Source: Candidatus Gastranaerophilales bacterium
Lineage (GTDB): Bacteria > Cyanobacteriota > Vampirovibrionia > Gastranaerophilales > Gastranaerophilaceae
Reading direction: 5' to 3'
Length of the DNA: 39,003 nucleotides
Assembly (NCBI GenBank): GCA_944324405.1
Contig: CALUWF010000014.1
Location: forward strand, 1-39,003
The notes under the pieces are model-generated. The model worked only from the letters and a program-made list of their open reading frames with translations, was not told the origin of the DNA and made no database searches. The position numbers and the translations under genes were made by a program. Positions 1 through 39,003 of this stretch are shown here, piece after piece. How positions within the stretch are numbered: position 1 is the stretch's first letter; the number at the start of each line of letters is the position of its first letter.

Positions 1-185
1 GAGCAAGACCGCAAGGCGCAACCATCGATAGGCGACGTAGGAGCGCAAGGGCAAAGCCCTGAGCACCACAGGAGCAAAACAAAGCAAACGATACATACTA
101 ACATACACAATTAATAAGATCCTGAAACACCAAGTAGGGGCGTAAAATCTCGTTTCGGCTTTGCCTCAACGAATTTTCCAGCCAG

Positions 186-276
186 TTCAGGATGACAGTA
201 CATTGAATTCAGGATGACGGTACATTGGGTCGGGATGACGGAATAAAAGAATTCAAGATGACAAAATTGAACATTG
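186..276. repeat. Degenerate tandem array, about 22-bp period
   Basis: Four copies of a unit built on TTCAGGATGAC followed by a run ending in ACATTG. The core GATGAC starts at 191, 213, 234 and 257, giving spacings of 22, 21 and 23. The first two copies are almost identical, the third is cut short, and the fourth is diverged (TTCAAGATGAC). A partial inverted partner, GATCCTGAA, lies upstream at about 119-127. No open frame runs through it. It looks like a decayed intergenic repeat, not a CRISPR. Confidence 0.65.
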
Positions 277-382
277 TAAATTTTAACGGGGCATTTGTTC
301 CCTTATAAATTACTTCTCAGGTGTCTTGGATTATTGGCGCTCCTCACTTTTTGACTTCGTTTTAAAATTTTAAAGAAATTTT

Positions 383-401
383 GTCACTTCGTCAAAGTGA
401 C
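383..401. other. Short perfect hairpin in the left intergenic region
   Basis: GTCACTT and AAGTGAC form a 7-bp stem around a 5-base loop. A second inverted pair, GGGCGT (408-413) and ACGCCC (426-431), follows directly. There is no clean T-run, so a terminator role is not supported. It is probably part of the repeat-like patch. Confidence 0.4.
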
Positions 402-537
402 TCGCATGGGCGTTCACTTCGTTACACGCCCGCACAAAATCCGTTTCGTATCTTAATTCTTTCGGGGCGCGCTCCAGGTAGGTATACAAAAAATATCTAG
501 CAACAGTGCCCCGTTTTTTTAAGATAGAAACAACTTT

Positions 538-1380
538 TTACGCATCAGCGGAGCCGTAGTGTTTCAAATAAGCGCTTGCGCCCATAAGGTTTGACTCTTT
601 TACCTCATTTTCACGTCTTTTCAACATATCCTCAGGCGTGCTGCATAGGTTTTCATCGCGATACACAATCCCCGCGCGCGTTTTCATTAATCCAAAATCT
701 TTATCATCAAGCGCTACAAGATTTTCGGCCCAAAATAAAACATCTTTATTAAGAGCCGCCGCACTAAGATACGAATGCCCTTTTTCATCGAGAGCTTTTG
801 CAAGAAAAAAACCGTTTGAATAAAGGGCGTTTCGCACAGGCAGTGCACTTGAATATGTTACAAGCACGCCTTTGGGCTTCATAAGACGTTTTAACTCTTT
901 AAAAAAATCGTAAGACCAAAGGGTCGGCAGCTTGTTTGGGGCAAAGGCATCAAGAAAAATCACGTCATAGCGTTCATTAAGGCCTTTTATGCTTTTTCTT
1001 GCATCGTCAATGTAAAAATTTATTTTTGACTTACCCAAAGTGCGCTTAGCGCAAAGAAATTCATTTATCTTTGGGTCGAAAAACTCTGCCTCTTTTGAAT
1101 ATCGAACAAGCTCTTCATCCCATTCAAGCGCATCTATTGTGATATCACAATTTTTATAAAAAACAAGGGCGTTTTTTGAATTGTACCCGATACCGTAACA
1201 AATATCCAAAACCCTTATACTGCTGGCTTTTTGAGTTCTTTTTTCAAAGGCTGAGGGGATAATAAATTTTTCAATACTTTCTTTTTGCGCGCCCTCTTTT
1301 GAATGGTAAATTTCATCCAGTTCTCTGTTATAAAGCCCTATTGAGCCGTCTTTTGTTCTAAAAATTTCAGCGTTTTTCAT
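538..1380 (-). CDS. mnmD: MnmD-type tRNA 5-aminomethyl-2-thiouridine methyltransferase
   Basis: SAM-dependent methyltransferase of the MnmC N-terminal family (Methyltransf_30). It completes the wobble-uridine modification started by MnmE/MnmG (MnmG is encoded at 28679). The Rossmann motif I is at residues 57-67 (VLDICYGIGYN), an acidic DDAR follows near 125, and the family signature DAFAPNKLPTLW is at 144-155. At 280 residues it lacks the FAD-dependent oxidase domain of two-domain MnmC, so it is the stand-alone methyltransferase form. No Shine-Dalgarno precedes the ATG. Instead a TATAAT lies 7 bases upstream, suggesting a leaderless transcript. It sits just past the terminator of the leftward transporter operon and is probably transcribed alone. 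Family assignment is firm; the exact substrate in vivo is inferred. Confidence 0.88.
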   Translation of the reverse strand: MKNAEIFRTKDGSIGLYNRELDEIYHSKEGAQKESIEKFIIPSAFEKRTQKASSIRVLDICYGIGYNSKNALVFYKNCDITIDALEWDEELVRYSKEAEFFDPKINEFLCAKRTLGKSKINFYIDDARKSIKGLNERYDVIFLDAFAPNKLPTLWSYDFFKELKRLMKPKGVLVTYSSALPVRNALYSNGFFLAKALDEKGHSYLSAAALNKDVLFWAENLVALDDKDFGLMKTRAGIVYRDENLCSTPEDMLKRRENEVKESNLMGASAYLKHYGSADA

Positions 1381-1387
1381 AAAAATT

Positions 1388-1393
1388 ATTATA
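1388..1393 (-). promoter_or_regulatory. -10 box of mnmD, almost touching the start codon
   Basis: On the minus strand TATAAT ends 7 bases before the A of the mnmD ATG. Transcription would start at or next to the start codon. No good -35 is visible because the upstream bases form the preceding terminator stem. Confidence 0.45.
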
Positions 1394-1439
1394 CAAAAAA
1401 GAAAAATAGGAGGACGAAAAATATTGCGTCCTCCTATTG
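1394..1439 (-). terminator. Rho-independent terminator of the transporter operon
   Basis: A perfect 12-bp inverted repeat (AATAGGAGGACG at 1406-1417 and its complement at 1428-1439) encloses a 10-base loop. On the minus strand it is followed by a T-rich tract. It lies 17 bases after the 33-codon gene and ends the leftward transcript before mnmD. Confidence 0.85.
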
Positions 1440-1455
1440 TCGTCTTTTAAACTTT

Positions 1456-1557
1456 TCAATTTAAAAGCTTTGCAAGAATTGCCATAAATATTACCATTGC
1501 AACAAATAGGGCAATTCCTATAATTGCGTCTTTGTTATTGTGTTTAAATTCGCTCAA
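1456..1557 (-). CDS. 33-residue single-span membrane protein
   Basis: A short frame between the transporter stop and the operon terminator. It starts with TTG, preceded by a GGGGGA Shine-Dalgarno with tight spacing, and ends with TGA. The product begins with a polar stretch (MSEFKHNNKD), continues into a hydrophobic helix rich in I, A, V, F and M (roughly residues 11-29), and ends KLLN. This polar-then-hydrophobic pattern and the position just before the terminator argue for a real gene co-transcribed with the transporter. It may be a small accessory subunit or regulator. I recognise no family. The unusual TTG start and short length are the main doubts. Confidence 0.6.
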   Translation of the reverse strand: MSEFKHNNKDAIIGIALFVAMVIFMAILAKLLN

Positions 1558-1571
1558 AATTCCCCCGCTTT

Positions 1572-2900
1572 CTATCTTAAAAATCTAAGGTAGATATATG
1601 CAGTACTTAAAACAAGCGAAATAAGCACACAGACACTGCCGTATTTCATAAATTGCATAAAGCCTATCGGATGTCCTTTATTGGCGGCATTTTCACTAAC
1701 ATAAACGTTTGCTGCGGCACCAATTATGGTCAAGTTTCCGCCCAGGCAAGCGCCCAGAGATAAACACCACCAGATAGGATAAGCATATGCACTGCCCAAT
1801 TCGCGCTCGATTTCGGCAATCAAAGGTGCCATTGTCGCTGTATAGGGAATATTGTCTATAAAGCCGGAAGCAATTCCCGATACCCATAACACAAGAGAGC
1901 ATGTAAGCGCTTTTGAGCCTTGTGTTACGTCAATCAGCCACTGTGCCATAAGTTTAATACCGCCTGAGGCTTCAAGTGCACCGATTATGATAAACAAACC
2001 GATAAAGAAGAAAATTGCATTCCATTCAACATCGCGAAGGATGTCTGTGGGCTTTTCAAATATTAAAAGCAAACATGCGCCAAGCATTGCAACGGTGCTT
2101 GTTTCAAGATGTAATTTATCATGAAGCACAAAACCAAGTATCACAAGGAATAAAACAACCATGGAACGGATTAAAAGCGGGATATCTTCAATTGTTTTTG
2201 AATTATCAATTTCCATAACGGATTTCATTTTTTCTTCCGTTGTTGTCAGCTGTTTTTTAAACATAAAATACATAGCGCCCACAACGGCAAACAAAATCAC
2301 AAAAACAATGCCCGTTAATTCTTTTATAAAGTCCATAAAAGAAAATCCTGCGGCTGAGCCTATGATGATATTTGGCGGATCGCCGATTAAAGTTGCGGTA
2401 CCGCCGATATTTGAAGCAAAAATCTCAACAATTAAATAAGGAAGCGGATTTATATCCAGTTTTTTTGCAATTACAAAAGTAATGGGCAAAATTAAAATAA
2501 CCGTTGTAACGTTGTCTAAAAGTGCGCTTACCACAGCCGTAAAAATACCCATGGTAAAAAGTATTTTAACAGGGTGGCCTTTTGTAAATTTTAAAAGTTC
2601 ATTTGCAATCCAGTTGAAAACTCCGCTCCTTGTCGTTATTGCAACGATAATCATCATTGAAACAAGCAGGAATATTACGTTAAAGTCAATAAAATTAACA
2701 TAATAGTGCGGATTTATCGCGCCATCGAGCGTTTTTGTCTGGCTTACAAGATTTAATAAAATCGCAATAACCGCGCCTATGAGCGCTATTGTAACCTTAG
2801 GGATTTTTTCAAGCGCTATAAAAATATAGGCAATGATTAAAAGCCCTGCGCTAAATGCCACCGCATTTGCGCTCACAAATGTTTGAAAAGTTTCTAACAT
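1572..2900 (-). CDS. ArsB/NhaD-type ion transporter (COG1055)
   Basis: An integral membrane permease of the ion transporter superfamily, 442 residues with about 11-12 hydrophobic segments. Both inverted halves show the family signature: the first half has DNVTTVILILP followed by GGTATLIGDPPN (around 130-175), the second has DNIPYTATMAPLI followed by GGNLTIIGAAANV near the C-terminus. These are typical of NhaD Na+/H+ antiporters and ArsB-like proteins; sequence alone does not settle the substrate. A GGGAGA ribosome site precedes the ATG. The gene lies 3 bases after an OadG-like protein and 14 bases before a 33-residue membrane protein, so the three are likely one transcript. An OadG neighbour fits sodium handling, but this is inference. 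Confidence 0.85.
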   Translation of the reverse strand: MLETFQTFVSANAVAFSAGLLIIAYIFIALEKIPKVTIALIGAVIAILLNLVSQTKTLDGAINPHYYVNFIDFNVIFLLVSMMIIVAITTRSGVFNWIANELLKFTKGHPVKILFTMGIFTAVVSALLDNVTTVILILPITFVIAKKLDINPLPYLIVEIFASNIGGTATLIGDPPNIIIGSAAGFSFMDFIKELTGIVFVILFAVVGAMYFMFKKQLTTTEEKMKSVMEIDNSKTIEDIPLLIRSMVVLFLVILGFVLHDKLHLETSTVAMLGACLLLIFEKPTDILRDVEWNAIFFFIGLFIIIGALEASGGIKLMAQWLIDVTQGSKALTCSLVLWVSGIASGFIDNIPYTATMAPLIAEIERELGSAYAYPIWWCLSLGACLGGNLTIIGAAANVYVSENAANKGHPIGFMQFMKYGSVCVLISLVLSTAYIYLRFLR

Positions 2901-2903
2901 AGG

Positions 2904-3158
2904 CTATCTCCCGCTTCTTTGCATATTAAGTACTGCCGCAATTGCAACCGCAATTGCTTCTTCTTCGCCTGTTGCGCTCGATTTTTTCTTAACCGGCTCT
3001 TCAACAACTTTGGGCGGGAATTTTTTGTTTAAATACCTTACAATAAAAGAAGTTAAATCCATTGCATAAACCATAATGGTTAAAAATGCAAATACTACCG
3101 CCATTCCGACAATTGTAATAATAACGCCGTCAATTGTCGCTTGAACTAAATTTTCCAT
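2904..3158 (-). CDS. OadG-family small membrane subunit (decarboxylase gamma-like), orphan
   Basis: An 84-residue protein with one N-terminal membrane span (about 9-31) carrying the GMAVVFAFLTIMVY pattern of oxaloacetate decarboxylase gamma chains, then a basic/proline linker, then EEEAIAVAIAAV, a C-terminal element common in this family. In known pumps OadG anchors the biotin-carrying alpha subunit to the beta sodium pump. Neither partner is encoded here. The gene instead precedes an ArsB/NhaD transporter by 3 bases. A strong AAGGAGA ribosome site marks the start. It may be a repurposed assembly or stability subunit, or act in trans with a decarboxylase elsewhere. Confidence 0.75.
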   Translation of the reverse strand: MENLVQATIDGVIITIVGMAVVFAFLTIMVYAMDLTSFIVRYLNKKFPPKVVEEPVKKKSSATGEEEAIAVAIAAVLNMQRSGR

Positions 3159-3204
3159 TTTATTCTCCTTTATACCTTAAATAAATTTTGCGTCGAAGGC
3201 CTTT

Positions 3205-3564
3205 TTAAGGCGCTCTTGCGCATATCTTTTTATGGTATGCAGGTGAAATATTATAAACTAACAGTGAATTTTCAAATTTATTTTTTATTTTCCGTGCGCT
3301 ATATAATCTAAAATTTGATGCGGGGGCACCACTTGAAGCATTTTGCAAATTCTTATTTAAAAAATTGGATTTTGAAATAATGTTTTGGCAAACAAAATGC
3401 AAATCATTCTGTGCTTTTTGAAGTGTGCCGTTTTGAGGATTAAAAACCGAATACGTGCTTTTGCATGAAAAATGCGGATTAGAATTTTCATGTGCAATTG
3501 AGCCAAACGCGCAGTACGCAAAAAGCTGAATGCATATAAACAAAAATGTAAACAAAATCCTCAT
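3205..3564 (-). CDS. Small secreted protein of unknown function
   Basis: A 119-residue protein with a clear N-terminal signal peptide (short basic start, hydrophobic core to about residue 20, cleavage probably near AFGSIA). The mature part is rich in N, S and K and has two cysteines (in FSCKS and FVCQN) that could form one disulfide once exported. I recognise no family. The start has no Shine-Dalgarno; a TATAGAAT sequence ends 6 bases before the ATG, so it may have its own near-leaderless promoter although it lies only 20 bases after the activase gene. It could be a fast-evolving lineage-specific gene. Confidence is mainly in the signal peptide. Confidence 0.55.
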   Translation of the reverse strand: MRILFTFLFICIQLFAYCAFGSIAHENSNPHFSCKSTYSVFNPQNGTLQKAQNDLHFVCQNIISKSNFLNKNLQNASSGAPASNFRLYSARKIKNKFENSLLVYNISPAYHKKICARAP

Positions 3565-3584
3565 AGGAATATTCTATACTTAAA

Positions 3585-4259
3585 TCATCTTTGTTGCAAG
3601 GTAAGACCGTCGACAAGAACAAAACGCCCTAAAGGCAGGACTTCGCAATAATTTTGAAGAGAATCGATAAAACATTTATTTTCGCAAAATCCTCCCGATA
3701 TGCAGATTTTATCAGGATTTTTTGCAAAATTATAAGCGTTATAAGCAATTCCATGGATAAATTTTGAAATCGCAACAGAGGGGCAAAGTCCGCAGGATAT
3801 ATCATCCATTATTTTTTCCAGACCGAAAATTCCGCATGTCACCGGGTATTTTTCTTTTGTAAACTTTAAATCTTCAATTTTTACATCGTAAAATTTTAAA
3901 AGCATTTCAATTGTCGCACCGGTTGCGGCGGCACAGCTTGTATTCCAGTCCATATCCGAAAATTTGCCGTTTTTGAATTTGACCCATTTAGCATCACGCG
4001 AGCCTAAATCCAATGCACAAAAATCGTTTTGCAGATAAATTTTAGCCCCGCGTGCAAGCGCAACAACCTCGTTTTCATAGTTTTCAGCGCTTTTGTCGCT
4101 TGTGTGTCCGGTTGTCTTTTCGTAATTTATCTTAAACTCTCTTGCCTCTTTTGTTTTGTAAATGTTGTATTTGCGCTTTCCGCAAGGCATAATTTCAAGG
4201 ATTTTTGACCATGTGGTTCCTGCGTCAATATAGTATTTTGAATTTTCATTTACAATCAT
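3585..4259 (-). CDS. 2-hydroxyacyl-CoA dehydratase-type activase (BadF/BcrA/HgdC ATPase)
   Basis: An ASKHA-fold ATPase of the HgdC/BadF class. These proteins use ATP hydrolysis to push a low-potential electron into a partner iron-sulfur enzyme. Visible motifs: IDAGTTWSK (11-19, phosphate 1), ALDLGSRDAKW (82-92, matching IDIGGQDSK), NTSCAAATGA (106-115), TCGIFGLEKI (141-150) and ISGGFCENK (187-195). C109 and C142 align with the two cysteines that hold the inter-subunit [4Fe-4S] cluster in HgdC, so the electron-donor machinery looks intact. At 224 residues it is somewhat shorter than usual (about 255). Its ATG overlaps the stop of the HgdB-like gene (ATGA), implying coupled synthesis. The acceptor is unknown; the corrinoid activator RACo belongs to the same superfamily. 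Confidence 0.82.
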   Translation of the reverse strand: MIVNENSKYYIDAGTTWSKILEIMPCGKRKYNIYKTKEAREFKINYEKTTGHTSDKSAENYENEVVALARGAKIYLQNDFCALDLGSRDAKWVKFKNGKFSDMDWNTSCAAATGATIEMLLKFYDVKIEDLKFTKEKYPVTCGIFGLEKIMDDISCGLCPSVAISKFIHGIAYNAYNFAKNPDKICISGGFCENKCFIDSLQNYCEVLPLGRFVLVDGLTLQQR

Positions 4260-4990
4260 CTTAACCTCAAAAACGCTTCAATTTTAGCATAAGCGGAACT
4301 TGAAGGCGTACCGTCGATTTCAATGTATAATCCGTTGTACTTTTGTGCAAGATACTTTGCAAGTACGTTTTTAGCACAAAAAGTCTGCGCAAAAAAGACC
4401 GTAGGCAAATCTTTTTCAACATACATCTCAAGTTCTAAATTTGCCGGATTTTTAGCCTCTACACATCTGCTCCAGCCGAAAACATGCGTTTCCGGCGGAA
4501 AAATATCGCAGATTGAAAGGTCGTTTGGCGGAACTCCCCAAAAACCAAAACGCGCGCGCGAAGGCTTAAGGTGGGAATAATCTCTCTGTGCCACAATGTT
4601 TGCGGTAATTATTGAAAGTTTATCTTTAAGCGCAAGAGAACTTTTGCACACGGGCACATCGCACAGATTTTCAAGAGGCGAAACATCTTCAAAATAAGAA
4701 ATTTCAACATCAAAGCCCGCATTTTTAAGTAATTGTGCCGCAAAAAATCCGCTGTCGCATTTGTCCTTGCCGACTGCGGCGAGGATTTTTATAATTTTAT
4801 CTTTAAGGTAAAAAGCGTTGTCAAAAATGTTTTTAATTATCCCGCAATAAGCATCAGGCGTGGATTTAGAGGACGGATAGCCAAAGTTAATATCCAAATC
4901 CACCCAATTTGCGCCCGGGTATTTTTGTTTTGTCTTTTTAATTAAATCAGGGTGCGGATAGCCCCAAAAAGCAATTATATCCTTTTTCAT
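4256..4990 (-). CDS. Short HgdB/D-component-like protein (2-hydroxyacyl-CoA dehydratase family)
   Basis: A 244-residue protein that I assign to the 2-hydroxyglutaryl-CoA dehydratase D-component family. GFWGVPPNDL (149-158) plus a following SRC resembles the family's P-x-x-DL...C region, and the C-terminus (YIEIDGTPSSSAYAKIEAF) matches the usual ETD-spsa-RIEAF ending. It is much shorter than true dehydratase subunits (about 380-480). A second FWGxPxxDL at 8-16 suggests an internal duplication. It has eight cysteines, several of which could bind an iron-sulfur cluster. It overlaps gcvPA upstream by ATGA and the activase downstream by ATGA. The pair likely forms an ATP-driven reductase of unknown target. 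Confidence in the family is moderate and in the function low. Confidence 0.65.
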   Translation of the reverse strand: MKKDIIAFWGYPHPDLIKKTKQKYPGANWVDLDINFGYPSSKSTPDAYCGIIKNIFDNAFYLKDKIIKILAAVGKDKCDSGFFAAQLLKNAGFDVEISYFEDVSPLENLCDVPVCKSSLALKDKLSIITANIVAQRDYSHLKPSRARFGFWGVPPNDLSICDIFPPETHVFGWSRCVEAKNPANLELEMYVEKDLPTVFFAQTFCAKNVLAKYLAQKYNGLYIEIDGTPSSSAYAKIEAFLRLR

Positions 4991-6228
4991 AGGCTTAGAT
5001 ACAAATTAATTTCGTCTTCGTCGTTTAATTCGGTTGCAGCGGTCAAAATCCTTTTATCATCAAGCGCAATTCCGCCCAAAATGCCTTTTTCTTTAAGTTT
5101 TTTAAGGTAGTCATGCGCATTTTGACCGTCTTTTAACTCATACACAAATTCGCAGAAAAAGTTTTTATTTAAAATTTTATAACCCTTTTTGCTCAGCCCT
5201 TGCGCTAATTTATGTGCATTTTTGTATGAGAGTAAATTAACTTCCCTAAAACCGTTTTCGCCAAGAAGGCTTAAATATAAAGCGGCGCAGAGTGCGCAGA
5301 GTGCCTGATTAGAGCATATATTGCTCGTTGCCTTTTCGCGTCTTATGTGCTGTTCGCGCGCTTGCAGGGTTAATACATAAGCGTCCCTGCCTTCTCTGTC
5401 TACTGTTTTGCCTGCAATACGCCCCGGAAGTTGGCGTTTATATTCATCTCTGCAACAGATAAACCCGCCGTAAGCCCCGCCAAAATTGAGTGCAAGCCCC
5501 AAAGAGCCAAAGTCGCCCACTGTTATATCGCACTTTGGCGGCTCAAAAAGCGCAAGGGAGGAAATATCCGTGCATGCAATAATAAGCTCATCTGCATTTT
5601 TCTGCGGCATTTCAACAATTTCACCAAAGTAATCGGGACTTTGATAGAGTTTACAGGCCAAATCCGTGTCTTTGCACTCATCTGACACAATAAGCTCTAT
5701 ATCTGCCGCAAAAAGATATGTTTTAATGACTTCAAGGTAATTCGGATTAATGTTTTTATTTACAAACGCCTTGTGTTTACGCTTTAGCCTGCATGCCATT
5801 AAAATCGCCTCGGCGCAGGCGCTTGCACCGTCATACACAGACGCATTTGAAACATCCTGGGCACAGAGGTTGCATATCATTGTTTGAAATTCATACATGA
5901 TTTGCAGTGAACCCTGTGAAATTTCAGCCTGATAAGGGGTATAGGCGGATAAAAATTCAAAACGCGAAGAAGTGTCGGCAAGTGCGGACGGGATGAATTT
6001 TTTATAGGCACCGCCGCCTAAAAAACAGGCAGCATCGACATTATTCTTTTTTGAAATTTTTTTTACTTTTTTTAAGGCTTCAAGCTCGCTTTTGGCTTCA
6101 AAAAGAGCAAAATCCTCCATACGCGCGGCTTTTGGCACTACATCGAAAAGCTCGTCGACGTTTTTAATACCGCAGTCGGCGCACATTTGAATGCGCTCTA
6201 AATCGCTTAATGCCTCAAAATTATACAT
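4987..6228 (-). CDS. gcvPA: Glycine dehydrogenase (decarboxylating) subunit 1
   Basis: N-terminal half of the split P-protein of the glycine cleavage system, 413 residues. With GcvPB it decarboxylates glycine and loads the aminomethyl group onto lipoyl-GcvH in the cytoplasm. Family features: FLGGGAYKKFIPSAL and FLSAYTPYQAEISQGSLQIMYEFQTMI (about 68-115), GGAYGGFICC (near 250), PGRIAGKTVD followed by a REQHIRREKATSNICSNQAL-type segment. Its ATG directly abuts the gcvH stop (TAAATG), and its stop overlaps the next start, so translation is coupled. The catalytic PLP-binding half, GcvPB, is encoded 17 kb away at 23006-24436. Slightly shorter than many homologues but all landmarks are present. Confidence 0.93.
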   Translation of the reverse strand: MYNFEALSDLERIQMCADCGIKNVDELFDVVPKAARMEDFALFEAKSELEALKKVKKISKKNNVDAACFLGGGAYKKFIPSALADTSSRFEFLSAYTPYQAEISQGSLQIMYEFQTMICNLCAQDVSNASVYDGASACAEAILMACRLKRKHKAFVNKNINPNYLEVIKTYLFAADIELIVSDECKDTDLACKLYQSPDYFGEIVEMPQKNADELIIACTDISSLALFEPPKCDITVGDFGSLGLALNFGGAYGGFICCRDEYKRQLPGRIAGKTVDREGRDAYVLTLQAREQHIRREKATSNICSNQALCALCAALYLSLLGENGFREVNLLSYKNAHKLAQGLSKKGYKILNKNFFCEFVYELKDGQNAHDYLKKLKEKGILGGIALDDKRILTAATELNDEDEINLYLSL

Positions 6229-6615
6229 TTATACCGCTTCTTCCCTGTAATCTTCGTATTCCAGAAGTCCGAGAGAATCCTGCGCAAAGCTGTCGCTTTG
6301 CGCTTTTACAAGCCAGCCTTTTTCCCAAACATTTTCATTTATCAGCTCGGGCGCATTTATAAGCTCTTCGTTAACTTCTGTAATTTTCCCGCCGATTGGC
6401 ATATAAATTTCACTCGCGGCTTTAACCGATTCAATTGTTGCGAAAACTTCGCCTTTGGCGTATTCACTGCCGCACTCGGGCAATTCGACAAAAACGATGT
6501 CGCCCAATTGTTCAACGGCATAATCAGTAAGACCGATTTTATATGTATCGCCTTCTTCTAAGACCCATTCATGGCTTTTGGAACACAAGATTCCTTCCGG
6601 TGGTTGGATAGTCAA
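6229..6615 (-). CDS. gcvH: Glycine cleavage system H protein
   Basis: A 128-residue lipoyl-carrier protein that shuttles the aminomethyl group between the P, T and L proteins. The lipoylated lysine is K65 in ESVKAASE. The N-terminal HEWVLEEGDTYKIGLTDYA and the DIVFVELPE strand are standard, and LINENVWEKGWL near the end completes the hybrid fold. Length is typical. It lies 10 bases after gcvT and abuts gcvPA, in the middle of the one-carbon operon. No L protein or lipoate ligase is encoded in the window, so those come from elsewhere. Confidence 0.95.
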   Translation of the reverse strand: MTIQPPEGILCSKSHEWVLEEGDTYKIGLTDYAVEQLGDIVFVELPECGSEYAKGEVFATIESVKAASEIYMPIGGKITEVNEELINAPELINENVWEKGWLVKAQSDSFAQDSLGLLEYEDYREEAV

Positions 6616-6625
6616 TTTTTATCTC

Positions 6626-7765
6626 CTATTTAACATATTTCTTTTCGACAAAAGGTTTTTTCACAATTTCAGCATTGTACATTTTATTTCTTACCATAAT
6701 TTGTATTATAGTGCCAATACTTTTTTCTTTTGTGTTAAGCGATGTTGCTAAATTTTTGCAATCTCCTTCAAAGGAAATAAGGCAAAGACCAATGTTTTTG
6801 CCTAATGTCGGCGATATTGTGCCGGATGTTACATAGCCGCATTTTTTCCCGTTTAAAAAAATCCCGGCACCATGGCGCGCTATAATTCTGTCCTTTAATT
6901 CAAAGGCGAAAAGCTTCTTTCTAAGCGGTACCGCGCCTGTCTTTTGAGCCATGATAATATCTTTTGCAATATAGGGCTCTTTTTTATTTTTTGGTACAGA
7001 CCAGCCTAAATCAGCTTCAAGAGGGGTTGTTGTTTCGTCAATGTCTGCTCCCCAAAGGCAAAGCGCGGCTTCAAGCCTTAAGGTATCTCTTGCACCAAGC
7101 CCTACAGGGGTAATTGAAAAATCTTTGCCAATCTCCAAAAGTTTACGCCATATTTTTACGATATCTTCATTTTTTGAAATAATTTCAAAACCGTCCTCGC
7201 CTGTATATCCCGTGCGGCAAAGGAATATATCGCAATCAAAGAGTTTTGTTTTTTTAACGGTAAAAAATTTAGGCTGATTAATGTCGTCTATTCCAGCTTT
7301 TTCAATTATTTTATGCGCGTTTGGCCCTTGCAGCGCAATCATTGAAAGCTCGCTTGATTTATCTTCAATTACTGCATCAAAATTTTTGGAATGCTCCAAA
7401 AAGCGCTCCACGTCGTTTTCTCGTCTTGAGGCGTTTACAATTATTAAATACTTATCCTCAAGCCTGTAGATAATTAAATCATCCTCTATTCCGCCGTTTT
7501 TGTTTAAAAGCTGACAATAGTGCGCGCAATTGATATTAAAAGTCGAAACGTCCTGCGGCACAATGTATTGAAGAAAATTGAGCGCGTCTTTGCCTGATAC
7601 AAAAACCTGGCCCATATGTGATACGTCAAATATTCCGGCGCTGCTTCTTGTTGCCTTATGCTCCTCCAGAATTGATTTATACTGCACCGGCATTTCCCAG
7701 CCGCCAAATTCGACCATTTTTGCGCCAAGCGCTATGTGTTCATCATGTAATGCTGTTTTTTTCAT
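6626..7765 (-). CDS. gcvT: Aminomethyltransferase, glycine cleavage T protein
   Basis: A 379-residue tetrahydrofolate-dependent T protein, which releases ammonia and makes methylene-tetrahydrofolate from the aminomethyl-lipoyl H protein. The N-terminus (MVEFGGWEMPVQYKSI, then AGIFDVSHMGQ) and the central LGARDTLRLEAALCLWGADID region are diagnostic. The C-terminal barrel (GYVTSGTISPTLGKNIGL) is complete. An AGAGGTG ribosome site precedes the ATG. It is 9 bases after alr and 10 before gcvH. Its product is the substrate of FolD, encoded two genes upstream in the same operon. Confidence 0.95.
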   Translation of the reverse strand: MKKTALHDEHIALGAKMVEFGGWEMPVQYKSILEEHKATRSSAGIFDVSHMGQVFVSGKDALNFLQYIVPQDVSTFNINCAHYCQLLNKNGGIEDDLIIYRLEDKYLIIVNASRRENDVERFLEHSKNFDAVIEDKSSELSMIALQGPNAHKIIEKAGIDDINQPKFFTVKKTKLFDCDIFLCRTGYTGEDGFEIISKNEDIVKIWRKLLEIGKDFSITPVGLGARDTLRLEAALCLWGADIDETTTPLEADLGWSVPKNKKEPYIAKDIIMAQKTGAVPLRKKLFAFELKDRIIARHGAGIFLNGKKCGYVTSGTISPTLGKNIGLCLISFEGDCKNLATSLNTKEKSIGTIIQIMVRNKMYNAEIVKKPFVEKKYVK

Positions 7766-7774
7766 TTTGCACCT

Positions 7775-8938
7775 CTATCTGACATAAATTCTCGGCAGGC
7801 GAACTTTTAAACGGCATGTAAGTTCATAGTTTATTGTATTTAACTCTTTTGCCCAAGTATCAATTGAAAAGAAATTTCCGGCCTCGTCATTACCCAAAAG
7901 AGTTATAATATCACCGTTTTGAGCTTCAATATCGCTTATATCAAACATCATTTGATCCATGGTAATTCTGCCGATTTGATTAATTATTTTACCGTTTAAG
8001 CTAGCTTTAATTTTACCCGACAATACTCTTGAAACGCCGTCGGCGTAACCGATGGGGATTGTTGCAACACGCGTTTTTTTATCGGCCACAAAAATATGTC
8101 CGTAGCTTACCCCGTCACCTTTTTCGATTGTGTGAATGTTTGTAATTCTGCCTTTTAAGCCTATTACCTGTTTTAAATCAGGCAGAAGCGAATTTTGTTT
8201 ATTTGAATAATCAAGCGGGCTTAGGCCGTATAAAATAATTCCAAGGCGCAGCATATCAAATTTTAAATCGTCATAAAACAGGCTGGCCGCGGAATTTGAA
8301 CAATGCAGTATCAAACCCGTTGTATCGATTGAATTTATAACACATTTAAAATTTTCAACCTGTTTTTTTAAAATTTCCTTGTTTTCAACATCCGCAAAAT
8401 GTGTAAAAATTCCCCTCAAATCAAGATACGGAGCGTTTTTTGCACGTTTTATAAAATCAATTGCAAAGTTTTTATTTATGCCTATTCTGTTCATCCCCGT
8501 ATCGATTTTAATATGTACCGGAAGCCTTTTCCCGCCAAGCCGTTCGCTTATAAGGGAAGCGGCTTCAAGGTGTTCATCCGTAAAAATTGAAACTGCAATA
8601 TTGTTTTTAATAGCCGTTTCATAAGACCAGATTGGAACGGAGCCTAAAACAAGAATTGGGGTTGTGAATTTATTTTGCCTCAATTCAAGCGCTTCATCAA
8701 TGCTTGCGACCCCAAAAGCGTCTATTCCGCAGGCAAGCAGTGTCGGCGCACACATAATCGAACCGTGGCCGTAAGCGTCTGCCTTAATTACCGCAAGCAG
8801 CTTCGGAGGGATTTTCCCGTTTAAATTAGAAAAAATACTCTTTTTAATCTGTGACAAATTATGCTCAAGGTGTCCTAAATTAACTTCTACCCAGGCATCG
8901 CGATGTTTATTGATAAAACTTCCTCTAAAATTTTGCAT
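7775..8938 (-). CDS. alr: Alanine racemase
   Basis: A PLP-dependent racemase making D-alanine for peptidoglycan, 387 residues. The PLP lysine is K52 in AVIKADAYGHG, and the second catalytic residue is the tyrosine in GDGVSYGHIF. The barrel and the C-terminal beta domain (IGYADGVSR, IGRITMDQMMFD) are complete. The ATG lies 14 bases inside the end of folD, so the two are translationally linked. Its place between folD and gcvT in a one-carbon operon is unusual. Alanine/glycine amino-group balance is a possible reason, but it may be simple operon packing. Confidence 0.94.
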   Translation of the reverse strand: MQNFRGSFINKHRDAWVEVNLGHLEHNLSQIKKSIFSNLNGKIPPKLLAVIKADAYGHGSIMCAPTLLACGIDAFGVASIDEALELRQNKFTTPILVLGSVPIWSYETAIKNNIAVSIFTDEHLEAASLISERLGGKRLPVHIKIDTGMNRIGINKNFAIDFIKRAKNAPYLDLRGIFTHFADVENKEILKKQVENFKCVINSIDTTGLILHCSNSAASLFYDDLKFDMLRLGIILYGLSPLDYSNKQNSLLPDLKQVIGLKGRITNIHTIEKGDGVSYGHIFVADKKTRVATIPIGYADGVSRVLSGKIKASLNGKIINQIGRITMDQMMFDISDIEAQNGDIITLLGNDEAGNFFSIDTWAKELNTINYELTCRLKVRLPRIYVR

Positions 8939-9770
8939 TTTTTATGCTAAGCTCCAGCGTATTTTCCATAAGCATTGCAATTGTCATAGGCCCTACGCCG
9001 CCCGGTACCGGCGTTATCAGGGAAGCTATTTGCGAAACTTCTTCAAAATTGACATCTCCCTTGATTTTTCCGTTTTCGTCTCGCACAATGCCCACATCTA
9101 CAACTATTGCGCCGTTTTTTACAAAGTCTTTCCCGATTAAACCCCCGACACCTGCGGCGCTGATTAAAATATCGGCAGACGAAGCTATTTGAGCCAAATT
9201 GCGGGTTTTTGAATGAGCTACCGTAACGGTTGCATTTTCATTCAAAAGCATTTGCGCAAGCGGCTTGCCGACCATATTTGAACGCCCGATTACAACAGCG
9301 TTTTTACCTTCAAATTCGACATTATATTTTTTCAAAAGCCTTATAATACCTTTTGGAGTGCAAGAAAGCGCATAAGGATTTGAATTTGACATAAGCCTGC
9401 CTGTGTTTATCGGATGAAAACCGTCCACATCTTTTCGGGGGTTGATTAATTCGATAAAATCCCGCGCACAAAGGTGTTCTGGCAGGGGAAGCTGCAATAA
9501 AACCGCATCTGTATCTTCATCAAGATTTAAATTTAAAATTAAATCCTTAAGTTCGTTTGCGCTCGTGTTTTCTTTCATTTTAAAAGTTTTTGAAATAAAA
9601 CCCAGCTCTTTTGCCGTTTTTTCTTTATTTCTGACATAAATTTGCGACGCGGGGTCTTCCCCCACAAGAATTACCGCAAGAGAGGGTTTTTTTGCCATTT
9701 TTGCGACTTTTAATTTAATATCGTTGAGTATTTCTTTTGAACATGCGCTGCCGTCAAGTATTTGAACCAT
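8925..9770 (-). CDS. folD: Methylene-tetrahydrofolate dehydrogenase/cyclohydrolase
   Basis: A bifunctional enzyme converting 5,10-methylene-THF to 10-formyl-THF, 281 residues. It shows the catalytic lysine region YVRNKEKTAKELGF, DVDGFHPINTGRL, and the cofactor-binding VIGRSNMVGKPLAQMLL, then TPVPGGVGPMTIAML. I chose the ATG at 9770 (MVQILDG) over one 21 bases upstream because a strong GGAGG site lies at the right distance for the downstream ATG. This start follows the CooC-like stop by one base. It takes the methylene-THF made by GcvT. Confidence 0.94.
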   Translation of the reverse strand: MVQILDGSACSKEILNDIKLKVAKMAKKPSLAVILVGEDPASQIYVRNKEKTAKELGFISKTFKMKENTSANELKDLILNLNLDEDTDAVLLQLPLPEHLCARDFIELINPRKDVDGFHPINTGRLMSNSNPYALSCTPKGIIRLLKKYNVEFEGKNAVVIGRSNMVGKPLAQMLLNENATVTVAHSKTRNLAQIASSADILISAAGVGGLIGKDFVKNGAIVVDVGIVRDENGKIKGDVNFEEVSQIASLITPVPGGVGPMTIAMLMENTLELSIKNAKF

Positions 9771-9771
9771 T

Positions 9772-10515
9772 TTAACATCCTCCTTGCGCACTTTGCGGAA
9801 GATTGAGTCTTGGATAAAAGTCTTTTATAATCTCTTTTAAACGCTCATAACTTACATCCTCACCCAAATCGTCAATAACGCCCAAAAGATTTAAATTGTT
9901 TAAATTAATCTGCTCTACAAATTTATTCATGGTTTCTTTTTTGGCTTTGTTCAAAATTACTCCAAACTGCCCGTCGGCAGCGTATTTTTTTGAAAACTCA
10001 TATATTTCGCCCGCAAGGTGAATTGATTTTTGGTTTGGATTGGCAGTGATAATTGAGGTGTCAATCGGGTAATCTACAAGCAGATTAAGGTATTTTAAAT
10101 CAAATTCCGTATCAAAAATCACAAAGTCATACCTGTCTATTAATTTTACAAGGGCGTCGTTCATTTGCTTTGTAATGGGACAGCGGCAGTCTTTTGAGGC
10201 CACAAACCAGGAAACTATTATGTCCGTATTTTCTTCCACTTCCTCTAAAATATCCTCAAGCGCCCACTCTATGTACTCTTGTTTTGTCATGCCCTTTGGA
10301 ATGCCCGTTTTGTACTCATGTTTGCCCGAGCGTATACCGTATATTGTATTTCTGGACTTTAAACCGAAACTTCCCGCCAATTCGCAGGTTAAATCATTAT
10401 CCACAAGCAAAATGGACGCGTCGGGGAAATATTCGCGGATTAAGAGCGCAAAAGCACGTGTAAGAGTTGTTTTTCCGCTTCCGCCTTTGCCTAAAAGTGC
10501 GAGAGTATGCGTCAT
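9772..10515 (-). CDS. CooC/AcsF-like nickel-insertion type ATPase
   Basis: A MinD-class ATPase of the CooC family, 247 residues. It has the deviant Walker A GKGGSGKTT (9-17), LLVDNDLTCEL (36-46), a C-x-C pair at C110 and C112 that corresponds to the nickel-binding CxC of CooC, and FDTEFDLKYLNLL (about 134-146) matching the family's DTEAGLEH segment. Characterised members load nickel into CO dehydrogenase or acetyl-CoA synthase. Neither enzyme is encoded in this window. The start overlaps the stop of the MetE-like gene (ATGA), and the stop is one base before folD. It could mature a metalloenzyme elsewhere in the genome or have been repurposed within this operon. Confidence 0.8.
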   Translation of the reverse strand: MTHTLALLGKGGSGKTTLTRAFALLIREYFPDASILLVDNDLTCELAGSFGLKSRNTIYGIRSGKHEYKTGIPKGMTKQEYIEWALEDILEEVEENTDIIVSWFVASKDCRCPITKQMNDALVKLIDRYDFVIFDTEFDLKYLNLLVDYPIDTSIITANPNQKSIHLAGEIYEFSKKYAADGQFGVILNKAKKETMNKFVEQINLNNLNLLGVIDDLGEDVSYERLKEIIKDFYPRLNLPQSAQGGC

Positions 10516-11609
10516 ACAAGGGCACCGTACCTTTCTTTAAGCCGCTGCGAAAGTTCGCGCGAGAGCGTCAGTGCTTTATATGCCCCTTCTTTATCCAGTG
10601 AGCCGCAGCCGCAAGAGGGCGTTATAAAAAGTCTGCTTATAAGGAAGTCTTTGTCAATCCCTTTGTCCGTAAAGCATTTTAGCGCATCGTTAAATTTTTC
10701 TTCAAGCTTATCAAGGTTTAGCGACTTAAGTTCTTCTTTATCAAGCGTAGGAACTATTCCAAAGGCAAAGTAACCGCCGTTTTTAAGAAATTTATCAACC
10801 GCGCTTGCAAAATTTGCCACACTTTTTGCAAACGAATAAGCATCAAAATTAACAACGTCAACTCCGCAGGAGAGTGCTATTTCCCAATCTGTCTTGCCGC
10901 AGCAGTGAACGCCCGATATTGCTCCGAATTTTCTTAAGGCGTCGGAAAATATTTTTAACATTTCAATGACGTCTTTACTTTCAACCGACAAAAAAGCGCA
11001 AGAGCCAACCTGCGAAATTGAAGGCTCGTCCGCAAAAATTACCGCGCGTGCCTTCGGCGCGGATTTTTTAAATTCTTTTACCTGCCAAAGTGCCTTTAGT
11101 ACAAGGGTTTTAATACAAACATCTCTTAAGATATCGTTATAATAAGCGCATTTGCCTTCATTGTCCGTAATTGAAGTTGAAAAGGTAAAAGCTCCGGTAA
11201 TCGAACCTTTTACAAAGTCCGGATTATGATTTTTGAGTTCCTCCAAAAAGGGCTCAAGGGAGTTTGAATTTGGAGGCAAAATCGCGTATTTATCAAGAAT
11301 TTGCTCGCATTGGGATAAATCATCGCTGCCAAGCACGTTTTCGTAATCAAAAAACAACTCTTCAAGAGAAGCAAAAAACTCTTCGCTTTCGGGGTTTAAA
11401 AAGTATTTATCACCCTCAAAAGTGAGCCCGGGCAGATTTTGGCTGTATTGAAAAACCATATCTTCTTCACGTGCAAAATGCGGAAGCTGAGGCCAGAAAG
11501 GCATACTTTTAAATTCCCTGAAAATAAACTCCAATGCTTCTTTTGGCGCATCGGCACCGCAAAGCGGCAAAGAGCCTATTCCTGTGTAATTTAAACTTAA
11601 CTCGCTCAT
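10512..11609 (-). CDS. MetE/UROD-like zinc methyltransferase
   Basis: A 365-residue TIM-barrel protein of the UROD/MetE-like superfamily, close in size to 'core MetE' proteins that lack the N-terminal half of full MetE. GSLP near the N-terminus, DEP at 194-196, H235-x-C237 (in GVHCCGK) and the late C333 (in TPSCGCGS) match the zinc-ligand order of MetE. Such short forms accept methyl groups from methylcobamide-protein or similar donors and not from methyl-THF, so a corrinoid partner is a reasonable inference. It is the first gene of the nine-gene operon and overlaps the CooC-like gene by 4 bases. There is no Shine-Dalgarno; TATAAT lies 11 bases upstream. It could instead be a methyltransferase for another thiol. 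Confidence 0.72.
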   Translation of the reverse strand: MSELSLNYTGIGSLPLCGADAPKEALEFIFREFKSMPFWPQLPHFAREEDMVFQYSQNLPGLTFEGDKYFLNPESEEFFASLEELFFDYENVLGSDDLSQCEQILDKYAILPPNSNSLEPFLEELKNHNPDFVKGSITGAFTFSTSITDNEGKCAYYNDILRDVCIKTLVLKALWQVKEFKKSAPKARAVIFADEPSISQVGSCAFLSVESKDVIEMLKIFSDALRKFGAISGVHCCGKTDWEIALSCGVDVVNFDAYSFAKSVANFASAVDKFLKNGGYFAFGIVPTLDKEELKSLNLDKLEEKFNDALKCFTDKGIDKDFLISRLFITPSCGCGSLDKEGAYKALTLSRELSQRLKERYGALV

Positions 11610-11620
11610 AAATTTATTTT

Positions 11621-11626
11621 ATTATA
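11621..11626 (-). promoter_or_regulatory. -10 box for the one-carbon operon
   Basis: TATAAT on the minus strand, 11 bases before the MetE-like ATG, would give a leader of about 5 bases. No consensus -35 is obvious. The 55-bp gap is shared with the divergent glycosyltransferase gene, whose own AT-rich -10 candidate overlaps this one, so the two directions may compete. Confidence 0.45.
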
Positions 11627-11664
11627 AAATATAAAAGAAGTAAAATTATGAAAAAGAGGGGATT

Positions 11665-12681
11665 ATGGAGCGCAAAAAAGAGTATAAGAACATTCTTCTT
11701 CTGAATTGGGGCGGTATAGGTGATGAAATCCTTTTTATGCCCGTAATTAAAAGCCTTAAGGAAGAATTCAAAAATTGTAAAATCACTCTTGCCCTTGAGC
11801 CCAGAAGTTCAGCCATAGTGCAGCTTTGCCCCGATATTGACAACATTATTAAAACAGATATAAAAGCTTCGGGCATAAAAAAATATATTAACATTTTAAA
11901 ATTTTTATCCTGCGTTTGGGGCAAAAATTTTGACCTTGTAATCTCAAGCGGAAAATCGCTCCTTGTGGCCGTTTTGCTGTTTTTAACGGGAATAAAAGAG
12001 CGAATCGGGTTTAGGTCAAAAACTTCATTTCTTTTGACAAAATCAACCGAACTAAATGAAAACCAATACGCCTCAAATATGTACCATGACCTCATTTCGC
12101 CGATTTGCGACATTACTTGCTCATATCCTCAAATAATAACCGATGATGACTATAAACTTCCCGAGGGGCTTTATGAAGGCGGCTTTATCGCACTTCACCC
12201 GGGGGTGAGCAAAATGAGCATAAAGAAAAATATTTTAAAATGCCCGGATTTAAGCTTTTGGAAAAATTTAATCGCCGCTTTGCTTGAAAAAGGCGAAAAA
12301 ACAGTGCTTTTTGGCACCCGAGATGACGAGGAGCTGATTTCTAAAATTATTGAGGATGAAAAAATTTCGTCAAACAAAAATTTTGTAAATTATTTTAACA
12401 AAACAAAAAGCCTGCTTGATATGGCAAATATGTTTAAAAGGGCAAAATGCGTTATTTGCGTGGATTCGGCGCCAATGCACGTTGCTGTGGGTGTAAATGC
12501 CCGAACTCTTGCTATTTTTGGCCCGACAAACGAGAAAAAACTCTTGCCCGAAAATGAAAATTTTTGCGTAATAAAAAATAACATTCCATGCCGCCCTTGT
12601 CTTTGGCATAAAAGGGCGCAAAACTGCGAGGAAAGCGGCTGTTTAAAAATAGATTATAAAGAAATAATAAGCAAAATTTAA
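11665..12681 (+). CDS. Glycosyltransferase family 9 (heptosyltransferase-like)
   Basis: A 338-residue GT-B enzyme of family 9, which adds ADP-heptose or a similar sugar during lipopolysaccharide core assembly at the inner membrane. The N-terminal nucleotide fold begins ILLLNWGGIGDEILFMPVI (about 9-27). The C-terminal donor domain has ALHPGVSK, then the family motif CVDSAPMHVAVGV and AIFGPTN. A CRPCLWHKRAQNCEESGCL cluster near the C-terminus resembles the cysteine-rich end of heptosyltransferases. An AGAGGGG ribosome site precedes the ATG. It implies a diderm envelope. The exact sugar and acceptor cannot be told. Confidence 0.88.
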   Translation: MERKKEYKNILLLNWGGIGDEILFMPVIKSLKEEFKNCKITLALEPRSSAIVQLCPDIDNIIKTDIKASGIKKYINILKFLSCVWGKNFDLVISSGKSLLVAVLLFLTGIKERIGFRSKTSFLLTKSTELNENQYASNMYHDLISPICDITCSYPQIITDDDYKLPEGLYEGGFIALHPGVSKMSIKKNILKCPDLSFWKNLIAALLEKGEKTVLFGTRDDEELISKIIEDEKISSNKNFVNYFNKTKSLLDMANMFKRAKCVICVDSAPMHVAVGVNARTLAIFGPTNEKKLLPENENFCVIKNNIPCRPCLWHKRAQNCEESGCLKIDYKEIISKI

Positions 12682-12689
12682 CCGGCGGT

Positions 12690-12718
12690 TTGATTTTAAA
12701 CTCCCGTTAGTGTAGAAT
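12690..12718 (+). promoter_or_regulatory. Promoter of the SLH protein gene
   Basis: TTGATT (12690-12695), a 17-bp spacer, then TAGAAT (12713-12718). The leader would be about 27 bases and carries a GAGG site 8 bases before the ATG. Confidence 0.55.
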
Positions 12719-12752
12719 TTTCTTAGGTTTTGAGTAAAATGAGGCACAATTA

Positions 12753-14045
12753 ATGAAAAAGATATTTTGTTTGCTTGTTTTAGGCTTGTTGATATTTGGC
12801 ATAAATACCGCCCGTGCGCTTGAAGTGAGCGATGTTCAAAACGACCACTGGGCAGCATCACAAATTGCAAATGTACTTAATAAAGGCTATATGGGCTTTG
12901 AAAACGGATATAATTTTGCGCCCGATTCAACAATCAAAAGAAGCGAGTTTGTACACTCGCTGCTTAAGGTTATAAGAAGCGAAGACATTATGACCGGCAG
13001 CCCGACAAAATTTAAAGATGTCGACCCCTCGACTCAATATGACCAAAGCATTTTGACATCAGAACAATTGAGGCTCATTTTCGGTTATCCCGACTACACT
13101 TTTAAACCCGAACAGCCGATTTTACGCTCTGAGGCAAACGCGGTTATTGCAAACGTTACAAAAGGTTTTTACGGCGATATAAATGTGCTGGAGGGTTTTG
13201 CCGATAAAGACCAAATCCCCAATTGGGCACTTTATTCCTACATTAAAAATGTTGTAAACAACCTCTATGTTAATCATCCCGACCCGAATTACTTTAGACC
13301 GAACGACTATTTAACGCGCTCCGAAGCGGCCGTACTCTTTAGCGAAGTTGAAAAACAAATCAACCTTGTTGAAGACAAATACAGAAAAACCGCACAAAAG
13401 ACAAAAACGGAATTTTTGGGTACAAATACGCTAAAGCTTGTTGAAGGCGCACCGAGAAACACCGTAGGTCTTTATAATACAAAAATCGTAATTGAAGCGG
13501 GTAACGTCATTTTGGCAAAGCCGGCTCAGCCCATTGACAGCAAAAAGCTTGAAGTCGGCGATCAGCTTGTATTTGTGGCACCTACAGATGTCTATACCCA
13601 AGAGGGTACTTTCCTGTATCCCGCAGGAACACAGTTTGTGGCGGATGTACAAAAAATCAAACGCACTCCCTTCAGATTGAAAAAGCAAAAAAATCTCATT
13701 GTTTTAAGGAAATTCTATATCCCAAGCGGCGTAAGCCATGAAATGGGCGGAGTTACATATACGACCGACAAAGGTAAAATCGTTACCACAAAAACGGTAG
13801 ACAAAAAAAGTCCCGTTAAGGAAAATTATTTTGAAGACACCAAAAACGTTACAAAAGCTGAATTTAGAGTAAAATACACAGATAAACTCTCGCCTGTTGT
13901 TAAATATGACCTTAAGGGCGATGAAATCTGCTATATCCTTTTAACGGGCGATATGGTAATTCCTAATGAACATTACTGGCAGTTTGAAGTGGAAGATGAG
14001 TCAGAAGAAGTTGACGATTCAATTAACACGCACACTGATATGTAA
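12753..14045 (+). CDS. Secreted triple-SLH-domain envelope protein
   Basis: A 430-residue exported protein: signal peptide 1-22 (MKKIFCLLVLGLLIFGINTARA), then three S-layer homology repeats at about 25-75 (DVQNDHWA...RSEFVHSL), 87-137 (FKDVDPS...RSEANAVI) and 148-200 (FADKDQIPNWA...TRSEAAVLF). The remaining ~220 residues are basic and beta-rich, with a VGDQLVFVAPTDVYTQEGTFLYPAGTQF stretch, and end in an acidic tail. SLH domains bind pyruvylated or otherwise modified wall polymers; in SLH-carrying diderms they link the outer membrane to peptidoglycan. The C-terminal region does not look like a porin barrel and I do not recognise it. It follows the LPS glycosyltransferase but has its own promoter, and ends at a strong terminator. 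Confidence 0.85.
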   Translation: MKKIFCLLVLGLLIFGINTARALEVSDVQNDHWAASQIANVLNKGYMGFENGYNFAPDSTIKRSEFVHSLLKVIRSEDIMTGSPTKFKDVDPSTQYDQSILTSEQLRLIFGYPDYTFKPEQPILRSEANAVIANVTKGFYGDINVLEGFADKDQIPNWALYSYIKNVVNNLYVNHPDPNYFRPNDYLTRSEAAVLFSEVEKQINLVEDKYRKTAQKTKTEFLGTNTLKLVEGAPRNTVGLYNTKIVIEAGNVILAKPAQPIDSKKLEVGDQLVFVAPTDVYTQEGTFLYPAGTQFVADVQKIKRTPFRLKKQKNLIVLRKFYIPSGVSHEMGGVTYTTDKGKIVTTKTVDKKSPVKENYFEDTKNVTKAEFRVKYTDKLSPVVKYDLKGDEICYILLTGDMVIPNEHYWQFEVEDESEEVDDSINTHTDM

Positions 14046-14063
14046 TAAATTTAAAAGCATAAT

Positions 14064-14095
14064 AAAAACGGCGCCTAATCAAGCGCCGTTTTTTT
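14064..14095. terminator. Bidirectional terminator between the SLH gene and udg
   Basis: Stem ACGGCGC/GCGCCGT extended by A-T pairs, loop of about 8 bases, followed by a T-run on the plus strand and a T-rich run on the minus strand. It serves the convergent SLH and udg genes. The udg stop codon (14075-14077) lies in its loop, so the last udg codons form one arm of the stem. Confidence 0.88.
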
Positions 14096-14656
14096 AATCA
14101 TAATTAAATCTTTAAGCGTTAAATCCCTAGGGGAACCTTCATCAAGGGAGTGCTGCCTTAAAAGGTAGGAGGGGTGCAAAATAGGGACAAATTTAATCCC
14201 CTTGTATCCCGCTACATTGTCAAAAATCTCTCCGCGCACTTTTGAGATTTTAAATTTTTTATCCAAAAAACTCTCCATAGCAGTCGCCCCGCAAAGCACA
14301 ATTACTTTTGGTTTTATTGTTTTAATCTGGGCGTGTAAAAACTTTTCGCAGGCCTCTTTTTCTTCTTTTTTGGGCTTTCTGTTCTCCGGCGGCCTGCATT
14401 TTAGGGTGTTTGCGATGTATAAATCTTTTTGCCTTTCAAGCCCGGCATTTTTTAAAAATTCGTTTAAAAGCTTTCCCGCACGCCCCACAAAAGGCTTCCC
14501 GAGCTTGTCTTCATCGGCACCCGGAGCTTCTCCTATAAGCATAATTTTGGCGTTTGGCGAGCCGTCGGAAAAAACGATATTTGTGCGCGTTTTGCAAAGC
14601 TCACAACCGACACAGTTCTTCGCCCGTGCTTCAAGCTCTAAAAGCGCCGCTTTCAT
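14075..14656 (-). CDS. Family 4 uracil-DNA glycosylase (iron-sulfur)
   Basis: A 193-residue base-excision enzyme removing uracil from DNA. N-terminal cysteines C15, C18 and C21 (CVGCELC), together with those in LKCRPPENRKP and EACEKF, fit the [4Fe-4S] ligand set of family 4 UDGs. Catalytic motif 1 is IGEAPGADEDKLGKPFVGRAG and motif 2 is LHPSYLLR near the C-terminus. Its start overlaps the prs stop by one base, so it ends the glmU-prs-udg operon. The final codons are embedded in the terminator stem. Confidence 0.9.
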   Translation of the reverse strand: MKAALLELEARAKNCVGCELCKTRTNIVFSDGSPNAKIMLIGEAPGADEDKLGKPFVGRAGKLLNEFLKNAGLERQKDLYIANTLKCRPPENRKPKKEEKEACEKFLHAQIKTIKPKVIVLCGATAMESFLDKKFKISKVRGEIFDNVAGYKGIKFVPILHPSYLLRQHSLDEGSPRDLTLKDLIMIKKTALD

Positions 14657-15669
14657 CAGTTTTTATACTCTTTTTCAAATCCGAAGAGCGATGAAACGCT
14701 TTTATCATCGTGAATTCTCGAGATTGCTTCACCCAAAAGCGGGGCTATGCTTAATTGCGTGATTTTTGGCGGGATAAAACCGTCTTTTAGCGGAATTGTA
14801 TTTGTCACAATGACTTCTTTAATGGGCGCTTCATCGAGTCTTTGAAGCGCAGGGCCTGAGAAAACAGGGTGACAAGCACAAACGTATACTTCTTTTGCCC
14901 CTTCTCTTATAAGGAGTTTTGACGCTTCGCAAATTGTTCCTGCCGTATCAATCATATCATCAAACATAACGCATACTTTATCGCGCACATCACCTATAAC
15001 ATGGTCTGCTATTGCGACATTGTGCTTGTCGCGGCGTTTGTCGATAATTGACAAAGGACAATTCAGCGCTTTAGCAAAAGAGCGAGTCCTTTGAACACCG
15101 CCTGTGTCAGGCGAAACAGCCATAAGCACATCGGATGGAATGTTTAAATTTTTAATGTAATCAACAAGAACAGGGGTAGAATAAATATGATCAACAAGGA
15201 TATTAAAGAAGCCCTGGATTTGACCCGTGTGCAAATCCATTGCAAGAACGCGGTTAGCACCGGCCGTAGTTAACAAATCCGCAACAAGCTTTGCCGTAAT
15301 TGCTTCCCTGCCCGATGTTTTTCTGTCCTGACGGGCATAGCCGTAGTATGGAATAACGGCTGTGATTGTTTTTGCGCTTGCGCGTTTAAAGGCGTCAATT
15401 ATTATTAAAAGCTCCATAAGGCTTTCATTGACAGGATTACAAACGGGCTGAATTACAAAAACATCATCCCCGCGGATAGAGTCTTGAATTTGGACATAAA
15501 TTTCGCCGTCGGAGAAGTTTTTGACAATCATAGGCTCGACCGTGGTGCCTAAATAGTCGGCGATTTCCTGTGCCAAAACAGGATTTGAGCGACCCGAAAA
15601 AAGTTTAATGTCATGCGTGGGCAAAACCGTATTTTGCGGTTGTTCCATAGTTTCAAGCCCTAATTTCAT
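14656..15669 (-). CDS. prs: Ribose-phosphate pyrophosphokinase
   Basis: PRPP synthase, making PRPP from ribose-5-phosphate and ATP for nucleotides, His and Trp. 337 residues with IKLFSGRSNPVLAQEIADYLG near the start, the ATP-binding IIDAFKRASAKTITAVIPYYGYARQDRK, DLHTGQIQGFF, and the PRPP loop VMFDDMIDTAGTI. About 20 residues precede the usual start of the fold. The AAGGAGAAGAA ribosome site lies in the end of glmU and places the ATG here, abutting the glmU stop (TAAATG). GlmU-Prs coupling is common in bacteria. Confidence 0.95.
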   Translation of the reverse strand: MKLGLETMEQPQNTVLPTHDIKLFSGRSNPVLAQEIADYLGTTVEPMIVKNFSDGEIYVQIQDSIRGDDVFVIQPVCNPVNESLMELLIIIDAFKRASAKTITAVIPYYGYARQDRKTSGREAITAKLVADLLTTAGANRVLAMDLHTGQIQGFFNILVDHIYSTPVLVDYIKNLNIPSDVLMAVSPDTGGVQRTRSFAKALNCPLSIIDKRRDKHNVAIADHVIGDVRDKVCVMFDDMIDTAGTICEASKLLIREGAKEVYVCACHPVFSGPALQRLDEAPIKEVIVTNTIPLKDGFIPPKITQLSIAPLLGEAISRIHDDKSVSSLFGFEKEYKN

Positions 15670-16995
15670 TTATTCTTCTCCTTTTTTATTAAGTAAATTT
15701 TTTTGCTTTATAACCCAATTCGGATATTCCTTTTGCGCGCTTCTTGTAAGAACAAGAGAATCTTTTTGCACATTTTTTGTAATTACGCTGCCGGCACCGG
15801 CAAAAACATTTTCCTCAAGCTCAACGGGCGCCACAATTACGCAATTTGAACCTATTGAAACACCGTCTTTTAAGGTTGAACGTTTCTTTTCTTTTGTAAT
15901 TGAATTGTAGTTTGCAAAAATTGTTCCCGCGCCGATATTGACATTTGAACCTATTGTTGCGTCCCCGGCGTAAGTCAGGTGCGACAAATTTGTATGCGAA
16001 CCGATTTTGGCATTTTTTAATTCTACAAAATTGCCGACTTTGGAATAATCGCCCACTTCCACATCTCCTCTTAAGTGTGAAAAGGGGCCTATTTTACAAT
16101 GCGAGCCTATTTTATTTGTGCCGTTGATATAGGTGTTGGGATAAATTATGGTATCGCGTCCTATTTTTGTTTCAGGCGAAATTGAAGTTGTAATCGGGTC
16201 GACAATTGTGACCCCCTCATCCATAAGTTCGCCCAGTTTTTCTTCTTTCATAATGCGCGCAGCCTCTGCTAATTGCGCCCTTGAATTTATTCCTAAAGTT
16301 TCATTTATGTTGTCTATTGTATATGCAAAAGCCTTTTTGTTGTTTGATTTTGCCCACTCTACAATGTCTGTAAGGTAATATTCACCCTGCGAGTTGTTAT
16401 TTTTAAGCTCTAAAAATGCGCTTTTAACGCTCTGCCAATTAAGGCAGTAAACACCGGCATTTATTTCTTTTATTGCTTTTTGTTCTTCGTTTGCGTCTTT
16501 TTGTTCGACAATTCCCTCAATACTGCTATCTTGCGCGCGCACAACCCTGCCGTAGCCGAAAGGATTATCCAAAACAGCGCTCATAACCGTAACATCCGCA
16601 TTTTTATCGATGTGATATTCAAGCATTTTTTTCAAAGTTGCGGACTTTAAAAGCGGAGTATCGCCGCAGGCGATTAATACAGTACCGCAAAAGTCTTTTA
16701 ATTCTTCTGCGGCAACAAAAACGGCATGACCTGTGCCAAGTTGTTCTTTTTGCAAAACACAGGAAACATTTTTGTATTTTTTAAGGTAATCTTTAACAAC
16801 ATCGGCCCCATGGCCCACAACAACAATGCTTTTAGTGTCATTATCGGGATAAATATTCTCAATTGTTTCAACGACACGTGCAATAAGAGGCTTTGAAAAT
16901 ATTTCATGCAAAACTTTTGGCATATCGGATTTCATTCTTGTGCCCTTGCCCGCCGCAAGGATAATTGCCTTGACATTTGTTTTGCTATTGTACAT
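15670..16995 (-). CDS. glmU: Bifunctional UDP-GlcNAc pyrophosphorylase / GlcN-1-P acetyltransferase
   Basis: A 441-residue enzyme making UDP-GlcNAc for peptidoglycan and LPS. The N-terminal uridylyltransferase starts AIILAAGKGTRMKSDMPKVLH and contains QLGTGHAV; the C-terminal left-handed beta-helix shows hexapeptide repeats and the GDATIGSNVNIGAGTIFANYN signature. First gene of glmU-prs-udg. Upstream GC-purine patches (AAGGCAAGG) could serve as a weak ribosome site. A possible promoter (TTGTAA-17-TAACAT, minus strand, 17080-17108) would give a leader of about 80 bases. Confidence 0.95.
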   Translation of the reverse strand: MYNSKTNVKAIILAAGKGTRMKSDMPKVLHEIFSKPLIARVVETIENIYPDNDTKSIVVVGHGADVVKDYLKKYKNVSCVLQKEQLGTGHAVFVAAEELKDFCGTVLIACGDTPLLKSATLKKMLEYHIDKNADVTVMSAVLDNPFGYGRVVRAQDSSIEGIVEQKDANEEQKAIKEINAGVYCLNWQSVKSAFLELKNNNSQGEYYLTDIVEWAKSNNKKAFAYTIDNINETLGINSRAQLAEAARIMKEEKLGELMDEGVTIVDPITTSISPETKIGRDTIIYPNTYINGTNKIGSHCKIGPFSHLRGDVEVGDYSKVGNFVELKNAKIGSHTNLSHLTYAGDATIGSNVNIGAGTIFANYNSITKEKKRSTLKDGVSIGSNCVIVAPVELEENVFAGAGSVITKNVQKDSLVLTRSAQKEYPNWVIKQKNLLNKKGEE

Positions 16996-17079
16996 TTGGG
17001 GACGCCTTGCCTTACCTTATCGGTTCATACTTCTTTTACGTGTGATTTTCTCATGAAGTTATGTAAATTTAAAGATTTC

Positions 17080-17108
17080 ATGTTAAGTTTATGAACATTT
17101 TTTTACAA
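17080..17108 (-). promoter_or_regulatory. Possible glmU promoter
   Basis: Minus-strand TTGTAA (17103-17108), 17-bp gap, TAACAT (17080-17085). It overlaps the divergent ilvD promoter. The -10 is weak, so this is tentative. Confidence 0.3.
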
Positions 17109-17121
17109 AAGATTGTATAAT
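17092..17121 (+). promoter_or_regulatory. Promoter of ilvD
   Basis: TGAACA (17092-17097), 18-bp gap, perfect TATAAT (17116-17121). The start of transcription would be near 17128, leaving a short leader with AAGGAG. Confidence 0.6.
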
Positions 17122-17145
17122 TGTAGAAAAAGGAGAAAAAATAAT

Positions 17146-18804
17146 ATGAAATCTGACGCAATTAAAGAAGGTATGGCGCATGCGCCGCACAGAGCACTGC
17201 TTTATGCGGGCGGTTTGAGCGATAAAAATATTAAAAAGCCCTTTATCGGCATTGCAAGTTCTTTTTCAGACCTTGTCCCCGGACATGCCGGTATGCGCGA
17301 CCTTGAGCGTCAAATTGAAAAAGGAATTCACTCTAACGGCGGTCAGGCTTATATTTTCGGCACCCCTGCAATTTGCGACGGTATTGCCATGGGACACAGC
17401 GGCATGAGATATTCCCTGCCGAGCCGCGATTTAATTGCCGACTGCGTTGAGGCGGTTGCAGCGGCTCATCAGCTTGACGGACTTGTACTTTTAACAAATT
17501 GCGATAAAATCACCCCGGGGATGTTAATTGCGGCGCTAAGGCTCAATATCCCGTCAATCATTGTAACGGCGGGCCCTTCGCTTGAAGGTCAGTGCAAAGG
17601 CGAAACGCTTACTTTTATAAGAGGTTCATCAGAAGCCGTAGGAAGATACAGAGCGGGCGAAATTACCGCCGAAAAACTTTGCGAAATGGAACACTACGCC
17701 TGCCCGACTTTTGGCGCATGCCAGGGGCTCTACACCGCAAACACTCTTGCATGTTTAACCGAGGTTATGGGGATGAGCCTTGAAGGATGTGCAACGGCAT
17801 CCGCCGTAAGCTCCAAAAAACGCAGAATTGCTTTTGATTCGGGGTACACGGTTGTTGATTTGGTAAGGAAAAATATTTGCCCCAAAGACATTATTACGCG
17901 CGATTCGCTGAGAAATGCAATTGTTGTGGATTTAGCGCTCGGCGGCTCGACAAATTCCATTTTGCACCTGCTTGCAATTGCAAACAGCGCGGGAATTGAT
18001 TTAACTCTTGACGATTTTGAAGAGTTGAGTTTTAAAATCCCTCAAATTATTAAGCTTGACCCTTCATCAACGCTTACCATGACCGATTTAGATAATGCAG
18101 GCGGCATTTCGGGCGCTCTTAAAACCATCTGGGGTCACACGGATGAACTTAAAAACACGCCTAATTTATCGGGGCAAACGGTTGAAGAACGCGCAAAAAA
18201 TGCCTGGGTTGACAATACCGTCATTAAGCCCTTTGATAACCCCATAACCAAAAACCCCGGACTTGCAATACTCCACGGAAATTTAGCACCGTTAGGGGCC
18301 GTTGTTAAAATTTCGGGCGTAGATGAGAGTGTATTTGAATTTGAAGGTACGGCACGCGTTTATGAGCGCGAAGAGGACGCCATGAAAGGCATTGAAACAG
18401 ATGAAGTAATTGCGGGCGATGTTGTTGTTATAAGAAATGAAGGCCCCAAAGGCGGCCCCGGTATGCGTGAAATGCTTGCGCCGACGTCGCTTCTGGTGGG
18501 AAAAGGTCTGGGTAAATCCTGTGCGCTTATAACGGACGGAAGATTTTCAGGCGGCACAAGAGGCTTGTGCATAGGGCACATTTGCCCCGAAGCTCCCGAG
18601 GGCGGCATTATAGGCCTTATTAAAACCGGGGATAAAATTAAAATCGATATAAACAAAAGGACAATCAATCTTCTTGTAGCGCAAGAGGAGCTTGAGCAGC
18701 GAAAAAGAGAATTTGTGCCAGTAAAAAAAGAAATTCCCAAAGGATTTTTGACAAAATATGCCAAAACAGTCCAGGGTGCAAACGTAGGCGCAATAACCGG
18801 ATAA
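17146..18804 (+). CDS. ilvD: Dihydroxy-acid dehydratase
   Basis: Iron-sulfur dehydratase of valine, isoleucine and pantothenate synthesis, 552 residues. [15 protein letters not shown], the cluster cysteines in [11 protein letters not shown] and [12 protein letters not shown], and [12 protein letters not shown] followed by [13 protein letters not shown] are all family signatures. I take the ATG with AAGGAG about 10 bases upstream; an in-frame TTG 33 bases earlier overlaps the promoter -10 and is not credible. Its stop is 2 bases from the convergent folE2 stop with no terminator between. No other branched-chain genes are nearby. Confidence 0.95.
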
Positions 18805-18806
18805 AT

Positions 18807-19595
18807 TTATTGCGCACTTATCTGTTTAGCCCAGGCGCAGTGGTTATGAATGCTTTCAAAAGCTTCTATTTCCACTTCCCAATGGTTTATAACGGGATTG
18901 TTCTCAAATTTTATTACGACATCGCGTATGACATCTTCCACAAATTTGGGGTTTTGATACGCAAATTCGGTTACATGCTTTTCATCTTCACGTTTTAAAA
19001 GCGAGTACACTTCACATGACGAACAGTCTTCAACCGTTGCAATCAAATCTTCAAGCCAAATGTGCTTATCCTCCGGATAAGATATTTTAACGGAAACATA
19101 AGCCCTTTGATTATGCGCCCCGAAGTCCGAAATTTCTTTTGAACAGGGGCAAAGGGTTGTAATCGGCACCTTTGTGCCTAAAAAGAATTTATAATTATCA
19201 TTCTCATCAAGTGTGCCTTCAAAGCTGCAATCGTAGCACATTAGCGCTGCAAGATGTGATTTGGGCGCGTTTTTTTTAATAAAATATTTAAAATCAAACT
19301 TTAAATACGCGCTTTTGGACTCAAGTCTTTTTTTCATATCCTCAAGCATTTTTTTGATATCAACGCCGATAAGGTCATTCCTGCGGTATTCTTCAAGGAT
19401 TTCTATAAAACGCGACATGTGCGTGCCTTTGTAATTTGAAGGCAGATAAACGCTCATTTTTGCTTTTGCATAAACCTTTTGAGATGTTTTTTGCCCTTTT
19501 CTTTCAATATTTAAAAGGGTTTCAACGTCCTTTACCCCGACTTTTTGCAGCGCTATATTTCTGCTGTCTTCTGTTTTTTGAACATCTTTAATCAT
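18807..19595 (-). CDS. folE2: GTP cyclohydrolase FolE2
   Basis: Type IB GTP cyclohydrolase (COG1469), first step of folate and possibly queuosine precursor synthesis (queA is also in this window). Family features: IKDVQKTEDSRNIALQKVGVK at the start, KGTHMSRFIEIL, and the CPCSKEISDFGAHNQRA segment holding the metal/active-site cysteine. I chose the ATG at 19595, where IKDVQ matches the usual N-terminus (262 residues), over an upstream TTG. The ATG lies 8 bases inside the end of the RWYD-repeat gene, so the two are translationally coupled; no strong Shine-Dalgarno is seen. Confidence 0.9.
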   Translation of the reverse strand: MIKDVQKTEDSRNIALQKVGVKDVETLLNIERKGQKTSQKVYAKAKMSVYLPSNYKGTHMSRFIEILEEYRRNDLIGVDIKKMLEDMKKRLESKSAYLKFDFKYFIKKNAPKSHLAALMCYDCSFEGTLDENDNYKFFLGTKVPITTLCPCSKEISDFGAHNQRAYVSVKISYPEDKHIWLEDLIATVEDCSSCEVYSLLKREDEKHVTEFAYQNPKFVEDVIRDVVIKFENNPVINHWEVEIEAFESIHNHCAWAKQISAQ

Positions 19596-19923
19596 TGTCT
19601 TGGGGAAAACTCTTTTCTTCAAGGGCCAATAAAAGCTTCAGAGCGGCTTTTCTTTGAACTCTGGGTTCGGCGTTCCTTAAAAGCTCGATTGCTCTAATCA
19701 TAACAGGGTCATTATCATACCAGCGGTTGCCTTTGCCTTCGTATTTTGTAACAATTTCATATATCCGCTCAATAACATCTTTTGCAACGTCTTCCTGCAA
19801 TTTTAAAATAAAGTCTTTAGCGGCTTCTTTTTCATTATCCGAAGACAGTCTTAAAAGCTCTAATGCTTCTTTTAATATAGGGTCTTTGTCATACCAGCGT
19901 TTGCTCTCAAAAGATTCTTCCAT
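19588..19923 (-). CDS. Two-repeat RWYDxDP helical protein, unknown function
   Basis: A 111-residue protein made of two copies of one unit: RWYDKDPILKEALELLRLSSDNEKEAA (about 9-35) and RWYDNDPVMIRAIELLRNAEPRVQRKAA (about 67-94), each followed by a helix. The spacer is a predicted helix (DVAKDVIERIYEIV). It is soluble and charged, and looks like a small all-helical adaptor. I do not recognise a characterised family. The ATG at 19923 has AAGGTG 6 bases upstream; an upstream in-frame start would run into the promoter. It is co-transcribed with folE2 and divergent from fliM. Confidence 0.7.
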   Translation of the reverse strand: MEESFESKRWYDKDPILKEALELLRLSSDNEKEAAKDFILKLQEDVAKDVIERIYEIVTKYEGKGNRWYDNDPVMIRAIELLRNAEPRVQRKAALKLLLALEEKSFPQDND

Positions 19924-19954
19924 TATTTCACCTTGGTTTAAAATGAACACAAAA

Positions 19955-19983
19955 AGTATATCATACGCACGATAGACAAACAA
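19955..19983 (-). promoter_or_regulatory. Promoter of the RWYD gene and folE2
   Basis: Minus-strand TTGTTT (19978-19983), 17-bp gap, TATACT (19955-19960). The -35 abuts that of the divergent fliM promoter. Confidence 0.5.
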
Positions 19984-20001
19984 GCACTATGATAGTAAGA
20001 T
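19973..20001 (+). promoter_or_regulatory. Candidate promoter of fliM
   Basis: TAGACA (19973-19978), 17-bp gap, TAAGAT (19996-20001). It is a sigma-70-like site; no sigma-28 flagellar motif is visible. Its -35 shares bases with the divergent promoter. Confidence 0.45.
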
Positions 20002-20033
20002 ATAAGTGCTGTAGTGTTATTATCGGAGGACGA

Positions 20034-21038
20034 GTGCAAAACCAACCGGATGAAAATCCTTTAAACAACAATCTTGATCTCAATCAGGAAGATTTGGCCG
20101 CGCTTGAAGAAGAGTCCGCGCTTATTGAAGAAATATCCGAAGAATTTAAAAAAGGATATAAGCTTTACAACTTCCGCCGTCCCGATAAATTTTCAAAAGA
20201 GCACCTGCGCGCACTGCAAGACATTCACCGCGACTTTGTAAGACAGTTAGCACTTACATTAACGGCGTATCTTCGCATGGATGTTGAGATGGACATAATA
20301 TCTGTTGACCAATTAACTTATGATGAATATGTCTGCTCTATGCCTTCACATTTTCAAAACGGTATTTTTAAATTAAATCCTCTCTCGGGCGAGATTTCCC
20401 TCGGATTAAGCAGCGAGGTTTTAACGGTAATTTTAGACAGAATGTTGGGCGGGGACGGGTCTAACCATGATTACAACAGAGATTTAACCCAAATTGAAGA
20501 GGCGCTTACAAAAAAAATTATTGAAAAAATTATAAAAACGCTTGAAAATTCATGGTGCTCCGTTTTACCGGTAAAAGCCGAATTTACAAGCCTTGACAAC
20601 GGTTATCATGTCGTACCCATTACAACATCAGGGGAAATTGTGGCTCTTATTTCTTTTGAAATAAGGCTCGGGGCAAAAAATTTCGGACTTATAAATCTTT
20701 GTTTCCCTTATCCCGTTTTGGAAACAGTGCTTCAAAAGCTTACGCCGCAATACATTTTCCAACACACAAACGTTGTTTCAAATGAAATCGGCAGAAATGA
20801 AATCCTGACAAAAATAAACCCTGCTCTTCTTGATTTAAGTGTTATTTTGGGCACGACAAACATCCTTATAAACGATGTTATTGAAATGAAAGAAGGAGAT
20901 GTTATAAAACTTGACCAGAAAATAGACGAAAAGCTTTGCGTGCTTATAAATAACAAGAAAAAATTTATTGCAATGCCCGGAAGAAAAGAGGGCAAAATAT
21001 GTGTTAAAATAGCAGACAGATTTATACCAAAGGATTAA
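20034..21038 (+). CDS. fliM: Flagellar motor switch protein FliM
   Basis: A 334-residue C-ring protein that binds CheY-phosphate and sets rotation direction. The core begins near YKLYNFRRPDKFSKEHLRAL, matching FliM's start of the middle domain, and DLTQIEEALTKKIIEKI and the C-terminal SpoA-like domain (EMKEGDVIKL) are present. The N-terminal ~45 residues are acidic; a classical CheY-binding LSQxEID peptide is not clear, though LNQEDLAAL (about 16-24) is a possible equivalent. I chose the GTG start because GGAGG lies just before it. Two bases separate its stop from fliN. Confidence 0.9.
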   Translation: MQNQPDENPLNNNLDLNQEDLAALEEESALIEEISEEFKKGYKLYNFRRPDKFSKEHLRALQDIHRDFVRQLALTLTAYLRMDVEMDIISVDQLTYDEYVCSMPSHFQNGIFKLNPLSGEISLGLSSEVLTVILDRMLGGDGSNHDYNRDLTQIEEALTKKIIEKIIKTLENSWCSVLPVKAEFTSLDNGYHVVPITTSGEIVALISFEIRLGAKNFGLINLCFPYPVLETVLQKLTPQYIFQHTNVVSNEIGRNEILTKINPALLDLSVILGTTNILINDVIEMKEGDVIKLDQKIDEKLCVLINNKKKFIAMPGRKEGKICVKIADRFIPKD

Positions 21039-21040
21039 AA

Positions 21041-21382
21041 ATGCCTGATAAAGAAGCAAAAGAACTTGATTTAAGCAAATTTGAAAACGTTGAACGGCCG
21101 GAAGAAAATGATGAGCACGGTTCATCAAGCAGCACTTTTGGGCTTTTAATGGATGTTGAACTGGAGCTGAGCGCAATTCTGGGGTCAACCGATATGAGCA
21201 TTAAAAAAATCCTTGAACTTACAAAAGGCTCTATTATAGAACTTGAAAATAAAACCGCGGAACCCATTGACCTTCTTGTGAACGGAAAATTAATAGGCAA
21301 GGGCGAAGTTGTTATTATAGAAGATAATTTCGGATTAAGAATAACTGATACCATTGATGAGGGCATAAAAATCCATGAGTGA
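21041..21382 (+). CDS. fliN: Flagellar motor switch protein FliN
   Basis: A 113-residue SpoA-domain protein forming the base of the C-ring. LLMDVELELSAILGSTDMSIKKILELTKGSIIELE and DLLVNGKLIGKGEVVIIEDNFGLRIT are diagnostic. A charged, serine-rich ~30-residue tail precedes the domain. It lies between fliM and a response regulator and overlaps the latter by 8 bases. Confidence 0.92.
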   Translation: MPDKEAKELDLSKFENVERPEENDEHGSSSSTFGLLMDVELELSAILGSTDMSIKKILELTKGSIIELENKTAEPIDLLVNGKLIGKGEVVIIEDNFGLRITDTIDEGIKIHE

Positions 21383-21980
21383 TGAAAGTGTTCAAATAGG
21401 AAAAGATACTATTGATTTAATTTATAAAATAGCGGGAGAGAAAAGGCCGGAAAACATAAGTGATGAAACAATCAGGCTGGCTCTTTGCGTAATTGAAAAA
21501 AAATTAAATGACGCAGAATCCTTAGACATTATCCCGGGCGGGGCAAATACGGATGAAACATATACGGAAGAACAATGGAAAAAAGACCTTGCCGCTGCGG
21601 GTTTTGGGGAAAAAAGAAAAATTCTTGCCGTTGATGATATAGGTGTTGTCACATATCAGCTTAAAGTGCTTTTTCAAAAAATGGGTTTTGAAGTGGATAC
21701 GGCAAAAGACATCTTTGCCGCGGCAAAACTGATAAGGAAAAATGTTTACGATTTTATTATAATGGATTTATTTGTATCGACCGAGCGTGAAGGCTTTTTG
21801 CTGCTTGATGAAACAAAAAAAGTTGTTCTTCAAAATAATTTAAAAACAAAAATTATTGTAATTTCCGCATCCACAAAAGGCGAGCACAAAGTAAAATGCT
21901 TAAATCGCGGGGCAAATATGTTCCTGCAAAAAGACTCCGGCTGGCAGGATGAACTTGTAAAATACATTAGCGCTAACTGA
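21375..21980 (+). CDS. CheY-like response regulator with N-terminal extension
   Basis: A 201-residue protein whose receiver domain occupies about 82-200: acidic pair D87/D88 in LAVDDIG, phosphoacceptor D131 in IIMDLF, S164/S166 in VISAS and K186 in FLQKD. All phosphotransfer residues are intact. The first ~80 residues are an acidic, helical extension of unknown fold. There is no DNA-binding output domain, so a CheY-like signalling role at the switch is likely given overlap with fliN, but a kinase partner is not in the window. It overlaps the convergent queA by 8 bases. Confidence 0.85.
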   Translation: MSDESVQIGKDTIDLIYKIAGEKRPENISDETIRLALCVIEKKLNDAESLDIIPGGANTDETYTEEQWKKDLAAAGFGEKRKILAVDDIGVVTYQLKVLFQKMGFEVDTAKDIFAAAKLIRKNVYDFIIMDLFVSTEREGFLLLDETKKVVLQNNLKTKIIVISASTKGEHKVKCLNRGANMFLQKDSGWQDELVKYISAN

Positions 21981-23022
21981 TAAACATACAATCGCCATAG
22001 CTGAAAAATCTGTATTTTTTATCCACCGCTTCCCTGTATGCGCGAAATATAAAGTCTTTTCCCGCAAAAGCGCTTACAAGCATTATAAGTGTGGATTTTG
22101 GCAGGTGAAAATTTGTAATTAATTTATTGACCGATTTTATTTTATAGGGCGGGTAAATAAAAATATCCGTTTCATCCGATGTTGCAACGATTTTACCGTG
22201 TTTTTTATACGTTGCTTCAAGCGCCCTTAAAACCGTTGTCCCCACAGCTATAACAGAGCCTTTTGCATAGTTTATCGCCTCTGCCGTTTCATCAGGAATT
22301 ATAAAACTTTCAAAATGCATTTTGTGTTTTGTAAAATCTTCCGTTTTAACGGGCAAAAATGTGCCCAGACCGACATTTAGAGTAACATAGACTATTTTTA
22401 CTCCCTTATTTTCAATTTTTTCTAAAATTTCCCTGCTAAAGTGCAATCCCGCGGTCGGTGCTGCCGCAGAGCCTGTATTTTTTGCAAAGACAGTCTGATA
22501 GTCGTTTTTATCTTCTTCGTTTGTTTCCCTTGAAATGTAGGGCGGAAGCGGGATTGAGCCGTATTTGTTTAAAATTTCATAAACGTCATCGCCCAAAAAA
22601 ATAAGCTCGACAAGGTTTTTGGGCAGTTCGCCTTCTTTTGCATTTTCCACATCTTTTTCAATGACTTTTATTTTAAAATCATCGCCGGCATTTAAAATTT
22701 CCCCCTCTTTTACCCTTTTTGAGCGCTTCATAAGGCAAAACCACATGTTGTTTTTAGCGCAGGGATTTAAAAGAAAAACTTCAACCTCGCCGCCGGATTC
22801 TCTTTTTGCAATTATTCTTGCCGGAAAAACCTTTGTATCATTGAGCACAAGCACATCATCAGGGTTTAATAAATCTATAATATCAAAAAAATGCTTATGT
22901 TCTATTGTCTGACTATCCCTGTTAAGCACCATCATTCGCGCATTTTCACGCTTTTTAAGCGGGTGCTGCGCAATCAGGTCTTTTGGTAAATTGTAATTAA
23001 AATCTTCAGTTGTTAAATTCAT
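21973..23022 (-). CDS. queA: tRNA preQ1 ribosyltransferase-isomerase
   Basis: A 349-residue SAM:tRNA ribosyltransferase-isomerase that converts preQ1-tRNA to epoxyqueuosine-tRNA. The start TEDFNYNLPKDLIAQHPLKKRENARMMV, the central TGSAAAPTAGLHFS, VTLNVGLGTFLPV and the C-terminal NFHLPKSTLIMLVSAFAG are all typical. The ATG lies 17 bases inside gcvPB with no Shine-Dalgarno, so it depends on coupled translation. FolE2 at 18807 could supply the GTP-derived precursor. Confidence 0.95.
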   Translation of the reverse strand: MNLTTEDFNYNLPKDLIAQHPLKKRENARMMVLNRDSQTIEHKHFFDIIDLLNPDDVLVLNDTKVFPARIIAKRESGGEVEVFLLNPCAKNNMWFCLMKRSKRVKEGEILNAGDDFKIKVIEKDVENAKEGELPKNLVELIFLGDDVYEILNKYGSIPLPPYISRETNEEDKNDYQTVFAKNTGSAAAPTAGLHFSREILEKIENKGVKIVYVTLNVGLGTFLPVKTEDFTKHKMHFESFIIPDETAEAINYAKGSVIAVGTTVLRALEATYKKHGKIVATSDETDIFIYPPYKIKSVNKLITNFHLPKSTLIMLVSAFAGKDFIFRAYREAVDKKYRFFSYGDCMFIS

Positions 23023-24436
23023 ATTTTAAATTCAAATGTCTTGCCGCAAGCGTTTCATCAACCTTTAAAACAGGAGTTGTAAGCGGATATTCGCCGAATT
23101 TTTCAGGCTCATTTTGTGCTTCGCGCGCAATTTCAATCATTGTGTTTATAAAGTTATCCAAAACTTCTTTTGTTTCACTCTCACAAGGCTCAATCATCAT
23201 CGCCTCATGCACAATAAGCGGGAAATAAACCGTCGGCGGGTGACAGTTTGAATCCATCAGCCTTTTTGCCATCATTAGGGTTGAAACGCCTTTTTCTTTT
23301 TGTAAATCTCCCGATAATACAAACTCATGCATGCAGGTGCGGTCATAAGGTAATTTAAAATATTTTTTAAGTTTTTCTTTTATGTAATTTGCCGCTAAAA
23401 CAGCGTCGGAGCTTGCATTTTTAAGATTGTTTCCCATCATTAAAATATATGTATAGGCTCTTATAAATACCGAAAAATTTCCGTAAAACGTACTTACTTT
23501 GCCTATAGAGTGCTTTTTGTCGTAGTTTCTGAAATACTTTTCTCCGTCAAATTCAATTGTCGGCACGGGAAGATAGGGTTCAAGCTCTTTTATAACGCCG
23601 ACAGGCCCTGCTCCGGGGCCTCCGCCGCCATGCGGGGTGGAGAAAGTTTTGTGCAAATTGAGATGAACTATATCAAAACCCATAAGGCGCGGATTTGTAT
23701 GACCCATAACGGCATTTAAGTTAGCACCGTCATAGTATAAAAGTGAGCCGTTTTTGTGAATCAGTTCTGAAATTTGAAGAATTTTTTCGTCAAAAAGCCC
23801 TAAAGTATTGGGGTTTGTCATCATAATTGCGGCAATTTCCTCGCCGTTTGCGTTAACAAGCTCTTTTAACCGTTCAAAATCCACTCCGCCGTTTTGGTCG
23901 GATTTCACTTCCACACACTCAAACCCGTTCATTTTAGCGCTCATCGGGTTTGTACCGTGCGCATTATCCGGAATGATAACTTTTTTTCTCTTTGTTTGAT
24001 TTTTTTCAAAGAAATATTTTTTGACAATATTCATCGCACAAAACTCGCCATGCGCTCCTGCACAGGGTTGCAGAGTAATTGCATCCATTCCGGTAATAAT
24101 TTTTAACGCCTGTTCCAAATCATACATTAATTCAAGCGCTCCCTGGCAATCTTTGTCATCTTGCAGGGGATGAAGATTTAAAAAGCCATCAAACCTTGCT
24201 GCGGCTTCATTTGCACGCGGATTATATTTCATCGTACAAGAGCCGAGGGGGTAAAATCCTTTTTCAATACAAAAATTTCTGTCCGATAACTCTTTATAAT
24301 GCCGCATTACTTCAAGTTCAGTTGTATTTGGAAGATTTAAAGGTGTTGTTCTCTTATTAAAATCAACTTCTTCATAATTTTTTATATATAAAGGCTTTGA
24401 ATGTAATTTTTTATCCTTTTCAAATATTGTTTTCAT
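23006..24436 (-). CDS. gcvPB: Glycine dehydrogenase (decarboxylating) subunit 2
   Basis: The PLP-binding half of split P-protein, 476 residues. The PLP lysine is in HLNLHKTFSTPHGGGGPGAG. FCIEKGFYPLGSCTMKYNPR, QPCAGAHGEFCAMN and CHPPTVYFPLIVHEAMMIEPCESE are diagnostic. I prefer the ATG at 24436 (MKTIFEKDKK) because 75 further upstream bases read as low-complexity sequence overlapping the promoter. Unusually it is separated by 17 kb from gcvT-gcvH-gcvPA and instead shares a transcript with queA. Confidence 0.93.
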   Translation of the reverse strand: MKTIFEKDKKLHSKPLYIKNYEEVDFNKRTTPLNLPNTTELEVMRHYKELSDRNFCIEKGFYPLGSCTMKYNPRANEAAARFDGFLNLHPLQDDKDCQGALELMYDLEQALKIITGMDAITLQPCAGAHGEFCAMNIVKKYFFEKNQTKRKKVIIPDNAHGTNPMSAKMNGFECVEVKSDQNGGVDFERLKELVNANGEEIAAIMMTNPNTLGLFDEKILQISELIHKNGSLLYYDGANLNAVMGHTNPRLMGFDIVHLNLHKTFSTPHGGGGPGAGPVGVIKELEPYLPVPTIEFDGEKYFRNYDKKHSIGKVSTFYGNFSVFIRAYTYILMMGNNLKNASSDAVLAANYIKEKLKKYFKLPYDRTCMHEFVLSGDLQKEKGVSTLMMAKRLMDSNCHPPTVYFPLIVHEAMMIEPCESETKEVLDNFINTMIEIAREAQNEPEKFGEYPLTTPVLKVDETLAARHLNLKYEFNN

Positions 24437-24466
24437 TTTTTTCTTTCTTTTTAAACCGTTGCCATT

Positions 24467-24496
24467 ATTATATAACAGATAAATTCTTGCGTACAA
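24467..24496 (-). promoter_or_regulatory. Promoter of gcvPB-queA
   Basis: Minus-strand TTGTAC (24491-24496), 18-bp gap, perfect TATAAT (24467-24472). No glycine riboswitch fold is visible; the leader is only about 25 bases. Confidence 0.6.
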
Positions 24497-24513
24497 TTGT
24501 TTTAAACACATAT

Positions 24514-24542
24514 TTCACATAAGCCGGTTTTTGATTTACAAT
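24514..24542 (+). promoter_or_regulatory. Promoter of thiG-comF
   Basis: TTCACA (24514-24519), 17-bp gap, TACAAT (24537-24542), then a GGGAGG ribosome site. The leader is too short for a thiamine riboswitch. Confidence 0.45.
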
Positions 24543-24561
24543 ACAATCGGGAGGACAAAAA

Positions 24562-25335
24562 ATGGATAAAATAAAAATAGCGGACAAAGAATTTACGTCA
24601 CGCCTTATGGTCGGCACAGGCAAATTCAGCGACTTTGAAACAATGCAAAGGGCACATGAAGCCTCGGGCGCGCAGATTGTAACGGTTGCAATAAGAAGAG
24701 TTAATGACAAAGCGGCAGGTCATGTGGGTCTTATGGATTATATTGACACTGATAAATACTGGCTTTTACCTAACACCGCAGGCTGTGCGACGGTTGATGA
24801 AGCACTGAGAGTTGCAAGACTCTCGCGCGCAATGGGGATAAACAATTGGATTAAACTTGAAGTTATTCCCGACCCTAAATTTCTTTTACCGGACCCGATT
24901 GCAACTCTTGAAGCGGCAAAAAAGCTTGTAGAAGAAGGGTTTGTTGTTCTTCCCTACATTAATGCCGATCCTATTTTGGCAAAAAGGCTTGAAGAAATAG
25001 GCTGTGCGACTGTTATGCCGCTTGCAAGCCCTATTGGCACGGGACAAGGCGTTAAAACTCTTGAAAATATTAAAATTATCATAGAGCAGGCAAATGTTCC
25101 CGTTGTTGTTGACGCGGGAATAGGGGTGCCTTCCGATGCTTCTCTTGTAATGGAGGCGGGCGCCGATTTTTGTTTAATTAATACCGCAATTGCAAAAGCA
25201 GACGACCCTGTTAAAATGGCAGAGGCTTTTAAATTTGGGGTTATGGCAGGAAGAGGTGCCTATGAAGCGGGCAGAATTCCCAAAAAAGCCTATGCAAGCG
25301 CTTCTTCTCCTTTAGATGGCATTGTGGGCAAATAA
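24562..25335 (+). CDS. thiG: Thiazole synthase
   Basis: A 257-residue TIM-barrel enzyme forming the thiazole phosphate of thiamine from deoxyxylulose phosphate and ThiS-thiocarboxylate. The Schiff-base lysine is K98 in [55 protein letters not shown] complete the signature. A GGGAGG site precedes the ATG. ThiS, ThiF and ThiH are not nearby. Its last base overlaps the comF start. Confidence 0.95.
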
Positions 25336-26003
25336 TGTATAAATTTTTAACCGGTATTTTTGAACAGTTCGCAGACTTAATATACAAACAAAAATGCGTT
25401 GTCTGCGGCTGTTCAAAAACCAATGAAATTCTGTGCAAAAACTGTTTAAAAACTGTTCATAACCTCTCACCTTTTGCACAAAGAAAAGTTGAGGGTGTTA
25501 ATATCTTTTGCGCTTGCAAATACGAAGGAGCAGTAAAAAATCTTATAACAAATTTTAAATTTAACGGAAGAAAAAATGCTGCAATCCCTTGTGCTCAAAT
25601 ACTTTACAAGTATTTTACAGAGGTGGTAAAATCAAACGATTTAGATTTAAATCCCAAAAATGCGCTTCTTATCTGTATTCCAAGCCATCGGCTAAGAGTG
25701 TTAAAACGCGGATATTGCCACACTGAGCTTATTTTAAAGGAATTTTCAAATTTATCCAAAATACCCTATGATTTAAAAATAATAAAAAAGGTCAAAAACA
25801 CGCTCCCACAGTACAAAGTAAGGGCAGATAAAAGAGCAAAAAACGTAAGCGGAGCATTTAAAATAGCCTCTAATCGCGCCCGCGGCAAGACTTTAATACT
25901 TATTGATGACATTACAACTACCGGTGCAACTCTGTTTGAGGCTGTTTCAAATCTAAAAAAACAAAAATATGATAATATAATATGCTTTACTTTAGCCTGT
26001 TAA
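25335..26003 (+). CDS. ComF-family phosphoribosyltransferase-like protein
   Basis: A 222-residue protein with an N-terminal four-cysteine zinc finger (CVVCGCS...CKNC, about 17-36) and a C-terminal phosphoribosyltransferase fold whose PRPP loop is LILIDDITTTGAT (about 189-201). RLRVLKRGYCHTELI is the usual ComF central segment. Homologues take part in DNA uptake or handling. The type IV pilus genes at 34579-36876 make a competence role plausible, but many non-competent bacteria carry this gene. Its start overlaps thiG by one base. Confidence 0.88.
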   Translation: MYKFLTGIFEQFADLIYKQKCVVCGCSKTNEILCKNCLKTVHNLSPFAQRKVEGVNIFCACKYEGAVKNLITNFKFNGRKNAAIPCAQILYKYFTEVVKSNDLDLNPKNALLICIPSHRLRVLKRGYCHTELILKEFSNLSKIPYDLKIIKKVKNTLPQYKVRADKRAKNVSGAFKIASNRARGKTLILIDDITTTGATLFEAVSNLKKQKYDNIICFTLAC

Positions 26004-26149
26004 AAGCTGTGCATAACTTCAAAAAGTTATGCACAGGCAAATTTTAAATATAGAGCGGATTTTGAGAGTTTTGCACAAAAGTTATTGTATTATTATGTAT
26101 TATTATTTTTTTATAATATAATTAATATAAAATATAATCGGGGAAGAAA
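26004..26149. other. Candidate replication origin (DnaA boxes plus AT-rich unwinding region)
   Basis: The gap between comF and dnaN holds two perfect DnaA boxes in inverted orientation (26008-26016 and 26027-26035), a one-mismatch box TTTTGCACA (26069-26077), then about 60 bases that are almost only A and T (about 26083-26138). Genes are mostly leftward to the left of about 24.5 kb and mostly rightward to its right, as expected around an origin. Cyanobacterial origins are also found by dnaN. Cumulative GC skew was not computed. The palindrome could alternatively be a DnaA-regulated operator of dnaN only. Confidence 0.6.
26008..26035. promoter_or_regulatory. Perfect palindrome made of two inverted DnaA boxes
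   Basis: TGTGCATAACTT and AAGTTATGCACA form a 12-bp inverted repeat around a 4-base loop. Each arm contains TTATGCACA, an exact fit to the DnaA box TTATNCACA. No T-run follows on either strand, so a terminator is unlikely. Confidence 0.75.
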
Positions 26150-27286
26150 ATGGAAATTATCTTAAACAAAGAAGATTTGTTAAACGGGATAAAAGTTGTT
26201 GAAAAAATTACCGCGCAAAAAGGTTCGCAGCCCGTTTTGTCAAACATATTAATTGAAACACTGTCAAATGACAGAGTAAGATTTTGTGCAACGGATTTAA
26301 ATCTTTCAATAAGTCATAAAATAAAAGCACAAGTTGAAAAAGAAGGACAAATAACACTGAGTGCAAAAAGGCTCGGAGAAATAACTTCAAGGCTTGATAA
26401 CAAACCCGTTAGACTTTCTTTAAATGTTGATACAAATGTGGTAACAATAAGCTGCGGAAAAGCAAAATTTGAACTTATCGGAATAAATGCCAATGAGTTT
26501 CCTAAAGTTTTTGACGAACAGACACAACAGGAAGACGAACAGTCTTTTGAAATAAATAAAAACACTTTAATAAAAGGGGTTAAACAGGTTGTTTTTTCAG
26601 CCGCTCTTCATGAAAGCGCAAGTATTTTATCCGGTGTGTGTTTTAATATTGATTCAAACACCCTTGAAATTGTTGCAACAGACGGAAACAGGCTGACACG
26701 CGCCTCAAAAGAAATTAATTCAAAAGATGAAAGCGCAATTTTTATAGTCCCGGCAAGAACGGTTCAGGAGCTTATAAGAATATCGTCAATAGTTGAAGAT
26801 GAAAAAGTAACCATAAAGCTTAAAAAAGCAAAAATTTATTTTGAATTTGAAGATGTAATATTTCAATCAAAGCTTATAAACGGCACTTATCCTAAGTATC
26901 ATCAACTCATCCCGACAACAAACGATAAAATTGTATACACTGACAGAGATGAACTCATAGGGGTTATTGAAAGAGTAAGTGTAATGGTAAACGAGCGCAC
27001 AAATATTATTAAGTTTACTTTCAATAAAAATACTCTTGAATTAAGTACCGATTCGCCAGATGCAGGTTCCGGCAAGGATTTTATTGATATTGACAGCAAT
27101 TTTGATGAAATTGTTATTGCATTTAACTATAAATACGTTCTTGACAGTTTAAAAAACATGGATACGCCCAAAGTAAAGATAGAAATTGCAACAAGCTTAA
27201 GCGCAACACTCTTTAAGCCTGCAAATGAGCATATGGAGGGCGATGAGTCTTATGTTTGTTTGATTATGCCGGTACAAGTGAGGTAA
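26150..27286 (+). CDS. dnaN: DNA polymerase III beta subunit (sliding clamp)
   Basis: A 378-residue three-domain processivity clamp. The start EIILNKEDLLNGIKVVEKI, domain 2 VKQVVFSAALHESASILSGVCFNI followed by VATDGNRL, and the C-terminal YVCLIMPVQVR are typical, including the VCLIMPVQV-type ending. A GGGGAAG ribosome site precedes the ATG. It heads dnaN-thrB-skp-mnmG, directly beside the probable origin. dnaA itself is not in the window. Confidence 0.96.
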   Translation: MEIILNKEDLLNGIKVVEKITAQKGSQPVLSNILIETLSNDRVRFCATDLNLSISHKIKAQVEKEGQITLSAKRLGEITSRLDNKPVRLSLNVDTNVVTISCGKAKFELIGINANEFPKVFDEQTQQEDEQSFEINKNTLIKGVKQVVFSAALHESASILSGVCFNIDSNTLEIVATDGNRLTRASKEINSKDESAIFIVPARTVQELIRISSIVEDEKVTIKLKKAKIYFEFEDVIFQSKLINGTYPKYHQLIPTTNDKIVYTDRDELIGVIERVSVMVNERTNIIKFTFNKNTLELSTDSPDAGSGKDFIDIDSNFDEIVIAFNYKYVLDSLKNMDTPKVKIEIATSLSATLFKPANEHMEGDESYVCLIMPVQVR

Positions 27287-27289
27287 TTT

Positions 27290-28219
27290 ATGAAAGTAGC
27301 TATCCAAGTTCCCGCTACAATGGCAAATCTGGGCTGCGGCTTTGACTGTCTCGGACTGGCACTTCCTATATACAACACTATAATTGTTGAAGAAACGGTA
27401 TTGCCGGGCTCAGGCGTTGAGATAAATATAATAGATGAAAAAAATCCCGAAAGTGTTTCAAATATACCAACGGATAAAAATAATATAGTTTATAAAGCAA
27501 TAGAACTTCTATACAGCTATATAGGTCAAGTACCCGATGAAATAAAAATTACTATTAAAACTCAAATCCCCGTAGCCCGCGGGCTTGGTTCTTCAGCATC
27601 GGTTATTGTGGGCGGGCTTATGGCTGCAAATGCACTTTTAAGAAATCCTGCCGATGAAGCGGTGCTTTTATCTATTGCAACTGAAATAGAAGGCCACCCC
27701 GATAATATTACTCCCGCGATTAAAGGTGGGGTTACTCTTTCAAGCTGGGAAGATGACGGAAGTGTTGTTTATCGTAAATTACCCTGGTATGATGATTGGA
27801 AAATAACCGTTTGTATACCTGATTATGAACTGGCAACGGAGATTTCACGCTCTGTTTTACCTAAAGAGGTGTCAATTAAAGATGCGGCTTTTAACTTAAG
27901 ACGCTCGGCGATGTTTGTGGAAGCTTTGCATACTCACGACAGCGAATTGTTAAAGCTTGCAATGCGTGACAGAATTCATCAGCCGTACAGAAAAAAGCTT
28001 GTTCCGGGCCTGACTTCAATTATGGATAATTTAAGACACACAAAAGGAGTACTCGGCTGCTTTTTAAGCGGTGCAGGCCCTGCGATAGGGGTTGTATCCT
28101 GCGGGGCTAATTTAAACGAAGTAAAAGAAATTGTTTCTTCAACCTGGAATGATATAAACGTAAATACTCAATTCCACTCGCTGCCTCTTGACAATGAGGG
28201 TGCAAAACGAATACTCTAG
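27290..28219 (+). CDS. thrB: Homoserine kinase
   Basis: A 309-residue GHMP kinase phosphorylating homoserine in threonine synthesis. VPATMANLGCGFDCLGLAL at the start, the ATP loop PVARGLGSSASVIVGG (near 95-110) and GCFLSGAGPAIGVV near the C-terminus are signatures. It lies 3 bases after dnaN with GAGG overlapping the dnaN end, so it is co-transcribed. Other threonine genes are not present. Confidence 0.94.
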   Translation: MKVAIQVPATMANLGCGFDCLGLALPIYNTIIVEETVLPGSGVEINIIDEKNPESVSNIPTDKNNIVYKAIELLYSYIGQVPDEIKITIKTQIPVARGLGSSASVIVGGLMAANALLRNPADEAVLLSIATEIEGHPDNITPAIKGGVTLSSWEDDGSVVYRKLPWYDDWKITVCIPDYELATEISRSVLPKEVSIKDAAFNLRRSAMFVEALHTHDSELLKLAMRDRIHQPYRKKLVPGLTSIMDNLRHTKGVLGCFLSGAGPAIGVVSCGANLNEVKEIVSSTWNDINVNTQFHSLPLDNEGAKRIL

Positions 28220-28245
28220 AATTGTTAATCAAAAGGAGAAAATAA

Positions 28246-28677
28246 ATGAAAAAAATAATACTTTCAATTATGTGTTTTACTTTCGTAACGCTTGCTTCAA
28301 ACGCTGCGGGGGTGGGATATATTAACTATGATACCGTTTCAAAAAATTACTCTCTTGCAAAAAAATATACCAATGATTTAAACAATAAAGTTAAAGCAAT
28401 AAAAAACTATACCGCACAAAAAGACAAAGAAGTTTCTAATGCAAAAACAGCTGCACAAAAAGCTTCTATCAGAAAAACAGCACTTGCGGAAATTGAAAAA
28501 AAACAAAAAGACTATCTTGCCACCCGCCAAAGATACGAAGCTGATTTGACAAATAAAATCAATGCCGCAGCAGAAAAAGTAAGAGTGCAAAAAAAACTTG
28601 ATGTTATTATAAACAAAGAATCTGTTGCAGCAGGCGGAGTAGATATTACCTCTGCTCTTTTGCAGATATTAAAGTAA
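28246..28677 (+). CDS. Skp/OmpH-family periplasmic chaperone
   Basis: A 143-residue exported protein: signal peptide 1-21, then VGYINYDTVSKNYSLA, a long lysine/alanine-rich coiled coil (about 40-115) and the closing INKESVAAGGVDITSALLQILK, the usual Skp ending. Skp holds unfolded outer-membrane proteins in the periplasm, so it supports a diderm envelope. AAGGAG precedes the ATG. It has no bamA neighbour here. Confidence 0.82.
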   Translation: MKKIILSIMCFTFVTLASNAAGVGYINYDTVSKNYSLAKKYTNDLNNKVKAIKNYTAQKDKEVSNAKTAAQKASIRKTALAEIEKKQKDYLATRQRYEADLTNKINAAAEKVRVQKKLDVIINKESVAAGGVDITSALLQILK

Positions 28678-28678
28678 A

Positions 28679-30568
28679 ATGTTTAAATTTGACGTAATTG
28701 TAGCAGGTGCGGGTCATGCGGGAATAGAAGCGGCATTAGCCGCCTCGCGGCTCGGTGCCAAAGTGCTTTTATGTACTTTAAATCTTGATAATATTGCTCT
28801 TATGCCTTGCAACCCGGCAATAGGAGGCCCTGCAAAATCAAATCTCGTAAGAGAAATTGATGCTCTGGGCGGCCAAATGGCACTTGCCGCAGATGCTACT
28901 TATGTTCAAATGAAGATGTTAAATTCTTCGCGCGGCCCTGCTGTTCGGGCGCTCCGTGCGCAATCGGACAAAAAAGAATATATGCGCTATTTCAGAAACA
29001 TTCTGGAGAGCGAAAAAAATCTTTATTTAAAACAAACCCAAATAACGGAGATTATTACCGAAAAGGGAGAAATAAAAGGGGTAAGGGATGAGCTCGGGCT
29101 TGAATATTCTTCACCGTGTGTAATATTAACAACAGGAACAAGCCTGGAGGGTAAAATTTATATCGGGCTTAAATCCTTTAGTGCGGGAAGACTGGGCGAG
29201 CGTGCGGCAAACGGACTTTCAAAAAGTCTTTCTGATAACGGATTGACCTTAAAAAGACTTAAAACCGGAACCCCTGCACGCGTGGACGGGAGAACAATAG
29301 ATTATTCGAAATTGATAGTACAGCCGCCGGATGAACTAATAAAAGGGCTTCCGAATTTCTTTTCTTTTAAACCCAATCGCCCGATAAGAGCACAAGTTCC
29401 TTGTTATTTAACAAAAACAAATGAGTTGACTCATAAAATAATTCTTGAAAACCTTAATAAATCTCCTCTTTACAGCGGTTTAATCCACGGCAGGGGGCCA
29501 AGATACTGTCCAAGTATTGAAGATAAGGTTGTAAGATTTTCTCACAATCCTTCACATCATATCTTTATTGAGCCTGAAGGAAAAGATACTTATGAAGTAT
29601 ATGTACAAGGCTTTTCAACAAGTTTGCCGGCGCAGGTGCAATTTGAAATGCTTCATTCTCTCCCCGGGCTTGAAAATGTCTTTGTTATAAAACCGGCTTA
29701 TGCCGTTGAATACGATTCCGTAAATGCTCTTGAACTTGATTATTCACTTATGACAAAAAAAATTAAAGGGCTTTTTTTGGCAGGGCAAATTAACGGCACG
29801 TCAGGATACGAGGAAGCAGCCGCGCAAGGCCTTGCTGCGGGTATTAATTCCGTTTTGTATCTTCAAAATAAAGAGCCGTTGGAGCTTACGCGCGCAAATT
29901 CATATATCGGAACATTAATTGATGATCTGGTTACAAAAGATTTGGATGAGCCTTATAGAATGCTTACTTCAAGAAGCGAATACAGACTTGTTTTAAGACA
30001 GGATAATGCTGATGAGAGATTATCAGAGATTGGTTATAAATCAGGGCTTTTGGATGAAGCAAGTTATTTAAGGTTTAAAGAAAAACAAAAACAAATTGAT
30101 TTTGAGATTGAAAACTTAAAAAATACAAAAATTTCACCCACACAGGAAAACAAGGAAATTCTTGCAAGACATAATGAAGGGCTTGATGTCGGAAAAAGTG
30201 CCTATGAGCTTTTAAAGCGTCCTAATATTGACTATAGTGTATTAGAAGAGCTTAATTATGAATACAAAGGCCAATATCCGGATGAACTCTTTAAAAGAGA
30301 GGTTTTAGAACAAGCGCAAATAAGAATAAAATATCAGGGATATATAAAAAGGCAGGAAAATCAGCTTGAAAGTGCGGATAAAATGGAGCGCATTAATATT
30401 CCGCAAGATATTGACTATTTTGCAATTAAACAAATTTCTACCGAAACAAAAGAAAAACTTGACAAAGTGCGCCCTAAAACCCTTGCCCAGGCGCTTAGAA
30501 TAGGCGGCGTCAAACCTGCTGATATTTCGTGTCTTATGGTTTTAATCGAGTCAAGAAAAATTAAATGA
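28679..30568 (+). CDS. mnmG: tRNA uridine-34 carboxymethylaminomethyl enzyme MnmG
   Basis: A 629-residue FAD enzyme that works with MnmE on wobble uridine. The FAD motif VAGAGHAGIEAALAASRLG is at 9-27; NPAIGGPAKSNLVREIDALGG, RGPAVRALRAQSDK, GRGPRYCPSIEDK and the tail ETKEKLDKVRPKTLAQALRIGGV are diagnostic. It begins one base after the skp stop. MnmD at 538 probably acts on the same modification downstream. Confidence 0.97.
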   Translation: MFKFDVIVAGAGHAGIEAALAASRLGAKVLLCTLNLDNIALMPCNPAIGGPAKSNLVREIDALGGQMALAADATYVQMKMLNSSRGPAVRALRAQSDKKEYMRYFRNILESEKNLYLKQTQITEIITEKGEIKGVRDELGLEYSSPCVILTTGTSLEGKIYIGLKSFSAGRLGERAANGLSKSLSDNGLTLKRLKTGTPARVDGRTIDYSKLIVQPPDELIKGLPNFFSFKPNRPIRAQVPCYLTKTNELTHKIILENLNKSPLYSGLIHGRGPRYCPSIEDKVVRFSHNPSHHIFIEPEGKDTYEVYVQGFSTSLPAQVQFEMLHSLPGLENVFVIKPAYAVEYDSVNALELDYSLMTKKIKGLFLAGQINGTSGYEEAAAQGLAAGINSVLYLQNKEPLELTRANSYIGTLIDDLVTKDLDEPYRMLTSRSEYRLVLRQDNADERLSEIGYKSGLLDEASYLRFKEKQKQIDFEIENLKNTKISPTQENKEILARHNEGLDVGKSAYELLKRPNIDYSVLEELNYEYKGQYPDELFKREVLEQAQIRIKYQGYIKRQENQLESADKMERINIPQDIDYFAIKQISTETKEKLDKVRPKTLAQALRIGGVKPADISCLMVLIESRKIK

Positions 30569-30575
30569 CCTAAAA

Positions 30576-30836
30576 CTACACCACACTTGTTTTAAAATAG
30601 TCGCAAATAAGTTTCTTTTTAGGCTGAATTCTTAAAAGTTTTTTGATTTTGTCTTTAACCGTTGTTTTTTGGTTTAATTTTTTGTATTTTTGCACTAATA
30701 CCGCCTTTTTTACCAACACCTTATTGTAGATTTTTTCTATATTTTCGTTATTTCGGGCTTTTTTCTCAAGCTCGTATAACTTTCGGCTACATTTTTTGAT
30801 TTCTTCTTTTAATGTTTTGGGGTCTGTCTTTTCCAT
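30576..30836 (-). CDS. Small lysine-rich coiled-coil protein, unknown
   Basis: An 86-residue, strongly basic protein with long charged helices (KTLKEEIKKCSRKLYELEKKA and KVLVKKAVLVQKYKKL) and no signal or membrane segment. An AAGG site is 6-7 bases before the ATG and a TATAAG element precedes it. It is convergent with mnmG, 7 bases from its stop. I recognise no family; nucleic-acid binding or a structural role is possible. It could be lineage-specific or a spurious frame, but the ribosome site favours a gene. Confidence 0.5.
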   Translation of the reverse strand: MEKTDPKTLKEEIKKCSRKLYELEKKARNNENIEKIYNKVLVKKAVLVQKYKKLNQKTTVKDKIKKLLRIQPKKKLICDYFKTSVV

Positions 30837-30946
30837 AATAACCTTATATAACGGGGAATTTCAGCTATATATTACTATATTTTACCAATAAAAAGTTCAT
30901 CTAAAGAATGGAAAAAGTTTTGTTGCCCAACAGTTATAATTACTAT

Positions 30947-33214
30947 ATGAAAAAGACTAAAAAGCGCGTAATTGCATATCTTCAAACGCATTGGGACAGA
31001 GAATGGTACAGAGAGAAGGAAGAGTTTAATTTAAGGCTTCTTGAAGTTGTTGACGAAATTTTAGAAGAACTTAAAAAAGGCAATGCGCCCTGCTTTTATT
31101 TTGACGGACAAACAAGCGCTTTAATTGATTATCTTAAATTTTATCCCCAAAAACTTCCGCTTATTAAAAAATTTATAAAAGAGAAAAAATTTTTCATAGG
31201 CCCTTTTTTTGTAAGTGCGGATGCTTTTTTGGTTAATTTAAGATGTCTTGTAAAAAATCTTGAAAAGGGTATAAATTTTTCAAAAGCCCTCGGATGTAAT
31301 GATTTTATAGGTTATCTGCCGGATATTTTCGGACACAGCCGCGGAGTTTTTGAAGTTCTTGAAAAATTTAATATAAACAATGCAATTATCTGGCGCGGCA
31401 CGGGCGCAATCAAAAGTGAATTTAAGGCGCGAAATATCAATACAACAAGGCTTGTTGAGGGGTATTTTATAGATACTCTTCATCAAAATTTTGAACCTTG
31501 GGAGCTTGCACAAAATATCGAACAGCTGCTTGATAAAATTGCAAAATATTCAAAAGACACCCTGCTTTTACCTTTGGGCGGCGACCATCTTGCAATAATT
31601 AAAAATGCGGATAAGAAAATAAAAGAGGTAAATAAATATTTAAAAAAATACGAAATTGAACTTAAAAGCCCGTTTGATTACTTTTCAAACGTTGAGTTTA
31701 ATAAAGTAAAAAAATATCCGGGCGAATTTTTAGATAACAGTGAAAACAACATTTTGGGCGGTGTTTTTTCTTCAAGAATTTATCAAAAAATCCAAAATAC
31801 AAAATTAATGCATAAAATTTCAAGGATTGTCGAGCCGCTGAATTATTTTCTCAACCTCAACTATGCGCCAAGTATTGAATATGCCTATGAATTGCTTTTA
31901 AAAAACCATGCACATGATTCAATTTACGGCTGTTCGACAGATTTTGTACATAAAAACGCAGATATGCGTTTTGAGAAAACAAGAGAAATTTTGGAAGGAC
32001 TTGAAAAAAGAATTATTCGCGATTTTTATAAAAGTACCAAAAAACCTTGCCATATAGGTGTTTTTAATATGTCAAATTATAAAAACACGGGAATTGTAAA
32101 AGTCGTAAGCGAACACAAAATTAAAAATGCACAAATTATCGCAAAAACTAAAGGCTTTAGTGATTTAAAATTGTATGATATTAATCAAGTACCAGTCACG
32201 GAAGACATATTAACGCTTTATGAACAACTTGTGGAGCTTGACGGGCAGCAAGGCATGAGTTTTTGCTCTCATATCCCAAAATGTCCCAAAAAGCTTACAA
32301 AGGCTGATGTAAAAAGTATTGAAAATCCTTATTTAAAACTGAGCGTTAAAAACGGTAAAATAAATATATCGGACAAACTTAGAAACATACAGTATAAGGA
32401 CTTTTTAAAGATAACCGATACAAAAGATAGTGGAGACAGCTATAATTACGCCCCGTCATCACATCCTCAAAAACTTGAAATAAAAGGTGTAAAAGTCATT
32501 GAAGACGGCACTATACGGTCTGTTATAAGAATATTTTACAAAAATCTTACACTCGATGTAATTTTGGATAATAAAAGCAGATACTTTGAATTTTGCGCAA
32601 ACATAGACAATAAAAAGAAAAATCATAAGCTACAAGCGGTTTTTAATCTTAAAAATCCTGTTTTTGAAAGCTATGCGCAAGATTCGATGGGAATTATAAA
32701 AAGAGAATGCGACCCTTATTATTCGCTTTTTGAAAATCAGCCCGCAAAACGCCCTTATGAACTTAAAACCAATTCTTTTCCCATGTTGAATTTTGTTTAT
32801 GCGCAAAACTGCGGCGTTTTGGGCGAAGGGATAAACGAGTATGAAATTTATAAAAATGAACTTAGAATAGCACTCCTTCGTGCAACGGGAATTATTTCAA
32901 ACCCAAAATGCCCTTCGCGTTCCATTCCTGCCGGCCCGCCGCTTTTAACCCCTGATTTACAGTGTTTGGGCAAAATTAATGTACGCTTTGGACTGTGTTT
33001 TAGTGATGATAAAAACGAGATGTTTAAATTCAGCGAGCAATTTTTAAACACACAGTGCGCCTTCGTGCTTGATAAAAAAATGGAAGATATGATATTTTTA
33101 AAGCCTGAAAAAAACAGGATATTTTACGGAATACACGGCGATTTGGGAATTTTTTACGATATTAAAAAAGATAAAATTGACTTCTCGCCGCTTGCAATAA
33201 ATAAAAAAATCTAA
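30947..33214 (+). CDS. Glycoside hydrolase family 38 (alpha-mannosidase-like)
   Basis: A cytoplasmic GH38 enzyme of about 755 residues. Zinc and catalytic signatures: THWDREWY near the N-terminus, GYLPDIFGHS with the nucleophile aspartate, and NHAHDSIYGCSTDFVH. No signal peptide is seen, so it would act on internalised mannosides such as mannosylglycerate or N-glycan fragments. I prefer the ATG at 30947, from which the conserved region starts within 15 residues; an in-frame ATG at 30908 is possible. TATAAT lies 6 bases before 30947, so either that message is leaderless or the upstream ATG is used. The partner gene downstream is an amidohydrolase-like protein. Confidence 0.88.
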   Translation: MKKTKKRVIAYLQTHWDREWYREKEEFNLRLLEVVDEILEELKKGNAPCFYFDGQTSALIDYLKFYPQKLPLIKKFIKEKKFFIGPFFVSADAFLVNLRCLVKNLEKGINFSKALGCNDFIGYLPDIFGHSRGVFEVLEKFNINNAIIWRGTGAIKSEFKARNINTTRLVEGYFIDTLHQNFEPWELAQNIEQLLDKIAKYSKDTLLLPLGGDHLAIIKNADKKIKEVNKYLKKYEIELKSPFDYFSNVEFNKVKKYPGEFLDNSENNILGGVFSSRIYQKIQNTKLMHKISRIVEPLNYFLNLNYAPSIEYAYELLLKNHAHDSIYGCSTDFVHKNADMRFEKTREILEGLEKRIIRDFYKSTKKPCHIGVFNMSNYKNTGIVKVVSEHKIKNAQIIAKTKGFSDLKLYDINQVPVTEDILTLYEQLVELDGQQGMSFCSHIPKCPKKLTKADVKSIENPYLKLSVKNGKINISDKLRNIQYKDFLKITDTKDSGDSYNYAPSSHPQKLEIKGVKVIEDGTIRSVIRIFYKNLTLDVILDNKSRYFEFCANIDNKKKNHKLQAVFNLKNPVFESYAQDSMGIIKRECDPYYSLFENQPAKRPYELKTNSFPMLNFVYAQNCGVLGEGINEYEIYKNELRIALLRATGIISNPKCPSRSIPAGPPLLTPDLQCLGKINVRFGLCFSDDKNEMFKFSEQFLNTQCAFVLDKKMEDMIFLKPEKNRIFYGIHGDLGIFYDIKKDKIDFSPLAINKKI

Positions 33215-33237
33215 TATCATTGCATTTAGGGGGAAAA

Positions 33238-34539
33238 ATGTCAAAAGGTTACAGCGCAAAATGGATTATAGCTTCCGACGGCAATGTTTACGAGGATTGC
33301 ACCCTTGTTTGTGATGAGGGCAAGGTTGAAAAAATCATAAAAACCTCGGAGGTTAATAATTCCGAATGTAAAAATATAAAAGACTACGGAAGATGCGTTA
33401 TAACTCCCGGCTTTATAAATTTACACAACCACCTGCAATACAGTAATGTAAACCAAAAAGAAGGCGGAATAAAATACACTTTTAAAAAAGCCTATACCGT
33501 ATTAAAAAAACAGTATTTTGCGGCAGGAATTAAGAAAAACTCTTTTGTATACAGGCTTTTTGACCTTTTGGGTAAATATTTTTGTCTAAGTGCCCGCCAC
33601 AAGCTCGCCTCATTTAAATTAGGGCTTGAAGAGTCGCTTTTGTGCGGTACTACCTGTGTTGCGCAATTGTCAAAAGAGAGTAAATATTTTGATGTTTTAA
33701 ACGAAGTGCCGATAAAAACTTATCTTTTCTTTGAACTTTTTTCCGACTCCGCACAGACAAGCAAAGAGGAGTTTAGAAATATTCAAAGGAAAATTGATAA
33801 ACTTTTAAAACAAAAGTCGGAAAATACTTTTGTCGGCGTTGCCCCGCACAGCGTTTGTTCTGTGCATAAAAGGCTTTTTAAAATCCTTGTAAAATACTGT
33901 TCAAAAAACAATATTTTAATGACAATAAGAATTTCGGAAAGCAGAGAAGAAAAAGATTGGCTTAAATACGGCTTTTCAGACATTGACCTTTTAAATGAAT
34001 TCTGCGGGAATAAAAAATTTGAGCCTTTGTTTAAAGGCGTAAGTTCGACTCAATATCTTGCCTCCATGAATGTTTTAAATAAAAGGCTGATTGCAAGTTA
34101 TGGCAATTATTTAGATGATTTTGACCTTGAAATTTTAAAGAATAATAAAGTTGCTCTTGCCTATTGCCCGAGAGTCAGCAAAAATCTTCATGATAAAGTG
34201 CTTGATTTTGATAAAGTTTTAAAATATTTTCCGGAAAGATTTGGCTTTGGTACAAATTCTCTTGCATTTAACAAAGATTTGAGCCTTTTAAACGAATTGA
34301 GAAGCGTTAATTGCGGGCGCCTAAATACTATTGATGCAATAAAATACCTGACAATAGTTCCCGCTAAAATTTTAAGGCTTGATAATATGATAGGAAGCCT
34401 TGAAAAGGGAAAAGACGCCGATTTTAACGTATTTTTACTTGATGAAAACGAAGACTATAATGCAGTTTTAAATAAATCGCGCCCTGATTTTGTCTATATA
34501 AAAAGCTTAAGAAAAGTCCAAAACGGCAAATTGAGATAA
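33238..34539 (+). CDS. Degenerate amidohydrolase-like protein
   Basis: A 433-residue member of the ATZ/TRZ/cytosine-deaminase amidohydrolase family by overall pattern: ITPGFINLHNHLQ, GTTCVAQ, VAPHSV, YCPRVSKNLH and LEKGKDADFNVF. The first metal pair H63-x-H65 is kept, but the third histidine is R231 (in TIRISES), the fourth conserved histidine position is S288 (in LIASYGN), and the metal aspartate of GTDS is N340 (GTNS). Catalysis as a metal deaminase is therefore doubtful. The ATG at 33238 has GGGGG upstream. It follows the GH38 gene by 23 bases and is likely co-transcribed. Confidence 0.8.
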   Translation: MSKGYSAKWIIASDGNVYEDCTLVCDEGKVEKIIKTSEVNNSECKNIKDYGRCVITPGFINLHNHLQYSNVNQKEGGIKYTFKKAYTVLKKQYFAAGIKKNSFVYRLFDLLGKYFCLSARHKLASFKLGLEESLLCGTTCVAQLSKESKYFDVLNEVPIKTYLFFELFSDSAQTSKEEFRNIQRKIDKLLKQKSENTFVGVAPHSVCSVHKRLFKILVKYCSKNNILMTIRISESREEKDWLKYGFSDIDLLNEFCGNKKFEPLFKGVSSTQYLASMNVLNKRLIASYGNYLDDFDLEILKNNKVALAYCPRVSKNLHDKVLDFDKVLKYFPERFGFGTNSLAFNKDLSLLNELRSVNCGRLNTIDAIKYLTIVPAKILRLDNMIGSLEKGKDADFNVFLLDENEDYNAVLNKSRPDFVYIKSLRKVQNGKLR

Positions 34540-34578
34540 TATAAGTGTTTGCTGCCTATCAATAAACCATATTCACAA

Positions 34579-35178
34579 CTATTCGGGGATTGTTCTTGTG
34601 TATAATCTCAGTTTAATTTTTGCAATAAGAACTTTTTTATCTTTTTCCCAAGGTGTTAATTCAACCTCTGCAAGGTTTGTGACATATTGTTCTTTCATTA
34701 CTGCTTTAAAGAAATTTTGAATTTCACTGTAACTGCCCACAATAATCATATCAAGCTGACAAGTATTGTAGCCTTCTATTTTTGCGGCAAATACCATATC
34801 TTCGGCAGGTGCATAATTGTAATCAATTGCGCGAATTCTTATTCCGCTTTGCTGAGCAAGGGTGAGCACCAATTCAAACAAAGGAGCAAAAGAAGCATCC
34901 GGGCTGAATTTCATATCAGGTGCATCGTATATGATTTTTCCGTCTTTTACAACTCTTTTTGAGCGGTTTTGTTGATCTTGCTGTGCCTTTAGCATATCAT
35001 ATTGTTGTTTTACTTCTGCATACTGGGTTTTTGTTGTATTGAAACGTTTGACGGTTTCAATACCTTTGTTACATTCCGGGATTACAAAGTTTGTAAAAAG
35101 AAAAACCACAAGGAGAATTGGTAAAACATATATTAGGTTTTCTCTTAAAATATTTAAAACTATTTTTGCTTTATCCAT
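34579..35178 (-). CDS. PilO-like type IV pilus (or GspM-like) assembly protein
   Basis: A 199-residue inner-membrane protein: short cytoplasmic start, one span at about 14-33 (NLIYVLPILLVVFLFTNFVI), a coiled coil (about 44-70), then a ferredoxin-like periplasmic domain containing DMIIVGSYSEIQNFFKAVM, the PilO signature. PilO pairs with PilN to align the pilus machine; GspM is the type II secretion equivalent. It follows the PilM-PilN fusion by 15 bases. Its stop faces the amidohydrolase with no terminator visible. Confidence 0.82.
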   Translation of the reverse strand: MDKAKIVLNILRENLIYVLPILLVVFLFTNFVIPECNKGIETVKRFNTTKTQYAEVKQQYDMLKAQQDQQNRSKRVVKDGKIIYDAPDMKFSPDASFAPLFELVLTLAQQSGIRIRAIDYNYAPAEDMVFAAKIEGYNTCQLDMIIVGSYSEIQNFFKAVMKEQYVTNLAEVELTPWEKDKKVLIAKIKLRLYTRTIPE

Positions 35179-35193
35179 TGTTAGTTTTTCCGA

Positions 35194-36876
35194 TTAATTG
35201 TTAATATCCACAGGTTCCAACTTTGCCGCGGGTGCGCCTTCCGGCACCGGAGTTACCTGATTAAGTGCATCTGCTGCGGCTTGTTCGCCTTCTTTGGCCG
35301 CGTCTTTGTTTGTAAGCTTGCTTCTGGGCGATTTAATATTTGCGATTTCAAAATCGTAATATTTTGCGCCCAAATCAGGTGCTGCAATATCAAACTCTTG
35401 GCCGTTAACCTCAGTTAGAATTTGCAGCCTGTTAAGTTTTATGCTTGATTGAGGCGAAATGACTTTTAAACTTTTGTAATAGTTATAGATGTCTGCGATA
35501 TTTGCGCTAACACCTTCAAGGGCAACTTTATCCCCGTTTTTATTGTAATAGTATTGAAGCCAGACAGAAGGGGGAATATCCGTTGCAATTGAATCATAAA
35601 AACTTATTGCATTTTTATTCATGTCAATAATTCTTGTAACAAGGGTTTCAATGTCAATAACGCCGCCTTGTCCCATTATTGCATCAATCTGCTGCTGGGT
35701 GGAGTCAATTTTGCTTTGGTTTTCATCAGCCATTTTGCCCACCTGCATATCAATAAAATAAAATATTCCGAATATTAAACCAAAAATAACCGCAAGGACT
35801 CCGGAAAAGCCGATAAGAACTTTTCTTACCAATTCTTGTGTAACAAGGATGGTTTTTTCAAATGCTTCAAAAGTAAAATAAGCATCCCCTGCCCCTGCTG
35901 TTTTAGCAAGAAGATTAAGGTCAAGAACTTTTTCTTCAAGGTGTTCTGTTGCAAGTGCGCCAACAATGGCATAAGTCATTGCTGCGGCTTCATTTTCTAT
36001 AACAGAGCTTGAAATGTCTATTGGCGGTATTTTTGAATATTTATTGCTGTCATGTACAATTACTTCTTCATCGAAAGTAATTTGGGTTTTTAAAACTTCC
36101 GCACAGATGTCATCCGCCTGGCTCACGATTACAAGCTTTTTGGCGGGGAAATTAGGCAAAATTTGCGAAACTGAAGTCGCAATTGCCTGATAAGCTTCTT
36201 CGGTTGAAAAAGATTTTATTGCAAGCGGTACTTCGGTGTAGTCAATAAGCCTTGTGCCTTGCAAAGAAAACAGAGCATAACTGTTTGAATTTACAAGCAA
36301 AAGATTCCAGTTTAAATTATTGTCCTGTTCAATATCAACCGTATTTGTGAAATATAAACCGCGGATAGTTGCAGAATAAGAGCTTTCTATCCCTATTAAA
36401 TTTGCGCCCAGTTCTTGGAAAATTTCTTTAATCTGGGAAATTGCCGTTTCCTGAAAAGAAGTATAGACAATAAGCCTTTTGTCGGTTTGCGAATTTGTGA
36501 CCAAATCCGCCCAAGCGCTGATTGGTTCTACCCTTTTAAATATATAAGAGTCTTCCGCTTTTGATAATATTGCGTTTCCTATTGCATCGTCGCCGATTAT
36601 AAGCGGGAGATTTTCAAAATCCAAATGTACGTTAGGAAGAGTTAAGTATACGTTTGATTTAAGGCTTATATCAAGCTCTTTAAATAAGTCTATAATAATC
36701 GCCTTAAAAGAAGCGTAGTCTTGAATTTCCCTTGTTGCAAAGTTGTATTCGATGTGCCTTCTGCCGTATTTTACAACCGTAGGGCTTTTTTTATCAAGCA
36801 GGGCAACTTCTACGCCTACATTGGGCGTAACCGAAACTCCAACTATTTGTTTTGTCGAATTAACAAAGTGTGCCAT
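35194..36876 (-). CDS. PilM-PilN fusion (GspL-like) type IV pilus platform protein
   Basis: A 560-residue protein combining two normally separate proteins. Residues about 1-320 form an actin-like PilM domain (KQIVGVSVTPNVGVEVAL, then NEAAAMTYAIVGALA at the end). A span at about 352-374 (VLIGFSGVLAVIFGLIFGIFY) is followed by a PilN-type periplasmic region with IPPSVWLQYYYNKNGDKVALEG. The tail is alanine/proline/glutamate-rich. GspL has the same plan. I chose the ATG at 36876, from which PilM-like sequence begins, over an upstream in-frame start. No strong Shine-Dalgarno. It forms a two-gene unit with pilO; pilus ATPases, PilC and pilins are not in the window. Confidence 0.82.
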   Translation of the reverse strand: MAHFVNSTKQIVGVSVTPNVGVEVALLDKKSPTVVKYGRRHIEYNFATREIQDYASFKAIIIDLFKELDISLKSNVYLTLPNVHLDFENLPLIIGDDAIGNAILSKAEDSYIFKRVEPISAWADLVTNSQTDKRLIVYTSFQETAISQIKEIFQELGANLIGIESSYSATIRGLYFTNTVDIEQDNNLNWNLLLVNSNSYALFSLQGTRLIDYTEVPLAIKSFSTEEAYQAIATSVSQILPNFPAKKLVIVSQADDICAEVLKTQITFDEEVIVHDSNKYSKIPPIDISSSVIENEAAAMTYAIVGALATEHLEEKVLDLNLLAKTAGAGDAYFTFEAFEKTILVTQELVRKVLIGFSGVLAVIFGLIFGIFYFIDMQVGKMADENQSKIDSTQQQIDAIMGQGGVIDIETLVTRIIDMNKNAISFYDSIATDIPPSVWLQYYYNKNGDKVALEGVSANIADIYNYYKSLKVISPQSSIKLNRLQILTEVNGQEFDIAAPDLGAKYYDFEIANIKSPRSKLTNKDAAKEGEQAAADALNQVTPVPEGAPAAKLEPVDINN

Positions 36877-36906
36877 TGAAATATAATTTACTCGTAATAA
36901 TACTTT

Positions 36907-36934
36907 ATTATCTATTTTATAATACAATAGTCAA
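36907..36934 (-). promoter_or_regulatory. Promoter of pilMN-pilO
   Basis: Minus-strand TTGACT (36929-36934), 16-bp gap, GATAAT (36907-36912). The leader would be about 25 bases. It lies in the gap divergent from rlmB. Confidence 0.5.
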
Positions 36935-36986
36935 TGCAAATTAAAAACCTTTTTAAAAAAAATATACAATAAACGGAGTAAATAAA

Positions 36987-37763
36987 ATGAAAAACTCATC
37001 TGAAAACATTAATAATTACATTTACGGAAAAAATTCCGTTTTGGAAACAATCAGCCAAAACCCAAGAAGAATTAATAAAATTTTCTTTTCAACCGGGATT
37101 AATTTTGATAATAAATTAAAAAAAATTAAAGAAGCGGCAGAAAAAAATTCAATATTAATTCAGTTTACAAATCTTAATAAATTTAACAAATATTTCCAAA
37201 CAGATGACAAAAAATTACAAAATATTAACTTTCAAGGGGTTCTTGCCTCTGTTTCTCCAGTTGAATACAAAGACTTTGAAGAGTTTTTAGACGAAAAAAC
37301 ATCCAAATACAAAAAAGCCGTAATTTTAGACGGAGTCACAGACCCGCATAACTTTGGCGCCATTATACGCACCCTTGCGGCAGCGTCTTTTGATGCGGTA
37401 ATAATTCCAAAGCATCGCTGCTGCCCGGTTAGCGCGGTTGTTGAGAAAACTTCGGCAGGCGCGGTTAATCATATTTCAATAATCAAAGTAAACAGTCTGC
37501 CTTCCACTATCGACGTACTCAAAAAAAACGACTGGTGGATAATTGCGGCGGACGCTCAATGCGAGGATAATTATTTTGACATAAGTTACAAAGACATGAA
37601 TTTTGCAATCATATTAGGTGCAGAAGGAGAAGGAGTTTCAAAAACACTGTTAAATAAGGCGGATTTTAAAGTAAAAATCCCATGCGCCTTTGAATCTTTA
37701 AATGTATCCGCGGCGGCAGCCGTTATAGTATATGAAAGCGTAAGACAAATACATCAAAAGTAG
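36987..37763 (+). CDS. rlmB: TrmH/SpoU-family rRNA 2'-O-ribose methyltransferase (RlmB-like)
   Basis: A 258-residue SPOUT enzyme. The N-terminal substrate-binding domain begins YIYGKNSVLETISQNPRRI; the knotted catalytic domain has LDGVTDPHNFGAIIRT, ILGAEGEGVS and SLNVSAAAAVIVYE, the three SpoU motifs. The likely target is 23S rRNA guanosine 2251, but tRNA-directed relatives exist. A CGGAG ribosome site precedes the ATG. It lies just upstream of the sigma factor gene, which has its own promoter. Confidence 0.9.
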   Translation: MKNSSENINNYIYGKNSVLETISQNPRRINKIFFSTGINFDNKLKKIKEAAEKNSILIQFTNLNKFNKYFQTDDKKLQNINFQGVLASVSPVEYKDFEEFLDEKTSKYKKAVILDGVTDPHNFGAIIRTLAAASFDAVIIPKHRCCPVSAVVEKTSAGAVNHISIIKVNSLPSTIDVLKKNDWWIIAADAQCEDNYFDISYKDMNFAIILGAEGEGVSKTLLNKADFKVKIPCAFESLNVSAAAAVIVYESVRQIHQK

Positions 37764-37764
37764 C

Positions 37765-37792
37765 TTGTGTCCTAAATTAAAAAATGTATAAT
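37765..37792 (+). promoter_or_regulatory. Promoter of the primary sigma factor gene
   Basis: TTGTGT (37765-37770), 16-bp gap, perfect TATAAT (37787-37792) with TG directly before it. GGAG follows at a normal distance from the ATG. Confidence 0.6.
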
Positions 37793-37818
37793 TATTAAAC
37801 GGCTTGTTGGAGAAAAAA

Positions 37819-38811
37819 ATGAAGACAAAAAGTTCTAAAAGGCACACGGATGAAATTCAAGACGATATTTTTGAAATGGATGAAATAGAGGGTCTTGACG
37901 ATGGTGACCAAGACGATGAAGATGAAATAAAAGAAAAAAGCGAAGATTATAAAACCGCAGCTTCTGATGATTCCGTCAAGGTATATTTGCAGCAAATCGG
38001 CAAAATCCCGCTGTTATCTTATGATGAAGAATTAAAGGTCGCAAAAGAGATAAAAGAAAACGGTTCGCAAAAAGCAAAAGAAATATTAATCAATGCGAAT
38101 TTAAGACTTGTTGTTTCAATAGCAAAAAAATACATCGGGCGCGGATTATCTTTTCTTGATTTAATTCAGGAAGGGAATATGGGCCTTATGAAAGCGGCTG
38201 AAAAATTTGACTATACAAAGGGTTATAAATTTTCAACCTATGCAACCTGGTGGATTCAGCAATCAATTACAAGAGGTATCGCGGATAAATCCCGCATGAT
38301 AAGGCTGCCTGTGCATATGATAGAAACTTTGGGCAAAATTAAGCGCGCAACGGTGGAACTTTCAACAGAATTAAATCGCGCTCCCACAAAAGAAGAGGTT
38401 GCGCACAGAATAGGCATGAGTCCTTCAAAGTTAAGTTCTTTAATGAAAAGTGCACAAAGTACAATCAGCATTGAAACTCCGGCAAACCAAAAAGACGATT
38501 CGTCAAAAATCGCTGATTTTATAATTGATGATTCGCATTTGACCCCGGATACCAAGGTGACGCAGGAAAATCTTTTGACTGATGTGCACAGAATGCTAAA
38601 CCAGCTTAACCAGAAGGAAAAAGACGTGCTTATTATGCGCTACGGGCTTGATGATAACGGCCGGAAAAAAACCCTTGATGAAATCGGCAGCCGCTACGGT
38701 GTTTCGCGAGAGCGCATAAGACAGATTGAAACACGAGCAATTTCAAAGCTGAAAAAACTTTGCAGAAATCAAAACCTAAGCGGTAATTTAAAAAATTATA
38801 TAGGACTTTAG
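37819..38811 (+). CDS. rpoD: RNA polymerase primary sigma factor (RpoD/SigA)
   Basis: A 330-residue sigma-70 factor. After a very acidic N-terminal tail (about 10-45) come region 1.2 ([15 protein letters not shown]), region 2 ([28 protein letters not shown] and [18 protein letters not shown]), region 3 and region 4 with [19 protein letters not shown]. The short region 1.1 fits a housekeeping sigma of a small genome, though a group 2 factor cannot be excluded. The ATG at 37819 has GGAG at the right distance; an in-frame TTG 15 bases upstream is rejected. Confidence 0.93.
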
Positions 38812-39003
38812 CGGGTTTATGGGTTAATTCCGCCCGTAACGGTGTCGGGTTCCTGGATTATTGCGGGCTTATAACCCAACAAGCGGGCTTGCTTGTAATG
38901 AGCGTTCACGCCCCCGCAAAATCCGCCTGTCCGCTTTTGCCTTCGCAAAACCGTCACGCTCTCACATCCTGTCGGTCGCTTGCTTTCAGGCTGTGCAGTC
39001 GCA
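38812..39003. other. Right-end intergenic region, repeat-like
   Basis: No gene is visible. The sequence is GC-richer than its neighbours. It contains GGTGTC, GGATTATTGCG, GCGTTCAC and CGCAAAATCCG in the same order and strand as the patch at 321-443, with different spacing (about 47 versus 82 bases between the GGATTATTG and GCGTTCAC blocks). A strong terminator for rpoD is not obvious. Confidence 0.45.

Follow-up and report, generated by a model that had tools for sequence, protein, structure and literature searches.

A divergent activase relative and a small predicted two-domain partner form a co-occurring gene pair in Gastranaerophilales

Introduction

The double-cubane cluster protein (DCCP) and its reductase (DCCP-R) form a protein pair (PDB 7YYL, 6ENO), to which YjiM and YjiL of E. 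coli are related. According to the sections of PMC11971306 that deal with them, the physiological role of stand-alone DCCP pairs is unknown, and the activase-driven enzymes that do have a defined role, dehydratases and benzoyl-CoA reductases, act on CoA thioesters. The same sections describe BzdNO, whose catalytic [4Fe-4S] cluster has three cysteine ligands and lies in a site formed by strand-helix linkers, and report that in BzdNO-type enzymes a three-helix intermediate domain helps to line the pantetheine/ADP channel of CoA.

Here we describe two genes, termed B and C, which resemble stripped-down ATP-driven iron-sulfur pairs of the kind used by anaerobes for very difficult reductions. They lie in a window (the whole stretch of DNA that was analysed, 39,003 nucleotides) belonging to a 1.8-Mb genome that is 99.6% complete.

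Results and discussion

The locus

The two genes and the genes preceding them are arranged as follows.

3585..4259, (-) strand: gene C, open reading frame of 224 aa with an ATG start
4256..4259, (-) strand: ATGA overlap of the B stop and the C start, 4 nt, read from the sequence
4256..4990, (-) strand: gene B, open reading frame of 244 aa with an ATG start
4987..4990, (-) strand: ATGA overlap of the gcvPA stop and the B start, 4 nt, found among the fetched loci in the window's genus only
4987-6228, (-) strand: gcvPA, directly upstream of B
6229-6615, (-) strand: gcvH
6626-7765, (-) strand: gcvT
4987..7765, (-) strand: the gcvT-gcvH-gcvPA block as a whole, the preceding part of the genus-specific operon that also contains B-C; it is context outside the conserved B-C unit

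Both starts thus overlap the preceding stop after gcvPA, as a preliminary description of this DNA had noted; the length it gave for the partner of the activase, only 244 residues and far below that of dehydratase subunits, was confirmed by the ORF at 4256-4990. Among the best 80 loci listed, the gcvPA/B overlap is present in 12/12 loci of the genus and measures 4 nt in 11 of them. B and C are real genes, their relatives within the genus being 72-83% identical, and the dN/dS of the pair is about 0.08-0.09 between genus members, with gcvPA showing similar values. We consider both ORFs genuine and not chance because of these relatives, the low dN/dS and the recurrence of the pair throughout the order.

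Several other genes of the window deserve mention. Upstream in the genus-specific operon, at window 9772-11609 (-), a MinD/ArsA-like P-loop ATPase is encoded together with a 365-aa protein weakly matching the short methionine synthase PRK00957 (E 6.8e-6); these two genes are followed by folD-alr-gcvT-gcvH-gcvPA-B-C, and with the ATPase and the PRK00957-like protein placed before folD-alr-gcv the genus operon therefore resembles a one-carbon cluster. The gcvPB gene of the split glycine dehydrogenase is found about 17 kb from gcvPA, at window 23006-24511 (-), adjoining queA and thiG. Directly downstream of C, window 3205-3564 (-) encodes a small predicted secreted protein of 119 aa with a signal-peptide-like start, conserved among the fetched loci in those of the genus only. 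Further on, at window 1572-3158 (-), the gene of an OadG-like sodium-pump gamma subunit (84 aa) forms a pair with that of a transporter of the CitMHS/ArsB/NhaD type; no decarboxylase alpha or beta genes were found beside this pair. The same OadG-like/CitMHS pair lies downstream of B-C in the window's genus and at one locus of another genus (L087), and the transporter is also found at locus L088.

Gene C is a divergent activase relative

When compared to curated families, C matched NCBIfam TIGR00241 (acyl-CoA dehydratase activase) with an E value of 1.6e-15 and 57.3 bits, without reaching the cut-off of 125.4 bits, and Pfam BcrAD_BadFG (PF01869) with an E value of 3.4e-5 and 23.9 bits, again without reaching the cut-off (31.5 bits). 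Judged by these scores, C is a relative that falls outside the curated CoA_E_activ / BcrAD_BadFG families. Its closest sequence in the PDB is the HgdC activator 1HUX (E 2.8e-9; E 1.6e-12 by profile), and the C profile also matches DCCP-R (E 2.2e-9). The AlphaFold2 model of C has a pLDDT of 91.3, and a Foldseek search of the PDB with this model returned activases in all of the top 10 positions, the best being the DCCP reductase 7yyl_E (E 1.8e-14, TM 0.80). Sequence and predicted fold together identify C as a divergent, shortened member of the HgdC/BadF/DCCP-R activase superfamily. The cysteines of interest are located at these positions.

3933..3935, (-) strand: Cys109 codon of C, predicted bridging-cluster ligand, aligning with the cysteine of HgdC CAAGTG
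3834..3836, (-) strand: Cys142 codon of C, predicted bridging-cluster ligand, aligning with the cysteine of HgdC TCTVFAES
3672..3686, (-) strand: Cys192-x3-Cys196 of C, an extra near-invariant pair in the loop SGGFCENxCF, present in 49/49 and 48/49 sequences, respectively

C109 and C142 are invariant in 72/72 aligned C sequences and likewise in all 49 sequences of a wider alignment, in agreement with the preliminary description, which had both cysteines kept. Its further statement that the nucleotide motifs are retained holds for the phosphate-motif residues D12, G14, T15, K19, D84, G86, D89, G189 and G190, all invariant in the wider alignment, but not for the GGQD motif of activases, which reads GSRD in all C members, with the first G and the D retained. 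This replacement might alter ATP hydrolysis. The N-terminal lobe of C is also shorter than that of canonical activases. The extra C192-x3-C196 pair lies in the glycine-rich nucleotide loop and, by alignment, is missing from the canonical activase of the same genome (see below); it may serve as a second metal site, as a disulfide switch or in some other way.

Gene B has a predicted HGD-D-like fold and three invariant cysteines

B itself gave no match in Pfam, NCBIfam or PDB sequence searches, and a 40-sequence B profile found nothing in the PDB. The gathering score of PF06050 (HGD-D) was not reached, with no match for B and a best E value of 0.026 in 2/40 relatives; no match of B or its relatives to the DUF523/TudS family was found in Pfam scans. 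Neither Pfam nor NCBIfam holds a model for the B family, so these libraries would leave B annotated as hypothetical. Detection of B as HGD-D by sequence profile was also rejected, since the score obtained when 52 B proteins were aligned by hhalign with five representatives of HGD-D (21.9) fell below the best column-shuffle (27.2). B and the DUF2229/HGD-D proteins of these genomes did not yield an in-register alignment either, 5/100 shuffles being as good.

The AlphaFold2 model of B (pLDDT 89.3, pTM 0.68) shows two alpha/beta domains linked by a loop and one helix. With this model, all six matches that Foldseek returned from the PDB at E<=0.001 belong to the HGD-D (BCR-I/HAD/DCCP) family: 3-methylbenzoyl-CoA reductase at 1.8e-6 (9g87_B, the best) and 2.3e-5, DCCP at 5e-5, and 2-hydroxyisocaproyl-CoA dehydratase at 6e-5 to 4.9e-4. 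The nine best rows of a VIA-align comparison were likewise all of the HGD-D family, with Z of 6-7 and an rmsd of about 11 A; as full-length superposition is this poor, the topology is matched and the domain packing is not, so that the packing either differs or is mispredicted. Residues 100-147 of the model contain a single helix of normal length (121-134), compared with three in the intermediate domain of the larger proteins, and B is thus predicted to lack the helical intermediate domain that helps to form the CoA channel. The D-component C-terminal ending which had been reported for B is indeed kept (KIEAFLRL).

The 52 diverse B proteins compared, a 40%-identical outlier among them, have exactly three invariant cysteines in common.

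4844..4846, (-) strand: Cys49 codon of B, predicted cluster ligand 1, invariant in 81/81 and 52/52 sequences, aligning with YjiM C78
4757..4759, (-) strand: Cys78 codon of B (GKDKCDS), predicted cluster ligand 2, invariant, aligning with YjiM C108
4376..4378, (-) strand: Cys205 codon of B (QxFCxK), predicted cluster ligand 3, invariant, aligning with YjiM C335

Each of them stands in the model at the N-terminus of a helix that follows a strand: helix 50-61 begins right after C49, helix 79-90 right after C78, and C205 comes just before 207-217. YjiM, DCCP, BzdN, MbdN and HadC also have exactly three cysteines common to all five, and the profile alignment pairs the three of B with the three of this family (3/3), a result reached in 0/300 column shuffles, the best of which paired two. 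The six cysteine ligands of an [8Fe-9S] double cubane were not found in B, in which only three cysteines are invariant. As judged from predicted fold and cysteine register, B is a fold-level relative of HGD-D/DCCP/BCR-I subunits; the claim of homology is based on these two features because the sequence-profile scores were not significant. The pair had been called HgdB/HgdC-like, which stands for C by sequence and fold and for B by predicted fold, cysteine register and C-terminal ending. Neither of the contrary outcomes named in the preliminary description was found: no profile search placed B in a different family, and the activase cysteines are invariant in close homologues.

The pair occurs as a unit

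Loci were collected by scanning genome contigs with peptide patterns derived from B. B is present in 75 of the 146 genomes of the family and full-length matches to C are present in the identical 75. In 11 of these the two genes are on different contigs (in one, G067, possibly by a mere contig break), and the co-occurrence is therefore not only a matter of linkage. Among the best 80 loci listed B and C are adjacent in 71, with changing neighbours; 43 of the adjacent pairs show the ATGA overlap, and 68 are spaced within -4 to +9 nt.

Gastranaerophilales are non-photosynthetic relatives of cyanobacteria. The order comprises gut and groundwater members, and the named relatives among the listed matches are Gastranaerophilales, animal guts being the source of many. 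Of the seven labelled families of the order, B turned up in six (f1-f4, f6 and f7); it was not found in f5, a family represented by a 78%-complete genome. Among members of one and the same genus in the gut family the presence of B-C is patchy, which suggests repeated loss or gain. One of the 18 genomes examined from another class of the phylum (G250) carries an adjacent B-C pair in high-GC DNA (L167, contig C106, 2467-3846) which is about 40% identical and keeps all key residues; this pair probably arrived by horizontal transfer and hints at further members of the family in other lineages. No relatives were found on plasmids or viral contigs. As candidate co-occurring partners, [FeFe]-hydrogenase and B12-binding proteins were both rejected, their patterns of presence and absence not matching that of B-C.

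A second activase system in the same genome

The preliminary description had presented the B-C pair, which stands, and had missed a second set of related proteins elsewhere in the genome. At L183:6003-7634 (genome G000, contig C17) a rubrerythrin gene is followed by one encoding a canonical CoA-enzyme activase of 345 aa (196 bits against TIGR00241) that has the GGQD motif and a Cys-rich C-terminal tail. Two genes of 386 codons for DUF2229/HGD-D-like proteins (about 360-386 aa) lie, unlinked, on contigs C7 and C33, and their products may be the partners of this canonical activase. Related activase and DUF2229/HGD-D matches were obtained in nearly all relatives tested, including B-negative genomes; B-C thus forms a dedicated pair in addition to this set and is not the sole activase system. 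The weaker C-like matches seen across almost all genomes of the family probably correspond to the canonical activase. Reading such a weaker second match as some other ASKHA protein was discarded, given that in the window's own genome it is the canonical activase; reading the C-terminal-only PF06050 matches as chance Rossmann hits was dropped as well, two of those in this genome being the DUF2229/HGD-D proteins.

Proposed mechanism and alternatives

We think it rather likely that B and C constitute a stand-alone, two-component, ATP-driven, DCCP-like enzyme of low-potential electron transfer whose acceptor is probably something other than a CoA compound. C would be a homodimer carrying one [4Fe-4S] cluster at its interface, with C109 and C142 of both subunits as ligands. 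Ferredoxin or flavodoxin would supply C with an electron, which C would hand on during ATP hydrolysis. By analogy with the component A / component D scheme (PMC11574389), this electron should be transferred into B. B would also be a homodimer, as in DCCP, because there is only one D-type gene, and its two alpha/beta domains would bind a [4Fe-4S] cluster through the three cysteines C49, C78 and C205, leaving one iron site open; a single cubane and not a double cubane is proposed because only three cysteines are conserved. From B the electron would move to an acceptor, which may be a small molecule or else a cofactor bound to a protein. This acceptor is probably not a CoA thioester, because the model of B is without the helical intermediate domain lining the CoA channel. 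No electron acceptor or donor was found genetically linked to B-C.

A miniaturised but true 2-hydroxyacyl-CoA dehydratase or acyl-CoA reductase, binding its CoA thioester differently, would account for the D-component fold and cysteine pattern of B and for its cognate activase C. We find this unlikely: the three-helix domain that helps to build the pantetheine/ADP channel of BzdNO (PMC11971306) is missing in the B model, there is one D-like gene only against the alpha-beta heterodimers of HADs (PMC11574389), and acyl-CoA genes are absent among the Pfam-annotated genes of the window, where the preliminary description had also seen no hydroxyacyl-CoA pathway, and none was identified among the recurring neighbours. 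It is distinctly improbable that B is instead a TudS-like protein using an open-site [4Fe-4S] for non-redox sulfur chemistry, with C as a regulatory or loading ATPase. TudS is, like B, a reduced member of the superfamily, and is described with three cysteines and a [4Fe-5S] state in the portions of PMC10611767 and PMC11971306 devoted to it; however, it is single-domain (same portion of PMC11971306) whereas B has both alpha/beta domains, and B strictly co-occurs with an activase keeping both cluster cysteines, a partner which those portions of the two papers do not describe for TudS.

A reading in which C is just an ordinary, cluster-free kinase or ATPase of the ASKHA fold, and B an unrelated Rossmann-like protein using its cysteines otherwise, would agree with the missing significant sequence link between B and HGD-D and with GSRD in place of GGQD. 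We hold it very improbable, given that both cluster cysteines of C are invariant, that the ten best structural matches of C are activases and not other ASKHA proteins, and that the structural matches of B and its 3/3 cysteine register both point to the activases' own partner family. The remaining explanation, scarcely credible in our view, is that B-C has an accessory function in the glycine cleavage system, to which the preliminary description had considered it coupled, proposing a check for conserved co-occurrence with gcvPA. The overlapping operon gcvT-gcvH-gcvPA-B-C speaks in its favour, and the gcvPA-B-C arrangement is found in 12/12 loci of the window's genus, but in no other fetched locus among the best 80 listed, the neighbours of B-C outside the genus being unrelated genes that vary by genus. 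Occurrence points in the opposite direction: gcvP is absent in 23 of the 75 genomes with B, several of those lacking it being 97-99% complete, and in 8 of the 71 without B, the other 63 of which have it, a weakly negative association (Fisher p 0.005, uncorrected for phylogeny). With linkage confined to one genus and gcvP more often absent with B than without it, the claim of coupling is not upheld.

Returning to a DCCP-like electron-transfer pair, we tentatively raise the possibility, which we rate somewhat below even, that B-C represents an undescribed class, the smallest ATP-driven reductase of the archerase type, in which an open-site [4Fe-4S] two-domain subunit has been freed from CoA chemistry. 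With the same reserve, its acceptor could be of a new type, be it a small molecule or else a protein or corrinoid cofactor, across the whole of this order of non-photosynthetic cyanobacterial relatives.

Comparison with known systems

The mode of action proposed here is one already known, that of an archerase with a BCR-I/HAD/DCCP partner; our literature search found no description of the B-C architecture and no paper naming the family in Gastranaerophilales. DCCP/DCCP-R shares with B-C a stand-alone arrangement of one D gene and one activase gene; the best fold match of C is DCCP-R, and B matches the DCCP fold and keeps the three family-wide cysteines. DCCP, however, has about 420 aa, six cysteines for its double cubane and a helical domain, whereas B has 244 aa, three cysteines and, by its model, no helical domain; compared to DCCP-R, C is shorter, has GSRD for GGQD and contains the extra C-x3-C.

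With the 2-hydroxyacyl-CoA dehydratases (HgdAB/HgdC, HadBC/HadI; PF06050 and TIGR00241) the pair has in common the D fold, as predicted for B, the C-terminal ending, three cluster-type cysteines and an activase with two bridging cysteines. Unlike them, it is without an alpha/beta heterodimer and, in the model, without the CoA-channel domain, it remains below all curated profile cut-offs, and no acyl-CoA pathway was seen near it. The class I benzoyl-CoA reductases (BzdNOPQ, MbdONPQ) provide the best Foldseek match of B, and their cluster-binding strand-helix linkers, as set out in the corresponding part of PMC11971306, match those of the model; they are nevertheless CoA-ester enzymes with [8Fe-9S] and [4Fe-4S] subunits and two activase subunits, while B-C consists of two genes with no CoA-channel domain predicted. 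TudS / DUF523 desulfidases resemble B as reduced members of the superfamily with a three-cysteine [4Fe-4S] cluster, which in B is predicted, but in the sources cited above for TudS they appear as single-domain proteins with no activase partner described, while B is a two-domain protein that strictly co-occurs with an activase.

The canonical activase and DUF2229/HGD-D set of the window's own genome belongs to the same superfamilies and is present in the same cells, but at separate loci; its activase has 345 aa, GGQD and a Cys-rich tail against the 224 aa and GSRD of C, and its DUF2229 proteins have about 360-386 aa against the 244 of B. B-C, which half of a gut-bacterial family and related families in the same order have retained, is small enough to be expressed and dissected, and a minimal two-gene version free of the CoA domain would reveal the essentials of ATP-driven reduction at such clusters. 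Its architecture, a two-domain D protein modelled without the CoA domain together with a divergent activase, stands between that of the three-domain enzymes and that of TudS with its single domain.

Follow-up and report, generated by a model that had tools for sequence, protein, structure and literature searches.

A probable metal-free pseudoenzyme derived from aminofutalosine deaminase in gut Candidatus Gastranaerophilales

The amidohydrolase superfamily, to which dihydroorotase belongs, is metal-dependent but has metal-free members, among them LigI, a demonstrated lactonase. The CRMP/DPYSL proteins, animal relatives of dihydropyrimidinase, are non-enzymatic and have cytoskeletal roles. The pDHO of Pseudomonas aeruginosa aspartate transcarbamoylase, an inactive dihydroorotase homologue, is described as necessary for the activity of its partner (PMC7053772). 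Inactive amidohydrolases kept for other work, such as pDHO and the CRMPs, are already known. The best sequence matches to the protein reported here are to MqnX, the aminofutalosine deaminase of the futalosine menaquinone pathway, in the form of the Helicobacter pylori AFLDA (7lkj, 7lkk) and the related Nitratiruptor Nis_0429 (3v7p, 4m51).

The gene under study lies in a 39,003-nucleotide stretch of Candidatus Gastranaerophilales DNA (contig CALUWF010000014.1), here called the window. Its product has a fold like that of MqnX (Z 41.7 to 7lkj) and partly keeps the xxxES..E..W stretch that follows the lost His, but it is without a complete metal site, its substrate-site residues are altered and the pathway is absent. 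It resembles pDHO in being an apparently inactive homologue kept in a bacterium, and differs from it in belonging to another subfamily and in having lost its parent pathway, while pDHO has a known partner. Like LigI and other metal-independent amidohydrolases, it appears to be a metal-free member of the superfamily; it differs from LigI, for which lactonase activity was demonstrated. With the CRMP/DPYSL proteins it would share the reuse of the amidohydrolase fold as a non-enzymatic protein, and it differs from them in that they are animal proteins of the cytoskeleton related to dihydropyrimidinase. What is unusual here is a preserved series of intermediates tied to the loss of the parent pathway. 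No description of the protein was found, by title or start of abstract, among the papers listed on Gastranaerophilales/Melainabacteria metabolism, the futalosine pathway and its deaminases, inactive dihydroorotases or amidohydrolase and TIM-barrel pseudoenzymes.

The gene and the metal-site residues of its product

The window's family (f1) consists of Candidatus Gastranaerophilales gut MAGs and is divided here into sub-clade A, which includes the window, and sub-clade B. The features of the locus are listed below.

30908..33214, + strand: GH38 gene, mannosylglycerate-hydrolase-like, the upstream neighbour; genus-specific and probably outside the function
33229..33233, + strand: GGGGG as read in the sequence, likely the ribosome-binding site of the ATG at 33238
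33238..34539, + strand: gene for the putative pseudo-aminofutalosine-deaminase, amidohydrolase fold, 433 aa, stop codon within the coordinates (PF01979, 8.9e-31)
33424..33432, + strand: codons 63-65 (H-N-H), the HxH pair kept in the window's sub-clade and lost in the other
33928..33930, + strand: codon 231, Arg replacing the first barrel His ligand (R in 80/80 named relatives listed; His in 17/17 intact homologues)
33937..33939, + strand: codon 234, Glu of the old HxxE motif, retained (E in 67/67 aligned rows and 80/80 named loci listed)
34099..34101, + strand: codon 288, Tyr replacing the second barrel His ligand (S288 in the original prediction)
34255..34257, + strand: codon 340, Asn replacing the Asp ligand

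The original prediction, made from the sequence alone, was of an amidohydrolase with an intact frame over 433 codons. The frame does run uninterrupted from the ATG at 33238 to a stop ending at 34539, with the GGGGG ending four bases before the ATG, and the gene is single-copy in its own genome. The identity was upheld by a full-length match to Amidohydro_1 (PF01979) with an E value of 8.9e-31 over residues 54-422. The top NCBIfam model was the aminofutalosine deaminase family (121.5 bits, under the cut-off of 320), and the best sequence matches in the PDB were Nis_0429 (3v7p, 4m51) and the H. pylori aminofutalosine deaminase (7lkj). In AlphaFold2 models the barrel is complete both in the window protein (pLDDT 92.5) and in a sub-clade B protein with no His ligand left (pLDDT 92.0). 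The closest solved folds were tied, namely adenosine deaminase 4gbd (Z 42.2, rmsd 2.5, 382 aligned) and 7lkj (Z 41.7, rmsd 3.0, 391 aligned), and Foldseek gave TM scores of 0.79/0.83 against 7lkk. The PF01979 match and the AlphaFold2 model, with Z of 36-42 to many members, place the predicted fold in the amidohydrolase superfamily, whose members combine a barrel with an N/C-terminal beta-sandwich. The upstream GH38 gene encodes 768 aa, and its best NCBIfam model was mannosylglycerate hydrolase (profile length 885), matched over residues 17-523 and far under the curated cut-off.

The five ligand positions of the mononuclear deaminases correspond to H63, H65, R231, Y288 and N340 in the window protein. 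The claim that three of the five ligands are lost was therefore correct, as were the retention of H63 and H65 and the replacement of the third-ligand His by R231 and of the Asp by N340. The fourth ligand His is also lost as predicted, but the residue had been given as S288, which is off by one: residue 288 is Tyr and the Ser is residue 287. Aligned without gaps against relatives whose site is complete or nearly so (LIAVHVNQL / LIASYGNYL), the protein has Y288 where the His was lost. A further residue, E234 from the HxxE motif, is retained; the prediction had not mentioned it. Of the HxH, His, His and Asp that form the mononuclear site of a catalytic amidohydrolase, the window protein has the HxH only. 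An intact metal site formed by ligands at shifted positions, named at the outset as the case that would speak against the reading, was not seen, and one sub-clade is without His at any former ligand position. Shifted ligands were also considered as a candidate and rejected: H210, which the intact enzymes have as well, is the sole His to reach 97% invariance across the 67 aligned rows, and the conserved His in the alignment suggest no alternative metal site. As three or more ligands are missing and an Arg occupies the site, the window protein would hold no catalytic metal and would not deaminate. The window's sub-clade keeps H63 and H65, so weak metal binding is possible there.

Distribution of the altered site

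The genomes compared were largely MAGs. The gene was present in 15/15 genomes of the window's genus, and 118 of the 288 sampled f1 genomes gave a match at E 1e-3 or better; ten weak partial matches were dropped, leaving 108 full-length uninterrupted genes across 16 genera. The residue counts come from two partly overlapping sets that do not cover all 108 genes in one alignment, namely 67 aligned rows (window included) and 80 named loci, the latter being 80 of the 131 named relatives found. The window itself (L001) and L066-L068, which are weak matches to another amidohydrolase, were left out before counting; L066 also matches the DHOase Pfam. Relatives with names are metagenome assemblies, mostly from the gut, labelled Candidatus Gastranaerophilales or related to it, and the nearest with both a genus and a species name among the matches listed is Candidatus Galligastranaerophilus intestinavium (85% identical).

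The metal site was broken in all 67 aligned rows and in all 80 named loci listed. At positions 63/65/231/234/288/340 the named loci listed read HHREYN in 49 cases, HHREHN in one and [FL]QREN[QE] in 30, the first found in 49/50 sub-clade A loci and the last in 30/30 sub-clade B loci. Two near-fixed arrangements of the site therefore exist in the family, with R231 and E234 in 80/80 named loci listed; none of these has Asp at the Asp position, and 1/80 keeps His as the fourth ligand. The uniformity of this pattern over the 80 named relatives listed rules out chance or sequencing error. Across the 67 aligned rows, 83/433 columns were at least 97% invariant. Conservation of the former site is high but not exceptional when set against the invariant columns overall (with representatives under 85% identity, 34% for the 16 rows of sub-clade A and 16% for the 22 of sub-clade B), and position 63 is variable in sub-clade B. 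One very divergent sequence on a long branch (L062:350-1636, 35% identity) has Asp-Ala-Asn for HxH and Glu at 231 and is a possible third arrangement.

Ancestry and absence of the futalosine pathway

Homologues outside f1 were found by profile search of the order and phylum, in families named f2, f3, f4, f7 and f8. All five ligands were present in 11/11 f3/f4 homologues and 6/6 f8/f2 homologues. In the sister family f7 (2/2), H231 alone was lost, to Cys and Ser. The f7 loci are L117:3995-5320 and L118:3995-5326; the Cys could still bind zinc, and these proteins may be altered rather than dead enzymes. In a tree built with IQ-TREE, from which L136 and the second hit in L132 were excluded (order/class set), support (bootstrap/SH-aLRT) was 100/100 for f1, 100/94 for f1+f7, 92/95 for f1+f7+f3/f4, 100/98 for sub-clade A and 98/89 for sub-clade B, while the placement of long branches such as L062 and L129 was uncertain. 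Loss at 63, 65, 231 and 340 required one change each on this tree, and loss at 288 required two because the basal sub-clade A row L031 keeps that His. The ligands were thus lost stepwise, H231 before D340 and H288, and finally H63 and H65 in one sub-clade. Among residues that f1 has lost but that are invariant to 90% or more in the 17 intact enzymes are W106, Y207, N283, S313, N314 and S344, all of which f7 keeps, bar one W106. Their nearness to the catalytic motifs suggests that they line the substrate site.

Both the window protein and all 7 relatives scanned had aminofutalosine deaminase as their top NCBIfam model, the intact relatives scoring 148-178 bits, under the equivalog cut-off of 320. 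These sub-threshold matches, together with co-occurrence with the pathway, point to the intact homologues being MqnX, and the grouping of f1 with them in the tree shows its descent from that family. Three f3 loci (by eye) and 8/50 sub-clade A named loci listed have a dCMP-deaminase-like gene ahead of the homologue, which agrees with orthology.

Markers of the pathway were sought in 53 genomes. PF02621 (MqnA/MqnD) was found in 17/18 f2/f3/f4/f8 genomes against 0/35 f1/f5/f6/f7 genomes, and in 0/288 sampled f1 genomes, G000 included; in f2, a PF02621 gene lies directly downstream of the intact deaminase gene. TIGR03700 (MqnE) scored at least 380 bits in 17/18 f2/f3/f4/f8 genomes, 334 in G306, where the match may be a paralogue such as MqnC, and at most 55 in the other 35; no MqnE-like match above 55 bits was found in 27 f1 genomes. 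The strict curated TIGR03700 cut-off was passed by 9/53 genomes. A strong UbiA match (E 1e-50 or better) was found in 17/18 f2/f3/f4/f8 genomes against 0/35 f1/f5/f6/f7 genomes. From this distribution, the intact site tracks the pathway, and broken sites are confined to genomes in which no pathway was found. There were two exceptions, both in f3. G302 has the pathway genes and no homologue at 1e-10, and either another deaminase may serve or the MAG may be incomplete, while G308 (80% complete) has a homologue and no PF02621 match. Gastranaerophilales have been described as obligate fermenters without respiration genes (Soo et al. 2014, PMC4040986).

We propose that the ancestor was MqnX, a mononuclear-metal aminofutalosine deaminase, that these fermentative gut bacteria had ancestors that lost the pathway, probably before or with the first ligand loss, and that the deaminase was kept for another role, the window gene being the surviving member of the pathway. 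The ligands would then have been replaced in the order given above, and the substrate-site residues altered too. Surviving intermediates are f7 with one ligand lost, the window's sub-clade with three lost and the HxH kept, and the other sub-clade with all five lost. We regard it as evenly balanced whether, once the menaquinone pathway had gone, the site was rebuilt through them around an arginine, without metal and for a new function. If so, f1 and its relatives would form a resolved evolutionary series from a metalloenzyme to a metal-free protein under strong selection. Most pseudoenzymes come to notice at their end point alone; here one order would contain the intact enzyme, the intermediates and two end states, and the genomes that carry them also show the probable trigger, the disappearance of the parent pathway. 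Such a natural series would lend itself to asking how a protein outlives the pathway it served and which sequence of steps the dismantling of a metal site can follow.

Selection, gene neighbours and possible roles

The earlier suggestion that the gene is under selection for something was strongly supported. The dN/dS ratio was 0.026-0.061 (median 0.036; Nei-Gojobori, 11 pairs with dS below 1), and the within-genus median dN of 0.096 (85 pairs) was close to the 0.104 of MnmG (partial genes, 58 pairs) and roughly half the value for the adjacent GH38 gene (0.179, 77 pairs) and pilus genes (PilO-like 0.170, 65 pairs; PilMN-like 0.186, 69 pairs). A decaying relic without function might be expected from the loss of catalytic and substrate-site residues and from the lack of a match in many f1 genera and in the sampled f5 and f6 genomes, but this low rate of change, the full-length uninterrupted genes in 108/288 f1 genomes and the newly invariant residues leave it a negligible chance. 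As to those residues, 34 of the 83 invariant columns are f1-specific (shared by under 70% of f3/f4 enzymes), and 19 of the 34 fall in 149-260 (hypergeometric p 1e-4, an optimistic value as the region was picked post hoc), a clustering that suggests gained constraint, not mere persistence. A role with the neighbouring mannosidase, as its regulator or scaffold, had also been proposed. The GH38 gene is on the same strand with a 23-base gap, and among the matches listed it is directly upstream in 14/14 named loci of the window's genus (the 79-85% identity group, L149-L162). It was directly upstream in 0/66 named loci outside the genus among those listed, it evolves about twice as fast, and the protein is conserved without it. 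Being confined to one genus, GH38 cannot explain the conservation of the protein across 16 genera, so that the proposal is unsupported as a general role and we consider it very improbable.

The main rival to a binding or regulatory pseudoenzyme is a metal-independent enzyme, in which Arg231 would supply the charge that the metal once provided and Glu234 would remain the general acid/base while the barrel catalyses a different reaction. Metal-free enzymes are known in the superfamily, R231 and E234 are fixed in both sub-clades (80 named loci listed), Y309 and N397, which probably lie in the pocket, are newly invariant, and the barrel is predicted to be intact. Against it, neither the Asp nor either barrel His remains, and the sub-clades differ at four of the six site positions, which would be unexpected for one conserved reaction; we judge it unlikely, if the most serious of the alternatives. 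Sub-clade A might instead still use a metal bound by H63 and H65 together with a newly recruited third ligand, for instance Y288 or E234, given that HxH is kept in 50/50 of its named loci listed. An Arg at a ligand position disfavours a cation, however, and here it is invariant, while sub-clade B has lost both His and is predicted to fold equally well, which makes continued metal use quite unlikely. We therefore favour a neofunctionalised metal-free pseudoenzyme, descended from MqnX and kept after the pathway was lost to bind a ligand or partner, as the likely explanation. The old metal position would be held by the nearly invariant R231, close in sequence to the retained E234, and this pair and the altered pocket would take up a small anionic molecule, dock a partner protein or do both, probably with the newly conserved stretch 149-260. 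The annotation "amidohydrolase" or "deaminase" is probably wrong for this conserved gut-bacterial gene.

A point against the pseudoenzyme reading is that gene neighbours differ between the sub-clades, and no constant neighbour hinting at a partner was found across the 80 named loci listed. In sub-clade B a YjbQ (UPF0047) gene follows in 25/30 and Obg lies upstream in 23/30 named loci listed, both being 0/50 in those of sub-clade A. YjbQ was rejected as a candidate partner, since UPF0047 was present in 43/53 genomes regardless of the deaminase gene and is at best a sub-clade feature. The sub-clade B gene overlaps the following YjbQ gene by 4 bases (L039:3998-5718 and similar loci), which suggests translational coupling. 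One sub-clade B gene is in a sequence titled 'Fusobacterium sp. CAG:439' (L203, FR900454.1); it is 89% identical to that of a Gastranaerophilales bin (L205) and has the same YjbQ and Obg neighbours, and the label on FR900454.1 looks wrong.
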